Shown: positions 1 through 56,749 of the stretch, piece after piece
How positions within the stretch are numbered: position 1 is the stretch's first letter
How the letters are laid out: each line of letters begins with the position of its first letter
Assembly (NCBI GenBank): GCA_021414105.1
Contig: JAIOPB010000007.1
Location: 1 to 56,749 of the forward strand
DNA length: 56,749 nt
Reading direction: 5' to 3'
Source: Nitrosarchaeum sp.
Lineage (GTDB): Archaea > Thermoproteota > Nitrososphaeria > Nitrososphaerales > Nitrosopumilaceae
The notes under the pieces: generated by a model
Databases searched by the model: none
What the model was told of the DNA's origin: nothing
Seen by the model: the letters and a program-made list of their open reading frames with translations, nothing else
Translations under genes and position numbers: made by a program

Positions 1-1
1 A

Positions 2-154
2 TCAACTACTAATCATCATGTTGTCTCTATTCGAGGTGTGTTCAAGTTTAAACATTCAGGACCAATTGATTTCTTTAATTTAGTAAATGAAAGTGTCGAT
101 AGATTAAATAATCTAACGGTAACAATATGTGGTGGTATAAATGAGTCAGGATGA
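2..154 (+). CDS. C-terminal end of an unknown protein (partial)
   Basis: An open frame enters from the left edge and stops at 152-154, giving the last 50 residues of a protein whose start lies outside the window. It contains no motif I recognise. Its end overlaps the start codon of the next gene at 141 by 14 bases, which suggests co-transcription and translational coupling with the coiled-coil and HEPN-like genes that follow. Function unknown. Confidence 0.55.
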   Translation, partial: STTNHHVVSIRGVFKFKHSGPIDFFNLVNESVDRLNNLTVTICGGINESG

Positions 155-656
155 TTTTCTAAAAATCAGATCTCCTCGAAATATTGATAATTTTCTAAAG
201 GTATTTCTTCAAAAAGTTCCTGATGGTTATAAGATACATTATACTAATTTACAATATCCAGAACAACAAAAAAAGAGTACTACACCTTTAGAGGAAGAAG
301 TACATTTAATGAGTGATCGACAACTTGCCTTAGAGTCAAGAGTAGAGTCATTAGAATTTAAGTCAAACATTGCATCCATTCAAGATAAAATAACTAAAAT
401 AGAAGATTTTACAAATAAAGTATTTTCAGACATACCTATAATTGTAAATGCTTCATATCGCCCATCATCATCAGGGCTTATAATTTTACTAATTCATAAT
501 TCAGATGATGTTTCAAGTGCAATTGATCAAATTCAAAAAGGAATTTTCAAATTAGAAGAAGCTTTTCCAAATATTTATTTTGAACCTTGGGTTTTACATG
601 TAACAGAAGTTCAAAATCAACATTTAAAACAATCTAAAACAATCTTCCAACGATAA
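141..656 (+). CDS. Hypothetical coiled-coil protein
   Basis: This 171-residue protein is not recognised. Residues about 50-95 are charged and heptad-like, predicted coiled coil, followed by a hydrophobic strand/helix region around residues 97-120 and a C-terminal alpha/beta-looking part. It overlaps the preceding open frame by 14 bases and ends 3 bases before the HEPN-like gene, so the three are probably one transcript. By position it could be a partner (antitoxin or sensor) of the HEPN-like protein, but nothing in the sequence proves that. Confidence 0.65.
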   Translation: MSQDDFLKIRSPRNIDNFLKVFLQKVPDGYKIHYTNLQYPEQQKKSTTPLEEEVHLMSDRQLALESRVESLEFKSNIASIQDKITKIEDFTNKVFSDIPIIVNASYRPSSSGLIILLIHNSDDVSSAIDQIQKGIFKLEEAFPNIYFEPWVLHVTEVQNQHLKQSKTIFQR

Positions 657-659
657 TTA

Positions 660-1022
660 ATGGTTTCTAATAGTTGGTATGTACTACAGAGTACACATAA
701 TAAAGAAACTTCAGATGATCTAAATCAACTAGTTCAAAATAAACACCTAGATTGGGAAATTACCACTTTATTTTATTCTGCATTACATATAATCAATGAA
801 TATTTTCTACAACGTGGAATACCATTACCAGATAAACATGACCAACGAACTCCATTAGTCAGAAATACTCTTAATCAGATTTATCCTGAATATCAAAAAT
901 TACTAATATTGAGTATACGAACAAGATATCTTGTAAATTACAATTCTATCAAGCCAAAAGAAAGACAAGACGCTTTAGATTGTTTTAATATAATATCATC
1001 ACACATACGTTCAATTATTTGA
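660..1022 (+). CDS. HEPN-like small helical protein
   Basis: A 120-residue, all-helical-looking protein. The segment FYSALHIINEYF (about residues 39-50) followed by KHDQR (58-62) and later SIRTRY (83-88) resembles the HEPN fold family, whose members include toxin RNases and nucleotidyltransferase partners. The family RNase signature R-x4-6-H is not clearly present, so ribonuclease activity should not be assumed. It lies 3 bases after the coiled-coil gene. Assignment to HEPN is by pattern only. Confidence 0.55.
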   Translation: MVSNSWYVLQSTHNKETSDDLNQLVQNKHLDWEITTLFYSALHIINEYFLQRGIPLPDKHDQRTPLVRNTLNQIYPEYQKLLILSIRTRYLVNYNSIKPKERQDALDCFNIISSHIRSII

Positions 1023-1110
1023 TAGTATTGCTAATACCAATAAAATTTCAGCAACCGATAGGTAACAGAAATAAAACAACCGACAACGAAACAGTACCTA
1101 ATTTCACCAT

Positions 1111-1121
1111 AGTTTTATATT
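1111..1121 (+). promoter_or_regulatory. TATA box of the L12 gene
   Basis: The T/A-rich element agttttatatt lies about 26-33 bp before the ATG at 1146, the expected distance for an archaeal leaderless transcript. It supports independent transcription of rpl12 from the upstream HEPN cluster. Confidence 0.5.
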
Positions 1122-1145
1122 ATGCCCTAAGAAAATCTCGATACA

Positions 1146-1442
1146 ATGGAATACGTTTATGCTGCTTTACTTCTTCACAAGCTACAAAAAGAAGTTAATG
1201 AAGCCAACATCAGCTCAGTTGTTAAAGCATCTGGCGCCGCAGTTAATGATGCTCAAGTAAAAGCACTAGTTGCAGCTTTGGCCGATGTTAACATCGAAGA
1301 AGCAATCAAAGCCGCACCTGTAGCAGTAGCAGCAGCCGCTCCGGCAGCCGCAGCAGCAGGTGAAGCAAAGAAAGAAGCACCAGTTGATACAAGTAAAAGC
1401 GAAGAAGCCGCAATGGAAGGTCTCTCTTCTCTATTTGGCTAG
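1146..1442 (+). CDS. rpl12: Ribosomal protein L12 (P1 family)
   Basis: 98-residue acidic stalk protein of the large subunit, binding P0/L10 and recruiting translation factors. The N-terminal helical dimerisation domain (residues 1-60) starts with the family-typical [11 protein letters not shown], followed by an Ala-rich hinge (about 60-75), a charged segment and the conserved C-terminal tail ending MEGLSSLFG. In many archaea the gene follows L10 in the L11-L1-L10-L12 operon; here it is on the opposite strand to L10/L1 with a TRIC-like gene between, so it has its own promoter. Confidence 0.96.
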
Positions 1443-1488
1443 ACAACTATTATTTTTTCAATTTAATTTTGGTTTTTATTTACATCAA

Positions 1489-1500
1489 TGTTAATTAACA
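1489..1500. promoter_or_regulatory. 12-bp perfect palindrome at the TRIC-like gene promoter
   Basis: TGTTAATTAACA is a perfect palindrome ending 21 bp before the TTG start at 1522. Its TTAATTAA core sits where a TATA box is expected, so it may be just the promoter core. The half-sites TGTTAA and TTAACA are the same words as in the 23568/24522/24727 palindromes but in the opposite arrangement. Confidence 0.3.
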
Positions 1501-1521
1501 ATTATCCATTTTTCATTTTAA

Positions 1522-2160
1522 TTGGTTGATTTTTCAATTCCCGCTCAAGTTTTCATTTACATTCTAGATTTGTTTGGTACGATGGCTTTTGCAGTAACTG
1601 GTGCGTTTAAGGCAATTGAACACAAATCCGATATTGTTGGAATTTTACTATTAGCAACAATTACTGGTGTTGCTGGTGGTACAATTAGGGATGTTATCAT
1701 GGGTCAATTCCCAAACTCTCTTTCTGATCCAGTATATGTGATAATTACAGTGCTTTCTGGCGTCTCTATTTTTTTCTTGTATTCACATCTCCAGAAACAT
1801 TGGAATTTGTTTTTGAAATTTGATGCTATTGGATTGGGGGTTTTTGCAATAATTGGGGCAACATTTGCTTATAATTTAGTCGGGCTGAATTTTCTAGCAA
1901 TAATGCTTGCAGGAATGCTTACTGCAGTAGGCGGTGGAATACTACGAGATGTCTTTGTCACTCAAGTTCCAATAGTTTTTGTCAAGGAGTTTTATGTTTC
2001 TGCAAGTTTTATTGGAATTGTTGTTTTTTACTTTACATTATATTTTGGAGGGGAATTATATTCTGCAACAATTTTGGGAATAATTCTAACTACCACACTA
2101 AGATTGATTGCAATGAAATTCAACTGGAATCTTCCCAGAGCTAAAGGAAGTTCGGATTAA
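1522..2160 (+). CDS. TRIC/UPF0126-family membrane protein
   Basis: 212-residue membrane protein with about seven hydrophobic segments. It has the duplicated UPF0126 pattern with glycine-rich motifs: GVAGGTIRDV near residue 53 and AVGGGILRDV near residue 138. Bacterial and archaeal members form trimeric cation channels related to TRIC. The frame opens with TTG at 1522; the hydrophobic first helix begins a few residues later, so a start further in is unlikely. It is tail-to-tail with the L10 gene, overlapping its stop by 4 bases. Confidence 0.85.
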   Translation: MVDFSIPAQVFIYILDLFGTMAFAVTGAFKAIEHKSDIVGILLLATITGVAGGTIRDVIMGQFPNSLSDPVYVIITVLSGVSIFFLYSHLQKHWNLFLKFDAIGLGVFAIIGATFAYNLVGLNFLAIMLAGMLTAVGGGILRDVFVTQVPIVFVKEFYVSASFIGIVVFYFTLYFGGELYSATILGIILTTTLRLIAMKFNWNLPRAKGSSD

Positions 2161-3023
2161 GACGCGGCGTAACCTTTTGCTTTAGTAGAGACTGATTTAG
2201 CTTGACTATGAGCTTTCTGTAATATTGGTTCCTTGGTTTCATCTGTCATGAATCCTGATTCAATAGACACAGAACGTGCAGATTGAGCCGCTTTACTGAG
2301 AATTTGGTTAATGTTCTCTGCAGTAACATATGCTGCTTCAATAGATAGTGAAATTGCTTCCTGATGGAATTGTGTAAATGCGTTTCTTACTTTTGCAACA
2401 TCTACAACCATCTCTTCTGCTGCATATTTCAAACCCTCTTCTAATGCTGTATAAAGTGAAATTCCTGCCTCTACTGGTTTGATGTCTAGTTTACCAAGTA
2501 GTGCGGCTAATTTTTCATTGATTGTTTCTCCTTTCTTTACTGGAGTGGTATCTTTTTGAATCCAAATTGTACCTTGATCAATCTTTGTCGGGATTCCTGC
2601 CTCTTTGAATTCTGTAAGCATTGGTCCTGGTGCGATTCCTGTATTTTTTGCTGGCACCACAATGTCTACACTTGCAATATCTCCACCTCTTGCTGCCATC
2701 ATAATTTTATTTTTTGACAGTAACACATTTAGCTTAAATGGTGACATGTTGGTAAACAGAAAAAGACATTGACCTGTGAGTTCTTCTGAAATTCCTTTGA
2801 TTCCTGCAATGTTTAATTTTTCTAATGCTTTTTGTGCAACTCTGTCTTTTACACATACAAACTCAACTTCACCTTTGAGTGCTTTTCTTAGTGGAAGAAT
2901 TTGTGATGCTCTAACTTTGTTTATTTTAACGATAGCTATAACTTTGTATTTTTTTGGAACTTCGAGTAATTGCTGATACATCTGAGCTTTTCTTTTTGGA
3001 TATGTTGTTCTATTTTCATGCAT
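2157..3023 (-). CDS. rplP0: Ribosomal protein L10 (P0)
   Basis: 288-residue stalk base protein that binds 23S rRNA and carries L12 dimers. The N-terminal RNA-binding domain includes the archaeal L10 signatures ARGGD and APGPM followed by an IPTKI stretch; the C-terminal third consists of helices for L12 binding. The very end lacks the acidic LFG tail seen in many archaeal P0 proteins and finishes in a basic/Ser-rich stretch. It overlaps the L1 gene by 8 bases and is co-directional with it. Confidence 0.95.
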   Translation of the reverse strand: MHENRTTYPKRKAQMYQQLLEVPKKYKVIAIVKINKVRASQILPLRKALKGEVEFVCVKDRVAQKALEKLNIAGIKGISEELTGQCLFLFTNMSPFKLNVLLSKNKIMMAARGGDIASVDIVVPAKNTGIAPGPMLTEFKEAGIPTKIDQGTIWIQKDTTPVKKGETINEKLAALLGKLDIKPVEAGISLYTALEEGLKYAAEEMVVDVAKVRNAFTQFHQEAISLSIEAAYVTAENINQILSKAAQSARSVSIESGFMTDETKEPILQKAHSQAKSVSTKAKGYAAS

Positions 3024-3678
3024 TCTTCTTTCTTACCTCTTCTATTTGTTTGACTGGTTTGCCCATTGTAGTTTTTATGATTACCCTTTTGAGATTCTTT
3101 TCACCACTTGGTAATTTCTTTTCTACTGCACTTAATACTGCATGTGCATTAATTGCCAAGTCTGCATTTTCCATTGACTCGTCTCCTATCTTGCATGACA
3201 TGGCTAATGATGCTCTTGATCTAACTTTGATTGATGATCTAAATCTTTGTAAAAATGATTCAACTGAAGCATTAAATGGAACTGGGGTTGGCATTTTTCC
3301 TCTTGGACCTAAAAGTTGACCTAACACTTTACCAACTACTGGCATGATTTGAGTATCTGCTAAAAAGAAATCATATTTGTTAATGAATTTTCTAGATGCT
3401 CTTTTGTTTGCTGCAAATCTATCTAATTCCTCTGATCCTACAACTGCATCTGCTTTTGCTTCCTTTGCTTTTTGACCCATATCTCCAGTAGCCATAATGC
3501 ATACTGTAGCTGGTGAACTGGTTTTTGGAAGTTGGACCACTTCATTAAGTGCAAAGCCTTTTTTCACATCAATATCTTTGAAGACAATTATCATTTCTAC
3601 TGATTGTTTGAATTTCCTTTGTTTAGTGCTGGTCTTGGCCTGATTAATCATTTCTTCCAGCTTAGCCTCTGTAATCAT
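3016..3678 (-). CDS. rpl1: Ribosomal protein L1
   Basis: 220-residue large-subunit protein of the L1 stalk. The archaeal L1 pattern is clear: early basic segment, DTQIMPVVGKVLGQLLGPRG (about residues 107-126) and PTPVP immediately after, plus a C-terminal VIIKTTMGKPV segment. The gene precedes L10 with an 8-base overlap. In archaea L1 can bind its own mRNA to repress this operon; no such site was tested here. It is separated from L11 by an oppositely oriented Lrp-type gene. Confidence 0.96.
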   Translation of the reverse strand: MITEAKLEEMINQAKTSTKQRKFKQSVEMIIVFKDIDVKKGFALNEVVQLPKTSSPATVCIMATGDMGQKAKEAKADAVVGSEELDRFAANKRASRKFINKYDFFLADTQIMPVVGKVLGQLLGPRGKMPTPVPFNASVESFLQRFRSSIKVRSRASLAMSCKIGDESMENADLAINAHAVLSAVEKKLPSGEKNLKRVIIKTTMGKPVKQIEEVRKKNA

Positions 3679-3845
3679 TATGAAGATTTCCGAGAAAGCC
3701 TACTTAAAATCGTTTAGAGGCTATGAATTATGATTCTTGTATTATTTTAAAAATTTACACTTTTTGAAGGTTATACTTGTAATTCCAAAGTAAAATTCCC
3801 TCTGAACTTACATTTATTAAATCATCAAGCCAATTTTCGAGCACA

Positions 3846-4301
3846 TTGCAGCGATTTGATGAACTTGATATGAAATTGCTTTTTGAACTAACCAAAGATG
3901 GTTCTATTTCTGTACCTGCACTGTCAAAAAAACTTGGAATCAATGCATCTGTTCTTTATAGCAGAATAAAGCGATTAATGAAAAAAAAATTAATCAAAAA
4001 ATTTACCGTAGTAATAGATGATTCTCTTTTAGGAATAGGTGTTAAGGCATCTGTTGGAATCAACAGGGATCCAAAACTTAAGGATAATATTCATAAAAAG
4101 ATGATGGAAACCCCCGAAATCATATCTATTTCAGAAGTAACTGGTAGGTTTGATATTATTGTCAATGTACATGCAAAAAATTTAGAAGCACTACATTCCA
4201 TAGTTATAGAGAAAATAGGAAAAATTGATGGTATTATAAACACAGAAACCTTTGTCGAGTTACAAAAAACCGATAAAGATCCGGTTTATTCTATCTTGTA
4301 A
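3846..4301 (+). CDS. Lrp/AsnC-family transcriptional regulator
   Basis: 151-residue protein with an N-terminal winged helix-turn-helix (residues about 5-50; LSKKLGINASVLYSRIKRL) and a C-terminal RAM/Lrp ligand-binding domain (about 65-140) with the GRFDIIVNVHA strand. Starts at TTG 3846; a second in-frame ATG eight codons later would cut the HTH. It lies head-to-head with L1 and tail-to-tail with L11 (1-base gap), inserted in what is a continuous L11-L1 unit in many archaea. Its ligand and targets are unknown. Confidence 0.92.
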   Translation: MQRFDELDMKLLFELTKDGSISVPALSKKLGINASVLYSRIKRLMKKKLIKKFTVVIDDSLLGIGVKASVGINRDPKLKDNIHKKMMETPEIISISEVTGRFDIIVNVHAKNLEALHSIVIEKIGKIDGIINTETFVELQKTDKDPVYSIL

Positions 4302-4302
4302 T

Positions 4303-4785
4303 TTATTTTAGTTTTGCATCCCACTTGCCTTCATTAATTTCGGCAGTGATCTCTTTTGGTGACTTTCCTTCAATCTTAATTCCGAGTGATGAGCATGTTC
4401 CAATTATTGTTTTTGCAACAGATTTTAATGAAGATGCATAGGATTTCTCTAATTTTGTATTTGCAACTTTGATAACAGAATCTATGGTTATATCGCCTAC
4501 CCATGTTGATCCTGCAGTTCCTGTTCCCTTTTGAATTCCTGCTTCTTTTAGCAATAGTGCAGCTGCAGAAGGAATTCCAATCTCTATCTCCCATTTTTTT
4601 GTATCAGGATAAACAGAAACTGTTACTGGCACTTTCATTCCTTCAAAGTCTTTTGTCTTTTCATTAATTGCCTTGATTATTTCCATAATGTTGACTCCTA
4701 ATGGTCCTAAAGCTGGACCTAGTGGTGGACCTGCTGAAGCCGCTCCGCCGGTTACAAGTGATGATACTTTTTGTGCTTCTACCAT
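4303..4785 (-). CDS. rpl11: Ribosomal protein L11
   Basis: 160-residue protein of the GTPase-associated centre. The N-terminal domain contains the hallmark PPLGPALGPLGVNI and the C-terminal rRNA-binding domain holds KTIIGTCSSLGIKIEG. It follows Spt5 on the - strand with a 34-base gap, matching the conserved archaeal secE-spt5-rpl11 order. Confidence 0.97.
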   Translation of the reverse strand: MVEAQKVSSLVTGGAASAGPPLGPALGPLGVNIMEIIKAINEKTKDFEGMKVPVTVSVYPDTKKWEIEIGIPSAAALLLKEAGIQKGTGTAGSTWVGDITIDSVIKVANTKLEKSYASSLKSVAKTIIGTCSSLGIKIEGKSPKEITAEINEGKWDAKLK

Positions 4786-4819
4786 ATTTATCAGCTTTAT
4801 ACGAAAAATTTAATCCTTC

Positions 4820-5278
4820 CTAAGACTCACTTGACAGTTTTAGATAGTTGGCGTCGACAGTTACTGGTAATTGATAAGATGCGTCTAATAGAACTACAGT
4901 TGCTTCTTCTTTGTCTACATCTATTCTAGTGATTGTGGCTTTCATTCCTTTGAATGGACCGCCTGTGATCTCAACTATGTTATCTACTGCTAATTGTGAA
5001 ACTGTGGATTTCTTTATCAAATATCCTTCAATGTCTTTAAATTCTAATTCTCCTCTAAGTTGACCGCGAATATGTCTAACTCCTTCTACTGCCATGTATG
5101 CATCGCTGGGATTTATTGCCTCGATTACAACATATCCTTTTAGATTATCTACTAGCAATACTGACTGGATGTTGATTTTGTTGGCATTTGCTTTTGCTTC
5201 TAATAGTCTCATGACTACTTTTTCTTGACCTCCAGTGGTTCTTATTGCAAAAAGATGAGATTTAATTTCCTCTGACAA
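4820..5278 (-). CDS. spt5: Transcription elongation factor Spt5 (NusG homologue)
   Basis: 152-residue protein with an N-terminal NGN domain (about residues 8-90, including the GYVVIEA strand) and a C-terminal KOW domain (about 95-145, VEITGGPFKGMKATITRID). With Spt4 it clamps RNA polymerase for processive elongation. Start is TTG at 5278, only 2 bases after the SecE stop, so the two are translationally adjacent. Confidence 0.95.
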   Translation of the reverse strand: MSEEIKSHLFAIRTTGGQEKVVMRLLEAKANANKINIQSVLLVDNLKGYVVIEAINPSDAYMAVEGVRHIRGQLRGELEFKDIEGYLIKKSTVSQLAVDNIVEITGGPFKGMKATITRIDVDKEEATVVLLDASYQLPVTVDANYLKLSSES

Positions 5279-5280
5279 TT

Positions 5281-5454
5281 TTATCTACCAAATGTAATTA
5301 CAGAAAAGACAAACTGAATTGTAAAGCCAATAGCACCAACTCCTGCAATTCCTATTAATACTAATCTGAGATGCTGTTGATACTCTTCACGATCTGGCTT
5401 TTTAGCCATTTTCAAAGTATTAGCCATATTTTTTAAAGTCTGCTTAGGGTTCAT
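5281..5454 (-). CDS. secE: Preprotein translocase subunit SecE
   Basis: A 57-residue protein beginning MNPKQTLKNM, with an amphipathic basic N-terminal part (RPDREEY-like region around residues 18-28) and one C-terminal membrane segment (about residues 31-54, LVLIGIAGVGAIGFTIQFVF). This is the architecture of archaeal SecE/Sec61-gamma, and the gene sits directly before spt5 as in most archaea. It partners SecY (16477) in the translocon. Divergent to dtdA with only 39 bases between start codons; an ATATAAGG element lies about 26 bp before its ATG. Confidence 0.9.
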   Translation of the reverse strand: MNPKQTLKNMANTLKMAKKPDREEYQQHLRLVLIGIAGVGAIGFTIQFVFSVITFGR

Positions 5455-5493
5455 TGCTGGAAATTAATAAGGTGTCCTTATATCTCTTATCTC

Positions 5494-6270
5494 ATGGAAC
5501 TACTGGTCGCATATCGTGACGACCCTGCGGGATACAATATGGCAAAATTTCTTTCTCAAGAAATGACACAAGACGGTGAAATTTATCGAGGCAAGTACTA
5601 TGATTTGTTAATAATTCCGACTCCAGCGATTTCTGCTGATTGGCTAGAAGAAAAATATGGTTATGATGGATTTATTTTTCTCTCAAAACATGCTGCAGAG
5701 TCTGGTGTTTTAGCTCTTACTTGTCATAGCACTGGTAATTTTTCAGAAGCTAAATTCGGAGGAAATGACAGACAAATAGCAATTCCTCATCCATATGTCC
5801 AAAAAGAATATCTTCAAACACTCTGGAAAAATAAATCCAAGTTCTCAAATTTTCAAATTACAATCGAAGCTACGCATCATGGCCCTACTGCATTGACTAA
5901 ACCTACTATATTCATTGAAATTGGCACAACAGAAAAACAATGGACTGATGTTTCTTTGTGTAATTTAGTTGCTGGTTTAGTACATAGTGTGATGACTAAA
6001 AATATCAAGTCCTCTCCTGTGGCAATTTGTTTTGGAGGTACACATTATCCTGATAAATTTACCAAGGAATTACTAGAAGGAAAATTTGCACTTGGAACTG
6101 TTGTGCCAAAACATGCACTAGATAATATCGACGAAGATCTGTTTTTGCATATTTTAAAGCAAAATAAAATGGCAAAAACTGCTCTTTTGGATTGGGGAGG
6201 ACTTGGATCAAACAAACAAAAGTTAATTAATTTTCTAAATAACTCAAATTTTGAGATAATCAAACTTTGA
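5494..6270 (+). CDS. dtdA: Archaeal D-aminoacyl-tRNA deacylase (DTD2)
   Basis: 258-residue protein of the archaeal/plant DTD2 (GEK1) family, which removes D-amino acids from mischarged tRNA. The family motifs are visible: HAAESGVLALTCHSTGNF near residue 65, EATHHGPTALTKPTIFIEIG near 127-146, and FGGTHYPDKFT near 180, with the expected catalytic/zinc-binding histidines. ATG start 39 bases from the divergent secE start. It overlaps the following alkyltransferase-like gene by 4 bases (TTGA), indicating coupling. Confidence 0.94.
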   Translation: MELLVAYRDDPAGYNMAKFLSQEMTQDGEIYRGKYYDLLIIPTPAISADWLEEKYGYDGFIFLSKHAAESGVLALTCHSTGNFSEAKFGGNDRQIAIPHPYVQKEYLQTLWKNKSKFSNFQITIEATHHGPTALTKPTIFIEIGTTEKQWTDVSLCNLVAGLVHSVMTKNIKSSPVAICFGGTHYPDKFTKELLEGKFALGTVVPKHALDNIDEDLFLHILKQNKMAKTALLDWGGLGSNKQKLINFLNNSNFEIIKL

Positions 6271-6566
6271 ATCTTGATAAAAAAATCTACAAAAAATTAC
6301 TTGAAGTACCTAAAGGAAAAATAACCACATATGGTGAATTGGCAAAAGCTGTTGGTTTGAAAAATGGACAAAGAGCAGTTGGTAGAATTATGAACAAGAA
6401 TCCTTACCCAGTAATAATTCCCTGTCATAGAGTTGTAAAATCTGATGGTAAAGTTGGTGGATATGCATATGGTGAAGAGATTAAATCTGATATGTTGACT
6501 AGAGAAGGAATTATAATAAAGAATGGTAAAATTTTGGATTTAGAAAATACGATTTACCGATTCTAA
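6267..6566 (+). CDS. Methylated-DNA-protein cysteine methyltransferase, catalytic domain only
   Basis: 99-residue protein matching the C-terminal DNA-binding/alkyl-acceptor domain of AGT/Ogt: VPKGKITTYGELA, the Arg finger region QRAVGRIMNKNP, and the active-site IPCHRVV with the acceptor Cys retained, so it is not an alkyltransferase-like (Trp) protein. It lacks the N-terminal RNase H-like domain of typical 150-200-residue enzymes. Starts at TTG 6267 overlapping the dtdA stop; ends 4 bases into the convergent L19e gene. Confidence 0.9.
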   Translation: MNLDKKIYKKLLEVPKGKITTYGELAKAVGLKNGQRAVGRIMNKNPYPVIIPCHRVVKSDGKVGGYAYGEEIKSDMLTREGIIIKNGKILDLENTIYRF

Positions 6567-7024
6567 CTTTTTCTCTTGGAAATAGTTTCTTCCATCAGTA
6601 ATCTTAGGTGGGCCTTGTTTCTTACAGTGTTTCCGCCTACTTTTTTGTAAAGTATCCAAAATTCTGGATTTGTCAGTTCTTTTCTATCTTTGGCAATTTT
6701 TAGCAATCTTCTTAATGCGCGAACTTTGGCAACGTAGATACTTTTCTTTCCCACTCTTGCACCTTTTGTACCTTGTTTTGACCCTTGCGTTGTTCCCCTT
6801 TTATTTTTTTGAGCTTTTTTAGTATGCGCTCTTCCTCTTGAAGTTCCAACAACTGATTTTATCTTAATTTTTTTTGCTGTAATTAAACTACGAATATTTG
6901 CTCTTGTAATTGCATCAGCTACATCATCTAGGTGATCTGAATCAAATTTTACTCTGTGAATTCCAACCCCGGTAACTCGTGCTACCAGTCTTTTTTTAGC
7001 TCTAAGATTTACTACCACTTGCAC
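6563..7024 (-). CDS. rpl19e: Ribosomal protein L19e
   Basis: 153-residue basic protein of archaeal/eukaryotic ribosomes. N-terminal NLRAKKRLVARVTGVGIHRV and the central KGARVGKK/WILYKKVGGNTVRNKAHLR-type segments are typical. The frame starts with GTG 7024; a second GTG at 7018 matches the family N-terminus equally well. Either start overlaps the end of L32e (7002). In many archaea L32e-L19e sit between L6 and L18; here they are on the opposite strand and 7.6 kb from the L18-S5 unit. Confidence 0.95.
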   Translation of the reverse strand: MQVVVNLRAKKRLVARVTGVGIHRVKFDSDHLDDVADAITRANIRSLITAKKIKIKSVVGTSRGRAHTKKAQKNKRGTTQGSKQGTKGARVGKKSIYVAKVRALRRLLKIAKDRKELTNPEFWILYKKVGGNTVRNKAHLRLLMEETISKRKS

Positions 7025-7406
7025 TCACTCTCGCATTAAAAACTTTGAATTTACTTTCCATTGCTTTTGCAATGATTTCTTTTCTTTTTCTAGTACCAAC
7101 ACCGTGTCCAAATCTTACTCCATCTGTTTTTGGGTTTAGTTTTTCCAAGTCACTTAATGTATGAACTAGATTATCTGTATATCCTGAAGGGTGTAATCCT
7201 TTTGCCTCTTTTGGTCCTCCATAACCTACTTTGACAAGTCCTGGACGACCTCTACTTTTTTGTTTTCTTTGATGATGATCAATTCCTTTTGGTTTTCTCC
7301 AATTTGTCTGAAGTCTAACATAACGCCAGCTTTCTGGTCTGATAAATTCTGGATTGTGTTCTTTAACTTCTTGTCTTTTAGCTAGCTTCTCTTTATTGAT
7401 CGGCAT
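7002..7406 (-). CDS. rpl32e: Ribosomal protein L32e
   Basis: 134-residue large-subunit protein with the family core FIRPESWRYVRLQTNWRKPKG, the basic stretch QRKQKSRGRPGLVKVGYGGP and the HPSGY segment. It is the first gene of a two-gene - strand unit with L19e, overlapping it by up to 23 bases. A T/A-rich TATA-like element (tatttatttaaaa on the - strand) lies about 25-35 bp before its ATG. Confidence 0.96.
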   Translation of the reverse strand: MPINKEKLAKRQEVKEHNPEFIRPESWRYVRLQTNWRKPKGIDHHQRKQKSRGRPGLVKVGYGGPKEAKGLHPSGYTDNLVHTLSDLEKLNPKTDGVRFGHGVGTRKRKEIIAKAMESKFKVFNARVSASGSKS

Positions 7407-7558
7407 CAGTTTGATTCTTGAAATTTTAAATAAATACGTTCCTAGATGAAAAAAATCATCTGATAAGAAAGAGATAATAAGGAAAATTAAGGCGGATCGA
7501 AATATCTCATGATTAAGCCTGGGATTATTATGATAATTGTTGATGGGGGTTACTTCCT

Positions 7559-9157
7559 CTGACCGAAATAGTAGGTCCTATTAAAACTGACAAATTTTTA
7601 TCACAAATACAAGACTTTGGAATAAACCCCTCAAAAATAAGCCGTAATTTGAGCGTAGATGATCTAGTCAAAACTGCTATCACTCGAAACGAAGGAGTGA
7701 TAAATTCTACTGGGTCTCTTTCTGTAAATACTGGAAAATATACTGGAAGATCTCCTGATGACAGGTTCATTGTGTATGATGATAAAACCCGTAACACAGT
7801 TGATTGGGGAAAAATTAATCATCAGTTTGCAAGTGACAAATTTGAAAAAATTCTTGAAAAAATGAAACATTTTGTAGATGGAAAAGATCTTTTTGTGTTT
7901 GACGGATTTGTAGGCGCAGACAAAGAAAATCGATTATCTATTAGAGTAATCAATGATCATGTTTGGCAAAGTCTCTTTGCAAGACAATTATTCATAAGAC
8001 CCTCAAAAGAAGAATTGGAGAATCATGAACCTGAATTCACTGTAATGTGTATTAATGATTTTGAAGCAATACCTAAAGTTGATGGGACAGCATCAAATGT
8101 TTTCATATTGATTGATTTGACTAGAAAAATTGTTTTGATTGGTGGAACTCAATATGCCGGTGAGATGAAAAAATCCATGTTTGGCGTAATGAATTTTCTC
8201 TTACCTGACCGTGGTATATTCCCAATGCACTGTTCTGCAAATATTGGAAAAAGTAGTGATACTACCTTGTTTTTTGGGTTATCTGGTACTGGAAAAACTA
8301 CTCTTTCAGCTGATACTAATAGAATATTAATTGGAGACGATGAACATGGTTGGTCTGATAATGGAACGTTCAACTTTGAAGGAGGATGTTATGCAAAATG
8401 TATCAATCTTAGCCAAGATGCAGAGCCTGAAATCTGGAACGCAATAAAACCTGGGGCTGTGCTAGAAAATGTTGTACTTAATGACAATACTCCTGATTAT
8501 GACGATAACAGATTAACTGAAAATACACGTGTCGCATACCCCTTGGATTACATTCCAGGTGCAGTAATTCCAAGCGTAGGCGGGCATCCAAAAATAATTG
8601 TATTTCTAACTGCAGATGCTTTGGGTGTTTTGCCACCTATCTCTAGACTAACAAAAGAAGGCGCAATGTATCATTTTATGTCTGGTTACACTAGTAAACT
8701 AGCTGGAACTGAACGAGGAATCAAAGAACCAAAATCTGTATTTTCTGAATGTTTTGGTGCACCCTTTATGCCTAGACCTGCATCTGTTTATGCCAAGCTA
8801 CTTGGAGAAAAAATCATTGAACACAATACCGTTGTTTATCTTGTTAATACAGGATGGTCTGGTGGTCCATATGGTATTGGTACAAGAATCAAGATAAAGT
8901 ATAGTCGAGCAATGGTTACTGCCGCTCTTACTGGTGCTCTTGACACGGTAAAGTATCGACATGATGATTTATTCAATCTAGATATTCCAGTCGAAGTTCC
9001 AAATGTTCCATCTGAAATACTTGATCCAAAAAATACTTGGTCAGATAAAGAATCATACAAACTTTCTGCAAAAAAACTAGCTCAGATGTTTGTTGAGAAT
9101 TTTAAGAAATTTCATGATGTTTCCCCCGAAATACTAAACGCAGGTCCTAAATCTTAA
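7559..9157 (+). CDS. pckA: Phosphoenolpyruvate carboxykinase (ATP)
   Basis: Converts oxaloacetate and ATP to PEP, CO2 and ADP (gluconeogenesis). Motifs: TGKYTGRSPDDRF, the PEPCK P-loop FGLSGTGKTTLSAD, the metal-binding GDDEHGW, ENTRVAYPLDYI and the C-terminal GGPYGIGTRIK. The first conventional start is TTG at 7649 (502 aa), but upstream codons in the same frame encode a stretch (FLSQIQDFGINP...NLS) that fits the family N-terminus, and the frame stays open to a stop at 7541-7543 without ATG/GTG/TTG. I therefore place the start provisionally at CTG 7559; 7649 or a frameshift from ATG 7530 are alternatives. Confidence 0.9.
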   Translation: MTEIVGPIKTDKFLSQIQDFGINPSKISRNLSVDDLVKTAITRNEGVINSTGSLSVNTGKYTGRSPDDRFIVYDDKTRNTVDWGKINHQFASDKFEKILEKMKHFVDGKDLFVFDGFVGADKENRLSIRVINDHVWQSLFARQLFIRPSKEELENHEPEFTVMCINDFEAIPKVDGTASNVFILIDLTRKIVLIGGTQYAGEMKKSMFGVMNFLLPDRGIFPMHCSANIGKSSDTTLFFGLSGTGKTTLSADTNRILIGDDEHGWSDNGTFNFEGGCYAKCINLSQDAEPEIWNAIKPGAVLENVVLNDNTPDYDDNRLTENTRVAYPLDYIPGAVIPSVGGHPKIIVFLTADALGVLPPISRLTKEGAMYHFMSGYTSKLAGTERGIKEPKSVFSECFGAPFMPRPASVYAKLLGEKIIEHNTVVYLVNTGWSGGPYGIGTRIKIKYSRAMVTAALTGALDTVKYRHDDLFNLDIPVEVPNVPSEILDPKNTWSDKESYKLSAKKLAQMFVENFKKFHDVSPEILNAGPKS

Positions 9158-11193
9158 TCTGCAGATGTTTTTCTTATTGCTATAACTCCAACAATTCCCA
9201 CAATTATGATAATTCCTGAAACTATTGCTATTTGTTTTTCTGGAATATCTAATTCAAACTCATCCTGATCTTCATTTATTGAATTAACTTCAATAGTATT
9301 ATATGCATCAAAAGTCTTTCCATCTACTTTAATTTTTGCATCAATCCAATATTCTGCATTTTCATTGACTCTTATTGATGCATCTCTTTCTGGAGTTGCT
9401 GTAATGGTTTCTGTTTTTCCATCTTTACTATTTATCACTGAAATTTTTGCAAAATTCCATTGTTCTGGATGATAAATTGTAAAGTTAAGTTTATCCTCTT
9501 TTTGATTTACGGAAATTGAACCTTCAGTATAATGTATTAAAAAAGGAATTACGTATTTTATCTCATCATGATTTATGATTATTTTTCCTTCATGTTCTCC
9601 ATAATTTTGTCCAAGAATTTTTATTTTAATTAGTAAGTTATTTTCTTCTAAACTATGTGCAAATTGTATGAATTCTGGTCCTTCAAATTTTACTTCTAAA
9701 TTTTCCAGAGTTCCTTCTAGAAGTTTTAATTCTAATTGTTTTTGAGCAGTTGGCTTATCTGAAGATAAGTTAATCACAAAGTTTGGTGGCGTGATAATTA
9801 ATTTTGCCTGAAAAGCCTTTGCAATATTTAGTCTACCTGAACCTGAATCATTTAATGAAAATTCTTGACCATAGGCATCAGAAACAGGCTCAGTTGTAGT
9901 CAATAACAATGACTTGATTTCATGATGGTGTATGCTAGGATATTTCTCAAGTAATAATGCAGCTGCTCCACTCACATGTGGTGCTGCAAAACTTGTCCCG
10001 CTAGTGAAATTATACCCTCCATTGATTTGTGTTGTGTTGATATATGCACCTGGAGCTACAATGTCTGGTTTTATGTAAAATGGCGAAACAGGTCCTCTTG
10101 AACTAAAATATGCAACAAAATCTGGATTATAAAAAAGATGTAAACTAGCTTTGTTTTCTTCTTGAAGTGATTCTTTGATTTCTAATCCTTCTTTTCTATC
10201 CATTGAAACTACTGGAATTTGTGGTTTATAGTCTGATTCCACAAATTCATGTATTAATTCCCCTAGAAAAATTCCTGGTTCATTATTGTACACTATCAAA
10301 GCTTTTGCTCCTGCAGTTACTGCATTTTTTTCTTTTGTAGAAAAATACAAAAGGTCTCCTTGGATGTCACTTCCTCTTTCTACAAGAAGAATTGAATCTG
10401 TTGCATTAATGTCTTTAAGATCTTTTTCTTTTCCATATCCTCCAAAGATTATTTTACCTACAATTGGTTCATTTAATTTTGAAGATCCCACCATGGGAAT
10501 TACTGTATATGGTTTTTCATTAACTTCTAATGTTGCAACCAAACTTGATGTTAAATTATTATACGTTGAACCAACTGTAACAGAACCGTAATTTCTTCCT
10601 GGACTACCAATTGTTTGAGGTGTTGGGCCATCATTTCCAGCAGCAACTACTACAAAGATTTCTTTTTCAAGCGCTCTATTTACAGCATGTTCAATACTTG
10701 CATTTGTTTTGTTTACACCTAGACTGATATTGATTATGTCTGCACCATCTTCAATTGATTTGTCTATTGCTTTTATGATCAAGTCTGATGATACTGCTTC
10801 ACCATTCTCTGAAACTTTGTATGCTAAAATTTTTGCTTTTGGAGCTACTCCTATCAATTGTCCATCCGCAGCAATTATTCCGGCAACTTGTGTTCCATGT
10901 CCATTTGTATCAAGTGGAGGCTCACCTTCCTGAATGAAATTATATCCTCCAATTACCTTTCCATCTGGTCCCCATCCAAAAAGATCTGGATGGTTAAAAT
11001 CTATCCCTGTGTCAATTACTGCAATTTTGATTCCATTCCCATCAATTCCCTCAAGTCTTGGAATTGCTCCTCCAATAAACGGGACACTTCTATCAAGATA
11101 AGTGTGAGAAATATCATTTGATTCAAAAAACTGCAAACTAATCAAAGATGCTGAAATAGTTACAATACATGCAAAAACTATCAATAGTTTCAT
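9154..11193 (-). CDS. Secreted subtilisin-like serine protease (S8)
   Basis: 679-residue extracytoplasmic protease. An N-terminal signal segment (residues 1-22) is followed by the S8 catalytic domain with Asp61 (AVIDTGID), His99 (NGHGTQVAG) and the Ser in GTSFAAPHVSG near residue 395. A PA-type insertion lies between His and Ser. After a beta-rich region (about 460-640) there is a single membrane helix near residues 650-672 and a short basic tail, so it is probably anchored on the cell surface. It overlaps the pckA end by 4 bases, tail-to-tail. Confidence 0.93.
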   Translation of the reverse strand: MKLLIVFACIVTISASLISLQFFESNDISHTYLDRSVPFIGGAIPRLEGIDGNGIKIAVIDTGIDFNHPDLFGWGPDGKVIGGYNFIQEGEPPLDTNGHGTQVAGIIAADGQLIGVAPKAKILAYKVSENGEAVSSDLIIKAIDKSIEDGADIINISLGVNKTNASIEHAVNRALEKEIFVVVAAGNDGPTPQTIGSPGRNYGSVTVGSTYNNLTSSLVATLEVNEKPYTVIPMVGSSKLNEPIVGKIIFGGYGKEKDLKDINATDSILLVERGSDIQGDLLYFSTKEKNAVTAGAKALIVYNNEPGIFLGELIHEFVESDYKPQIPVVSMDRKEGLEIKESLQEENKASLHLFYNPDFVAYFSSRGPVSPFYIKPDIVAPGAYINTTQINGGYNFTSGTSFAAPHVSGAAALLLEKYPSIHHHEIKSLLLTTTEPVSDAYGQEFSLNDSGSGRLNIAKAFQAKLIITPPNFVINLSSDKPTAQKQLELKLLEGTLENLEVKFEGPEFIQFAHSLEENNLLIKIKILGQNYGEHEGKIIINHDEIKYVIPFLIHYTEGSISVNQKEDKLNFTIYHPEQWNFAKISVINSKDGKTETITATPERDASIRVNENAEYWIDAKIKVDGKTFDAYNTIEVNSINEDQDEFELDIPEKQIAIVSGIIIIVGIVGVIAIRKTSAD

Positions 11194-11270
11194 ATTTTTA
11201 CGATATTTTTAGCAAGTAAAAACCAATTGGCTAGTAAAGCAATAAATGGAATAAATGTTGAGCCATCTAC

Positions 11271-11891
11271 ATGGGAAAATACACACTTCCAAAAATACCA
11301 TATGCTTATGATGCATTAGAACCTCACATTGACGCAAGAACAATGGAGATTCATCATACAAAACATCACCAAACATACACAGACAAACTTAATGCAGCAC
11401 TAGAAAGTTGTCCAACTGAAATACAAAACAAAGACATCTTGGACATTTTGTCTAACATTAATCAAGTACCAGAAGGACAAAGAGGTGCCATTAATTTCAA
11501 TGGTGGTGGATATGATAATCATCAGCTATTTTGGAACAACATGAAACCAAATGGAGGCGGAGAGCCTGGAGGATTAATTGCAGATGCAATCAAAAATTCC
11601 TTTGGAAGCTTTTCTGACTTTAAGGAGAAGTTTTCATCTACTACTGCAGTAATTCAAGGCAGTGGTTGGGGATGGTTAGTATACAATCCATCAACTAAGA
11701 AGGTAGAGTACAAGTCTATGCCAAACCAAACTAGTCCAAGAACAGAAGGATTAGTACCGTTGCTTGGTTGTGATGTTTGGGAACATGCATACTATCTGAA
11801 ATACCAAAACAAGAGACCTGACTATATTGCATCTTGGTGGAATGTAGTTAACTGGGATGAAGTAGAACACAGATTCTCCAAAGCAAAATAA
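11271..11891 (+). CDS. sod: Superoxide dismutase (Fe/Mn)
   Basis: 206-residue cytoplasmic enzyme dismutating superoxide. Family signatures: YDALEPHIDARTMEIHHTKH (first metal His near residue 28), NHQLFWNNM (second His near 83), GSGWGWLV, and the C-terminal DVWEHAYYLKY supplying the Asp and His ligands. Metal choice cannot be read from the sequence. Starts at ATG 11271, monocistronic; an A/T-rich, T-run stretch at about 11892-11930 could terminate it. Confidence 0.96.
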   Translation: MGKYTLPKIPYAYDALEPHIDARTMEIHHTKHHQTYTDKLNAALESCPTEIQNKDILDILSNINQVPEGQRGAINFNGGGYDNHQLFWNNMKPNGGGEPGGLIADAIKNSFGSFSDFKEKFSSTTAVIQGSGWGWLVYNPSTKKVEYKSMPNQTSPRTEGLVPLLGCDVWEHAYYLKYQNKRPDYIASWWNVVNWDEVEHRFSKAK

Positions 11892-11961
11892 AGTTCTAAT
11901 CTTTATTTTTTTTATTATTCCATGAATGAATTTATAACCATCTCAAGATGGTTTGTTGTAA

Positions 11962-12387
11962 ATGAGTGAAGAACAGGCACAACAATTAATGCAACAAATG
12001 CAAATGCTTGAAACTTACTTTACTGATTTGTCACAACGCGAAGGAACTCTTCTTAATGTTCTAAGAGAAGCTATATCTGCAATTGAATCGATAAAATCCC
12101 TTCGTCAGAAACCTAATTCTGATACTTTGGTACCGATTGGAATGGGCACTTATGTACAAACAAAAATTTTATCTAATGACAAAATTGTTTTGAATATAGG
12201 TGCAGGAATTGCTGTGGAAAAAACATATGATTCTACTATAAACTATCTTGAGGCACGAATTAAAGAAATTGAAATCGCATTACAAGATACTTCTGCCAAA
12301 AAACAAGAAGTAGTTGCAAGATTGGAGCACGGTAAAGAACAAATGAATCAACTCATGCAAGACACATCTCAAGATATTTCAGGATAA
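11962..12387 (+). CDS. pfdA: Prefoldin alpha subunit
   Basis: 141-residue chaperone subunit with two long coiled-coil helices (about 1-45 and 95-135) flanking the beta-hairpin region that includes LVPIGMGTYVQTKIL and VLNIGAGIAVEKT. It assembles with the beta subunit (encoded at 50879) as an alpha2-beta4 hexamer handling unfolded proteins. Four bases separate it from ftsY, matching the conserved archaeal pfdA-ftsY pair; a ribosomal LX gene, often ahead of it in other archaea, is not present. Confidence 0.93.
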   Translation: MSEEQAQQLMQQMQMLETYFTDLSQREGTLLNVLREAISAIESIKSLRQKPNSDTLVPIGMGTYVQTKILSNDKIVLNIGAGIAVEKTYDSTINYLEARIKEIEIALQDTSAKKQEVVARLEHGKEQMNQLMQDTSQDISG

Positions 12388-12391
12388 AATA

Positions 12392-13684
12392 ATGTTTGAT
12401 AACCTTCGTAATGCATTTTCAAATGCAGCGAAAAGTCTTGGTGAAAAAGAATTAAATGAAAAAGATATAGAAGAAATTCTTTTTGAGTTGGAACTCTCTC
12501 TTCTTGAATCGGATGTAGCTAGCGAAGTGATCGATTCTATAAAAACAGACTTAAAAAATAATCTAATTGGTTCTAAAGTAGCTAAAAATGAAATTGAAAA
12601 ATTTGTTAAAGACAGCTTGATTTCTAGTATTTCGTCATTGTTTGATGCTGCAGGCACTGTTGATCTCTTTGAAAAAATTAATGAAAAAAAGAAAACTGGT
12701 AATCCTTTTCTCATACTCTTTGTAGGAATTAATGGAACTGGGAAAACTACTTCTCTTGCTAAAGTAGCTCACATGTTACAACAAGCAAAATACTCTATAG
12801 TGGTAGCAGCCGCTGATACATTTAGAGCAGGAGCAATAGAGCAATTACGTGAACACACAAATCGTTTGAATCTGAAATTAGTTGCTCAAAACTATAATTC
12901 TGATCCTGCTGCTGTAGCGAGAGATGCAGTTCTTTATGCAAAATCACATAAAATGGATTGTGTACTAATTGATACTGCAGGTAGAATGCAAACTAGTAAA
13001 AATTTGATGGAACAAATTGCTAAAATCACCAAAGTAGTAAATCCTGATTTTAAAATTTTTGTTGGTGATTCTTTAGCTGGAAATGATACTGTAAACCAAG
13101 CACGTGAATTTTTTGAACACGTAAAATTCAATGGTTCAATTCTAACCAAAAGTGATGCTGATGCACGCGGTGGGGCTGCATTATCTATTGTGAAAATTAC
13201 ATCTACTCCTGTACTTTATGTTGGTGTTGGACAAGAATATGCAGATCTAAAACCTTTTGATAAAGAAACTTTTCTAGAAACTGTGTTTGGTTCATTATCA
13301 GGAGTAGATATTAAAAAAATTTCTTCTGAACCAAAACTAACACCAGAACCAAAACTAACACCAGAACCAAAAATTGATTCTTCTGTCAGTGATCCTTTTG
13401 CAGGAATTACTGATGCTGATATTTTCAATTATTCGGAACTATATGATATTCCTCCACCAGAAAATGATAACGAAGCAATTCAACTTGGTACAAAAATTCG
13501 TGATTGGATTAAACAGGGACGACCAAAATCTGAAGAATCCAAAACAGATAAGAAAACAAAATTTGATGAATTTGATGAACATTTGTCTAAAAAAGAAGAA
13601 ATTAACGATGGGAAACACAAACAAGATAAAGAAGAAGAAAAATCTAAAAAGAAACGAGGTGTATTTGGATTCTTTAAGAAATGA
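12392..13684 (+). CDS. ftsY: Signal recognition particle receptor FtsY
   Basis: 430-residue SRP receptor GTPase. The N domain (about 1-100) and G domain (about 105-310) are complete: GINGTGKTTSLAK P-loop, DTFRAGAIEQLR, DTAGRMQT, TKSDADARGGAA and GVGQEYADLKPF. Unusually, the protein continues for about 115 residues after the NG domain with a PKLTPEPK repeat, an acidic helix and a very Lys-rich end [12 protein letters not shown]. The common FtsY A domain is N-terminal and is missing here. Overlaps argF by 4 bases (ATGA). Confidence 0.94.
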   Translation: MFDNLRNAFSNAAKSLGEKELNEKDIEEILFELELSLLESDVASEVIDSIKTDLKNNLIGSKVAKNEIEKFVKDSLISSISSLFDAAGTVDLFEKINEKKKTGNPFLILFVGINGTGKTTSLAKVAHMLQQAKYSIVVAAADTFRAGAIEQLREHTNRLNLKLVAQNYNSDPAAVARDAVLYAKSHKMDCVLIDTAGRMQTSKNLMEQIAKITKVVNPDFKIFVGDSLAGNDTVNQAREFFEHVKFNGSILTKSDADARGGAALSIVKITSTPVLYVGVGQEYADLKPFDKETFLETVFGSLSGVDIKKISSEPKLTPEPKLTPEPKIDSSVSDPFAGITDADIFNYSELYDIPPPENDNEAIQLGTKIRDWIKQGRPKSEESKTDKKTKFDEFDEHLSKKEEINDGKHKQDKEEEKSKKKRGVFGFFKK

Positions 13685-14592
13685 AACTCAAAACAAAAGA
13701 TTTACTCACTTTAGCGGAATTGACCCCGAAAGAATTTATTCAATTAATTGATTACTCTGTTATACTAAAAAAAGAACTAAAAAATGGCAACAAACCTTTA
13801 TTGAAAAACAAAACACTTACTATGATTTTTCAAAAACCGTCCACTCGAACACGAGTAAGCTTTGAAACTGGTATGTATCAATTAGGTGGTCATGCAATAA
13901 ATCTCTCATCACAGGATATGCAATTATCACGTGGTGAATCAATAGAAGATACTGCAAAAACTTTATCGAGATATACTGATTGTATCATGGCAAGAGTTTA
14001 TGATCACGGTGTACTAGAAAAATTATCTAAATCTTCTAGCGTACCTGTTATCAATGGTTTATCTGATTCTTTTCATCCATGTCAAATCTTAGCAGATTTT
14101 ATGACAATTAAAGAAAAAAAAGGAAAATTCAAAGGACTAAAAATCGCTTGGATCGGTGACGGAAATAATGTATGTAATTCAATGATCTACGGATGTGCTT
14201 TATCTGATGTTCAATTATCGATTGCAACTCCGAAAGGATTTGAACCTGATAAAACGGTCGTTAAAGAATCTGAAAAGTTTATTGATATTGATTTAACAAC
14301 AGATCCTCTAAAGGCAATTAAAAATGCAGATGTTGTAGTGACTGACACATATACCTCCATTCATAACAACGATCCAAAACGAATCAAAAAATTTATCCCA
14401 AAATATCAGATCAACCAAACTTTAATGAGTAATGCCAAAAATGATGCAATCTTTATGCATTGTCTTCCTGCAAAACGAGAAAGTGAAGTTACATCTTCTG
14501 TAATTGATGGTCCTCAATCTGTTGTTTGGGATGAAGCAGAAAATAGACTTCATACTCAAAAAGCTTTACTTGCTTCCATAATTCGCGCTTAA
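13681..14592 (+). CDS. argF: Ornithine carbamoyltransferase
   Basis: 303-residue enzyme of arginine synthesis making citrulline from ornithine and carbamoyl phosphate. Signatures: carbamoyl-phosphate loop [10 protein letters not shown] (near residue 55), HPCQILADF (near 133) and the ornithine-site HCLPAKRE (near 262) with Cys. Length is normal. The ATG overlaps the ftsY stop, so the metabolic gene rides on the prefoldin-FtsY transcript. The downstream TATA box at 14595 marks a new unit. Confidence 0.95.
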
Positions 14593-14593
14593 C

Positions 14594-14605
14594 GTATATA
14601 AGTGC
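14594..14605 (+). promoter_or_regulatory. TATA box upstream of the L18/S5 operon
   Basis: The sequence gtatataagtg, centred about 27-30 bp before the ATG at 14629, is a strong archaeal TATA element directly after argF. It is the likely promoter of the L18-S5-L30-L15-SecY-adk operon. Confidence 0.6.
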
Positions 14606-14628
14606 AGTTTCAAACTCGTGTTCTATAG

Positions 14629-14876
14629 ATGGCCTATTCAAATATCCTAAGAAGACTAAGAGAGGAAAAGACCAATTACAAAAAACGTGGAACCTTATTG
14701 ATAGGTAAACGTGATTTCATTACAGTCAATATTACTAATGAAAATACTCAAGTCCAAGTTTTAAAACCTGGCATTCAGAAACATTTCCATCAGATGATAG
14801 AATTAAGGGAGAACATCTTACAGTAAAAAATGATACTACAAAAATTAAATCTGCTATTGATAATGAGGTCAAATAG
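14629..14876 (+). pseudogene. rpl18: Ribosomal protein L18, middle deleted and frame-shifted
   Basis: The first reading frame from ATG 14629 encodes about 50 residues typical of archaeal L18 (RRLREEKTNYKKRGTLL, then TVNITNENTQ) and then runs out of frame, stopping at 14824-14826. In another frame, codons from about 14772 to the stop at 14874-14876 encode a typical L18 C-terminus (SDDRIKGEHL). About half of the expected ~160-170 residues, the core of the 5S rRNA-binding domain, is missing. The remaining ends lie exactly where L18 belongs, directly before S5. Either a real pseudogene with a copy elsewhere or an assembly/cloning deletion. Confidence 0.85.
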
Positions 14877-14878
14877 AA

Positions 14879-15583
14879 ATGAGTCAAACAACACAAAGTA
14901 AACCCTCTGGTAGAGGTGGACCTGGAGGTAGAGGTGGACCTGGAGGTAGAGGTGGACCTGGAGGTAGAGGTGGACCTGGAGGTAGAGGTGGACCTGGAGG
15001 TAGAGGTGGACCTGGAGGTCAAAGAAAAAAAGTAGCTTCTGGAGAAATTAATTCTATTGAAGAAATTATTCAAGATGGTTTAAGAATTCAAGAAGCTGGT
15101 ATCATTAAAAAATTATTACCTGATTTGAAAAGTGAAGTTATTGATGTAGGTATTATTCAAAAAATGACTTCTAATGGGCAATCTACTAGATTCAAAGCAA
15201 TTGTTGCGACAGGTAATGAAAATGGTTACTTGGGAGTAGGTCAAGGAAAATCTAAACAAATGAGAATTGCAATTGAAAAGGCAACGAATCAAGCTCTTCT
15301 TAATGTGAGCCCAATCAAACTAGGATGTGGCAGTTGGGAATGTAGATGTGATCAAAAACATTCTGTTCCATTTAAAATTAGAGGAAAAGGTGGAAGTGTT
15401 ACCATTGAAATAATTCCAGCTCCTCGTGGATTGGGTTTAGTAGCTGGCGGTAAAATTAAACGACTATTGCAATTAGCAGGTCTTAAAGATGCATGGACAA
15501 CTGCAAAAGGTTCTACACCAACAATGAATTCTACTTCTAAAGCTATATTGGACTGTCTAAAACAGACATTTAGTCAGGGTTGA
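14879..15583 (+). CDS. rps5: Ribosomal protein S5 with RGG-type N-terminal tail
   Basis: 234-residue small-subunit protein. After about 11 residues the N-terminus holds six perfect hexapeptide repeats RGGPGG (about residues 12-47), then a basic linker, the S5 double-stranded-RNA-binding domain (about 75-140: FKAIVATGNENGYLGVGQGK) and the C-terminal S5 fold with PAPRGLGLVAGG and GLKDAWTTAKG. Catalogue S5 cores align without gaps; only the tail is unusual. It starts 2 bases after the L18 remnant stop. Confidence 0.96.
   Translation: MSQTTQSKPSGRGGPGGRGGPGGRGGPGGRGGPGGRGGPGGRGGPGGQRKKVASGEINSIEEIIQDGLRIQEAGIIKKLLPDLKSEVIDVGIIQKMTSNGQSTRFKAIVATGNENGYLGVGQGKSKQMRIAIEKATNQALLNVSPIKLGCGSWECRCDQKHSVPFKIRGKGGSVTIEIIPAPRGLGLVAGGKIKRLLQLAGLKDAWTTAKGSTPTMNSTSKAILDCLKQTFSQG
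14912..15019 (+). repeat. Six perfect 18-bp tandem repeats in rps5
   Basis: Unit agaggtggacctggaggt repeated six times without a single difference, 14912-15019, encoding Arg-Gly-Gly-Pro-Gly-Gly each time. Perfect identity including third codon positions points to recent slippage or recombination, and copy number may vary between strains. Confidence 0.97.
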
Positions 15584-15589
15584 TATAAA

Positions 15590-16057
15590 ATGGCAAATGC
15601 ATATCTTGTAGTTAGAATAAAAGGTCAAGCTGATTGTCCTTATTGGGCAACTACTACTATGACTTTGCTAAAATTAGATAAAAAATATCGTGCTACAATT
15701 TTACCTGCTAAAGAAAATACATTGGGAATGTTAAACAAAGTAAAACACTATGTCTCTTGGATTGAATTAGATGCTAGTTTAGCAAAAGAACTCATTGATA
15801 AAAAAGCAAGAAAAGACGGTTATCAAAAAATTACTGCTACTGATCTTAAAGAACTTGGATTTGCCAGTACTGAAGCACTTGGTTCAGCATTAGCTGAAGG
15901 AAAAGCAACTCTTTCTAAACTAAAACCTCTAAAACCTTGGTTTGCTTTAGCTCCACCAAGACATGGATTCAAGCGAAGTACCAAAAAACTATATGGACAA
16001 AAAGGTATACTAGGACAAAATAAAGACCTCGGAACATTGGTAAGGAATATGATGTAA
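15590..16057 (+). CDS. rpl30: Ribosomal protein L30
   Basis: 155-residue archaeal-length L30 (bacterial ones are about 60). The N-terminal L30 fold (YLVVRIKGQADCPYWATTTM, LRLDKKYRAT-like, VKHYVSWIELD) is followed by the archaeal/eukaryotic L7-type extension ending in HPPRHGFK-like residues (APPRHGFKRSTKKLYGQKG). Six bases after S5 and 1 base before L15, in the conserved order S5-L30-L15-SecY. Confidence 0.95.
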   Translation: MANAYLVVRIKGQADCPYWATTTMTLLKLDKKYRATILPAKENTLGMLNKVKHYVSWIELDASLAKELIDKKARKDGYQKITATDLKELGFASTEALGSALAEGKATLSKLKPLKPWFALAPPRHGFKRSTKKLYGQKGILGQNKDLGTLVRNMM

Positions 16058-16058
16058 A

Positions 16059-16484
16059 ATGGCAACAAGATTAAGAAAAACAAGAAGATTAAGAGGTGGA
16101 CGACATATGGGATGGGGACAAGTAGGTCAACATCGTGCAAGTGGTCACAAAGGCGGTCTTGGAATCGCTGGATTACATAAATATCATTTTAGTACTTTGC
16201 TAAAAGAAAACCCAGATCATTTTGGACATGATTCTACTCACCCACCTCACCCAATTATCACAAGAAAATGGGCCAGTGTCCGTGATCTCGATGACCTATT
16301 CTCAAAATTTGGTAAAGAAGAAGGAGGAAAGAAAATCATAGACCTCATAACTGCTGGATATGATAAACTCCTTGGTGGCGGTAAGGTATCTAACCCATAC
16401 ACCGTCAAAGTACCAAGATTTACTGCAACAGCAGAAGAGAAAATAAAATCAGTAGGGGGAGAGGTGCTAGCTGATAATGGCTGA
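16059..16484 (+). CDS. rpl15: Ribosomal protein L15
   Basis: 141-residue large-subunit protein. The basic N-terminus RLRKTRRLRGGRHMGWGQVG followed by HRASGHKGGLG is characteristic; the C-terminal globular part has LGGGKVSNPYTVKVPRFTATAEEKI. It overlaps the secY start by 8 bases, consistent with translational coupling. Confidence 0.96.
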   Translation: MATRLRKTRRLRGGRHMGWGQVGQHRASGHKGGLGIAGLHKYHFSTLLKENPDHFGHDSTHPPHPIITRKWASVRDLDDLFSKFGKEEGGKKIIDLITAGYDKLLGGGKVSNPYTVKVPRFTATAEEKIKSVGGEVLADNG

Positions 16485-17907
16485 AGGTAGCGTAACTACT
16501 CTTATTAGAAAAGTTGTTTTCAAAGCAGAACCATATATTCCTCAAGTACCAAAACCAAAAAAAAAGATACCACTACAAACTAGATTAATTTGGTCTGGAG
16601 TAGTATTGTTAATCTACATGGTTATGGGGCAGACTCCATTATTTGGAGCAACAGCACCAGCGTTTGATTTTCTACAATTTGCCAGAGTCATTTTTGCATC
16701 TCAGCAAGGAACACTTGTTGAACTAGGAATTGGACCTATTGTCACTGCAGGTCTCTTGATGCAATTGCTTAAAGGTTCAGATATTCTAAAGTTTGACTTT
16801 AAAAAACCAGAAGAAAGAGGAGTATTTCAAACTGCTACTAAACTAGTAACCTACATTGTAATTGCAGCTGAATCAATCGTATATGCAACTGCTGTTTATG
16901 GTCCAGGTGTACCAGAACCATATGTCTTGTATGTTATGATTGGTCAACTGATGGCTGCATCAATTATCATTATGTTCTTAGATGAATTAATCCAAAAAGG
17001 TTGGGGTCTAGGTAGTGGAATCAGTTTATTCATTATGGCCGGTGTAGCTCAACAAATTTTATGGAATTTATTTAGTCCATTGCCAGCTGGTGATGGTGGT
17101 ACTATTGGTATCATACCCTATATTGCTCAATCGATGATGACTGGAGATTTATCAAATGTATTATTCCGTTCAAACCAACTGCCTAGTATTTTTGGATTAT
17201 TCCTGACTGCCGGAATACTCTTGATTCTAGTATTTACTCAAGGCATGAAAATTGAGATTCCTATTGTTTCTACAAAATACAGAGGATTCTCAGCAGTTTA
17301 TCCAATTAAAATGCTGTACACTTCAAACATTCCAGTTATTCTGGCATCTGCTCTAACTGCAAACGCTGTATTTATGGGTCAGATGCTATGGGCAAACTTT
17401 AACCCCAGAAACAATAACGTGTTCATGAATATTCTGGGTCAATTTGATCCTACTAGTCCTTCTACTCCAATAGGAGGAATCATTTACTATGTTACTCCTC
17501 CAAGAGGATTAGCTGTTGCAGCTTTGGATCCTGGAAGAGCTATAGGCTACATACTGTTTATGGTTGGAATTGTAGTTTTATTTGGCAAACTGTGGGTTGA
17601 ACTAGGAGGTTTATCTCCAAAGAGTGCAGCTCAAAACTTACTTGATGCAGATGTACAAATTCCAGGATTTAGAAGATCAAATGCACCTGTAGAAGCATTA
17701 CTGGCCAAATACATTCCATCTGTTACAATTATCGGTTCTATGATTTTGGGTTTATTGTCTGGGGTATCTGATGTTTTAGGAGTGTTTGGAGGTGGAATTG
17801 GAATTTTGCTTATGGTGGATATTCTTATCAACTATTACACTCAACTAGTAAGAGAACAAGTAGAAGTTGTAATGCCACGTCTTGGTGCTTTACTTGGCAG
17901 AAAGTAG
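16477..17907 (+). CDS. secY: Preprotein translocase subunit SecY
   Basis: 476-residue channel subunit of the Sec translocon with ten predicted membrane helices, including the plug-region segment after TM1 (FGATAPAFDFLQFARV) and cytoplasmic loops with TKYRGF and KSAAQNLLDADVQIPGFRR for ribosome/SRP receptor contact. Partners SecE (5281-5454). It overlaps the adenylate kinase gene, an arrangement found in many archaea. Confidence 0.97.
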   Translation: MAEGSVTTLIRKVVFKAEPYIPQVPKPKKKIPLQTRLIWSGVVLLIYMVMGQTPLFGATAPAFDFLQFARVIFASQQGTLVELGIGPIVTAGLLMQLLKGSDILKFDFKKPEERGVFQTATKLVTYIVIAAESIVYATAVYGPGVPEPYVLYVMIGQLMAASIIIMFLDELIQKGWGLGSGISLFIMAGVAQQILWNLFSPLPAGDGGTIGIIPYIAQSMMTGDLSNVLFRSNQLPSIFGLFLTAGILLILVFTQGMKIEIPIVSTKYRGFSAVYPIKMLYTSNIPVILASALTANAVFMGQMLWANFNPRNNNVFMNILGQFDPTSPSTPIGGIIYYVTPPRGLAVAALDPGRAIGYILFMVGIVVLFGKLWVELGGLSPKSAAQNLLDADVQIPGFRRSNAPVEALLAKYIPSVTIIGSMILGLLSGVSDVLGVFGGGIGILLMVDILINYYTQLVREQVEVVMPRLGALLGRK

Positions 17908-18472
17908 AAAAGTTGTAGTGGTAGGAATACCTGGTGTTGGAAAAACTTCTTTGTTGCAAAAACTAGCTGAAATCTTAAAAGATCATAACAAAAGTGTTAG
18001 CGTTAATAGTTTTGGAAGTATAATGTTTGAAGTTGCCAAAGCAAATGGCATTAAAGATAGAGATGAACTCCGAAAATTACCTCTATCTGAACAAAAAAAT
18101 CTTCAAAAAATCACTGCTGAAAAACTTGCAATGCTAAATGACGATGTGGTAATTATTGATACACATGCTTTTATTAATTCTACTGAAGGATATTATCCTG
18201 GATTGCCAGAACATGTTTTGAAAATCCTCAAACCTACCAACTTTGTATCTGTTTCTGCAAAACCTGAGGAAATTTACAATAGAAGAATGAAAGATGATAC
18301 TCGAAATAGAGATCAAATTTCAATTGATAATATTAAAAAAGAATTAGACGTACAATCTGGTATGATTTCTGCATGTGCTGTATTTTCGGGCTCTCCTGTA
18401 AAACACGTGCTTAATCTAGAAGGAAAGATTGATGAAGCAGTTGATAAAATAATTAGAGCATTAGGACTGTAA
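17882..18472 (+). CDS. adkA: Archaeal-type adenylate kinase
   Basis: About 192-196 residues; interconverts ATP+AMP and 2 ADP. The P-loop GIPGVGKTSLL follows directly on a hydrophobic strand, as in the archaeal AdkA class, and the C-terminal half has the NMP/LID-like RRMKDDTRNRDQ segment. The frame opens at TTG 17882; TTG 17894, just before the SRKVVVVG strand, fits family length better. Both overlap the secY end (stop 17905-17907). Confidence 0.93.
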   Translation: MVLYLAESRKVVVVGIPGVGKTSLLQKLAEILKDHNKSVSVNSFGSIMFEVAKANGIKDRDELRKLPLSEQKNLQKITAEKLAMLNDDVVIIDTHAFINSTEGYYPGLPEHVLKILKPTNFVSVSAKPEEIYNRRMKDDTRNRDQISIDNIKKELDVQSGMISACAVFSGSPVKHVLNLEGKIDEAVDKIIRALGL

Positions 18473-18473
18473 G

Positions 18474-19118
18474 ATGGATTTTACTTTTATCTTGTTATTT
18501 TTGGATTCTGTATTCCTTAAAGATGATGGCATATTTGGATTTCTTGGTGGCGGTGGTGGTCAAGCTGCATTAGGAAGTGATGATCCAATTGTCAAAGGTC
18601 TAATTCTAACTGCATTTGCAGTAACTGGCTTTGGAATTTTATTGAATCTCTTTAATGCCGCAGTCAGAAAGAAAATGGTTGATCAAACAAAACTACAACG
18701 AATAATGAAAGAGACACGTTCTTGGCAAAAGGAAAGAATGGCTGCAATGAGATCAAAAGATCAAGATAAGATCAATGCCCTAAATAAAAAATCATCTTAC
18801 ATGAACAAAATGTCTATGGAAATGATGCAGATGAATATGAGACCTATGTTAATTACATTTGTTCCTTTAATTTTGATATTTTATCTTGTCTTGCCTGTGT
18901 TATTTTCACATATTGTGGCATTATCTCCAATTTCACTAAACATAATTCCTGGTAACTTTTTCCATCTTACTTGTACTGCAGCGCAAGCAGCAGAGCCAGA
19001 TGGTATATGTGCTCAAAAAGAAAATGCTCTGTATCTTTGGGCTTGGTATTTTCTATCATCCATTGCGTTTAGTGGCATCATTATGAAACTAACAAAAACA
19101 TCCATGAGTCCCAGTTGA
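18474..19118 (+). CDS. EMC3/DUF106-type membrane insertase homologue
   Basis: 214-residue protein with an N-terminal hydrophobic segment, a second helix (about 42-65), a basic coiled-coil cytoplasmic region (KLQRIMKETRSWQKERMAAM, about 70-110), a Met-rich amphipathic segment and two further membrane helices (about 122-146 and 190-207). This is the DUF106 pattern of archaeal YidC/Oxa1-related insertases (Ylp1, EMC3 relatives). Its place between adk and cmk downstream of secY is conserved in archaea and fits membrane protein insertion. Confidence 0.88.
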   Translation: MDFTFILLFLDSVFLKDDGIFGFLGGGGGQAALGSDDPIVKGLILTAFAVTGFGILLNLFNAAVRKKMVDQTKLQRIMKETRSWQKERMAAMRSKDQDKINALNKKSSYMNKMSMEMMQMNMRPMLITFVPLILIFYLVLPVLFSHIVALSPISLNIIPGNFFHLTCTAAQAAEPDGICAQKENALYLWAWYFLSSIAFSGIIMKLTKTSMSPS

Positions 19119-19675
19119 CTAAATCAATTGTAATTTCTGGTCCTCCGGCTGTGGGAAAAACAACTGTAGCTAAAGGATTAGCAGATGAATTTAATCTGAC
19201 GTATCTTAGTGGTGGTGATATTCTGAAAGAAATGGCAAATGAACAAGGATTTGATGTAGTTGGTGATGATTGGTGGGACACTGAAGATGGCATGAAATTT
19301 CTCAATCAAAGAGAAAACAATTCTGAATTTGATAAGAAAGTTGATGATAAATTAATCCAACTTTTTAACACAGGTGGAATGGTCATAACAAGCTATACTC
19401 TCCCATGGTTAGTTAGTAACGGTATCAAAATTTGGTTAGCTGGTTCTCATGATAGCAGTTCAAAGAGAATGCAAACTAGAGATAATATGACTTCACAAGA
19501 AGCATACGAAATAACAAAAATAAGATATGATAAAAACCGAGCATTATACAGGAAATTATATCATTTTGATTTTGGAAATGACATATCTGTATTTGATAAA
19601 ATCATTGACACTGATAATCTTAATGCAACTCAAGTAATTAATATTGCAAAAGAAACCGTGAGAAAATTATTATGA
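19115..19675 (+). CDS. cmk: Cytidylate kinase
   Basis: 186-residue NMP kinase with P-loop SGPPAVGKTTVAK (residues 7-19) and the archaeal-type SGGDILKEMANEQGFDV segment, plus a LID-like part SKRMQTRDNMTSQEA. It phosphorylates CMP/dCMP. TTG start at 19115 overlapping the DUF106 stop by 4 bases; its own stop overlaps the cbf5 ATG by 4 bases. The gene is longer at the GD insertion than bacterial Cmk but matches archaeal length. Confidence 0.91.
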   Translation: MTKSIVISGPPAVGKTTVAKGLADEFNLTYLSGGDILKEMANEQGFDVVGDDWWDTEDGMKFLNQRENNSEFDKKVDDKLIQLFNTGGMVITSYTLPWLVSNGIKIWLAGSHDSSSKRMQTRDNMTSQEAYEITKIRYDKNRALYRKLYHFDFGNDISVFDKIIDTDNLNATQVINIAKETVRKLL

Positions 19676-20670
19676 GTCTCAAACAACTTCAGAATTTGAT
19701 CGTAATTGATCAGGATATCACTGATGATGCATATGGAACATATTATGACAAAAGAACTCTTGAACAATTACTCGATTATGGTCTGATAATTTTAGATAAA
19801 CCTCCAGGCCCTACTAGTCACGAAACTGTTGCTTGGACAAAAAGAATCTTGAAGATTCCAAAGATTGGTCATAGTGGGACTCTTGATCCTCAAGTTTCAG
19901 GAGTATTGCCTTTGGGTCTTGGAGAGGCAACCAAGGCACTTGGTGTATTACTTTATGGTCCAAAAGAATACCATGCACTTGGAAGATTTCATTCACTCCC
20001 ATCAAAAGAAAAACTCGATGATGTACTTGATATGTTCCGAGGAGAAATTTTTCAAAAACCTCCACAACGTTCTTCCGTTCTTAGACAAACTAGAACAAGA
20101 ACTATCTATGAGCTAGAAGTACTCGAACAAAAAGAAAGACTACTTTTAACTCGTATATTATGCGAGGCTGGAACATACATTAGAAAACTATACTATGACA
20201 TTGGAGAAATTCTTGGTCCTGGCGCTACTATGATAGAACTACGAAGAACACGAGTTGATCAATTCTATGAGTCTGATGGACTGGTAACGTTACATGAACT
20301 TGCAAATGCTTTTGCACTTTGGGAAGAAAAAAAAGATGATACTAAACTTATGAAAATGATTAAACCTATCGAGTATGCACTCAGCGAACTAAAATCGGTA
20401 GTTATTCGTGATTCTGCAGTAGATGCGTTATGTCATGGCGCACAACTTGCAATTCCTGGTATATTGCAAATTTCTCCAAATCTAAACAAAGGCGACATTG
20501 TAGGAATTTATACCCAAAAAGGAGAAGCTATCGCTTTGGCTGAATCCATGATGTCTGAGGCAGAAATACGTGATGCAACCAAAGGTTATGCTTTTGAGAC
20601 AAAACGAATCATCATGGCTCCTAACACGTATCCAAAGAAATGGAGAACCAAATCTCCCCCAAAGGATTAA
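19672..20670 (+). CDS. cbf5: tRNA/rRNA pseudouridine synthase Cbf5
   Basis: 332-residue catalytic subunit of H/ACA RNPs (dyskerin/TruB family). The catalytic Asp sits in HSGTLDPQVSGVLPLGLGEATK (near residues 63-84); the thumb-like RSSVLRQTRTRTIYELEVLE, CEAGTYIRKLYYDIG and a C-terminal PUA domain (about 240-320; DAVDALCHGAQLAIPGI-like and VGIYTQKGEAIALAES) follow. Last gene of the long SecY operon, overlapping cmk by 4 bases. Confidence 0.96.
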   Translation: MSLKQLQNLIVIDQDITDDAYGTYYDKRTLEQLLDYGLIILDKPPGPTSHETVAWTKRILKIPKIGHSGTLDPQVSGVLPLGLGEATKALGVLLYGPKEYHALGRFHSLPSKEKLDDVLDMFRGEIFQKPPQRSSVLRQTRTRTIYELEVLEQKERLLLTRILCEAGTYIRKLYYDIGEILGPGATMIELRRTRVDQFYESDGLVTLHELANAFALWEEKKDDTKLMKMIKPIEYALSELKSVVIRDSAVDALCHGAQLAIPGILQISPNLNKGDIVGIYTQKGEAIALAESMMSEAEIRDATKGYAFETKRIIMAPNTYPKKWRTKSPPKD

Positions 20671-20696
20671 AAAATCAAACAAAAACTCTTGAGTAA

Positions 20697-21143
20697 TTGT
20701 TAGCAAAAAGTCTTGTAATTTTTATTGGTGTTGGTGTTTTGGCAGGTTTTGTATTTGGGTTTTATCTGCTTGATATGAAAAATACCAATCAGCTTGTATT
20801 TGTTGATGGCTCTTCAATTTCTATAGTGACAGAAAAATCTGATTTTAAGAAAGGTGAAGAAATTAAAATAACTATTATAAATTCTGGAACGATACCACTG
20901 ACTTTTTCAGATACATCTTATGGCTTAAAGATAAGTGGATTGTTTGGCATTATGATGTATTCTCCTCCTGCATCACAAGTAATTACAACCTTAAAACCAA
21001 ATGAAGAAATTGTATTTGTTTGGGATCAAATGAAATCTGATAATTTACCAGTTTTAGAAGGTCTTTACAAAATCAGCTCAAATGGAATTGATTCTATGGG
21101 AAACAAAGTAGAAAAATCTATTACTATTAACATTTGGAAGTAA
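20697..21143 (+). CDS. Membrane-anchored protein with Ig-like/BsuPI-type domain
   Basis: 148 residues: an N-terminal membrane helix (about 5-27, likely signal anchor) and an extracytoplasmic beta-sandwich-like domain with alternating hydrophobic strands (EEIKITIINSGTIPLTFSD, YKISSNGIDSMGN). It resembles the intracellular proteinase inhibitor (BsuPI)/CARDB-like beta domains by pattern, but no diagnostic motif is present. Starts at TTG 20697, 26 bases after cbf5. Confidence 0.65.
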   Translation: MLAKSLVIFIGVGVLAGFVFGFYLLDMKNTNQLVFVDGSSISIVTEKSDFKKGEEIKITIINSGTIPLTFSDTSYGLKISGLFGIMMYSPPASQVITTLKPNEEIVFVWDQMKSDNLPVLEGLYKISSNGIDSMGNKVEKSITINIWK

Positions 21144-21165
21144 ATTTTTGTAATTCCAAGTAACA

Positions 21166-21177
21166 CAATATATAATC
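21166..21177 (+). promoter_or_regulatory. TATA box of the tRNA-Ser gene
   Basis: The element caatatataatc lies about 35-45 bp before the mature tRNA 5' end at 21212, leaving room for a short 5' leader removed by RNase P. Confidence 0.5.
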
Positions 21178-21211
21178 AAATTTTCACGAATTACTTTGTC
21201 GAAAGACAAGT

Positions 21212-21309
21212 GCCGGGGTCGCCTAGCCTGGTAGGGCGCGCGCCTGGAAATAATTTACCATAAAGCGCGTTCTCGCAAGGGAACGGGAGTTCAAATCTCC
21301 CTCCCGGCG
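21212..21309 (+). tRNA. tRNA-Ser (GGA) with a 14-nt intron
   Basis: Acceptor stem GCCGGGG (21212-21218) pairs with TCCCGGC (21302-21308), discriminator G at 21309, no encoded CCA. D arm 21221-21237; anticodon stem CGCGC (21239-21243) with GCGCG (21265-21269); loop CTGGAAA with anticodon GGA at 21246-21248. Fourteen bases (about 21251-21264, one-base placement ambiguity) interrupt the loop at the canonical 37/38 site. Class II variable arm (GTTC pairing GAAC) and T arm GGGAG-TTCAAAT-CTCCC confirm a serine tRNA. Confidence 0.93.
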
Positions 21310-21437
21310 CCTTCATGATTCGAACTAATTCTACAAATCCTACTCTAAAATTGTAATGCCTCTTCTTGTACTGCTTTTATTCTGAGTTAAAATAATTTCA
21401 TAAATCCCGCTAGAGATTTTTATTTTAACATGACTCA

Positions 21438-22640
21438 TCATAAAATCTGTTTTACTGGATATTTTCTTAAAAACCAAATCATGCTACACATAGCAATCAA
21501 AGTAAGTATGACACTATACACAACTGCACTGGCAAGACCATTACTGTCCCACAAAAATCCAAATAGCACGTTTCCCACAAAAAACCCTGAACCAATAACG
21601 ATGCTAAAAAGACCAAATGCGGTTCCACGTAATTCAGATGAAACATATCGTGGAATAACTGCACGTTGTACTGTTTCTGAAATTCCCATGTATACTCCAA
21701 ATACTCCTGCAAGCAAATATGCGTAAAGTGCATTACCTGACAAAACTACCATCAATATTGAAGATACACCAAAGACACCATATCCAATTAACAACACTTT
21801 TTCTTTTCCTATCTTGTCTGCAAGAAAACCTGATGGAATCCCAATTATTGTATGTGCTATGTTAATTACCGCATACACTATTGGTATGAGATTTGTCTCA
21901 ACTCCAATATCTGATGCTTTGAGCAACACAAATGAAAAATTAAATGCCCCCAGACTGAATATGCAAGAAATAACAAGTAGTGTGACAAACGATCTGTTTC
22001 CATAAATGACTTGTTTCATGTTTACAAAAATGTTTGCAGTGGGTTGTTTTTTGATGGCAACCTCTTTTACAACAAATATCAAAATTAGAACTGCTATTGC
22101 TCCAGGAATTAGAGACATGATAAACACTCCCCGAATGTCAATGAATTGGAGTAGTGCAAACGCTGCAACTGGTCCAACTATGGCACCAGCTTGATCAAGT
22201 GTCCTGTGAAATCCAAACGCCTTACCGGCATTTTCAATAGAGACAGAATCTGCAATGAGTGCGTCTCTTGGTGGGGTTCGCAGTCCTTTGCCTATTCTGT
22301 CAGTTGCCCTTACTACAAATGCATCTAACCATCCGCTAGAATCTGAAAAAAATGGCTTGCTTATCGTGGAAAGCCCGTATCCTGCTATGATGAATGGCTT
22401 TCGTCTTGTTGTTTTATCAGATATGGAGCCTGAAACTATTCTAAATGCATAGCTTACCAATTCAGCAGAACCTTCGATTGTTCCAAGAACTGCCCTTGAT
22501 GCGCCCAAACCAACTACAATAAAAAATGGCAAAATCCCCAAAATCATCTCAGTGGAAAAATCTGTAAAAAAGCTTACAATCCCCATTGCATAGACATTTC
22601 TCATTCCACTTGGTTTATTTTGGTCAGAATTTTTAGTCAT
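21438..22640 (-). CDS. Major facilitator superfamily transporter
   Basis: 400-residue, about 12-helix membrane protein. The MFS loop 2-3 pattern appears as GSISDKTTRRKPFIIAGYG (near residue 72) with a second related loop FLADKIGKEKVLLIGYG (near 260), and RIGKGLRTPPRDALIAD near 116 is typical of a drug/sugar-efflux-like subgroup in prokaryotes. Substrate unknown. Its ATG at 22640 follows a T/A-rich upstream region; it is convergent with the tRNA-Ser gene. Confidence 0.88.
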   Translation of the reverse strand: MTKNSDQNKPSGMRNVYAMGIVSFFTDFSTEMILGILPFFIVVGLGASRAVLGTIEGSAELVSYAFRIVSGSISDKTTRRKPFIIAGYGLSTISKPFFSDSSGWLDAFVVRATDRIGKGLRTPPRDALIADSVSIENAGKAFGFHRTLDQAGAIVGPVAAFALLQFIDIRGVFIMSLIPGAIAVLILIFVVKEVAIKKQPTANIFVNMKQVIYGNRSFVTLLVISCIFSLGAFNFSFVLLKASDIGVETNLIPIVYAVINIAHTIIGIPSGFLADKIGKEKVLLIGYGVFGVSSILMVVLSGNALYAYLLAGVFGVYMGISETVQRAVIPRYVSSELRGTAFGLFSIVIGSGFFVGNVLFGFLWDSNGLASAVVYSVILTLIAMCSMIWFLRKYPVKQIL

Positions 22641-22729
22641 GTGAATTATATTTTTCTATACTGAAATAAAAAGAGATTTTACACTAAGCGTAATTTTTAG
22701 TATTTTACTGATAACTTTGTATTCTTTTT

Positions 22730-23446
22730 TTAGTTTTTTTCATTAGTTTCTTTTTTGATTTTATCTATTGAAATAACTAATCCTTCAACCTGGCTGTTGA
22801 TTACTGAAATTTTCATCAAGAGTGCATCATTTTTCCAATCAGAATCATCCTTGATGTTTTTTAATATTTTTTTGTAATCATTACATTGATTCACAATACT
22901 TTGACCTAATAACGGATCTTCAAACAATTCCCCAATATACGCAATGTCACTTTTTATGTGTAGAATTGTAAAGTACTCCATAATTTCCAAATTTTTTCTA
23001 GATGATAAAATTATGCTCTGTTTAATTTCTTCTGTGCCCTTATTGATATAATTTTCTAACTCTTGTCTTAGTTCATAATGATTATTCAGTATGACTTCCA
23101 AATTAGTTATGATCCTATAACTAAATACCTTCAGTCTCTTTTGCTCTCGTTTATAATTTCGTTGCTCAATGTTTTGTATGTTCAAAACCAACTCCGTAAT
23201 TTTCTCTTGTTGTTCTTCAGATTTTTTTAGTTGGTTATTTGAATAAATTAAAATGGCAATTGTGATAGATGTTCCAATTCCAGTTTCAACTACTGATGTA
23301 GTCCAGTTTGTTGAGTCATTATTGCTAAACAAAGGAACATTAAAAATTAGATGTGTTAGAAACATGGTCAAAATCATGACTATTGGAGTCAAAATGAATA
23401 ATATTTTTATTTTTTGATTTACTGGATTTTTCTTTTTTTGGTTCAT
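22730..23446 (-). CDS. Hypothetical two-helix membrane protein with long cytoplasmic coiled coil
   Basis: 238 residues: basic N-terminus, membrane helix about 13-38, a second hydrophobic segment about 46-65, then a long charged helical region (about 68-235) rich in Glu/Lys/Asn with heptad-like spacing. No enzymatic motif recognised. Divergent from the gene at 23616; the space between contains a hairpin (23521) and a 13-bp palindrome (23568). Confidence 0.65.
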   Translation of the reverse strand: MNQKKKNPVNQKIKILFILTPIVMILTMFLTHLIFNVPLFSNNDSTNWTTSVVETGIGTSITIAILIYSNNQLKKSEEQQEKITELVLNIQNIEQRNYKREQKRLKVFSYRIITNLEVILNNHYELRQELENYINKGTEEIKQSIILSSRKNLEIMEYFTILHIKSDIAYIGELFEDPLLGQSIVNQCNDYKKILKNIKDDSDWKNDALLMKISVINSQVEGLVISIDKIKKETNEKN

Positions 23447-23520
23447 TATTTTACAAAATATCTTTATTTTCCCACATATTCAATATTCCTCAAATTTTCT
23501 CTTTTCTTAAAACGGCAAAT

Positions 23521-23547
23521 ATCCTTAGGTTCTACTGGTTTAAGGAT
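23521..23547. other. Short hairpin in the 22730/23616 intergenic region
   Basis: ATCCTTA (23521-23527) and TAAGGAT (23541-23547) form a perfect 7-bp stem with a 13-base loop. It lies between divergent genes, so a terminator role is unlikely; it may be a regulator site or leader structure. Confidence 0.35.
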
Positions 23548-23567
23548 GCACCAAAATAAGACATTGC

Positions 23568-23580
23568 TTAACATTGTTAA
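23568..23580. promoter_or_regulatory. 13-bp palindrome TTAACA-W-TGTTAA, copy 1
   Basis: TTAACATTGTTAA ends 35 bases before the ATG at 23616, immediately upstream of a TATA-like TTAATA at about 23589. A position next to the BRE/TATA suits an activator or repressor operator. The same word recurs at 24522 and 24727. Confidence 0.6.
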
Positions 23581-23615
23581 TCGAAAGTTAATAGCATTCA
23601 TGAACAAACTAGGAT

Positions 23616-24062
23616 ATGGATAATTCAACCCATCTGATTTCAGAAAAGATTGAAACGATTGAAAATGACAATAAAGATCGAGAAATTTCCATATGCGAAA
23701 TAATGAAAAACAATACATCAAATATAATCCAAAAACTAGAAGTAGAAATTCCCATTATTTTTCAAAATTATTCAGATCTATATTCCCGATATCTTCACTC
23801 AATACAAGATCTGTTTGGAGTTTGCCATTTGGCGGAAAAGCAATATTTTGACAAGATGCATGTTGATCAAAAGGTCTTGAAATCCTTTGATGAGTATTGG
23901 AAATTCATGACAAATATTGCTGAATCACAAATTGATTTATCTACAGATTTTCTAAAATCTTATGTCCAGTTTAGATTATCCCTTATTGATTCTTGGGATG
24001 AATACGCTCACGCTACAATGAACACATATGCCAAAATGCTATCTCGATTTATTCAAAAATAA
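23616..24062 (+). CDS. Hypothetical helical protein under palindrome control
   Basis: 148 residues, mostly helical by pattern, acidic N-terminus and aromatic-rich middle (IIFQNYSDLYSRYLHSI, then ESQIDLSTDFLKSYVQFRLSLIDSWDEY). No signal peptide or membrane helix. Not recognised; the layout of two helices with many aromatic residues resembles phasin-like or bacterioferritin-like bundles only loosely and I do not assign it. The 13-bp palindrome sits 35 bases upstream. Confidence 0.7.
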   Translation: MDNSTHLISEKIETIENDNKDREISICEIMKNNTSNIIQKLEVEIPIIFQNYSDLYSRYLHSIQDLFGVCHLAEKQYFDKMHVDQKVLKSFDEYWKFMTNIAESQIDLSTDFLKSYVQFRLSLIDSWDEYAHATMNTYAKMLSRFIQK

Positions 24063-24095
24063 AGTAATTTCTAGTGGCGATTTTTTAATTTAGGT

Positions 24096-24263
24096 TTATC
24101 TGGTCTTTCTTAGGATAACCTGCATTAGCACTTCTTTTGTATATTCGATTCCATGTTCCTCATCAGTATGCTTGCCAAATTGAGATATTACAGAATCAAC
24201 TTCTCCATAAGCTACAAAATCACACTCAAAACCATAATCACTGCAACAAAGTTTTATCACCAT
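24096..24263 (-). CDS. DUF1059-type small protein
   Basis: 55-residue protein beginning MVIKLCCSDYGFECDF and containing GEVDSVISQFGKH and a DEEHGIEYTKE segment. This is the pattern of the DUF1059 family (small proteins with a Cys pair, GFxCDF and a late H-x-I), widespread in archaea and bacteria with unknown role. It is followed on the - strand by nothing within 30 bases and lies 40 bases downstream of the zinc-finger gene, possibly on the same transcript. Confidence 0.75.
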   Translation of the reverse strand: MVIKLCCSDYGFECDFVAYGEVDSVISQFGKHTDEEHGIEYTKEVLMQVILRKTR

Positions 24264-24303
24264 ACTAAATTCCTGCGATTATTGCTTTTTTGCTCTATCA
24301 TTT

Positions 24304-24486
24304 CTAGTGCTCTTTTTCACGTTTCGGTTTTGAGTGAGCTTTAATCATATGCTTCTTTGTTCTTTCTGCATCCGTAAATTCCATTTTACAAATATTACAT
24401 TTATTTGTAAATTGAGGATTTTTTCTAAATACATTTTTCAAACTAGGCACACCTATTTTCTTTGAAATTCGTATTTTTGATTCCAT
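24304..24486 (-). CDS. Small C2H2 zinc-finger protein
   Basis: 60 residues with a single C2H2 finger: CNIC, twelve residues, then H-x4-H (KKHMIKAH), flanked by basic segments at both ends (N-terminal SKIRISKKIG, C-terminal SKPKREKEH). Archaeal proteins of this type are presumed nucleic-acid or protein binders. The 13-bp palindrome at 24522 lies 35 bases before its ATG, with a TTTTAATATG TATA-like element between. Confidence 0.8.
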   Translation of the reverse strand: MESKIRISKKIGVPSLKNVFRKNPQFTNKCNICKMEFTDAERTKKHMIKAHSKPKREKEH

Positions 24487-24521
24487 GCCATATCAAAAAA
24501 TTATTCATATTAAAACATCAC

Positions 24522-24534
24522 TTAACAATGTTAA
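24522..24534. promoter_or_regulatory. 13-bp palindrome TTAACA-W-TGTTAA, copy 2
   Basis: TTAACAATGTTAA lies 35 bases before the zinc-finger gene start (- strand) and also opens the left arm of the inverted repeat 24522-24739 on the + side, so it could serve both directions. Confidence 0.6.
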
Positions 24535-24726
24535 CTCGAATTTGATATCGTGAATTTGTTTAATACAAAATATGCAGAAGCATATCTGGGAAAAACATTA
24601 TCTGTGTCTTGGGCAGTAAATGAAAACTAGATGATTTCCGATTCATAAATTCTGTAGTTTTTCCTTGGAGTAGATATGTTTGCTTCTGCACGTTTTGTAT
24701 TTTTAATTTTAGTATTTAGGGTATGC

Positions 24727-24739
24727 TTAACATTGTTAA
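24727..24739. promoter_or_regulatory. 13-bp palindrome TTAACA-W-TGTTAA, copy 3
   Basis: TTAACATTGTTAA closes the right end of the inverted repeat. On the - strand a GTG (24691) lies 35 bases away, opening a 43-codon frame; on the + strand no gene of note follows before 24918. Confidence 0.55.
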
Positions 24740-24918
24740 TTGTTGAAAAATACCGGTAACATATTCAATATTTATTCTAGATCTTGTCATGAGAACATAC
24801 TGCAAAGACATTCTTTTTTCTGTTTCAAAGAAAACTAAGTTCATGAATTTGTCGTACTAAACCTGAATCTGTGTTACAGCAAAAACATCAAATCTGAATA
24901 AAAAATAAAAAAACTAAT

Positions 24919-25374
24919 CTATGCTAAAAGACTAGTTTTCTTTTCTCTTCTAATGGATAAAATGATGTATGCTGAAATAGCTATTATTCCGCCTTGAAGA
25001 ACTTTACTTAGGATGTCAATAAAGCCGACATCGTCTTGCTGACCCACAAATGGAATATCTGCGGTTCTAGACAATACATAAAGACCTATCAGAGCCAAAG
25101 AACCCCCTATTGCCAAAGCATAAGGCACCTTGCTTGTGTGTCTGGTAATAGTTGCCCACAATCCAATTGGAATATACGCCGCACCAACTGCTGCAAAAAA
25201 TGCAGTTTCAATAAAAGCGCCACTTTCAAACTCTTGTGGATTCCCAGCATTTTCTTCAAACTCTTGACTGGCTTCGGCAATTTCTTGAGTAGATACAAAA
25301 AGATACAGAGATCCTGTAGCTAACATCAAAAATACCATTGAAATTATAGCTGTTTTCATTGCTTTTGATTTCAT
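24919..25374 (-). CDS. Hypothetical four-helix membrane protein
   Basis: 151 residues with hydrophobic segments at about 8-27, 56-76, 82-104 and 122-143; a Glu/Gln-rich extracytoplasmic loop (about 30-52) lies after the first helix. The overall shape resembles small archaeal rhodopsin-like or DUF-type membrane proteins, but no retinal lysine pattern is obvious. Divergent from the membrane/HTH pair at 25474, sharing a 99-base intergenic region with an inverted repeat. Confidence 0.65.
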   Translation of the reverse strand: MKSKAMKTAIISMVFLMLATGSLYLFVSTQEIAEASQEFEENAGNPQEFESGAFIETAFFAAVGAAYIPIGLWATITRHTSKVPYALAIGGSLALIGLYVLSRTADIPFVGQQDDVGFIDILSKVLQGGIIAISAYIILSIRREKKTSLLA

Positions 25375-25411
25375 GATTTGTATATGGAAAATTGGATATA
25401 ATAGATACCGA

Positions 25412-25428
25412 TCATTTTCAAAAAATGA
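25412..25428. promoter_or_regulatory. Inverted repeat between divergent membrane-protein genes
   Basis: TCATTTT-CAA-AAAATGA, perfect 7-bp arms around 3 bases, lies 37 bases before the start at 25374 (- strand) and 45 bases before 25474 (+ strand). It is a candidate operator, plausibly for the HTH protein encoded at 25742. Confidence 0.4.
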
Positions 25429-25473
25429 GAATGGAAGATATTAATTAAATGCAGATTTGTAGACAAGAGAAAG

Positions 25474-25740
25474 ATGTCCGAGGAAATTCATTATGCAACA
25501 ATGGCAATACATTTGATCGTAGGATTTGTACTTGTGTTTTTGGCTGCAAGAGCATTTAAGAAAACAAAATATCCGCCAATGGCATTACTTGTACTTGGAT
25601 TTTCTTTAATTGTTATAGGTGATACAATAATTGGAGATGTAGTAGAATTTCTGGAGCAAGGTGTTTTTGGTGAAATCTTAGAGGAAGGTGTTGAAATTGC
25701 AGGTTTTATTATTTTAATATTAGCGGTGAAACGAAGCTGA
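25474..25740 (+). CDS. Small three-helix membrane protein
   Basis: 88 residues with hydrophobic segments about 8-25, 36-56 and 70-86 and an acidic loop between helices 2 and 3. Not recognised beyond the general pattern of small membrane proteins that sit directly before a winged-helix regulator in archaea. One base separates its stop from the HTH gene, so the two are one transcript. Confidence 0.7.
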   Translation: MSEEIHYATMAIHLIVGFVLVFLAARAFKKTKYPPMALLVLGFSLIVIGDTIIGDVVEFLEQGVFGEILEEGVEIAGFIILILAVKRS

Positions 25741-25741
25741 A

Positions 25742-26080
25742 ATGGACGATGCAAGTGAGATCTTCGCCACAATATCTGACGAACAGAGTCGAGAAATAAT
25801 AAAACTAGTCTCAAAGACAGAACTTACCATTCAACAAATTTCCAATATGCTAAACATTCCATTATCTACCACATATCGGAAAACAAGAAAATTAGAAGAA
25901 TTAAAGATAATCAAGAAAACTAAAGTAATTCGAACACTTGAAGGTCTTGATGAAAGTTATTACAAAAACTGGATATATGAAATCGTAATTACCTATAGGG
26001 ATGGAGAACTATCCTACAAATTAGAACATGTAAAGATTGAAGATAAAATTGTAAGACTCTGGCAAAAGTTTTCAGAATGA
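25742..26080 (+). CDS. ArsR-like winged-helix regulator
   Basis: 112 residues; the N-terminal 65 form a winged helix with a recognisable HTH (LTIQQISNMLNIPLSTTYRKTRKLEELKII region). The C-terminal half lacks metal-binding cysteines or histidine clusters, so it is not a classic metal-sensing ArsR. Co-transcribed with the small membrane protein before it, which could be its signal sensor. Confidence 0.8.
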   Translation: MDDASEIFATISDEQSREIIKLVSKTELTIQQISNMLNIPLSTTYRKTRKLEELKIIKKTKVIRTLEGLDESYYKNWIYEIVITYRDGELSYKLEHVKIEDKIVRLWQKFSE

Positions 26081-26138
26081 TTGACCATTCTCATCAAATG
26101 ATAATGGACGTTATGATATTATATGTAGAATTTGATAT

Positions 26139-26342
26139 ATGGTCATGAACAAAAAAATTTTAGTAGGAATTGCAATTGCAATAATTGTTGTTGCAGTTGG
26201 AATAGTAGGCATAAAAGCAATGCTAGGTGATGAATCTACAGAACTACCATATGAAGAAAAAATCGAAAAAACACTAAATATTCAGGAATCCGCCGAACCT
26301 GGCGAATCTGCAGAAGAAGAAGCACAAGAATACGAACCATAG
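26139..26342 (+). CDS. Small single-helix protein with acidic tail
   Basis: 67 residues: a Met-Lys-type basic N-terminus, a strongly hydrophobic helix (about 7-28) and a Glu-rich extracytoplasmic tail with ESAEPGESAEEEAQEYEP at the end. Probably a membrane-anchored acidic peptide of unknown role. Start at ATG 26139; a second ATG lies two codons in. Confidence 0.55.
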   Translation: MVMNKKILVGIAIAIIVVAVGIVGIKAMLGDESTELPYEEKIEKTLNIQESAEPGESAEEEAQEYEP

Positions 26343-26477
26343 CAAATTGACTATCTCCCTTTTTCTATAGGTATGTCCGAAATACACTCCTTTTTGGAAT
26401 TTCATTATTGCTTAGTTGTACAAATTACAATGATCAAAGAATTAGTATATGAAAAGAATCTTATAGATTAATTAGCT

Positions 26478-26822
26478 GTGTCATTAAAAAAAACCATGAC
26501 TGGAAAAAATTATCGAGATAAAATTTACATTATAAAAGATATAATCAGTCTTCTTACTGAATATGGCCAGCTAAATCAAACAACACTTATCAGCTATAGT
26601 GGCCTAAATCTAAAAAAACATAAACACATTCTTGATACTTTAGAATCACGAGGATTCATCTCAAAATTAATTTCAGAAAATGACAAGCGTCCAGTTACAA
26701 TTTATAAAGCCACAAATAAAGGAGTTGAGTTTTGTCAAACAATAATAGCACCATATGAAGAATTATTTCCTAGAAAATCTAACTCAAATCCAACTAACTT
26801 AGGACTCTTGCTCTTCATCTAG
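26478..26822 (+). CDS. Winged-helix DNA-binding protein (HTH_45-like)
   Basis: 114 residues. The first 90 match the archaeal small winged-helix pattern: ISLLTEYGQLNQTTLISYSGLN, then LDTLESRGFISKLI and a wing with TIYKATNKGVEFC. This group is abundant in thaumarchaeota. GTG start at 26478; ATG seven codons later is an alternative. Its end overlaps tail-to-tail with the following - strand gene by 24 bases. Confidence 0.78.
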   Translation: MSLKKTMTGKNYRDKIYIIKDIISLLTEYGQLNQTTLISYSGLNLKKHKHILDTLESRGFISKLISENDKRPVTIYKATNKGVEFCQTIIAPYEELFPRKSNSNPTNLGLLLFI

Positions 26823-27194
26823 ATTAAACTCTGAGGAGATCTGATTATCTACCTGATCCTTTCTTTGAATGTATCTAGGATATTTTTTATTCCAAGATTT
26901 GAGCATTAAGTATTGACGTATACCTAACACGAGCCAAGATATTGAAATTATAATTATTATGACTAGTGATATGGCAAGAAAGATTCCAAACTCATCATAT
27001 TCATCCAGTATGAAAAAAAAGTGTGGATGAAGAATCAAATATAATGAAAGACCTATTGCTAGTGGTGCCAAAATCAATGCAGATATTGATATTCCTAAAA
27101 GAGTTTTCCCTATCTGATTTATCTTATCAATGAATCCATCCATTACTTCAATTATGCTAAAGCGGGATGAGTCGGAATTTTCTATATTTGGCAT
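26799..27194 (-). CDS. Hypothetical two-helix membrane protein
   Basis: 131 residues with an N-terminal cytoplasmic part, membrane helices at about 34-56 and 70-93, and a charged C-terminal tail ending in acidic residues. No known motif. It lies 28 bases downstream of the cupredoxin gene on the same strand and may be co-expressed with it. Confidence 0.62.
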   Translation of the reverse strand: MPNIENSDSSRFSIIEVMDGFIDKINQIGKTLLGISISALILAPLAIGLSLYLILHPHFFFILDEYDEFGIFLAISLVIIIIISISWLVLGIRQYLMLKSWNKKYPRYIQRKDQVDNQISSEFNLDEEQES

Positions 27195-27222
27195 GTTTAT
27201 CCTATTTTAATAATTTTTGAGG

Positions 27223-27702
27223 TCATTTTACTATAAAAGTTCCGCTCATTTCAGGATGTAATGTACAATGAAACGTAAATTCACCTGTCTTGTCGGCAAT
27301 AAATGTAATTGATTGAGATTCAAAATAACTCAAGTCTTTTGTGTGGACATTAAATTCATTCATATTCAAATTATGTTTCTGGTTATCTTGGTTGATCATA
27401 TGAAAAGAAATCAGCTCACCACGACTTACTGAGACTATTGGTTTTTGACTTGGTGTGAAACTATTTTTTCCACCTTTTGTTGAAGATAATGCAAATATAG
27501 GACCGTGTTGTGTTGGTATTGATTTTACATAAAAGTTTGCTGGCGCTCCAAATACAGGCGATGTTGCATTTACAGGAATCATGGAATTAACAATATAATA
27601 TCCACCAACTGAACAAAGCACAACAATACCTGTGATTGTAAGTATTGTATTTCTTCCTAATTTAGTTTGGTGTTTTTGTTTTACCAATTGATTGCATGAC
27701 AT
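27223..27702 (-). CDS. Membrane-anchored cupredoxin (plastocyanin-like)
   Basis: 159 residues: basic N-terminus, membrane helix about 20-40 and a cupredoxin domain (about 55-159). The type 1 copper ligands are visible: His in KHNLN and the C-terminal FHCTLHPEMSG with Cys, His and Met. Such proteins carry electrons at the cell surface; ammonia-oxidising thaumarchaeota use many of them in place of cytochrome c. Partner enzymes cannot be read from context. Confidence 0.9.
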   Translation of the reverse strand: MSCNQLVKQKHQTKLGRNTILTITGIVVLCSVGGYYIVNSMIPVNATSPVFGAPANFYVKSIPTQHGPIFALSSTKGGKNSFTPSQKPIVSVSRGELISFHMINQDNQKHNLNMNEFNVHTKDLSYFESQSITFIADKTGEFTFHCTLHPEMSGTFIVK

Positions 27703-27905
27703 TTGCCGCTATTTAGACGATGATGAACAAAGTTAAGTATATTATAAAAACAAAAAAATCAAAAGCTCATTGAGTACAAATGCATCACAATTTATTGTAT
27801 CAAAATATCTATCAATTCTGTAATTTCAAAAAACATGGAAAAATTATACCTAATTCTTTTATAATTGAACTATGAGAAAAAACAATTAATATCAAAATAC
27901 ATTAT

Positions 27906-29141
27906 GTGATAAAAATGACTAACACACAAAAACTTCTAATCGGAGCCATAATAATTCTTGGAATACTTGTGGCAATAACTCTTCCACCATCTATGGAATT
28001 TTATTTTGAAAAGAAAAATCAGCTAGATACAAATGAAATAGTAGGTCTCAAAGACATAACTCCAGAGAGCAAAACTGATGAAATAATAAAGGAAATTCCA
28101 CCAAATGACAATTCTCAATATGAACAAAGTAATACAAATCTAGGTATAATTTATCAAAACTCGGAAAATTCCGTTGTACAAATAACCAGTACTGTCATAG
28201 AGACTAGATCAAATATCATCATCAATGGCAATCCATTAGAGCAGCAGTCATCTAGGCTAGGCTCCGGATTTGTGTATGATAGTGAAGGTCATGTTATTAC
28301 AAACAATCATGTTGTTTCAGGCGTATCTAATGTTGATGTTACTTTATCAAACGGTGACACTTTTAATGCCAAAGTAATTGGTACTGATGAATTCAATGAT
28401 ATTGCAGTATTGCAAATAACTGATGATTATTCTAATGAACCAATAAATCCAATATCTTTTGCTGATTCATCTCAAGTTCATGTCGGTGATCAAGTGATTG
28501 CCATTGGAAATCCATTTGGACTAAGCAATACTATGACAACAGGTATAGTAAGTCAAATTGGAAGACTGCTTCCAAATAAGGATCTTGGGTTTTCTATTCC
28601 AAATATCATCCAAACTGATGCTGCAATTAATCCCGGAAATTCAGGAGGACCTCTTTTGGATAACAGTGGAAATTTAATTGGAATGAATACCGCAATTGAA
28701 TCTAAAGTAGGAGAGTTTGCAGGTGTTGGTTTTGCTGTTCCATCAAATACCATTAAAAAAGTTGTACCAGCATTAATTGAAAAAGGAAAATATGATCATC
28801 CCTGGTTAGGAATCTCTGGAACTACTCTCTCACCAAAATTAGCAGAAAAATTGAATCTACCGCAGAATTTTAGAGGTGCTCTAATTAATGGTGTTGTAAA
28901 AGATGGACCTGCAGATAAGGCCGGAATCAAAGATGCATTGTATACTGCAGACAGAGAAATAGCAAGTGCAGATATAGTAATTTCAATTGATAATACACCA
29001 GTTAAAAGAATAGATGACATTATTGCATATGTATCAGAAAATAAATCCGTGGGAGACAATGTTTCTCTTCAGGTCTATAGAGATGGCAATGTAGTTGATA
29101 TTGACATTGAGCTTGGTAAACGAACAATAAATAGTGAATAG
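27906..29141 (+). CDS. HtrA/DegP-like serine protease with PDZ domain
   Basis: 411 residues: N-terminal signal anchor (about 6-28), linker, trypsin-like domain (about 75-290) with His in ITNNHVVSG, Asp in DEFNDIAVLQI and Ser in NPGNSGGPLLD, then one PDZ domain (about 295-405). Acts in the extracytoplasmic space on misfolded proteins. GTG at 27906 or ATG at 27915 may start it. The 203 bases before it, shared with the divergent cupredoxin gene, hold only A/T-rich promoter-like sequence. Confidence 0.93.
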   Translation: MIKMTNTQKLLIGAIIILGILVAITLPPSMEFYFEKKNQLDTNEIVGLKDITPESKTDEIIKEIPPNDNSQYEQSNTNLGIIYQNSENSVVQITSTVIETRSNIIINGNPLEQQSSRLGSGFVYDSEGHVITNNHVVSGVSNVDVTLSNGDTFNAKVIGTDEFNDIAVLQITDDYSNEPINPISFADSSQVHVGDQVIAIGNPFGLSNTMTTGIVSQIGRLLPNKDLGFSIPNIIQTDAAINPGNSGGPLLDNSGNLIGMNTAIESKVGEFAGVGFAVPSNTIKKVVPALIEKGKYDHPWLGISGTTLSPKLAEKLNLPQNFRGALINGVVKDGPADKAGIKDALYTADREIASADIVISIDNTPVKRIDDIIAYVSENKSVGDNVSLQVYRDGNVVDIDIELGKRTINSE

Positions 29142-29342
29142 TTTTACATATTACCACTAGCTCAGCCTATCTTCGTGCTATGGTTGTATTATCCCTTTGA
29201 ATGGTTTTCCAAGTGATGATCTTGATAGAAGTTAAGATATCTATTTCATCTCGTTCATAGGGTACAAAAGAATGGATGATTGGTATTACAGTTGGAAATA
29301 TTAGAAGAATTGATATTTATATAAAATTAACAAATAACTGAG

Positions 29343-31109
29343 TTGCAAATTTCATTTAGTATAGATAAAAAATTAATACTTTTAGTAATTATGGTATCTG
29401 TAATTACGCTTTTAATCACCGCCTATTTGAGTTTCAACTATGGAGAACAAATTCTAAGAGAAAAAGCTAATGATCTACTAATTAGCGAGTCTACAGCACG
29501 TGGTAATGCTATTAGACTTCTTTTTGAATCACAAATTGACCAAAATCAAATTTTAGCAAATGAATCAATGATAAAAACTCTGGTTAATGAATTAAATCAA
29601 ACACCTGAAAACGAATTTGATAAAATAAGAGAAAATAAACTTGGGAACTTTCTTACTCAAATTCAAGCATTTCAAACACGAGTTGGATTTTCAATGGGTT
29701 TTGAAGATGTAAAAATTATAGGGGCAAATGGAAAAGTTTTCTTTTCACTTAGTAAACTAACTGATAATAATTTCCTTCATGATCCTTTATTTCAAAAAGG
29801 ATTGAAAAAATCAACTATCGATTTTGAACCAACTAATACTGGTAAAAAAATGATTATAGTTTCTCCAATTTTTGCTCCAGATAGTAAAAAAGATGATGAA
29901 CCAATAGGAGTAGTTATCTCAAGAATGCGAACTGAATCATTAGATGGTATCTTAGCTGATAAAAGTGGATTGGGTGAAACTGGAGAAGTTTATATCGTAA
30001 GTGATGGGTTTTTGATGTTATCTGAATCTCGATTCATAGATAGTGCTATCTTCAAACAAAAAGTTGACACCATTCCAGTTCAAAAATGTTTTAGAGAAGG
30101 CAACGAATTTGCAGGATTTTATCCTGATTATAGAAAAATTTCTATCTATGGCTCTTCATATTGTGCTAATGATTTGGGGTTTGTTTTGCTTGCAGAAATT
30201 GACGAAGCGGAAACAATTCAACCAATTTTAGTACTTCAAAATAGAATTTTTCAAACAGGTCTAATAATTACTGCTGTAATGACCATTATTGCATTTATAC
30301 TTTCAAAATCTTTGTCTCGACCTCTAATAAAATTAAAAAATGCTGCAAACCAAGTTGCAAGCGGAGATTTTCATATTAGAACTAATATTACAACAAGAGA
30401 TGAAATTGGAGAACTATCATATGCATTTGATTCCATGACTGAAAAACTTCAGAGATCGTTAATTGAAATTAAAGAAAAAGAAGATGTCATAAAACAACAA
30501 GAAGATATTTTATTACAATTTTCTGATCATAGTGAAAAATACTGTGTTTGTATGGTGGATATTATGAATTCAACAAAAATTACTGCTAAATTATCTGAAT
30601 CAGAAACCAGTGAATTTTATGATCTTTTTCTAAACTCTATTGCTGGAATTGTAAGAAATTTTGATGGTATAGTAATAAAAAATATTGGGGATGCGTTATT
30701 ATTTTATTTTCCAGTCATTCCATCAGAAGAAGAATCTACATTAAAGAAATGTCTTGACTGTTGTTTAACTTTAGGTGAATCACACGATGATATAGCAAAA
30801 AAATTAGAAAACCAAAAACTACCTGTTTTTGATTATAGAGTTAGTTCTACTTATGGAATGGTTAGAATAGCAAAAACATCTACATCGTCCATTAATGATA
30901 TTTTTGGAAATACTGTAAATCGTTGTGCGAAGATAAATAGAATTGCTCCTGCAAATAGATTGATTATTGATGAAGAATTTTATGATAGTTCCAAAATTTT
31001 TGATGATTATACATTTAAAAAAATAGATAGTGATGTTACCGCTCCAGAGGCAGGTTATTCAGGATATCTAGTTTCTAGAAAGCACATACCCGATAATATT
31101 AAAAATTAA
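29343..31109 (+). CDS. Receptor-type class III nucleotide cyclase
   Basis: 588 residues: membrane helix about 12-32, a large extracellular sensor region (about 33-300, Cache-like), second helix about 307-327, HAMP (about 328-380), short coiled coil, then a class III cyclase domain (about 395-560). Metal Asp is in MVDIMNSTK, Lys and the second metal Asp in IKNIGDALL, and the adenine-specifying Asp position in DIFGNTVNRCAKI. In that last motif the transition-state Arg of the usual N-x3-R is Lys. TTG start. The 200 bases before it contain no gene I can support. Confidence 0.88.
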   Translation: MQISFSIDKKLILLVIMVSVITLLITAYLSFNYGEQILREKANDLLISESTARGNAIRLLFESQIDQNQILANESMIKTLVNELNQTPENEFDKIRENKLGNFLTQIQAFQTRVGFSMGFEDVKIIGANGKVFFSLSKLTDNNFLHDPLFQKGLKKSTIDFEPTNTGKKMIIVSPIFAPDSKKDDEPIGVVISRMRTESLDGILADKSGLGETGEVYIVSDGFLMLSESRFIDSAIFKQKVDTIPVQKCFREGNEFAGFYPDYRKISIYGSSYCANDLGFVLLAEIDEAETIQPILVLQNRIFQTGLIITAVMTIIAFILSKSLSRPLIKLKNAANQVASGDFHIRTNITTRDEIGELSYAFDSMTEKLQRSLIEIKEKEDVIKQQEDILLQFSDHSEKYCVCMVDIMNSTKITAKLSESETSEFYDLFLNSIAGIVRNFDGIVIKNIGDALLFYFPVIPSEEESTLKKCLDCCLTLGESHDDIAKKLENQKLPVFDYRVSSTYGMVRIAKTSTSSINDIFGNTVNRCAKINRIAPANRLIIDEEFYDSSKIFDDYTFKKIDSDVTAPEAGYSGYLVSRKHIPDNIKN

Positions 31110-31125
31110 ACAATGGTTCATTTTT

Positions 31126-32436
31126 TTATAATGCCAATTTTTCAATCATATCACTAAATTTCCAAGGTCCACATTGCGCATCTGATCTTTCACTCTCAAA
31201 CATTCCTTGTTTGCTTAGATGATTTACAACATACATAGAAAATGGCAAAGCCCCTGTAGCTCCGGGAGAATTATAATTCAAAATATGAAAAGACATTGAA
31301 TCACCTTCTAAAATTACATCTGGAACAAATTGCCCATTCTCATTTATTACAGATGATCTAATTCCTGCAGTTCCTCTCTCTGTGATTTTTTTTGCATCAA
31401 TTTTTGGTAAGAATCGCTTAACTCTGTTAATCATTGCTGATTTTGACATCGCGGATTGAATTTCATTTATTGCAAGTTCTTGGAATTGTTTATCAAATAT
31501 TGTTTTTCTTGCACCAGTTCTAAGCATCTCTAATATTTTTGGAATGAATTCTTTGATGTTCTCTGTTTTATTGTATCCATATGGACTAAACACTGGTACT
31601 GCATTTGGCCCAATTTCACAACTTCCATCAACTCTGATAATCCAATGTGGATCTAAAAATGGATAATCTGGATATTTTGGTACTGAATACACACTTGTTT
31701 TTGTCAAATTATTATATTCTTTTGGTGTTCTCCAATACTCTCCTCTGAAATGCATATCTGTAAATGTCTCTGCAACACCAATTTTGTGTGCAATGTCTAT
31801 CGCTTCTCCTCCTGCTGCATTGATAACAAAATTTGCAAAAATCTCATAATCATTATTTAATGTAATTTTCCATTTATCGTCAATTTTTTTGATATTGGTT
31901 ACTTTGGTGTCTAGCATAAAATTAATTCCATTCTCTCTGCTATCTTTCATTACTGCCTCAGTAACTTTAGAGTAGTCTGTAGACCCATCTTTGTACACAT
32001 AAAGTGCAGATTCACATTTTATTTCTGGTTCTATTTTCTTTAATTCATTTTTATCCATCAATTTGATATCGTTATCCTGTAATCCGTTTTGTTTCCCCCA
32101 TTTGAAATATTTCTCTAATACTTTAGTTCCTTTTTCATCTAAAGATACTTCTATCACTCCATCTTTTTTAAACGGGAATTTTTTTAGTCTGGAATACTCT
32201 TCTAGCATTTCATATCCATGAAAAGTTGTTTTTGCAAACATCTTTTTCTTCTCGGGATTGTATAGATATGGCGCATGAACTTTTCCTGTGTTTCTACTGC
32301 TTGTGTGAAATGCAACATTGTGTGCTTGTTCTATTATCGCAATCTTTTTTGTTTTATTTAGAAAACCAAGAAAATAAGAGATTGAAGTACCTAGTATTCC
32401 GCCACCAATAATTACTAGATCAAAATTATGTGCCAA
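31126..32436 (-). CDS. lhgO: L-2-hydroxyglutarate oxidase-like FAD enzyme
   Basis: 436-residue flavoprotein of the DAO/GlpO superfamily: N-terminal dinucleotide motif IIGGGILGTSISYFLG, HTSSRNTGKVHAPYLY (typical of LhgO), VINAAGGEAIDIAHKIG and the C-terminal GIRSSVINENGQFVPD and SPGATGALPF. LhgO oxidises L-2-hydroxyglutarate to 2-oxoglutarate, passing electrons to the membrane in bacteria. Here a nearby KorAB could use the product; that link is inference. Confidence 0.88.
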   Translation of the reverse strand: MAHNFDLVIIGGGILGTSISYFLGFLNKTKKIAIIEQAHNVAFHTSSRNTGKVHAPYLYNPEKKKMFAKTTFHGYEMLEEYSRLKKFPFKKDGVIEVSLDEKGTKVLEKYFKWGKQNGLQDNDIKLMDKNELKKIEPEIKCESALYVYKDGSTDYSKVTEAVMKDSRENGINFMLDTKVTNIKKIDDKWKITLNNDYEIFANFVINAAGGEAIDIAHKIGVAETFTDMHFRGEYWRTPKEYNNLTKTSVYSVPKYPDYPFLDPHWIIRVDGSCEIGPNAVPVFSPYGYNKTENIKEFIPKILEMLRTGARKTIFDKQFQELAINEIQSAMSKSAMINRVKRFLPKIDAKKITERGTAGIRSSVINENGQFVPDVILEGDSMSFHILNYNSPGATGALPFSMYVVNHLSKQGMFESERSDAQCGPWKFSDMIEKLAL

Positions 32437-32519
32437 TGCATTTCCCTCTCACATTAGTCAATATTAAATTGAATATATGGTAATCAAGATTAATATCATA
32501 TAAAATCTGAATTCTAATT

Positions 32520-32801
32520 GTGTTACCTGATAGATGCTCTATTATGGAAAATGGAAAACAATGTGTAAATCCACCAGAATTTGTGGTATCTGTCGTGGTA
32601 GAAAAAGATGAATACATGGTTGGAGTCACATGCAATAAACATAAACAAATAGTCTCAGGAAAAATTCAATCTCTCCAGAATGAAGATAAAATACCTCGTG
32701 GAAAAATCAGTTTTTTACCATTAAAAGCAGTTGGAACTGACTGTATCCATGGTGATCCAGATGATTTTGTCCATTTAGACATTAATAACACTAAAAATTG
32801 A
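32520..32801 (+). CDS. Hypothetical small Cys/His protein
   Basis: 93 residues, GTG start. Cysteines at about 6, 15, 38 and 75 and a CNKHK motif suggest possible zinc binding (C-x8-C then C-x2-H), but the spacing is not a known finger. Divergent from lhgO. Not recognised. Confidence 0.55.
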   Translation: MLPDRCSIMENGKQCVNPPEFVVSVVVEKDEYMVGVTCNKHKQIVSGKIQSLQNEDKIPRGKISFLPLKAVGTDCIHGDPDDFVHLDINNTKN

Positions 32802-32827
32802 AATAATTTCTTTTTAATTACATTATA

Positions 32828-33202
32828 TTGCTTTTCGATATCTTAACTGATTTATTAAAAATTAATGACGTTTTATTGATCATAAAAAACAACGCTGCTG
32901 TTTCTGAGATTAGAGGCGATTCTTTACACATTAAACAGAAAGACAAATGGATTACAATTGGTGATAATGATGGACCAGCTCACATACACATTAATACTGA
33001 ATTGATACATGTTGCCAAGTTTGTTGAGGACCAAAAACCTGATCGTACAAGCTTTAGCGTCCAATTTTTTGATCAAAATGAAAACCGTATTTTGGGTGCA
33101 TTTTTTACAAAAATGTATGACCAAAGTAATAATCTTAACTTTGAGAGAAAAAAGATTTATGAAAAACTATGTGAAAAATACGGTTCAAAAATTCAATTTT
33201 AA
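32828..33202 (+). CDS. Hypothetical protein, faintly ChuX/HutX-like
   Basis: 124 residues, TTG start. The pattern WITIGDNDGPAHIHINTELI, then SFSVQFFDQNENRILGAFF and YEKLCEKYG resembles the single-domain heme-utilisation (ChuX/HutX) fold, including a His pair that could be a ligand, but similarity is weak and unverified. Followed 7 bases later by a terminator-like hairpin. Confidence 0.6.
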   Translation: MLFDILTDLLKINDVLLIIKNNAAVSEIRGDSLHIKQKDKWITIGDNDGPAHIHINTELIHVAKFVEDQKPDRTSFSVQFFDQNENRILGAFFTKMYDQSNNLNFERKKIYEKLCEKYGSKIQF

Positions 33203-33209
33203 AAAAATA

Positions 33210-33230
33210 CCTTGTCTGAAAATGACAAGG
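33210..33230 (+). terminator. Hairpin after the gene at 32828
   Basis: CCTTGTC (33210-33216) and GACAAGG (33224-33230) pair perfectly around a 7-base loop, followed by A-rich then T-rich sequence. Likely transcript end or 3' stabiliser. Confidence 0.45.
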
Positions 33231-33243
33231 AGAAAAACTTTTT

Positions 33244-33333
33244 CTATTCTTCTGATTGTTTTTTCTTCTTTTCTTTTTCAGATTGTTGTTTAGCTAATTC
33301 TAATTCTTCATTTGTATGTTTGAATTTTTTCAA
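33244..33333 (-). CDS. Possible 29-residue highly charged peptide
   Basis: A TTG-started frame on the - strand encodes KFKHTNEELELAKQQ followed by a run of Lys/Glu. A TTTATATATA box lies about 20-28 bases before the TTG, as for a leaderless transcript. Its composition could also arise by chance in A-rich DNA, so the call is weak. Confidence 0.3.
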   Translation of the reverse strand: MKKFKHTNEELELAKQQSEKEKKKKQSEE

Positions 33334-33412
33334 TCTATTGATAATTTACAATCTATATATAAAAACTGCACAGTCTTTCTCGATGTGTTCTAAGCGTAAA
33401 TTACAACTTATG

Positions 33413-34387
33413 CTAATACCCAACAGAGTAAATAGGTTTTTTTCCATTAATTCCTAGATTCAAATTCTTTACAGTAATTTCTGCCATTTTTACTCTTGTC
33501 TCTTTAGTTGAACTTCCTATATGTGGTGCTAAAACAACATTTTGTATCTTTGTTAATGGATGTTTTTCGCTAATAGGCTCTGATTCATATACATCAAGAG
33601 CAGCACCTGCAATGATTTTTTTATTTAGTGCTATTATGAGATCTTTTTCATTAACAATTTTGCCACGTGCAGTATTAATTAAAAATGCCGATTTTTTCAT
33701 TTTTTTAAAAATTTTCATATCAAATAACTGATTCGTTTCTTTTGTATGTGGTACATGTATTGAAATTACATCACTTTGAGTTATCAGTTTGTCTAATGTA
33801 ACATATTTTGCTCCTGATGCTTTTTCTTTATTTTTAGAAACAGGTTTTCTATTGTGATATACTATTTTCATATCAAATGACTTGGCTCGTTTTGCAAGAG
33901 TACCACCGATCCTTCCTAATCCAAAAATTCCTAATGTCTTACCTTGAAGATCAGTTCCTACATAATCATATGCCCCGTAAATCTGCCTCCATTTTCCATT
34001 TCTGACTATTCTATCTCCTTCGGAAACTCTGCGTAAAACATCAAGCATCAAAGAAAATGCCAAATCTGCTGTTGCATCTGTGAGAATTTCTGGAGTGTAT
34101 CCAACACGAATTTTCTTTTTCTTTGCATATTGTGTATCTATATGATCAAAACCAACACTATAGGTACTGATAACTTTGAGATTTTTTGCAATATCTATTA
34201 AATCACTATCAATTTTATCATATGGGAAGCAGATCAATCCCTCAACCTTTTCAATTTTTGTTCGTAATTTTGTTTTTGAAATTGGAATTTTACCTGAATG
34301 AATTTCAATCTGATATTTTTTTCTTAATTCTTTTAATGCAAAGTCATGAAGTGTTCTAGTGAGAAAAACTCGCTTTTTTTCCATCAT
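33413..34387 (-). CDS. D-isomer-specific 2-hydroxyacid dehydrogenase
   Basis: 324 residues of the glyoxylate/hydroxypyruvate reductase-phosphoglycerate dehydrogenase family, without an ACT domain. NAD motif GLGRIGGTLAKR (near 154), then the catalytic Arg in NTARGKIVNE (near 238), Glu in DVYESEP (near 265) and His in LAPHIGSSTKETR (near 285). Substrate could be glyoxylate, hydroxypyruvate or 3-phosphoglycerate; neighbours do not decide. Confidence 0.92.
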   Translation of the reverse strand: MMEKKRVFLTRTLHDFALKELRKKYQIEIHSGKIPISKTKLRTKIEKVEGLICFPYDKIDSDLIDIAKNLKVISTYSVGFDHIDTQYAKKKKIRVGYTPEILTDATADLAFSLMLDVLRRVSEGDRIVRNGKWRQIYGAYDYVGTDLQGKTLGIFGLGRIGGTLAKRAKSFDMKIVYHNRKPVSKNKEKASGAKYVTLDKLITQSDVISIHVPHTKETNQLFDMKIFKKMKKSAFLINTARGKIVNEKDLIIALNKKIIAGAALDVYESEPISEKHPLTKIQNVVLAPHIGSSTKETRVKMAEITVKNLNLGINGKKPIYSVGY

Positions 34388-34429
34388 CCATGAGATTTAT
34401 CTCAAACCATTTATACGATTTCCTTCTAG

Positions 34430-34579
34430 ATGAACATGATGTCAAAGACTGAAGAAGAGGAATTTGCAATTTGTATTGAATGTGGGAATTCTATTGAAAA
34501 ATGTGTTTGTGTCTGTCCTTATTGCGGTGAACGAGATAAATGTGAATGTGCGTTATTTGATTCAGCTACTGGTGGTTAG
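34430..34579 (+). CDS. Small Cys-rich zinc-ribbon-like protein
   Basis: 49 residues from ATG 34430 (in-frame ATGs also at 34436 and 34439): eight cysteines in the pattern CIEC, then CVCVCPYC, then CEC, with acidic termini. A TTTATA element lies about 20-26 bases before the first ATG. Probably a zinc or Fe-S binding protein; lies between the divergent dehydrogenase and korA with 35 bases to the latter. Too short for routine calling. Confidence 0.75.
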   Translation: MNMMSKTEEEEFAICIECGNSIEKCVCVCPYCGERDKCECALFDSATGG

Positions 34580-34614
34580 CTCAATTCATCCATCATATTA
34601 TTAATATTCAAAAA

Positions 34615-36540
34615 ATGACAAGATTGTATATGAGTTCTATTGATTTTACTTGGTTAATTGGAGGTCCACAAGGAAGTGGAGTTGATTCTGGTGCTAATGT
34701 TTTTTCTAAAGTTTGTGCAGAAATGGGGTATAGGATTTTTGGTAAGAGGGAATTTTATTCTAATATTAAAGGAGAACATAGTTATTTTGTAGTTAGAGTT
34801 TCTGATGAAGAAATCCATTCAAATGTAAATGATGTCACTTTAATGGCTTCTTTTGATGCTGAAACAATTTTCAGACATTTTAATGAAGTTCCTAAGGATG
34901 GCGGAATAATATATGATTCTGATTTGGATAAAACAACCACAGATGAAGTACCCACACTTGATAGTTATTTTAAAGCAAGATTACACAAAGAATTAGAATC
35001 TAAAAACAAACCTTTTACAATTGCTGGAGTTCTTGCGATTGCAAAAGAAAAAGGTGTGCATCTTTATCCCGTTTCTTTTCGAGAAATACTGTCAAATCTT
35101 GCTGAAAAAACAGAAAATCCAAAACTAAAAGGATTAGTTAGACTGTTTAATGTACTTGCAGTTTCTTTTTCACTAGGGCTAATCAAAATGCCACTTGATC
35201 CTTTACTTCAATCCATTAATTCTATATTTTCAAAAAAACCTCAGATAGCAGAAATTAATAAACAAGCAGCACATTTTGCCTATAATTACGCTAAATCGAA
35301 ATTTGGTAATTTTCAATATGCTTTGACTGGTACTACTAAACAACCTGATACCATTCTTGTTCAAGGTCATTTGGGAACTTCGATAGGAAAAATGGTTAGC
35401 GGTTGTAGATTTCAATCATACTATCCTATTACTCCCGCTTCTGATGAAAGCGTCTATCTGGAATCTCATGAACTTTTAGAAATTCACAATGATAGACCTG
35501 GCTCAACTATTGTGATTCAAACTGAAGATGAAATATCTGCAATGGGTATGATGATTGGTGCTGCATTAACTGGTACGCGTTCTTCCACGTCTACTTCCGG
35601 ACCTGGATTTGCATTAATGGCTGAATCACTTGGCTGGGCTGGAATTAACGAAGTCCCAATTGTAATTACTTTGTATCAGAGAAGTGGACCTTCAACAGGT
35701 CTTCCTACTAGACATGGGCAAGATGACTTGCTCTTTGCAGTACATGCTGGACACGGTGATTTTCCAAAAATTGTTTATGCCTCTGGTGATATTGAAGAAA
35801 GTTTCTATGACACTGGAAGATGTTTTAATTATGCAGATGTTTACCAAATTCCTGTTATTCATATGATGGACAAATTTCTTTCAAGTTCTGTTGTTACCTG
35901 CAAAAAATTTGATCCTCAAAAGATTTCTATTGATAGAGGGCTATTACTAGATAAAGTAGATGGGGAATACAAGCGGTTTGCTTTTACAGATGATGGAATT
36001 TCCCCACGTTCTAGATTGGGATTAGATAATGGTGTTTTTTGGAATACTGGAGACGAATCAGATGAATTTGGTCATATTACAGAAGATCCTCAAGTTCGTA
36101 TCCAAATGATGGATAAAAGAATGTCTCGATTAGACTTGGTAACAAAAAGAGTTCCAGATGATGAACAGGTTGTTTCATTTGGTGTTCATGATTATACTGT
36201 AATTTCTTGGGGTTCTACCAAGGGTCCAATTTTAGATGCTATTTCAATACTTAAAAAAGAAGGAATTAACATTGGATTTATCCAAATTAAATTAATTCAT
36301 CCATTTCCATCTGACTATGTCAAATCTCTTCTAAAAGATGCAAAAATCATCATCGACATTGAAGCAAATCATTCAGGTCAACTAGGCAAAATATTCAGGC
36401 AAAATGTATTGCGAGAAATTGATTATTTTATACTAAAATATACTGGAAGAGGAATGACCAGTACTGAAATTTATGATTCACTAAAAAAAATAGTTGAAAA
36501 TAAAGCAAACAAAAGAGAGGTTCTAAGTCATGGCGCTTAA
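34615..36540 (+). CDS. korA: 2-oxoacid:ferredoxin oxidoreductase, alpha (fused gamma-alpha) subunit
   Basis: 641 residues. The N-terminal gamma domain (about 1-200; [20 protein letters not shown]) is fused to the alpha domains (about 240-630) with the [17 protein letters not shown] and [19 protein letters not shown] signatures. With KorB it oxidatively decarboxylates a 2-oxoacid (2-oxoglutarate or pyruvate) to an acyl-CoA, reducing ferredoxin. Overlaps korB by 11 bases. In-frame ATGs at 34615 and 34630 both fit. Confidence 0.94.
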
Positions 36541-37492
36541 ACTGGCTGATTACAAAACCGAAGTACACAATGATTGGTGTCCTGGTTGTGGGGATTTCGG
36601 AATAGTTAACGCATTACAAATGGCATTAGCCGAAATGGGAATAGAACGCGATAAAGCAACAATTTTTTCTGGCATTGGTTGTTCTGGAAAGACATCTCAT
36701 TTTATCAACACATATGGTGTTCATACCCTACATGGAAGAGTTTTGACTTTTGCCCAAGGTGGAAAACTTGCAAATCCTGAGATGACAGTTGTGGCAGTAG
36801 GTGGTGATGGTGACGGATTGGGTATAGGGGCTGGTCATTTTGTTGCAGCTGGAAGACGTAATATTGACATGACTTACATAATATTTGATAATGGCGTTTA
36901 TGGTTTAACCAAAGGACAAGCCTCACCAACATTAAAGCTCGGTGAGAAAACAAAATCACTTCCTTCTCCAAACACAAACTATAATGTAAATCCTATTGGA
37001 TTGGCAGTGGCAAGTGGGTTTACATTTGTAGCGCGTGGTTATTCTTATGATGTTCGACATTTGAAAGATTTGATCATCAAAGCTGTTCGTCACAAAGGTC
37101 TTTCTTTCCTTGATGTGTTACAACCATGTCCAACTTACAATGATATCAATACAAGAGATTGGTATGCTGGTATTGATTTAGCACAAGAATCTATGGAAAG
37201 ACACTCTAGAATCTATAAACTTGAAGATACACATTTTGATCCAATGGTACATTATGACAATGAGACAGAAGTTAATGAAAAATTATCTCAAGCCTTGATC
37301 AAATCTCTGGAATGGGGAAATAAAATTCCGATAGGTGTATTTTATCAAAATGAAATAATTTCTCAATATTCTACTAGGCTAACTGATAAAATCCCAAATT
37401 ATCTTGAAAATCCTCCTGCACAACAAAGAATTTCAGAAAATGGATTGCCCATTACTGATGTTTCAGAAATACTTGATTCCCTCAGAGTTTAG
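36530..37492 (+). CDS. korB: 2-oxoacid:ferredoxin oxidoreductase, beta subunit
   Basis: 320 residues with the TPP-binding motif [14 protein letters not shown] (near 88-101), the Fe-S cysteines in [15 protein letters not shown] and the later CPTYND, as in two-subunit archaeal enzymes. No separate ferredoxin-type delta subunit follows. Substrate choice cannot be decided from sequence alone. Ends 3 bases before an inverted repeat at 37496. Confidence 0.95.
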
Positions 37493-37495
37493 AAT

Positions 37496-37520
37496 GTCTA
37501 TAACCTAATGAGTTATAGAC
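37496..37520. promoter_or_regulatory. Perfect 9-bp inverted repeat after korB
   Basis: GTCTATAAC (37496-37504) and GTTATAGAC (37512-37520) pair perfectly around 7 bases. It may terminate korB, but the right arm's TTATAG also falls about 26 bases before the TTG at 37541, where the TATA box of the next gene should be, so it may be an operator over that promoter. Confidence 0.5.
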
Positions 37521-37540
37521 TAGTTTATTCGTAGATCACC

Positions 37541-37981
37541 TTGCTATTGAACATAAACGAGGCAAATAAAGTATTTAGAAAATCCATCATCAAAGGTTTC
37601 TTTGAGCCCCAACTAGTTAATCTTGATTTTAAAAAATCAGGAGTCAAACATCCTTCTATAACCGATGATGGCTTGATGCAATCTGATTTACTCCATGTGT
37701 TTTTTGATGTGGACACTGGCTCAGACTATCCTGATGCAGATGAATGGTTTATTGTTGAACTGCTTTTCCCACATGATATTAAACTTCCAGACGCTTTGAA
37801 AGGGACTGATTATTTCACAACTATTTCAGTAGAGGATGGAAAAACATTTTGGCATCATCGTGAACTAATACGCTACAAATATGGCAAATCAAAAAAACTC
37901 GATGATGCATTGGAATTTTTAGAATCAAAATACAAAGAACTACACGGTTTACTTGAACCACTTCAAAAAGATCTCAAGTAA
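37541..37981 (+). CDS. Conserved-looking hypothetical protein
   Basis: 146 residues, TTG start; soluble alpha/beta-looking, acidic in the middle (DVDTGSDYPDADEWF) with a basic helical C-terminus. No motif recognised. Tail-to-tail with the next gene, overlapping by 8 bases. Confidence 0.62.
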   Translation: MLLNINEANKVFRKSIIKGFFEPQLVNLDFKKSGVKHPSITDDGLMQSDLLHVFFDVDTGSDYPDADEWFIVELLFPHDIKLPDALKGTDYFTTISVEDGKTFWHHRELIRYKYGKSKKLDDALEFLESKYKELHGLLEPLQKDLK

Positions 37982-38510
37982 TTGCATTCCAACTATCTCC
38001 TCTGAATGCATATCTTTTGTTTTCTGATGTTGCAGTATTAAGACGCCATCTTATTGATTCAGGATCAAACTTGTAAACTATTTCTAAAATATCTGATGGT
38101 AATTTTTCCGGGTCTAGGTGATATGGAAGTAACTCTAAAACAAAATCTATTTTTTCAATTGCATTATCATACCATTGTCTATCTTCAGTGTCTAAAACAA
38201 AAACTATTTTTGGTTTTCCTAAAAAATTAATATTTATCTTTAAAGCGTTTCCAGTGCCTCTACGTCTTTTCATCTCTTTGAAAACAGCCTTCATTTTTTC
38301 CCAGCGTCTAAAATCAAACCATTTGAAAAATTCTTCGTTAAAAGCAAGTGGTATGTCTAAATTCAAAAAACTGACAAAATTATCATCATTTGCTTCAATC
38401 TCCTCTTGAATAATTGAAAATCTAGAATTCAAATATCCATAAATTACTTCAATCTCCCACGGTGATATTCCGTAATATTGTAGAGATATTTTCAGATTCT
38501 CGTCAAACAC
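37974..38510 (-). CDS. Hypothetical protein
   Basis: 178 residues; basic/aromatic segment (KWFDFRRWEKMKAVFKEMK, about 62-80) then beta-rich ININFLGKPKIVFVLDTEDR and a C-terminal helix. Not recognised. No signal or membrane helix. ATG start 38510, divergent from 38612. Confidence 0.62.
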   Translation of the reverse strand: MFDENLKISLQYYGISPWEIEVIYGYLNSRFSIIQEEIEANDDNFVSFLNLDIPLAFNEEFFKWFDFRRWEKMKAVFKEMKRRRGTGNALKININFLGKPKIVFVLDTEDRQWYDNAIEKIDFVLELLPYHLDPEKLPSDILEIVYKFDPESIRWRLNTATSENKRYAFRGDSWNAIT

Positions 38511-38611
38511 TAATTAGAAATTGTGAAAATTGTAATTAAATCTTCAAATCCAGTCCTGATTGGCTTTGTTTCTCCTCAAAATTAAAATTATAGAGTAAAA
38601 AATGCTCACTA

Positions 38612-38938
38612 ATGAAAAAGGAATTTGTAGTAAGAAGTATTGATGCTGCACCTGATGGCGCACCGTATGTTGTTGTCTCTCTATCTTCCGTTAAAGACCT
38701 TAAAGAAGGAACTACATCTACTCCTTCTCCTTTTGGTGGTCCAAAAGTGATGGGATTCACTAACATGAATGATATGATGAAGGATCTCAACAAAATGTTC
38801 TCTGGAATGGGTGGAATGGGTATGCAAAGCGGTGTGACACAACTAAAACTTGAGATGCATGAATACAAAGAAATGGGTTTGTCTGTAGGCGACAAAGTCT
38901 ATCTTGAATTAACCAAAGAAGAAACTTTGGGTATATGA
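38612..38938 (+). CDS. Hypothetical protein with Met/Gly-rich centre
   Basis: 108 residues: a beta-rich N-terminus, a Met-rich middle (MNDMMKDLNKMFSGMGGMGM) and a C-terminal strand region (LSVGDKVYLELTK) like an AbrB/OB-type swapped barrel, though the match is weak. Soluble. Possibly RNA- or protein-binding; unassigned. Confidence 0.62.
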   Translation: MKKEFVVRSIDAAPDGAPYVVVSLSSVKDLKEGTTSTPSPFGGPKVMGFTNMNDMMKDLNKMFSGMGGMGMQSGVTQLKLEMHEYKEMGLSVGDKVYLELTKEETLGI

Positions 38939-38971
38939 TCAATCTATTTTTTATTTTCTTTTTTGATTATT

Positions 38972-39520
38972 CTATATCGTGTTGATAAATTTCCATAGAT
39001 AAAATACGCTAACTGTTCCAATTACAAATAACATTGGTTTCCATGCAAAAACCGGAATGCTGGGTGTTGCAAGCTTTACTTTGTAATTATCGAAAATCAT
39101 GTGAACATTTTTTTTGATTTTATCGTGCCATATTTTATAATCCACTTGGTATTTTTTTAATATCTCCTCTACTTCATATATCACAGGCGTTCTTTGTGAC
39201 ACTAAGTGTTGAAGATAATCCCTTGAAACTTCAACTTCTGCATGTATGCCGATTAATCCTTTTTTAAGATCTACCATTCTTACATGCATCTCCCATGGCT
39301 TTTTTAGTTTAAGATTCAAACCATTTCCAATCTGATTAGGTTGTTTATGTTCTAATTTGACTTTAGTAAATCCTTCAGATGTGAAAATTTTCATTAATTC
39401 ATCAAAGCTCTTCTTCACTACAATGTGAAGTTGTTCCACCCCTTTGTTATCTATGTCGATACTGTGTTTTAATCCATCCAGAAATGAAATTGTTTTGGGA
39501 TATCTTGTCAGGTATTCCAT
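38972..39520 (-). CDS. Hypothetical protein with C-terminal membrane anchor
   Basis: 182 residues: soluble domain (about 1-155) and one hydrophobic helix near the end (about 162-180, FVIGTVSVFYLWKF), so tail-anchored. No recognised domain. Lies downstream of CofE on the same strand with a 48-base gap. Confidence 0.62.
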   Translation of the reverse strand: MEYLTRYPKTISFLDGLKHSIDIDNKGVEQLHIVVKKSFDELMKIFTSEGFTKVKLEHKQPNQIGNGLNLKLKKPWEMHVRMVDLKKGLIGIHAEVEVSRDYLQHLVSQRTPVIYEVEEILKKYQVDYKIWHDKIKKNVHMIFDNYKVKLATPSIPVFAWKPMLFVIGTVSVFYLWKFINTI

Positions 39521-39568
39521 AATTTTGTCCTCAGAAAACCTCTATTTAAAGCAGAATCCATTCAATTT

Positions 39569-40345
39569 CTAGTAATTCATTGGATTTGTTAGACCTCTAA
39601 CGTATACGCACTGATCTGGAGATATTGCCATCTCAGTTGGACTGATTTTTCTATCTGTAAGTTTTGCTCCTGAATCTCTAATAATTGCAAATGGTTTTGA
39701 TTCTGCAGCCTCACCCATTTTGTGATTAGCAATTGTTGCAAGGTTATCTACCACTGCTTGGAAAGTCACCTTCAAAGGATTACCATCAAGATCTTTTTCA
39801 GATCTCATATCTAATACTGGTTCAATTCCTGCACAAGATACTGCTACCCCTGATGTTCCAATACGAGATGGCATCAATCTACTATCTACTAAAATAACTC
39901 CTATGTGGATTAAGAATTTCAAAAAAACTTTCCTTCTAATTTGTTCTGCTATGAGATACGGATTTTTTGGATATAAAATCACTTTTCCCTTTTTAGCATT
40001 TGATTTATCAATTCCTGCATTTGGAGCCATTATATTATCTGCTGAAGTAATAACAAAACCTGAAATCCCACCAAAAATTTTATCTGACTCTCTTAGAATT
40101 ATCTCTGCAATTTCAGCTTTTATTTGAAATTTCTTAGAAACCTCAGTTCCTTCTTTTGATGTCTTGACGTTGTTTAAATCAATCAATCTCCCTTGAGAAT
40201 TAGAAATGTATTTTGTTGATACTACTATGACATCTCCTTCTTGTAGTCTTTCATCCTTTTTGTTTAATGTTTCTAATAATGCCTCAAACACATCAAATTC
40301 ATCTTCTTTTCTTTCTGAAAATAAGGGTGATACGGTTAGAGACAT
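39569..40345 (-). CDS. cofE: Coenzyme F420-0:L-glutamate ligase
   Basis: 258-residue FbiB/CofE-type enzyme adding glutamates to F420-0 with GTP. Family segments: GDVIVVSTKYISNSQGRLID (near residue 37), TSADNIMAPNAGIDKSN, LIHIGVILVDSRLMPSRIGT, then VSCAGIEPVLDMRSEKDLDG-type region. Length matches archaeal CofE. Other F420 genes are not in the window. Confidence 0.9.
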   Translation of the reverse strand: MSLTVSPLFSERKEDEFDVFEALLETLNKKDERLQEGDVIVVSTKYISNSQGRLIDLNNVKTSKEGTEVSKKFQIKAEIAEIILRESDKIFGGISGFVITSADNIMAPNAGIDKSNAKKGKVILYPKNPYLIAEQIRRKVFLKFLIHIGVILVDSRLMPSRIGTSGVAVSCAGIEPVLDMRSEKDLDGNPLKVTFQAVVDNLATIANHKMGEAAESKPFAIIRDSGAKLTDRKISPTEMAISPDQCVYVRGLTNPMNY

Positions 40346-40485
40346 AATATGTTGTGATGTTTCTTTTCTTTTTTATTGTTATGGAATAACACTCTTACTC
40401 CATTCATCCACGCTACCTGGCAAAAACTGTCAGATCAACCCCCTCTTCTGAAAGCTTTTAATCTGTAGAACTAGCTTTTTTCATT

Positions 40486-41757
40486 ATGAATATAACTGAA
40501 AAGATACTTGCACGTGCTTCAGGAAGACAACGAGTTAGTCCTGATGATGTAATATTTGCAAATGTGGACAAAGTAATGATCCATGATGTATCTGGTCCAG
40601 GTGTGATCAAAGTATTTGATAAATTAAAGAAACAAGGCATTAATGTTGATAAACTATGGGATCCAGCAAAAGTCTGGGTTGCAGAAGATCATTTTGTTCC
40701 TTCTGCAGATAAGGTCTCGGCTGAAAATATTGTGAAACTATCTAATTTTACAAAAAACTATGGTATTGAAAAACACTTCAAGTATGGAATGGGACAATAC
40801 GGAATTTGTCACACTCTATCACACGAAGAAGCCTTGGTGTTACCTGGCGAGGTATATGTTGGAGGCGATTCTCATACTAATACCACTGGTGCATTGGGTT
40901 CATTTGCTTGTGGATTGGGTCATACTGATGTGGCATATGTTTTATTGAATGGAAAAATTTGGTTTAAGGTTCCTGAGACATTATACTTTAAGCTAAATGG
41001 AAAACTTCCAGATCATGTAATGGCTAAAGATCTTATTCTAAAGATCATTGGTGATATCAGCACTGAGGGAGGAGCATACAAAACAATGCAGTTTGGTGGA
41101 AGTGGAATTGATGAAATGTCAGTTGAAAGTAGATTGACTTTATGTAACATGACTACAGAAGCCGGTGCTAAAAATGGAATAGTGGAACCTGATCAAAAAG
41201 TAGTTGATTATCTTACAAGTAGAGGGGCTACTGATATTTCCCTAGTTCATGGAGATGATAACGCTGAATATCAAAAGATATACGAATACGAAGGTTCCGA
41301 AATGGAACCAATCGTGGCAAAACCGTTTTCCCCAGAAAATATTTCCATAGTTAGAGAAGCACCATCTGTAGAATTAGACAAATCATACATTGGTTCTTGC
41401 ACTGGTGCAAAATACGAAGATTTGGAAGCAGTTGCTAAAATTCTCAAAGGAAGAAAAGTTAGGATTAGAACCGAAATTTTACCAGCTTCAATTTCTATTT
41501 ACAAACGTGCAATGGAAAACGGGCTACTCAAAATATTTTTAGATGCAGGAGTCACTATTGGTCCACCAACATGCGGAGCATGCTGTGGTGCACATATGGG
41601 AGTTTTGGCAAAAGATGAAATTTGCATTAGTACCACAAATAGAAACTTTCCAGGAAGAATGGGTCATGTTGATTCACAAACATATCTTTCTTCCCCACTT
41701 GTAGCGGCAGCATCTGCAGTTACTGGTAAAATAACTGATCCGAGGGACTTGAATTGA
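40486..41757 (+). CDS. Isopropylmalate/homoaconitate-type dehydratase, large subunit (archaeal type)
   Basis: 423-residue aconitase-superfamily protein. Fe-S cysteines: IGSCTGAKYEDL (near 302) and the pair in TCGACCGAHMGV (near 365). This short form is typical of archaeal LeuC/HacA. It overlaps the matching small subunit by 4 bases. The loop in that small subunit reads YLKV, with a basic residue as in homoaconitases (YLRT) rather than YLVY of isopropylmalate isomerases, so homoaconitate in lysine synthesis is a reasonable but unproven substrate. Confidence 0.88.
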   Translation: MNITEKILARASGRQRVSPDDVIFANVDKVMIHDVSGPGVIKVFDKLKKQGINVDKLWDPAKVWVAEDHFVPSADKVSAENIVKLSNFTKNYGIEKHFKYGMGQYGICHTLSHEEALVLPGEVYVGGDSHTNTTGALGSFACGLGHTDVAYVLLNGKIWFKVPETLYFKLNGKLPDHVMAKDLILKIIGDISTEGGAYKTMQFGGSGIDEMSVESRLTLCNMTTEAGAKNGIVEPDQKVVDYLTSRGATDISLVHGDDNAEYQKIYEYEGSEMEPIVAKPFSPENISIVREAPSVELDKSYIGSCTGAKYEDLEAVAKILKGRKVRIRTEILPASISIYKRAMENGLLKIFLDAGVTIGPPTCGACCGAHMGVLAKDEICISTTNRNFPGRMGHVDSQTYLSSPLVAAASAVTGKITDPRDLN

Positions 41758-42239
41758 AAGGAAACGTCATAAAATACGAAAGAGACAATATTGATACGGA
41801 TGTCATTATACCTGGGCAGTATCTCAAAGTACATGACTATGCTGAGCTTGCATTACATGCCATGGAAGGACTTGATCCCGATTTTCACTCAAAAGTAAAA
41901 GAAGGTGATTTTATCTTATCTGGAAGAAATTTTGGCTGCGGTTCATCTCGTGAACATGCCCCAATTGCACTTTCTCATTCTGGAATAAAAGCAGTACTTG
42001 CTCTCTCATTTGCAAGAATATTTTATAGGAATGCAGTTGATGGTGCATTTTTGTTACCCATAGAAATTGAAGAGGATGCATACTCAAATATTTCTGAAGG
42101 TGATGAAATAGATATTGACATTCGCTCCAATGAAATCAAAAATCTTACAAAAAATAAAACATACAAAATGAAACCTTTCTCGGAAATTATTGGAAAAATA
42201 ATTGAAGCTGGCGGTCTATTCAAATACAAACCAGATTAG
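41754..42239 (+). CDS. Isopropylmalate/homoaconitate-type dehydratase, small subunit (archaeal type)
   Basis: 161-residue swivelling subunit: [19 protein letters not shown] with the specificity loop [21 protein letters not shown] and [18 protein letters not shown]. Partner of the preceding gene. The next large subunit starts 8 bases after its stop, so all four genes form one operon. Confidence 0.88.
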
Positions 42240-42246
42240 GATTAAA

Positions 42247-43662
42247 ATGGGAAAAACACTTTTTGAAAAAATTTGGGATGCTCATATTGTTGTAGAAAAA
42301 GAAAACAGTCCATCTCTAATCTATATTGATAGACATCTTGTTCATGAAGTAACTTCTCCTCAGGCATTTGATGGACTCCGTATGAATAATAGATCAGTAA
42401 GGAGACCTGATCTTACAATTGCAACAATGGATCATAATGTTCCGACAAATAATAGAACCCTTCCTATTTTAGACCAAACTTCAGCAATTCAAATACAAAC
42501 TCTAGAAAAAAATTGTAAAGACTTTGGAATTCAATTATTTGATATTAACAGTCCCAATCAAGGAATTGTTCATGTCATTGGACCTCAATTAGGAATTACA
42601 TTACCTGGAAGTACTATTGTTTGTGGTGATAGTCATACCTCCACACATGGAGCATTTGGGGCATTAGCCTTTGGAATAGGAACTAGTGAAGTAGAGCATG
42701 TTTTAGCATCGCAAACTCTCTGGTTAGAAAAACCAAAACCTTTTGAAATCAGAGTTGAAGGTAAACGAAAGAATCCTCATGCTGTTACTGCAAAAGATAT
42801 CGTATTATCAATAATCAAAAACATTGGAACTTCTGGCGGTAATGGTACAGTTATAGAATACAGAGGTGAGGGTATCAGCGATCTTTCTATGGAACAACGA
42901 ATGACAATTTGCAACATGTCTATTGAAGCAGGTGCACGTGCAGGTCTAATTGTACCTGATGAGAAAACCTATGAGTATCTTCGAGGTAGGAAATACACTC
43001 CAAAAAATTATGAATCTCTAGTTGATTATTGGAGAGATAATCTAAAAACAGACAACGATGCAAAATTTGAAAAAAATTATACCTTACATGTTGATAATAT
43101 TGCACCTCAAGTAAGCTGGGGTACTAATCCTGGTATGACTTGTGATGTCACTGAATCAGTTCCATTCCCAGAAGATTTTTCCAAAGGTGATCAAAATCAA
43201 AAGAAAGGTGCTGAAAAAGCACTCGAATACATGGCTCTTAAACCTGGAACTCCCATTACTGAAATCAAAATAGATAGAGTGTTTATTGGTTCATGCACAA
43301 ATGCTAGATTAGAGGATTTAATTGAAGCATCCAAAGTTGTTAAAGGAAGAAAATTATCTTCACATGTTAGAGCTATGGTAGTTCCTGGTTCTCAGATGGT
43401 AAAAAAACAAGCAGAAGAGTTGGGTCTTGATAAAATCTTTACAGATGCAAATTTTGAATGGAGAGAAGCAGGTTGCAGTATGTGTCTGGGAATGAATCCT
43501 GACATTTTATCTCCCGGTGAAAGATGTGCAAGTACTTCTAATAGAAATTTTGAAGGTAGACAAGGAACTGGAGGAAGAACACATTTGGTAAGTCCAGTGA
43601 TGGCAGCAGCAGCAGCTATAGAAGGTCATTTTGTAGATGTTAGAGAGATGGATTTGAATTAG
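42247..43662 (+). CDS. leuC: 3-Isopropylmalate dehydratase, large subunit (bacterial type)
   Basis: 471-residue LeuC (start at ATG 42247; the frame extends to 42202 but the natural [13 protein letters not shown] start is clear). Fe-S ligands in [12 protein letters not shown] (near 345), [10 protein letters not shown] (near 407). It is about 50 residues longer than the large subunit before it and typical of bacterial LeuC, so likely the true leucine enzyme and acquired from bacteria. Confidence 0.93.
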
Positions 43663-43663
43663 A

Positions 43664-44248
43664 ATGCAGTCTTTTAAAAAAGTCAAAACTATAATCACTC
43701 CATTAGATAAGGTAAATGTCGATACGGATCAAATTGTACCAAAACAATTCCTAAAACTAGTTCAAAAATCAGGATTTGGAAAATTTCTTTTTTATAATTG
43801 GAGATACGATGATCAGGAACACCTAAAATCTGATTTTATCTTAAATGACACTAAATACAAAAATTCTAAAATTCTTGTTGTGGGAGATAATTTTGGGTGT
43901 GGTTCTAGCCGAGAACATGCAGTTTGGGCATTGCAAGATTATGGGTTCTCAGTAATTATAGCTCCTTCATTTGCAGATATTTTTTATAGTAATTGTTTCA
44001 AAAATGGACTTTTACCAATTATTTTGGATGATAAAACAGTAGAAAAAATACATCAAGAAACAGGAGAGATTGAAATAGATTTGGAAAATCAAATAATTAA
44101 AACAAGTTCTGGGGAAATTTCTTTTGCTATTGATCTGCACAAGAAAAAAATTCTTTTAGAAGGGTTAGATGATATCGCACAAACTTTACTATATGAGAAA
44201 AAAATTTCTGAATTTGAAAAACAGTCTAAAATCCCATCTGTTTTATGA
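43664..44248 (+). CDS. leuD: 3-Isopropylmalate dehydratase, small subunit (bacterial type)
   Basis: 194-residue Leu[41 protein letters not shown] and DIFYSNCFKNGLLPI match bacterial LeuD, not the shorter archaeal form at 41754. One base after leuC. Overlaps the following - strand gene by 23 bases tail-to-tail. Confidence 0.93.
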   Translation: MQSFKKVKTIITPLDKVNVDTDQIVPKQFLKLVQKSGFGKFLFYNWRYDDQEHLKSDFILNDTKYKNSKILVVGDNFGCGSSREHAVWALQDYGFSVIIAPSFADIFYSNCFKNGLLPIILDDKTVEKIHQETGEIEIDLENQIIKTSSGEISFAIDLHKKKILLEGLDDIAQTLLYEKKISEFEKQSKIPSVL

Positions 44249-44954
44249 TTTTTTTAACTACAATCTCATTTCTTTCTAAAACCATTGGTGATTCTGCATC
44301 TATCCATTCTTTATCTCCAATGTCATAGGCGCTAATTTTACCTTCTTTTGATAATTGCTGTAAAATATCAAATGAGAGATTGATCTCTTTTTGTTTTGTT
44401 TTTGCTTTAATTTTTTTAATTATTTCTTTTCCTAAAATGTAAATTCCTAGACATTCTGATAATTGTAATTTCATAGTTGGTTTTTCTTTGAATTCCCTGA
44501 TTATTCCATTTTCTACTACTGCAAATCCTGTTTCTTCTTTTCTTTTTGTTCTAGTTGCAATACATGCGGTGCTGTTTTTTTCTTTGAAGACTTTTCTCAT
44601 CTTTACTAGATCTATGGCACATAGATTATCTACAAACCATAACACAAATTCTGAATCTCCCTTTAGTTTATCTTCAATGTGTAAAAGATCTCCGCCTGTT
44701 CCACTTTGTGTATCTTGTACAAACGTAATCTTTTTTTTATTTTTTGGATTGCTGTAATAATTTTTAATTTGACCTCCTAATCCAGTATAATCTGAAATTA
44801 TGATTATTTCTTTGATGAAATCAAATGAATACAAATATTTTACAATATAATCAATTAACGGCTTGTCATTTATTGGCGTCATTGCTTTTGGGAAATATTC
44901 TGTATATGGCTTACCTCTAGTTCCTTTGCCACCAGCTAAAATTATAGCCTTCAC
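44226..44954 (-). CDS. Sugar-phosphate nucleotidyltransferase
   Basis: 242-residue NTP-transferase: nucleotide-binding LAGGKGTRGKPYTEYFPKAM with the catalytic Arg/Lys, INDKPLIDYIVKYL, and WFVDNL with the metal Asp replacing the more common GDN. No acyltransferase repeats follow. Sugar unknown (glucose-1-P or mannose-1-P types possible). It lies 3 bases after S9 on the same strand, so it follows the ribosomal genes in their operon. Confidence 0.88.
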   Translation of the reverse strand: MKAIILAGGKGTRGKPYTEYFPKAMTPINDKPLIDYIVKYLYSFDFIKEIIIISDYTGLGGQIKNYYSNPKNKKKITFVQDTQSGTGGDLLHIEDKLKGDSEFVLWFVDNLCAIDLVKMRKVFKEKNSTACIATRTKRKEETGFAVVENGIIREFKEKPTMKLQLSECLGIYILGKEIIKKIKAKTKQKEINLSFDILQQLSKEGKISAYDIGDKEWIDAESPMVLERNEIVVKKIIKQMGF

Positions 44955-44957
44955 AGT

Positions 44958-45416
44958 CTAACGGTATGATTTTTGTTTTCTTCTTCTTGCACCAGGTCCG
45001 CCAAATTTCTTTGGTTCTTTTCTTCTGGCATCCCCGCTAATCAGATACTTGTCAAAATCTGTAATTCTTTGTCTTAGGTCTTCTCTAGTTGATTTTGGAA
45101 ATGGGTGATCTTTAGGATCTTTTTTAGATTTAGTCCAACCTATGAGTGCTCTTGAAATACCAGTGGCTGCTGCACTGGCTTGTCCCATAAATCCTCCTCC
45201 TCTTACTCTGACAGAAATATCTACCTTGTCTCTTAAATCTCCTGTAATTTCTAATGGTGCTAACATTACCTCACGAGCAGTTTCTTGCGGAATCATCTCA
45301 ATAGGTATGTTGTTTATTCTGATTTTTCCTTGTCCTTTTGTAATGTATACATGTGCACTGGATGTTTTTCTAGTTGCAAAATAAATTTCTGTTTTTGGTG
45401 TTGTCATTCTACCCAC
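44958..45416 (-). CDS. rps9: Ribosomal protein S9
   Basis: 152-residue small-subunit protein with ATRKTSSAHVYITKGQG, RVRGGGFMGQASAAATGISR and the basic tail ending RRRKQKSYR that reaches the P site. Overlaps L13 by 13 bases. The usual next genes rpoN and rpoK are absent; a nucleotidyltransferase follows instead. Confidence 0.96.
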   Translation of the reverse strand: MGRMTTPKTEIYFATRKTSSAHVYITKGQGKIRINNIPIEMIPQETAREVMLAPLEITGDLRDKVDISVRVRGGGFMGQASAAATGISRALIGWTKSKKDPKDHPFPKSTREDLRQRITDFDKYLISGDARRKEPKKFGGPGARRRKQKSYR

Positions 45417-45865
45417 CCTATTATTTTTGCAATGTCGCCAACTGTTGTATAGTTTGCTGCAGTTTTTCTAATTTTAGCTTCTTTGAATTGAATTTTTTCA
45501 AATGAACTTAGTTCTTTAGGTGAGCCAATGTATGTTCTTAGTCTTTTGTGAGCTAATAATCCTGAAGGTTTCTTTCTTGGTAGCATTCCACGGATCATTT
45601 TCTTCATTATAGTATCTGGTCTTCTTGGATGTATTGGACCGTGTCTTGGATGAATGACACTGCTAACTTCTAAAAATCCTCTATATTCACTAATTATGTT
45701 TGTTCTTGTTCCACTGATCATGATTTTTTCACAATTTACAACTGATACTCTGTTTCCATTTAACAATAATTTAGCAACATTTGATGATAGTCTTCCCGCT
45801 ATGTGGTCTGTAGCATCTACTACAATTGGTTTGTCTATTGATATGACATTTTCTTGACTAGCCAA
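45404..45865 (-). CDS. rpl13: Ribosomal protein L13
   Basis: 153 residues; N-terminal VVDATDHIAGRLSSNVAKLL, central RHGPIHPRRPDTI and KMIRGMLPRKKPSG are the L13 core. Overlaps L18e by 8 bases and S9 by 13, in the conserved archaeal order L18e-L13-S9. Confidence 0.96.
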   Translation of the reverse strand: MASQENVISIDKPIVVDATDHIAGRLSSNVAKLLLNGNRVSVVNCEKIMISGTRTNIISEYRGFLEVSSVIHPRHGPIHPRRPDTIMKKMIRGMLPRKKPSGLLAHKRLRTYIGSPKELSSFEKIQFKEAKIRKTAANYTTVGDIAKIIGWVE

Positions 45866-46205
45866 GTAATACTACTCCTTTTCCAGTTGGGTGTTTTGTT
45901 ATTAAATCTGAAAAACTAACTACTTTTCCTCCTTTTTCTAAAATCTTTGTAGCTGCAGAATTTGAAATTGAAAATGAGCAAAGTGTAATTTTATGATCAA
46001 TATCGCCAGTTCCTAATACTTTTCCTGGAAAAACTACCGTATCTGCATCCTTTGTTAGTTGACCTATTCTGTTCAAATTAATATGTCGTCTTGCAATAGA
46101 TGGTTTTAATGCATATTCTGCTAATCTTGCCCAAATTGGGGCATCATTTTTAGTAGATGCCTTTTTTAGATCTTTTGCCATGCGTATGACGACTTGATTA
46201 GTCAT
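45858..46205 (-). CDS. rpl18e: Ribosomal protein L18e
   Basis: 115 residues of the L15-like L18e fold: WARLAEYALKPSIARRHIN, VVFPGKVLGTGDIDHKI and VSFSDLITKHPTGKGVVLL. This is not the bacterial-type L18 missing at 14629. An ATTATATTTG TATA-like element lies about 35 bp before its ATG, so it may be transcribed apart from rpoD. Confidence 0.95.
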   Translation of the reverse strand: MTNQVVIRMAKDLKKASTKNDAPIWARLAEYALKPSIARRHINLNRIGQLTKDADTVVFPGKVLGTGDIDHKITLCSFSISNSAATKILEKGGKVVSFSDLITKHPTGKGVVLLG

Positions 46206-46250
46206 GTGAATAAACCGACTTAAAACCCAAATATAATGTGTATGCTTAGT

Positions 46251-46889
46251 TTATTCTTTTAACTGGCCAATTATTTCTTTAAACTCGGATAATCTATTAC
46301 TTAGCTCATCTACTCCTGCAAGAATTATTTGTTCTGGTTTTAATGCTCCTGTTGATTCTATTGTAAGTACTCTCTCGTCTTCTTTATTGGTTTCAGTTAA
46401 AACTGAAATGTTTGCTGAATTCCACTTTGCATGTTCTGTTCCGCGACCAAGTCTTGCATAACATTCTACTTTGATTCTTTGTCCTGCTGCAAGCTGAACA
46501 ATTGGAATTTTATCTGAGATTGGTTTTACTGCATCATCCTCAGATGTTAAGTCATTTGATAATATTGTTCTTGTGACGTCCGAATCTCCTGAATCTAGAA
46601 CTAACATAACTTTACAATTAGCACATCCTGTCTCACTTTGGCAATCACATTTTGATGGTTCATTGAATCTTGATAAATCCGTTTTAATTGGTATTAATCC
46701 TAGTCTATGTGCCAAACCTTCATCTGGCAATACGGATGAGTTTTCTATGATATCTACTGTATCTATAGCAAATACTGGGATACCATTCAGACAGATACGT
46801 CTAAGTGCATTTGCATATTGTAATGGAACCCCTTTCAGCTTTACTGACATTTTTTGATTATCCTTGTTAATTACCTCTAAAGAAGACAA
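46251..46889 (-). CDS. rpoD: DNA-directed RNA polymerase subunit D
   Basis: 212 residues; homologue of eukaryotic Rpb3 and bacterial alpha NTD. GVPLQYANALRRICLNGIPVFAIDTV and the RLGLIPIKTDL region are typical; a Cys cluster CDCQSETGCANC (near residues 78-89) corresponds to the metal/Fe-S insertion of many archaeal D subunits. Its 3' neighbour 45 bases on is L18e. The 193 bases upstream hold no gene I can support. Confidence 0.96.
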   Translation of the reverse strand: MSSLEVINKDNQKMSVKLKGVPLQYANALRRICLNGIPVFAIDTVDIIENSSVLPDEGLAHRLGLIPIKTDLSRFNEPSKCDCQSETGCANCKVMLVLDSGDSDVTRTILSNDLTSEDDAVKPISDKIPIVQLAAGQRIKVECYARLGRGTEHAKWNSANISVLTETNKEDERVLTIESTGALKPEQIILAGVDELSNRLSEFKEIIGQLKE

Positions 46890-47082
46890 ATCTTAGAAGA
46901 AAATTTTCAAAGTCCACATAAAAATCTAGCTAGTTTTATGTATGGATATCAAAGTTTTAGCATTACATAATCAAGCTCATTTTAGGCATAATTTGCAATA
47001 TGCTAACTTTTTTTAATTTTTTACACTATGTTTTCCTAAAATCAAATAAAACTCTAATAATCATAAATGCATAGAACAATCA

Positions 47083-47445
47083 TTGGATTATGAAAAATTC
47101 TGTTCACAAATTTTAGAATCTGATCCTAAAATTCGATTTGCTACCGTTTATGATCAATGGGCTGTTCGCGTTGGAGGTGGTATGCGTAAAGGATTGACTA
47201 GTCTGCTTTCAGAGCACAAGGAAAATGAATTAGTCACTCTTTCCATTATTGATTGGAAAGCACGTAAAGAAATGTCAAAGTGGCTTGGCAAAACAAAATA
47301 CACCTTGGCTGAATATGACTTGGTTAAGCGCTTTTCTCTTTATCTTGGTGATGACCATTTACTTCTTATAAGCACCGCAAAAGATGTCGACACAGATGTA
47401 CTAGTGGATAAAATTATCAAACTCTATTACAAAAATCAAGACTAA
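47083..47445 (+). CDS. Hypothetical protein, roadblock-like pattern
   Basis: 120 residues, TTG start. Sequence IRFATVYDQWAVRVGGGMRKG followed by helices and KRFSLYLGDDHLLLIST has the alpha/beta rhythm of roadblock/LC7-like or GAF-like small domains, with no catalytic residues. Placed 49 bases before SBDS. Unassigned. Confidence 0.6.
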   Translation: MDYEKFCSQILESDPKIRFATVYDQWAVRVGGGMRKGLTSLLSEHKENELVTLSIIDWKARKEMSKWLGKTKYTLAEYDLVKRFSLYLGDDHLLLISTAKDVDTDVLVDKIIKLYYKNQD

Positions 47446-47494
47446 TTTTTTTTGAGTATAATTAAATACCAAATTATCATACAATATTTCAGAA

Positions 47495-48181
47495 ATGGCC
47501 GATGTAACCGTGGTTAGATATTCATATGAAGGCGAAAAATTTGAAATTTTGGTAAAGCCTGACCCAGCACTAGATTTCAAACTGGGAAAGAAAAAAGACA
47601 TTTCGGCAATTTTGATTTCTGATGAGATATACACTGATTCTGGTAAAGGCACTAAACCATCAACAGAAAAACTACTCAAGGCTTTCAAAACTGAAGATGT
47701 TAATGAGATTGCTGAGATAATGCTTAGAAAAGGTGAATTGAATCTTACTACTGATCAAAGACGTAAGATGCTTGATGAAAAGAGAAAACAAATTGTTTCA
47801 TTTATTGCCAAGACTTACGTTGATCCTAGAACACACTTACCTCATCCTCCACTGAGAATTGAACAAGCATTAAAGGATGGAAAAATCACAATAGAACCAC
47901 ACAAAAATGTAGACGAGCAAGTAAAAGATATTGTAGAAAAATTACGTTCTATAATACCTTTGAAATCTGAAAACCTTGATCTTGAAATAACTATCCCTGC
48001 ACAATATGCATCTCAATCTTATGCTGTTTTGAAATCTGTAGGAATTCTAAAAAAGGAAGAATGGCAAAATAATGGTTCCTTAAAAGCAATACTTGAAATA
48101 CCCGCTGGAGCAAGGCCAAACGTGCTTGATAGACTAGGTTCTATAACAAAAGGTTCTGCTACAGTCGAGGTTATGAAGTAA
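47495..48181 (+). CDS. sdo1: Ribosome maturation protein SBDS (Sdo1)
   Basis: 228-residue archaeal SBDS with all three domains: N-terminal FYSH (about 1-90, VVRYSYEGEKFEILVKP), central helical (about 95-160; KTYVDPRTHLPHPPLRIEQA) and a C-terminal ferredoxin-like domain. It releases the anti-association factor from 60S/50S. Its stop overlaps the rrp4 start by 1 base; this SBDS-Rrp4-Rrp41-Rrp42 order is conserved in archaea. Confidence 0.95.
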   Translation: MADVTVVRYSYEGEKFEILVKPDPALDFKLGKKKDISAILISDEIYTDSGKGTKPSTEKLLKAFKTEDVNEIAEIMLRKGELNLTTDQRRKMLDEKRKQIVSFIAKTYVDPRTHLPHPPLRIEQALKDGKITIEPHKNVDEQVKDIVEKLRSIIPLKSENLDLEITIPAQYASQSYAVLKSVGILKKEEWQNNGSLKAILEIPAGARPNVLDRLGSITKGSATVEVMK

Positions 48182-48861
48182 TGGAGAACAAAAGAAAATA
48201 TGTTATACCTGGCGATGTAATCACAACTGGCCCTTACAGACCTGAACAAAATGTAATCCTTGATGGCAACAAAATCATTTCTACTGCTATAGGAATTTCA
48301 GAAATTTACGATGATTCCATTAAAGTAATACCACTAACTGGAAAATACATTCCAAAAATTGATGACCTTGTAATTGGTAAAGTTGTCTCTCATACATCAT
48401 TATCTTGGGAATTAGATATCAATTCATGTTATGTGGGATTTCTACCTGCTCAAGATGTTTTTGGAAGAGATTTTTCTGCACATGCAGATGAACTCTCATC
48501 AAAACTAAAATCTGGTGATCTTGTTGCAGCTAGAATTGCTAATTTTGATAGAACTAGAGATCCCCTTGTTACAATAGCTGATAGAGATCTTGGTAAGATT
48601 GATTCTGGACATCTAGTCAAGATTTCACCTAGCAAAGTTCCACGCCTGATTGGAAAGAGAGGAACCATGATTCAAACAATTGAAATGGCTACTGGTGCTG
48701 CTATTACAATTGGTCAAAATGGTTGGGTCGTAGTCTCATGTGAAACTCCCGAGGGATTATTAAAGGCTAAAAAGGCAATACAAATGGTAGACGAAAAGGC
48801 ACATGTTGCTAATTTAACTGACCAAGTGAAAGAAATGTTAGAATCAAAAGGTGAATCATAA
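48181..48861 (+). CDS. rrp4: Exosome subunit Rrp4
   Basis: 226-residue RNA-binding cap protein of the exosome: N-terminal domain, S1 domain (about 60-140; VIGKVVSHTSLSWELDIN, NFDRTRDPLVTI) and KH domain (about 145-205; VPRLIGKRGTMIQTI) . Overlaps both neighbours by one base. Together with Rrp41/Rrp42 it feeds RNA into the exosome core. Confidence 0.96.
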   Translation: MENKRKYVIPGDVITTGPYRPEQNVILDGNKIISTAIGISEIYDDSIKVIPLTGKYIPKIDDLVIGKVVSHTSLSWELDINSCYVGFLPAQDVFGRDFSAHADELSSKLKSGDLVAARIANFDRTRDPLVTIADRDLGKIDSGHLVKISPSKVPRLIGKRGTMIQTIEMATGAAITIGQNGWVVVSCETPEGLLKAKKAIQMVDEKAHVANLTDQVKEMLESKGES

Positions 48862-49595
48862 TGGGCGGAAGAGATACAACCCTAGTGTTACTAGATGAAA
48901 ATGGAATTCGCTGTGATGGTAGAAAAGTTGATGAACCAAGGCGAATTATGATTAAAGCTGGAGGATTAAAAAATGCTGATGGCTCTGCATACATTGAATT
49001 TGGCGATAACAAAATTCTAGTTGGAGTATTTGGTCCACGAGATGTCCATCCAAAACACATGTCAAATACAGATACTGGTATTTTACGAGTTAGATATCAT
49101 ATGGAACCATTTTCTGTAACTGAGAGAAAAAATCCTGCGCCATCTAGAAGAGAAATTGAAATTTCCAAAGTTATCAAAGAGGCATTAGAGCCAGCAGTAA
49201 TGTTAGACAAATTTCCAAGAACCGCAGTTGATGTTTTTATCGAAGTTCTTCAAGCCGATGGTGGCACTAGATGTGCTGCATTATCTGCTGCATCTGTAGC
49301 TTTGGCAGATGCTGGAATTCCTATGAGAGATATGGTAGCAGCATGCGCTGCAGGTAAAGCCGCAGATACAATTATCCTTGATGTTAATAATGAAGAAGAC
49401 CAGGCAGGACAAGCAGATATGCCTATTGGCTACATGCCAAGTCTTGAAAAAATCACACTACTCCAATTAGACGGTGTACTAACCCCTGCAGAATACAAGA
49501 AATGTGTGGAGACAGGAATTCATGGTTGTAAAATTGTTTATGAATTACAAAAGAAAGCACTAACCGAAAAATATTTTGGAAACGGAGAAAAGTAA
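48861..49595 (+). CDS. rrp41: Exosome catalytic subunit Rrp41
   Basis: 244-residue RNase PH-fold subunit: DGRKVDEPRRI, GPRDVHPKH, RRSRREIE-like region PSRREIEISK, and the catalytic Asp region VNNEEDQAGQADMPIG. Phosphorolytic 3'-5' RNA degradation and polyadenylation. One base from Rrp42, co-translated. Confidence 0.97.
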   Translation: MGGRDTTLVLLDENGIRCDGRKVDEPRRIMIKAGGLKNADGSAYIEFGDNKILVGVFGPRDVHPKHMSNTDTGILRVRYHMEPFSVTERKNPAPSRREIEISKVIKEALEPAVMLDKFPRTAVDVFIEVLQADGGTRCAALSAASVALADAGIPMRDMVAACAAGKAADTIILDVNNEEDQAGQADMPIGYMPSLEKITLLQLDGVLTPAEYKKCVETGIHGCKIVYELQKKALTEKYFGNGEK

Positions 49596-50414
49596 ATGAC
49601 ATCTACTTCTGTAATTGATGAGCTAAAAAAATCTCAAATTCTTGAATTATTAGAACAAGGAAAAAGAATTGATGGACGAGCACTAGACGAACCACGAAAA
49701 TTAATGATTGAAATAAACGCAATTCCAAAAGCAAATGGTTCTGCACGAGTTAGATTAGGTGACAGTGAAGTAGTTTGCGGCGTTAAAATTCAACCAGATA
49801 GACCTTTTCCAGATATGGGTGACAAAGGTATCTTCATTTGTACTGCTGAGCTTTTACCGCTTTCTCATCCAAGTGTTGAAACTGGACCTCCTGGGCCTGA
49901 TGTTATTGAATTGGCAAGAGTAGTTGATAGAGGCATAAGAGAAAGTCACATGATTGATTTGTCTCAACTAGTAATTGCAAAAAATAAATCCGTCGTTGGA
50001 GTTTTCGCTGATAATGTTGTAGTTGATTATGATGGAAATTTGTTTGATGCATGTGCTTATGCTGCAACAGCTGCAATTCTCTCTTCAAAAACACCAAAAT
50101 GGGAAATGAAAGATGATGTACCAACTTTAGTTGAAGGTGGAGAATCATCTGTGCCAGTCACTACTATTCCAGTTTCTGTCACTATGGGCAAAATTGGAAA
50201 TTACATAATTGTTGATCCAAATGGTGATGAATGGGATAGCATGGATGCAAGAATTACAATTACTACTGATTCTAATGGAAACATTTGTGCTTTGCAAAAA
50301 GGAGGAACAGGTGGATTTACCTTTGATGAGGTAATCAAATGCGGTGAAATATCTGTTAAAGTAGGCTCAAAAATAAGAGAAAAGTTAAAACAAGTAAAGG
50401 AAGGAGGACAGTAA
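49596..50414 (+). CDS. rrp42: Exosome non-catalytic subunit Rrp42
   Basis: 272-residue RNase PH-like partner of Rrp41: GKRIDGRALDEPRKLMIEIN, RLGDSEVVCGVKIQ, and VETGPPGPDVIELARVVDRG are typical of archaeal Rrp42, which lacks the catalytic Asp set. Ends 1 base before L37Ae. Confidence 0.96.
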   Translation: MTSTSVIDELKKSQILELLEQGKRIDGRALDEPRKLMIEINAIPKANGSARVRLGDSEVVCGVKIQPDRPFPDMGDKGIFICTAELLPLSHPSVETGPPGPDVIELARVVDRGIRESHMIDLSQLVIAKNKSVVGVFADNVVVDYDGNLFDACAYAATAAILSSKTPKWEMKDDVPTLVEGGESSVPVTTIPVSVTMGKIGNYIIVDPNGDEWDSMDARITITTDSNGNICALQKGGTGGFTFDEVIKCGEISVKVGSKIREKLKQVKEGGQ

Positions 50415-50415
50415 A

Positions 50416-50625
50416 TTGGTAAAGCAAAAATCACTAAAAGGATTAGGTGCAAGATATGGTATCAAAATTAGAAAACAGTATGCCAAAATTCACTTTCAAC
50501 TAAAAGAAAAGAGAACTTGCCCTGAATGTGGTTCTCAACAGTTTAATCGAGATGCAGTTGGTATTTGGTCTTGTAAGAAATGTAGTTTCAAAGTTGCTGG
50601 AACAGCATATGATGTCCAGCTTTAA
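50416..50625 (+). CDS. rpl37ae: Ribosomal protein L37Ae
   Basis: 69-residue zinc-ribbon ribosomal protein, TTG start: KSLKGLGARYGIKIRKQ and the Cys4 finger CPECGSQ...CKKC with GIWSC. It belongs to the archaeal exosome superoperon. Its end overlaps the pcc1 start. Confidence 0.95.
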   Translation: MVKQKSLKGLGARYGIKIRKQYAKIHFQLKEKRTCPECGSQQFNRDAVGIWSCKKCSFKVAGTAYDVQL

Positions 50626-50854
50626 TGCAAAAATCACTATTGATGCAAAAGAGAAAACAAAAGCGATCTTTGATTCTATAAACACTGATAATGAATTTTA
50701 TCCAGAAAATCCAACAAAAACCCACATGGCATTAAATGAAAAAATCACTATTTCAATAGAATCTAATCATATGCCACACTTACGAGCAAATCTTAATTCA
50801 ACTTTGAGATTGATTCAGGCAAGTTACGATTCAATTGAATCGGTAAAGATATAA
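50612..50854 (+). CDS. pcc1: KEOPS complex subunit Pcc1
   Basis: About 80 residues from ATG 50612 (preceded by another ATG at 50609; the frame upstream to 50528 is in L37Ae and not part of the protein). Pattern KITIDAKEKTKAIFDSINTD and the C-terminal LRANLNSTLRLIQASYDSI match Pcc1, the dimerising subunit of KEOPS, the tRNA t6A synthesis complex. Position after L37Ae is conserved in archaea. Confidence 0.88.
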   Translation: MSSFNAKITIDAKEKTKAIFDSINTDNEFYPENPTKTHMALNEKITISIESNHMPHLRANLNSTLRLIQASYDSIESVKI

Positions 50855-50878
50855 TGAAATCACAGACATCGTATTAAC

Positions 50879-51283
50879 ATGTCAGCAGGACAAATGCCTC
50901 CTTGGCTTCAAGAACAGCTCATGAAAATGCAGCAATCTCAACAAAACCTTCAATCAATAATGACACAAAAACAACATCTTGAAATGGAAAACATCGAGAC
51001 TGAAAAAGCTCTTGAGGAATTAAAAAAAGCAGCAGATGATGATAATGTCTACAAACATGCTGGTTCAATTTTAATAAAATCTACTAAACAAGCACTAATT
51101 GATGAATTAGAAGAACGAAAAGAGATGGCAAAAACACGTGCAACTGTTCTTGAAAAACAAGAATCTAGAATTAAAGAATCTCTCAAAGAGCAAGAAGCAA
51201 AAATCACCGAAATGATGCGAGGTCCACCATCAGGAGGCACTCAAATGTCAAAACCACCACCTGATGATAATCCCAGAAAATAG
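50879..51283 (+). CDS. pfdB: Prefoldin beta subunit
   Basis: 134 residues with two long helices around a short turn: PPWLQEQLMKMQQSQQNLQS, the central DDNVYKHAGSILIKSTKQA hairpin region and a second coiled coil; a Gly/Pro-rich, low-complexity C-terminal tail (about 112-134) extends past the usual end. Partner of PfdA at 11962. Last gene of the superoperon. Confidence 0.93.
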   Translation: MSAGQMPPWLQEQLMKMQQSQQNLQSIMTQKQHLEMENIETEKALEELKKAADDDNVYKHAGSILIKSTKQALIDELEERKEMAKTRATVLEKQESRIKESLKEQEAKITEMMRGPPSGGTQMSKPPPDDNPRK

Positions 51284-51336
51284 CCTGACAACTGAGATTT
51301 CAAAAAGATATTAACAAATTAATAAAATTACATTTA

Positions 51337-52023
51337 GTGAAATTAGAAAATTTACGAATTATTGTAGATGAACGGGAACGTAAGAGTGGAATCCCTGATC
51401 TGCTAAAATCTGTCGGACTTAATATTGAAATGAAAACATTATCTGTTGGTGATTATATCGTTGCACCTGAAACTGTTGTAGAACGTAAAAGTATCCGTGA
51501 TTTGATGTCTTCTGTTTTTGATGGTAGACTTTTTGATCAATGCTCTAGACTAAAAGAACACTTTCAATTTCCAATAGTGCTTATGGAAGGAAATGTAGAT
51601 GAAATTGAAGAAATAACTGATAATCCAATGATCTTCTATGGTGCATTATCTACTGTTGTAATTGATTTTAAAATTCCAATAATTCCTACTCCTAGTGCAA
51701 TTCATACAGCAAAATTACTTGTTTCATTGTGTTCCAGAAACGAATCTGCAAAAGGTCCCTATTTGAAAAAAATAAAAAAATCAAATGATTTGGAAAAACA
51801 ACAACTGTCGTCTCTCTGTAGTTTGCCTGGCATTGGAGAGAAATTTGCTGTTAGAATGCTTGAGAAATTTGGAACTCCTTTGAAAGTTTTTACTGCTACA
51901 ACTTCTGAACTTGCAAAAGTTGAAGGACTAGGAGATGCCAGAGCTAAAAAAATAAAAAAAGTGCTTGAATCTCAAAGCAAATACATCAAAGCATCAAACC
52001 AAAAAACTTTGCATGATACATGA
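51337..52023 (+). CDS. XPF/ERCC4-type structure-specific nuclease
   Basis: 228 residues: nuclease domain with VDERERKSG and the catalytic ERK-x3-D box as VERKSIRD (near residues 49-56), then a helix-hairpin-helix tandem at the C-terminus (LPGIGEKFAVRMLEKFG and VEGLGDARAKKI). It lacks the Hef helicase part, matching the short thaumarchaeal/crenarchaeal XPF. Acts on branched or flapped DNA, often with PCNA. GTG start 51337. Confidence 0.92.
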   Translation: MKLENLRIIVDERERKSGIPDLLKSVGLNIEMKTLSVGDYIVAPETVVERKSIRDLMSSVFDGRLFDQCSRLKEHFQFPIVLMEGNVDEIEEITDNPMIFYGALSTVVIDFKIPIIPTPSAIHTAKLLVSLCSRNESAKGPYLKKIKKSNDLEKQQLSSLCSLPGIGEKFAVRMLEKFGTPLKVFTATTSELAKVEGLGDARAKKIKKVLESQSKYIKASNQKTLHDT

Positions 52024-52048
52024 TACTATTAAATAAATTAACAAATTT

Positions 52049-52816
52049 GTGTCATTGATGTTAGTTTCAATAGACTGGCTAAAATATCATGTTTCTGATC
52101 CAAATATTATCATTTTAGATACACGTCCTAAAACAATGTTTTTGTACGGTCATATTTCAAAATCTCAATCATTAACAATAGAACAAGTTATTCAATTTGA
52201 TCAATATGGTGCAAATCTAGTTATTGATGAAAAAAAAATTGCTGATCTTTTTAGCTCGCTTGGAATTGATAATTCTAAAACTGTTATTCTTATTGGCGAT
52301 TCCATGGATCCATCAGCTGCTAGGATCGCATGGACCTTTCTCTACTTTGGACATGAAAAAATATCTCTACTTGATGCAAATATTATGGATTTGCAAAAAA
52401 ATGGATTCGAATTAACAAAAAAATTATTCACTCCTAAATCCACAACATTTATTCCAAAAATCAACTCTAAAATTCGAATAGAGTCTGATCATCTTAAAGA
52501 AAATTTAAATAATTTTGTAGTATTAGATGCAAGAACACCTCAAGAGTTTATGGGTGGACATTTACCTAGTTCAAAACTAATCCCATTTACTGAAGGAATA
52601 GCATATGATGGTAAATTATTTCAAAATAAAGATTTTTTACAAAATCTATTTTCTCAAAACCAAATCTCTAAAGACAGTGAAATTGTTTGCTATTGTATGC
52701 ATGGTCATAGGGCATCTAATCTATTTTTACAATTGATGATTGCAGGTTATCAAAATTTAAAATTGTATGATGGATCATTTGTTGATTGGTATGGACGGAG
52801 ATTGCCCCTTGAGTAA
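52049..52816 (+). CDS. Tandem rhodanese (thiosulfate sulfurtransferase)
   Basis: About 252-255 residues; GTG 52049 or ATG 52058 may start it. Two rhodanese domains: the first (about 5-125) has TVILIGDSMDPSA where the active Cys would be, so it is inactive; the second (about 145-255) holds the active loop IVCYCMHGHRA with Cys and QEFMGGHLP. Sulfur-transfer or cyanide-detox roles. Overlaps NOB1 tail-to-tail by 42 bases. Confidence 0.92.
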   Translation: MSLMLVSIDWLKYHVSDPNIIILDTRPKTMFLYGHISKSQSLTIEQVIQFDQYGANLVIDEKKIADLFSSLGIDNSKTVILIGDSMDPSAARIAWTFLYFGHEKISLLDANIMDLQKNGFELTKKLFTPKSTTFIPKINSKIRIESDHLKENLNNFVVLDARTPQEFMGGHLPSSKLIPFTEGIAYDGKLFQNKDFLQNLFSQNQISKDSEIVCYCMHGHRASNLFLQLMIAGYQNLKLYDGSFVDWYGRRLPLE

Positions 52817-53281
52817 TTTTCTCTTAAGTGGTGTACCGCACATTGGGCACTCTTTTCCAGTCGTATGATTTGTACGACATCCCGGACAATAATGAACCCA
52901 TTTGCCAACGTCTTGAAAACTATTTGTCATTATGGGTGATATCTTCAATCCTATATTTTTTGCAACATTTGTAATTGCAAAATCATCTGAAATAATCTCG
53001 CCTTTCAGGCTTATGCATAGCGCAATTATTGAAATGTCTTGCTTTGATAATTGTAGAAAATCCCCTGTTTCTTTGGCAGATGCTATGGCTGCATTTGTTG
53101 ATTCTTTGTCCGGATCCATTATTTTTAATCGATTAGTTTCTAGCAGTGTTCCTAATGCATCCTGATTTTTTTTGATGTGTTTTATTTCCTCATAAACAAG
53201 AGATGTTGTATAGCAATCATTGGCTGATCCAAATGGAACTCCTGCATAAAATGCACTTGCATCTAATATTCTAAAATCCAA
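52775..53281 (-). CDS. nob1: Endoribonuclease NOB1
   Basis: 168 residues: PIN domain (about 1-125) with acidic residues in ILDASAFYAG, SLVYEEI and ISDDFAITN, followed by a zinc ribbon CPGCRTNHTTGKECPMCG. It matures the 3' end of 16S rRNA. Overlaps nadK by 11 bases at its start and the rhodanese end by 42 bases at its stop. Confidence 0.93.
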   Translation of the reverse strand: MDFRILDASAFYAGVPFGSANDCYTTSLVYEEIKHIKKNQDALGTLLETNRLKIMDPDKESTNAAIASAKETGDFLQLSKQDISIIALCISLKGEIISDDFAITNVAKNIGLKISPIMTNSFQDVGKWVHYCPGCRTNHTTGKECPMCGTPLKRKLLKGQSPSIPINK

Positions 53282-54086
53282 GTTTGCTCATCTGTCTCAG
53301 TCCTCGTTTCTTCAATCTAACAAAGACTGCTGGCTTTCTATACTTTTTTATAATTATCGGTTCGCCATAACCTGCCGATTTTACTACCTGTGCATCCATC
53401 ACTATACTACAGTCATGTGATGATATTATTTCTATTTTTTCATCTGGCACCACAATTGATTCTAATCTGTAAACTGGAGCAACTGGTGTTATAATCAAAA
53501 CATCTAGACTTTCATGAAGAATTGGACCGCCTAAAGAAAATGAGTGTCCTGTTGAACCACTTGGAGTGGCAATTATTACGCCATCCATTTTTTGTTTGAC
53601 TGTGTCATTTTGAAATTTTATCTCAATCTCTGCAGTTTTTGTAAGATTTGTTCTACAAATGTAGATCTCATTTAATGCTGGTGGAAATTCTTTACCTCCG
53701 CATGAAGCTACAACTCTGGTTCGTTTATCTAAAAAGAATTTACCTTTTAGGATTCTATCAATTGCATCATCTATTTCATCAATAGTTATTTCAGATAGTA
53801 TGCCTCTATTTCCACCTACGTTAATTGTTAGAATTGGCGTATCATTTTCAAGATATCTAAAAACTCTTAGAGTTGTTCCATCTCCTCCCAATGTAATTAC
53901 TAGATCTAATTTTTCTTTTTTCAGCTCCTCCAATGTCTCTACTTTTTTCGCACCTTCTACTTCTATGGGGGAAATTGTAAATACTGTGGATTTTTTTGCT
54001 AGAAACTTTTTTGCAACATTTTTTGCTGCATCTTCTGACTCTTTTGAACCTACTTTACTAACCACTGCAACTTTCTGAAGTTTCAA
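53271..54086 (-). CDS. nadK: NAD kinase
   Basis: 271 residues: the NAD/ATP-kinase GGDGT motif (VITLGGDGTTLRVFRYL, near residue 62), NVGGNRGILSEI, CRTNLTKTAEIEI and GVIIATPSGSTGHSFSLGGP match the family. It phosphorylates NAD to NADP. First gene of the - strand pair with nob1, overlapping it by 11 bases. Confidence 0.93.
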   Translation of the reverse strand: MKLQKVAVVSKVGSKESEDAAKNVAKKFLAKKSTVFTISPIEVEGAKKVETLEELKKEKLDLVITLGGDGTTLRVFRYLENDTPILTINVGGNRGILSEITIDEIDDAIDRILKGKFFLDKRTRVVASCGGKEFPPALNEIYICRTNLTKTAEIEIKFQNDTVKQKMDGVIIATPSGSTGHSFSLGGPILHESLDVLIITPVAPVYRLESIVVPDEKIEIISSHDCSIVMDAQVVKSAGYGEPIIIKKYRKPAVFVRLKKRGLRQMSKLGF

Positions 54087-54179
54087 GTAGTTCTCCTAAG
54101 TCTCATTTAGTTAAAAAGATATTTTTTATTTAAATTATTGTAAACACAAATAAGTATGAATACAAATTTGTAAAATAAC

Positions 54180-55025
54180 ATGAATTACGCACATCCCGAA
54201 GTTTTAGTAGATACAGATTGGGTGTCAAAAAATATGCCAAATGAAAATAGAAAATTAGTTGAAGTTGATTATGATCCTGTAAACGGATATCAAAAAGGCC
54301 ACATTAAAGGAGCCAGCTTAATTTGGTGGAAACGAGACATTAATGATCCTATAACTAGAGACATCATTAATAAAAAACAATTTGAGACATTAATGTCTAA
54401 AAATGGTATACGTGAAGATACAGAGGTAATTCTTTATGGTGATTTTAATAATTGGTTTGCAGCATTTGTTTTCTGGGTTTTCAAATATTATGGCCATGAA
54501 AATCTCAAAATTATGAATGGTGGAAGAAAAAAATGGGAATTAGAAAATAAAGAATACACTACAGAAGAACCCCGACTTGCTTTAACTACATACAAAGCAC
54601 AACCACCTGATGAGGGACTCAGAGCTTACTTGTTTGATGTTAGTAGAGCATTAGGACGAGAAGATACTGTGATGGTTGATGTAAGATCTCCAAAAGAATT
54701 CTCTGGAGAAATTACAGCACCTCCTGAATATCCAATGGAACATGCACAAAGAGGTGGACATATTCCTAAAGCAAATAATATCCCATGGGCAACTGCTGTA
54801 AATGATGTTGATGGCACATTCAAATCTGTAGTAGATCTTACACAAAATTATGAATCAAAAGGTGTTACCCCAGACAAAGATGTTATCTGTTATTGTAGAA
54901 TTGGAGAAAGATCATCTCATAGTTGGTTTGTTCTAAAATATCTGCTAGGTTATTCCAAAGTTCGAAACTATGATGGTTCTTGGACTGAATGGGGTAACAT
55001 GATAGGAAATCCTGTGGAAAAATAA
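54180..55025 (+). CDS. Rhodanese-family sulfurtransferase
   Basis: 281 residues, two rhodanese domains: KGHIKGASLIWWKRDIND and a domain-2 active loop CYCRIGERSSHSW with the catalytic Cys near residue 240, plus VMVDVRSPKEFSG. Similar to SseA-type thiosulfate/mercaptopyruvate sulfurtransferases. One base before the next gene, which is probably co-transcribed. A TATA-like A/T-rich region precedes the ATG. Confidence 0.92.
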   Translation: MNYAHPEVLVDTDWVSKNMPNENRKLVEVDYDPVNGYQKGHIKGASLIWWKRDINDPITRDIINKKQFETLMSKNGIREDTEVILYGDFNNWFAAFVFWVFKYYGHENLKIMNGGRKKWELENKEYTTEEPRLALTTYKAQPPDEGLRAYLFDVSRALGREDTVMVDVRSPKEFSGEITAPPEYPMEHAQRGGHIPKANNIPWATAVNDVDGTFKSVVDLTQNYESKGVTPDKDVICYCRIGERSSHSWFVLKYLLGYSKVRNYDGSWTEWGNMIGNPVEK

Positions 55026-55026
55026 A

Positions 55027-55338
55027 TTGTCATTAGACCTTCCTGTACTAAAGCAAGGTTCATTTTATTATATCAAAGACGGTGATGCTGATTTTATTCT
55101 GGAAGATAAAACAAAAAGAGGTCTTACAGTAAAGGACACATCCATAGATGAAAAACTAAATGCTAAAGCCGATAAAGGTATGATTCATGATATGGATGGA
55201 ATTGGGCATTGGGTTCCAATTCGTTGGTATTTTTCAAAAGATCTGTTTGATCTCAAAAAAATCTTAGAATATGCTGACGCAATGGAAAAAAAGTATGTTG
55301 AACTTCGAGAGCTTACGTGTCCAGACGACAGTGACTGA
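55027..55338 (+). CDS. Hypothetical protein after rhodanese
   Basis: 103 residues, TTG start: beta strands QGSFYYIKDGDADFILEDK then a helical C-terminus KKILEYADAMEKKYVELREL ending in CPDDSD. Not recognised. Position 1 base after the rhodanese gene suggests a linked function, for example as a partner or regulator of the sulfurtransferase. Confidence 0.62.
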   Translation: MSLDLPVLKQGSFYYIKDGDADFILEDKTKRGLTVKDTSIDEKLNAKADKGMIHDMDGIGHWVPIRWYFSKDLFDLKKILEYADAMEKKYVELRELTCPDDSD

Positions 55339-55374
55339 TAACCTTTTTAAATAAAATCAATCTACTGAAACCGA

Positions 55375-56322
55375 ATGTCATTACTTCTAAAAGATCGAGT
55401 TTGGACAATGGAAGCACCAACTGCAAAACGTGGTGTATATCCTCTTCATGGCTTCAAACTTGGACTTTATAGATTGCCAATAAAACTTGAAGATCCTCTA
55501 GAAATTAAATCTGTACATGATGGTCTGAAAAAGGCATTTGAAATGGATGCTTATGCCGATAGAGTATTTGCAACATATCGTTGGAAAGAACAAAACATGA
55601 AAGATCCTGATGCAAAGGGGTATGAAGAGGTAGAGTTGTCTGTAACTGTTGAAATTGTTAGTGGAGAAGTAGTTGATATTATTTATCAAATTTTTCCAAT
55701 TGAAAAATTTGGCGACCCAAACTGGGTTAAAGATTATAGAAAAAAGGCAGATCATTTTGCAAAAATGGTTATTGATACTATCTTACGTAATACTATCTTG
55801 GCAGATAAGATGATTTCTTATCTTGCAAAAGCAGAGAAGCTTAATCACTCTGAAGCAATACAGAGACTAGAAGAGCTCACTCCTCTTGCAAAAATTGTTC
55901 TTAATGCTAAACCCAAAGCAACTGAAGCTGCAGATGAAATTGCTGAAGATGATGGAGGCGAATTTGAAATTCCAGATGGAGCAAAACCAGGACCAATCGA
56001 TGTTACTTACAAATCTAAAATGAAACCCTCTGTTCCATTTGATGCAAATGGATACACAATCAAGACTTGGGGCAGAAAAGGTACCAACAATGGAATTCTT
56101 GGTGTTTGGGGGGAATTCGTATCTGTTGATTACGATATCTGTATTGCAGATGGTGCATGTATTGAAGCATGTCCAGTTGGAGTCTATGAATGGTTTGATA
56201 CTCCTGGAAATCCTGGATCTGAGAAAAAACCCCTCATGTCAAAAGAGCCTGATTGTATATTTTGCCTTGCATGTGAAGGCGTTTGTCCTCCACAAGCAAT
56301 AAAGATCTTTGAGCAAAAATAA
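55375..56322 (+). CDS. Long ferredoxin with C-terminal 2[4Fe-4S] domain
   Basis: 315 residues: a large N-terminal domain of unknown function (about 1-235) and a C-terminal ferredoxin region with IADGACIEACPVGVYEW and CIFCLACEGVCPPQAIKIF, giving Cys for two clusters (C-x4-C-x3-CP type in the first, C-x2-C-x2-C-x3-CP in the second). It resembles the N-terminally extended archaeal ferredoxins, but the extension is longer and its role is not readable. Possible electron carrier for KorAB. Confidence 0.85.
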   Translation: MSLLLKDRVWTMEAPTAKRGVYPLHGFKLGLYRLPIKLEDPLEIKSVHDGLKKAFEMDAYADRVFATYRWKEQNMKDPDAKGYEEVELSVTVEIVSGEVVDIIYQIFPIEKFGDPNWVKDYRKKADHFAKMVIDTILRNTILADKMISYLAKAEKLNHSEAIQRLEELTPLAKIVLNAKPKATEAADEIAEDDGGEFEIPDGAKPGPIDVTYKSKMKPSVPFDANGYTIKTWGRKGTNNGILGVWGEFVSVDYDICIADGACIEACPVGVYEWFDTPGNPGSEKKPLMSKEPDCIFCLACEGVCPPQAIKIFEQK

Positions 56323-56375
56323 GTAAATTACTTTGCAAGTATAAATAGTGACCAGACATTTTGGGAAACTAGACA

Positions 56376-56749
56376 ATGGCACTTAATTCATTTACTCAAT
56401 TTATTTTTGATCTGTTTATCGCATCTGCAATTATTATTAGTGCTTATACATGTAATTTCTATTATCTGACATATCTCTCAATAAAGCGAAAAGAAATTCT
56501 TTCTACTGCTAATGTGGGAACTCCATCAATTACTATTCAATTACCAATCTACAATGAAAAGTATGTTGCAAAGAGATTAGTTGATGCAGTGTGTATGATG
56601 TTTTATACAAAAGAAAAGATGAGGATAATGGTTTTAGATGATTCTGATGATGAAACAGTGGATCTTTTATCTGACGTTGTTGCTAAATACAAAAAACAAG
56701 GATTTCAAATTGATCATATACGACGTGGTACAAGAAAAGGGTACAAAGC
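56376..56749 (+). CDS. GT2-family membrane glycosyltransferase (partial, 5' end)
   Basis: The first 124 codons of a gene running off the right edge. A first membrane helix (about 12-35) is followed by the GT2 catalytic start PSITIQLPIYNEKYVAKRLV and the DXD-like segment VLDDSDDETVDL, as in CESA-like glucosyl/mannosyl transferases. Product beyond residue 124 unknown. Confidence 0.85.
   Translation, partial: MALNSFTQFIFDLFIASAIIISAYTCNFYYLTYLSIKRKEILSTANVGTPSITIQLPIYNEKYVAKRLVDAVCMMFYTKEKMRIMVLDDSDDETVDLLSDVVAKYKKQGFQIDHIRRGTRKGYK

Follow-up and report, generated by a model that had tools for sequence, protein, structure and literature searches.

A predicted stand-alone structured RNA shares a putative operator with protein genes in ammonia-oxidising archaea

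Introduction

Bacterial stress responses include small RNAs that are controlled by a regulon, for example under Fur, SigmaE, or OxyR. The locus described here resembles these systems in that a stand-alone gene for a short structured RNA shares its control site with the protein genes of a regulon and carries conserved unpaired stretches. However, we found no relation in sequence or structure to the bacterial RNAs; the promoter here is of the archaeal TATA type, and no Rfam family matches the RNA. A second point of comparison is offered by the intergenic small RNAs of archaea, which are likewise structured and presumed to act in trans, but among these no described relative was found, and the RNA studied here belongs to a co-inherited module with a defined operator.

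Two further classes share features of layout with the locus. Archaeal H/ACA guide RNAs also consist of a stem, a one-sided unpaired stretch, and a second stem, although they differ from our RNA on several counts: there is no Rfam match, the first helix (P1) is longer than usual for that class, the unpaired internal strand is not variable but conserved, and a kink-turn with an ANA box is not evident by eye. Miniature inverted-repeat elements (MITEs) are short, intergenic, and bounded by terminal inverted repeats, as is this locus, whereas the RNA is usually present in a single copy, has a conserved promoter on one side, and contains an internal helix that covaries.

Ammonia-oxidising archaea are among the most abundant cells in the ocean, and their regulation is poorly known. 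Our literature search found no paper on a trans-acting small RNA in these organisms, none on the RNA reported here, and none that mentions its operator word in a relevant organism. Based on the evidence presented below, we regard the RNA as a new, previously undescribed family of a generally known kind, the regulon-controlled small RNA.

Results

The window analyzed is a contig of 56,749 nucleotides from Nitrosarchaeum sp. A sequence-only reading of it had drawn attention to a long imperfect inverted repeat bounded by two palindromes, and both the repeat and its bounding palindromes proved to be real. The arms and their shared words were all found as listed, with one pair of segments at 24562–24582/24681–24701 (21 nt, 90% inverted match) and an outer pair at 24516–24534/24727–24745 (19 nt, 89% inverted match). 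When a 241-nt region was folded, the plus strand gave −59.2 kcal/mol against a shuffled mean of −42.0 (z = −4.06) and the minus strand −50.7 kcal/mol against −29.5 (z = −4.95), and the native fold was matched by 0 of 200 shuffles on the plus strand and 1 of 200 on the minus strand. The repeat is thus stable on either strand (z −4.1 and −5.0 when rounded), and the minus-strand core at 24571–24692 retains a z of −3.98 when folded alone. The palindromes at both ends are exact copies of TTAACAWTGTTAA. What did not hold was the idea of one symmetric element lying between them: the palindromes are operators that are symmetric in themselves, yet both of the promoters in question point along the minus strand and serve separate transcription units, so part of the symmetry seen at the outer ends is incidental. 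The hairpin of the RNA itself spans 24571–24692.

The word TTAACAWTGTTAA occurs three times in the 1,288,093-base genome, at 23568, 24522, and 24727, all inside 1.2 kb; the reversed control word is absent from the same genome, and about 0.4 copies per genome would be expected by chance (iid estimate). Each copy lies at the same distance from a predicted start. The first (TTAACAATGTTAA, 24727–24739, minus strand, an exact copy) is 35 nt upstream of the RNA start and precedes GTGCAGAAGC at 24691. The second (TTAACATTGTTAA, 24522–24534, minus strand) is 35 nt upstream of the start codon, at 24486, of an open reading frame encoding a zinc-finger protein, and the third (TTAACATTGTTAA, 23568–23580, plus strand) is 35 nt upstream of a 148-aa gene that starts at 23616. 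In the RNA promoter, a TAAATA box that reads as a TATA box lies at 24713–24718 on the minus strand, a position supported by the collected operator-start sites. Across 284 oriented exact sites, the gap between operator and open reading frame peaks at exactly 35 nt, with 53 starts compared to about 1–3 at most other gaps, and of 119 operator-start sites, 113 have a T, the first base of the TATA box, at offset 8 from the operator. In relatives, the 35-nt spacing recurs at the leaderless starts of zinc-finger, second zinc-finger, DUF1059, cupredoxin, and 148-aa genes. The same site is thus found at a fixed place before several genes and repeatedly across genomes, as in an operator-defined regulon.

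A TATA box about 26 nt before the start, with the operator directly upstream of the TATA/BRE region, corresponds to the layout of a leaderless promoter. The position of the operator suggests an activator site. We interpret the two end palindromes as the putative operators of two successive minus-strand promoters; the earlier proposal that the ends may be regulator sites is supported by their fixed spacing to predicted starts across genomes. Within the genus of the window, genomes with the RNA have 2–8 operators, compared to 0–2 in genomes without it.

Homologues of the minus-strand unit were first identified by DNA similarity (72–88% identity in the longer matches) and share the operator, CTAAATAC, a fixed spacer, and then AUGCAGAAGCA...UGCUUCUGCAU. 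A covariance model (R1), built from 12 sequences that excluded the operator and the TATA box, was run on 250 genomes of the family. It matched 31 genomes, of which 29, belonging to three genera of Nitrosopumilaceae, were checked as true, which answers the question of conservation in relatives raised by the sequence-only reading; the matches in L093 (E = 0.0036), a false positive without an operator, and in G122 (E = 0.0067) were left out. The RNA of the window scores 132.6 and 102.8 bits against models R1 and R2, respectively. A search of 400 genomes of the order with a second covariance model found no further genera carrying the RNA, and Rfam contained no matching family even at E = 1. An operator lies 33–37 nt upstream of the RNA in all 29 genomes, nearly always with a TAAATA box; the spacing is 35–37 nt in every case but L077, where it is 33 nt and the box is weaker. 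A second copy in G222 that lay outside the model-building set also has an operator, at 36 nt. By comparison, the near-fixed distance of the operator in 29 of 29 genomes, together with the TAAATA-type box, points to a promoter of the RNA's own.

The predicted transcript is a structured noncoding RNA of about 122 nt (24571–24692, minus strand) that would start at about 24691/24692 and end at about 24571 or in the U-rich stretch just beyond. In a cultured Nitrosopumilus that carries the RNA, the primary 5′ end is predicted at the A of AUGCAGAAGC and the 3′ end just after GCUUCUGCAU. All of the following elements are on the minus strand. The 11-bp helix P1 is formed by a 5′ strand at 24681–24691 (GUGCAGAAGCA, or AUGCAGAAGCA in relatives), with 97.9% of cells paired and a nearly invariant sequence, and a 3′ strand at 24572–24582 (UGCUUCUGCAU), in which GCUUCUGCA is invariant in 31 of 31 sequences. 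The fold and the alignment both place a short helix P2, found mainly in the genus of the window, between UAUCU (24672–24676) and AGAUA (24583–24587). The unpaired bulge ACUCCAA (24665–24671) is conserved across the three genera and remains unpaired in the folds. Helix P3, which pairs GGAAAAAC (24657–24664) with GUUUUUCC (24589–24596), covaries, and among 31 sequences each of its 7 modelled pairs has changed on both sides. Beyond it, the column profile indicates a conserved apical stretch, UAGUUUUCAUUUACUGCCCAAGACAC (24604–24629), with no conserved helix inside; an extra apical helix that we considered was not conserved and was dropped. Outside the helices, conservation in the column profile is thus found in ACUCCAA and in the apical UAGUUUUCAUUUACUGCC..AGACAC.

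In alignment A6, which was fitted to the covariance model and hence favours structure, 95.1% of cells are paired and 45 cells carry double changes, compared to 13.3 after shuffling; the covariation score is 0.212, against 0.035–0.108 for slid versions. A free prediction on A6 by RNAalifold returns P1 and P3, single-sequence folds from all three genera contain P1 and in most cases P3, and individual folds of 10 sequences gave z values from −2.1 to −5.6. Compensatory changes thus maintain P3, and covariation in relatives supports the predicted RNA as the long-hairpin transcript that had been suspected from the letters of one genome. In P1, compensatory changes are almost absent; the evidence for its pairing is complementarity, and the constraint on its sequence has another cause. 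Because this conservation exceeds what pairing needs, P1 may be recognized by a protein or another nucleic acid.

The transcript is assigned to the minus strand by promoter geometry, since on the plus-strand side the spacing is not fixed but ranges between 20 and 42 nt. A wobble-based strand test is weak (18 GU versus 11 AC/CA), and both flanks are T-rich, each in its own direction.

Together, these observations make it likely that the locus encodes a stand-alone structured small RNA, predicted on the minus strand at 24571–24692, that is co-regulated with protein genes. It is quite unlikely that the RNA serves the downstream gene as a 5′ leader or attenuator. Such a reading would account for the same-strand gene that lies within about 200 nt (ZF60 in the window's genus, DUF1059 in other genera); however, this gene is itself preceded by a separate operator and TATA box at the usual distances, the identity of the neighbour depends on the genus, and a U-rich sequence follows P1. 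Moreover, in G002 solo copies of the RNA, each with its own operator, lie between unrelated genes and have no such neighbour.

That the transcript is instead the leaderless mRNA of a micropeptide, with AUG CAG AAG (MQK...) at the 5′ end as its start, is very unlikely. The RNA does begin with AUG (GUG in the window) at the position of a leaderless start in the genes of the regulon, and 14–43 open codons follow in every homologue, but beyond MQK(Q/H) the frame of conserved nucleotides shifts (19/10/2, the frame of CTCC relative to ATG across homologues; 13/9/7). Single-base indels separate close relatives, including a 1-nt indel between the window and G004, peptide lengths scatter, and base pairs are kept where codons are not. 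The absence of a conserved reading frame is in keeping with a structured RNA.

The MITE-like element that had been proposed, or any other mobile DNA with terminal inverted repeats, is most improbable. Perfect terminal inverted repeats are present (TGCAGAAGC/GCTTCTGCA), and G002 and G222 each hold three copies of the RNA, but most genomes, including that of the window, hold one. A genome search thus found no set of dispersed copies bounded by inverted repeats. Homology between copies also extends, on one side, through the promoter and operator, so no element ends at the repeats, and the compensatory changes in P3 indicate selection at the RNA level. Least probable of all is a pair of inverted copies of one small gene, as had also been suggested, or transcription of the plus strand from the left operator: this operator does precede ATGCAGAAGC on the plus strand, but on that strand the gap ranges from 20 to 42 nt and no TATA box stands at a fixed place, solo copies keep only the minus-type promoter geometry, and the frames differ between close relatives. 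A viral link was also discarded: when viral contigs were scanned for the operator and TATA pattern, the three hits were put down to chance and lacked the RNA, and phage records gave weak chance matches only.

The protein genes of the putative regulon lie close by. ZF60 (24304–24486, minus strand) encodes a 60-aa C2H2 zinc-finger protein that is co-inherited with the RNA: using a full-length cut-off of at least 84 bits (the next group scores 64 bits), it was found in all 29 RNA genomes and in one other, G005, of the 250. The co-occurrence has a Fisher value of 4e-37, with genomes counted as independent of phylogeny. G005 has ZF60 and operators, and the RNA is absent at the corresponding locus. 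The 148-aa protein (23616–24062, plus strand), assigned to the same regulon, is all-helical (AlphaFold2 pLDDT 74), and in several genomes its gene is preceded by an operator at 35 nt. It gave no convincing match in Pfam, PDB, or Foldseek; its identity as a phasin, suspected from sequence, was unsupported by Pfam, PDB sequence, or Foldseek searches. The DUF1059 gene (24096–24263, minus strand) has no exact operator in the window; its relatives in other genomes carry one and, in other genera, lie directly downstream of the RNA. Elsewhere in the window, a tRNA-Ser(GGA) at 21212–21309 (plus strand) with a 14-nt intron in the anticodon loop was detected by Rfam and, once introns were allowed, by ARAGORN, whose default scan missed it.

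The best candidate for the regulator is a winged-helix (MarR/Sso10a-like) protein (26478–26822, plus strand), because in other genera its orthologues and ZF60 are arranged divergently around a common operator. The best orthologues occur in 28 of 29 RNA genomes, the exception, G017, being a fragmented assembly; a profile search against PDB returned one weak, odd match. Judged by synteny and gene content, this protein is most likely the regulator, and the signal is probably a stress.

Discussion

We propose that the RNA and the protein genes are under the common control of a DNA-binding protein, for which the linked winged-helix protein is the most likely candidate, through a regulator-type operator at about −48 to −36 that abuts the TATA box. 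The common operator precedes ZF60 and the 148-aa gene and, in relatives, DUF1059, cupredoxin, and other zinc-finger genes, and the regulon would probably be triggered by a stress. The RNA, predicted to begin at the position expected for a leaderless start codon, would be produced alongside the proteins of the regulon. Its 5′ and 3′ ends would be closed together by the invariant 11-bp P1, which, along with the following U-rich stretch, may protect and end the transcript. Two conserved motifs, the ACUCCAA bulge and the apical stretch UUUUCAUUUACUGCC, would be exposed, and through them the RNA may act in trans, either pairing with mRNAs that do not belong to the regulon or binding to a protein, for example ZF60.

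Two target searches looked for base-pairing. Duplexes between the interior of the RNA and six regulon mRNAs, in up to 18 genomes, did not exceed shuffled controls (mean z −0.6 to 0), and a search of the genome for sequence complementary to the apical stretch stayed at control level, with no conserved target. A match at the start codon of a 213-aa gene in G004 and G014 was rejected, as it is absent from the genome of the window. It is conceivable, though doubtful, that a thaumarchaeal stress circuit has this RNA as its effector, with P1 and the two motifs binding ZF60 or the winged-helix regulator and the resulting ribonucleoprotein controlling translation or feeding back on the operator; if true, this would be a ribonucleoprotein stress circuit without a bacterial counterpart. 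The RNA family, promoter, operator, and co-regulated genes arrive as a single package that can be tested in cultured Nitrosopumilus, at least one strain of which appears to carry the RNA, and would provide a rare, directly testable regulatory RNA of marine and groundwater ammonia-oxidising archaea.

Further operator-like sites were seen near other genes. In the window, a degenerate operator-like word, TGAACAAAGTTAA (27724–27736), lies upstream of a cupredoxin-like gene (27223–27702, minus strand) at a spacing that does not fit the 35-nt rule; likely relatives of this gene in other genera have an intact operator. An HtrA-like serine protease is encoded at 27906–29141 (plus strand), and in G014 (L042) the gene for a protein with a similar N terminus is preceded by an intact operator, at a distance of 53 nt instead of 35. 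In G183, a genome from the genus to which N. zosterae belongs, seven exact operators lie within 3.5 kb (L176, 4022–7532) and form a regulon island together with genes for the winged-helix, zinc-finger, and DUF1059 proteins and for the RNA.
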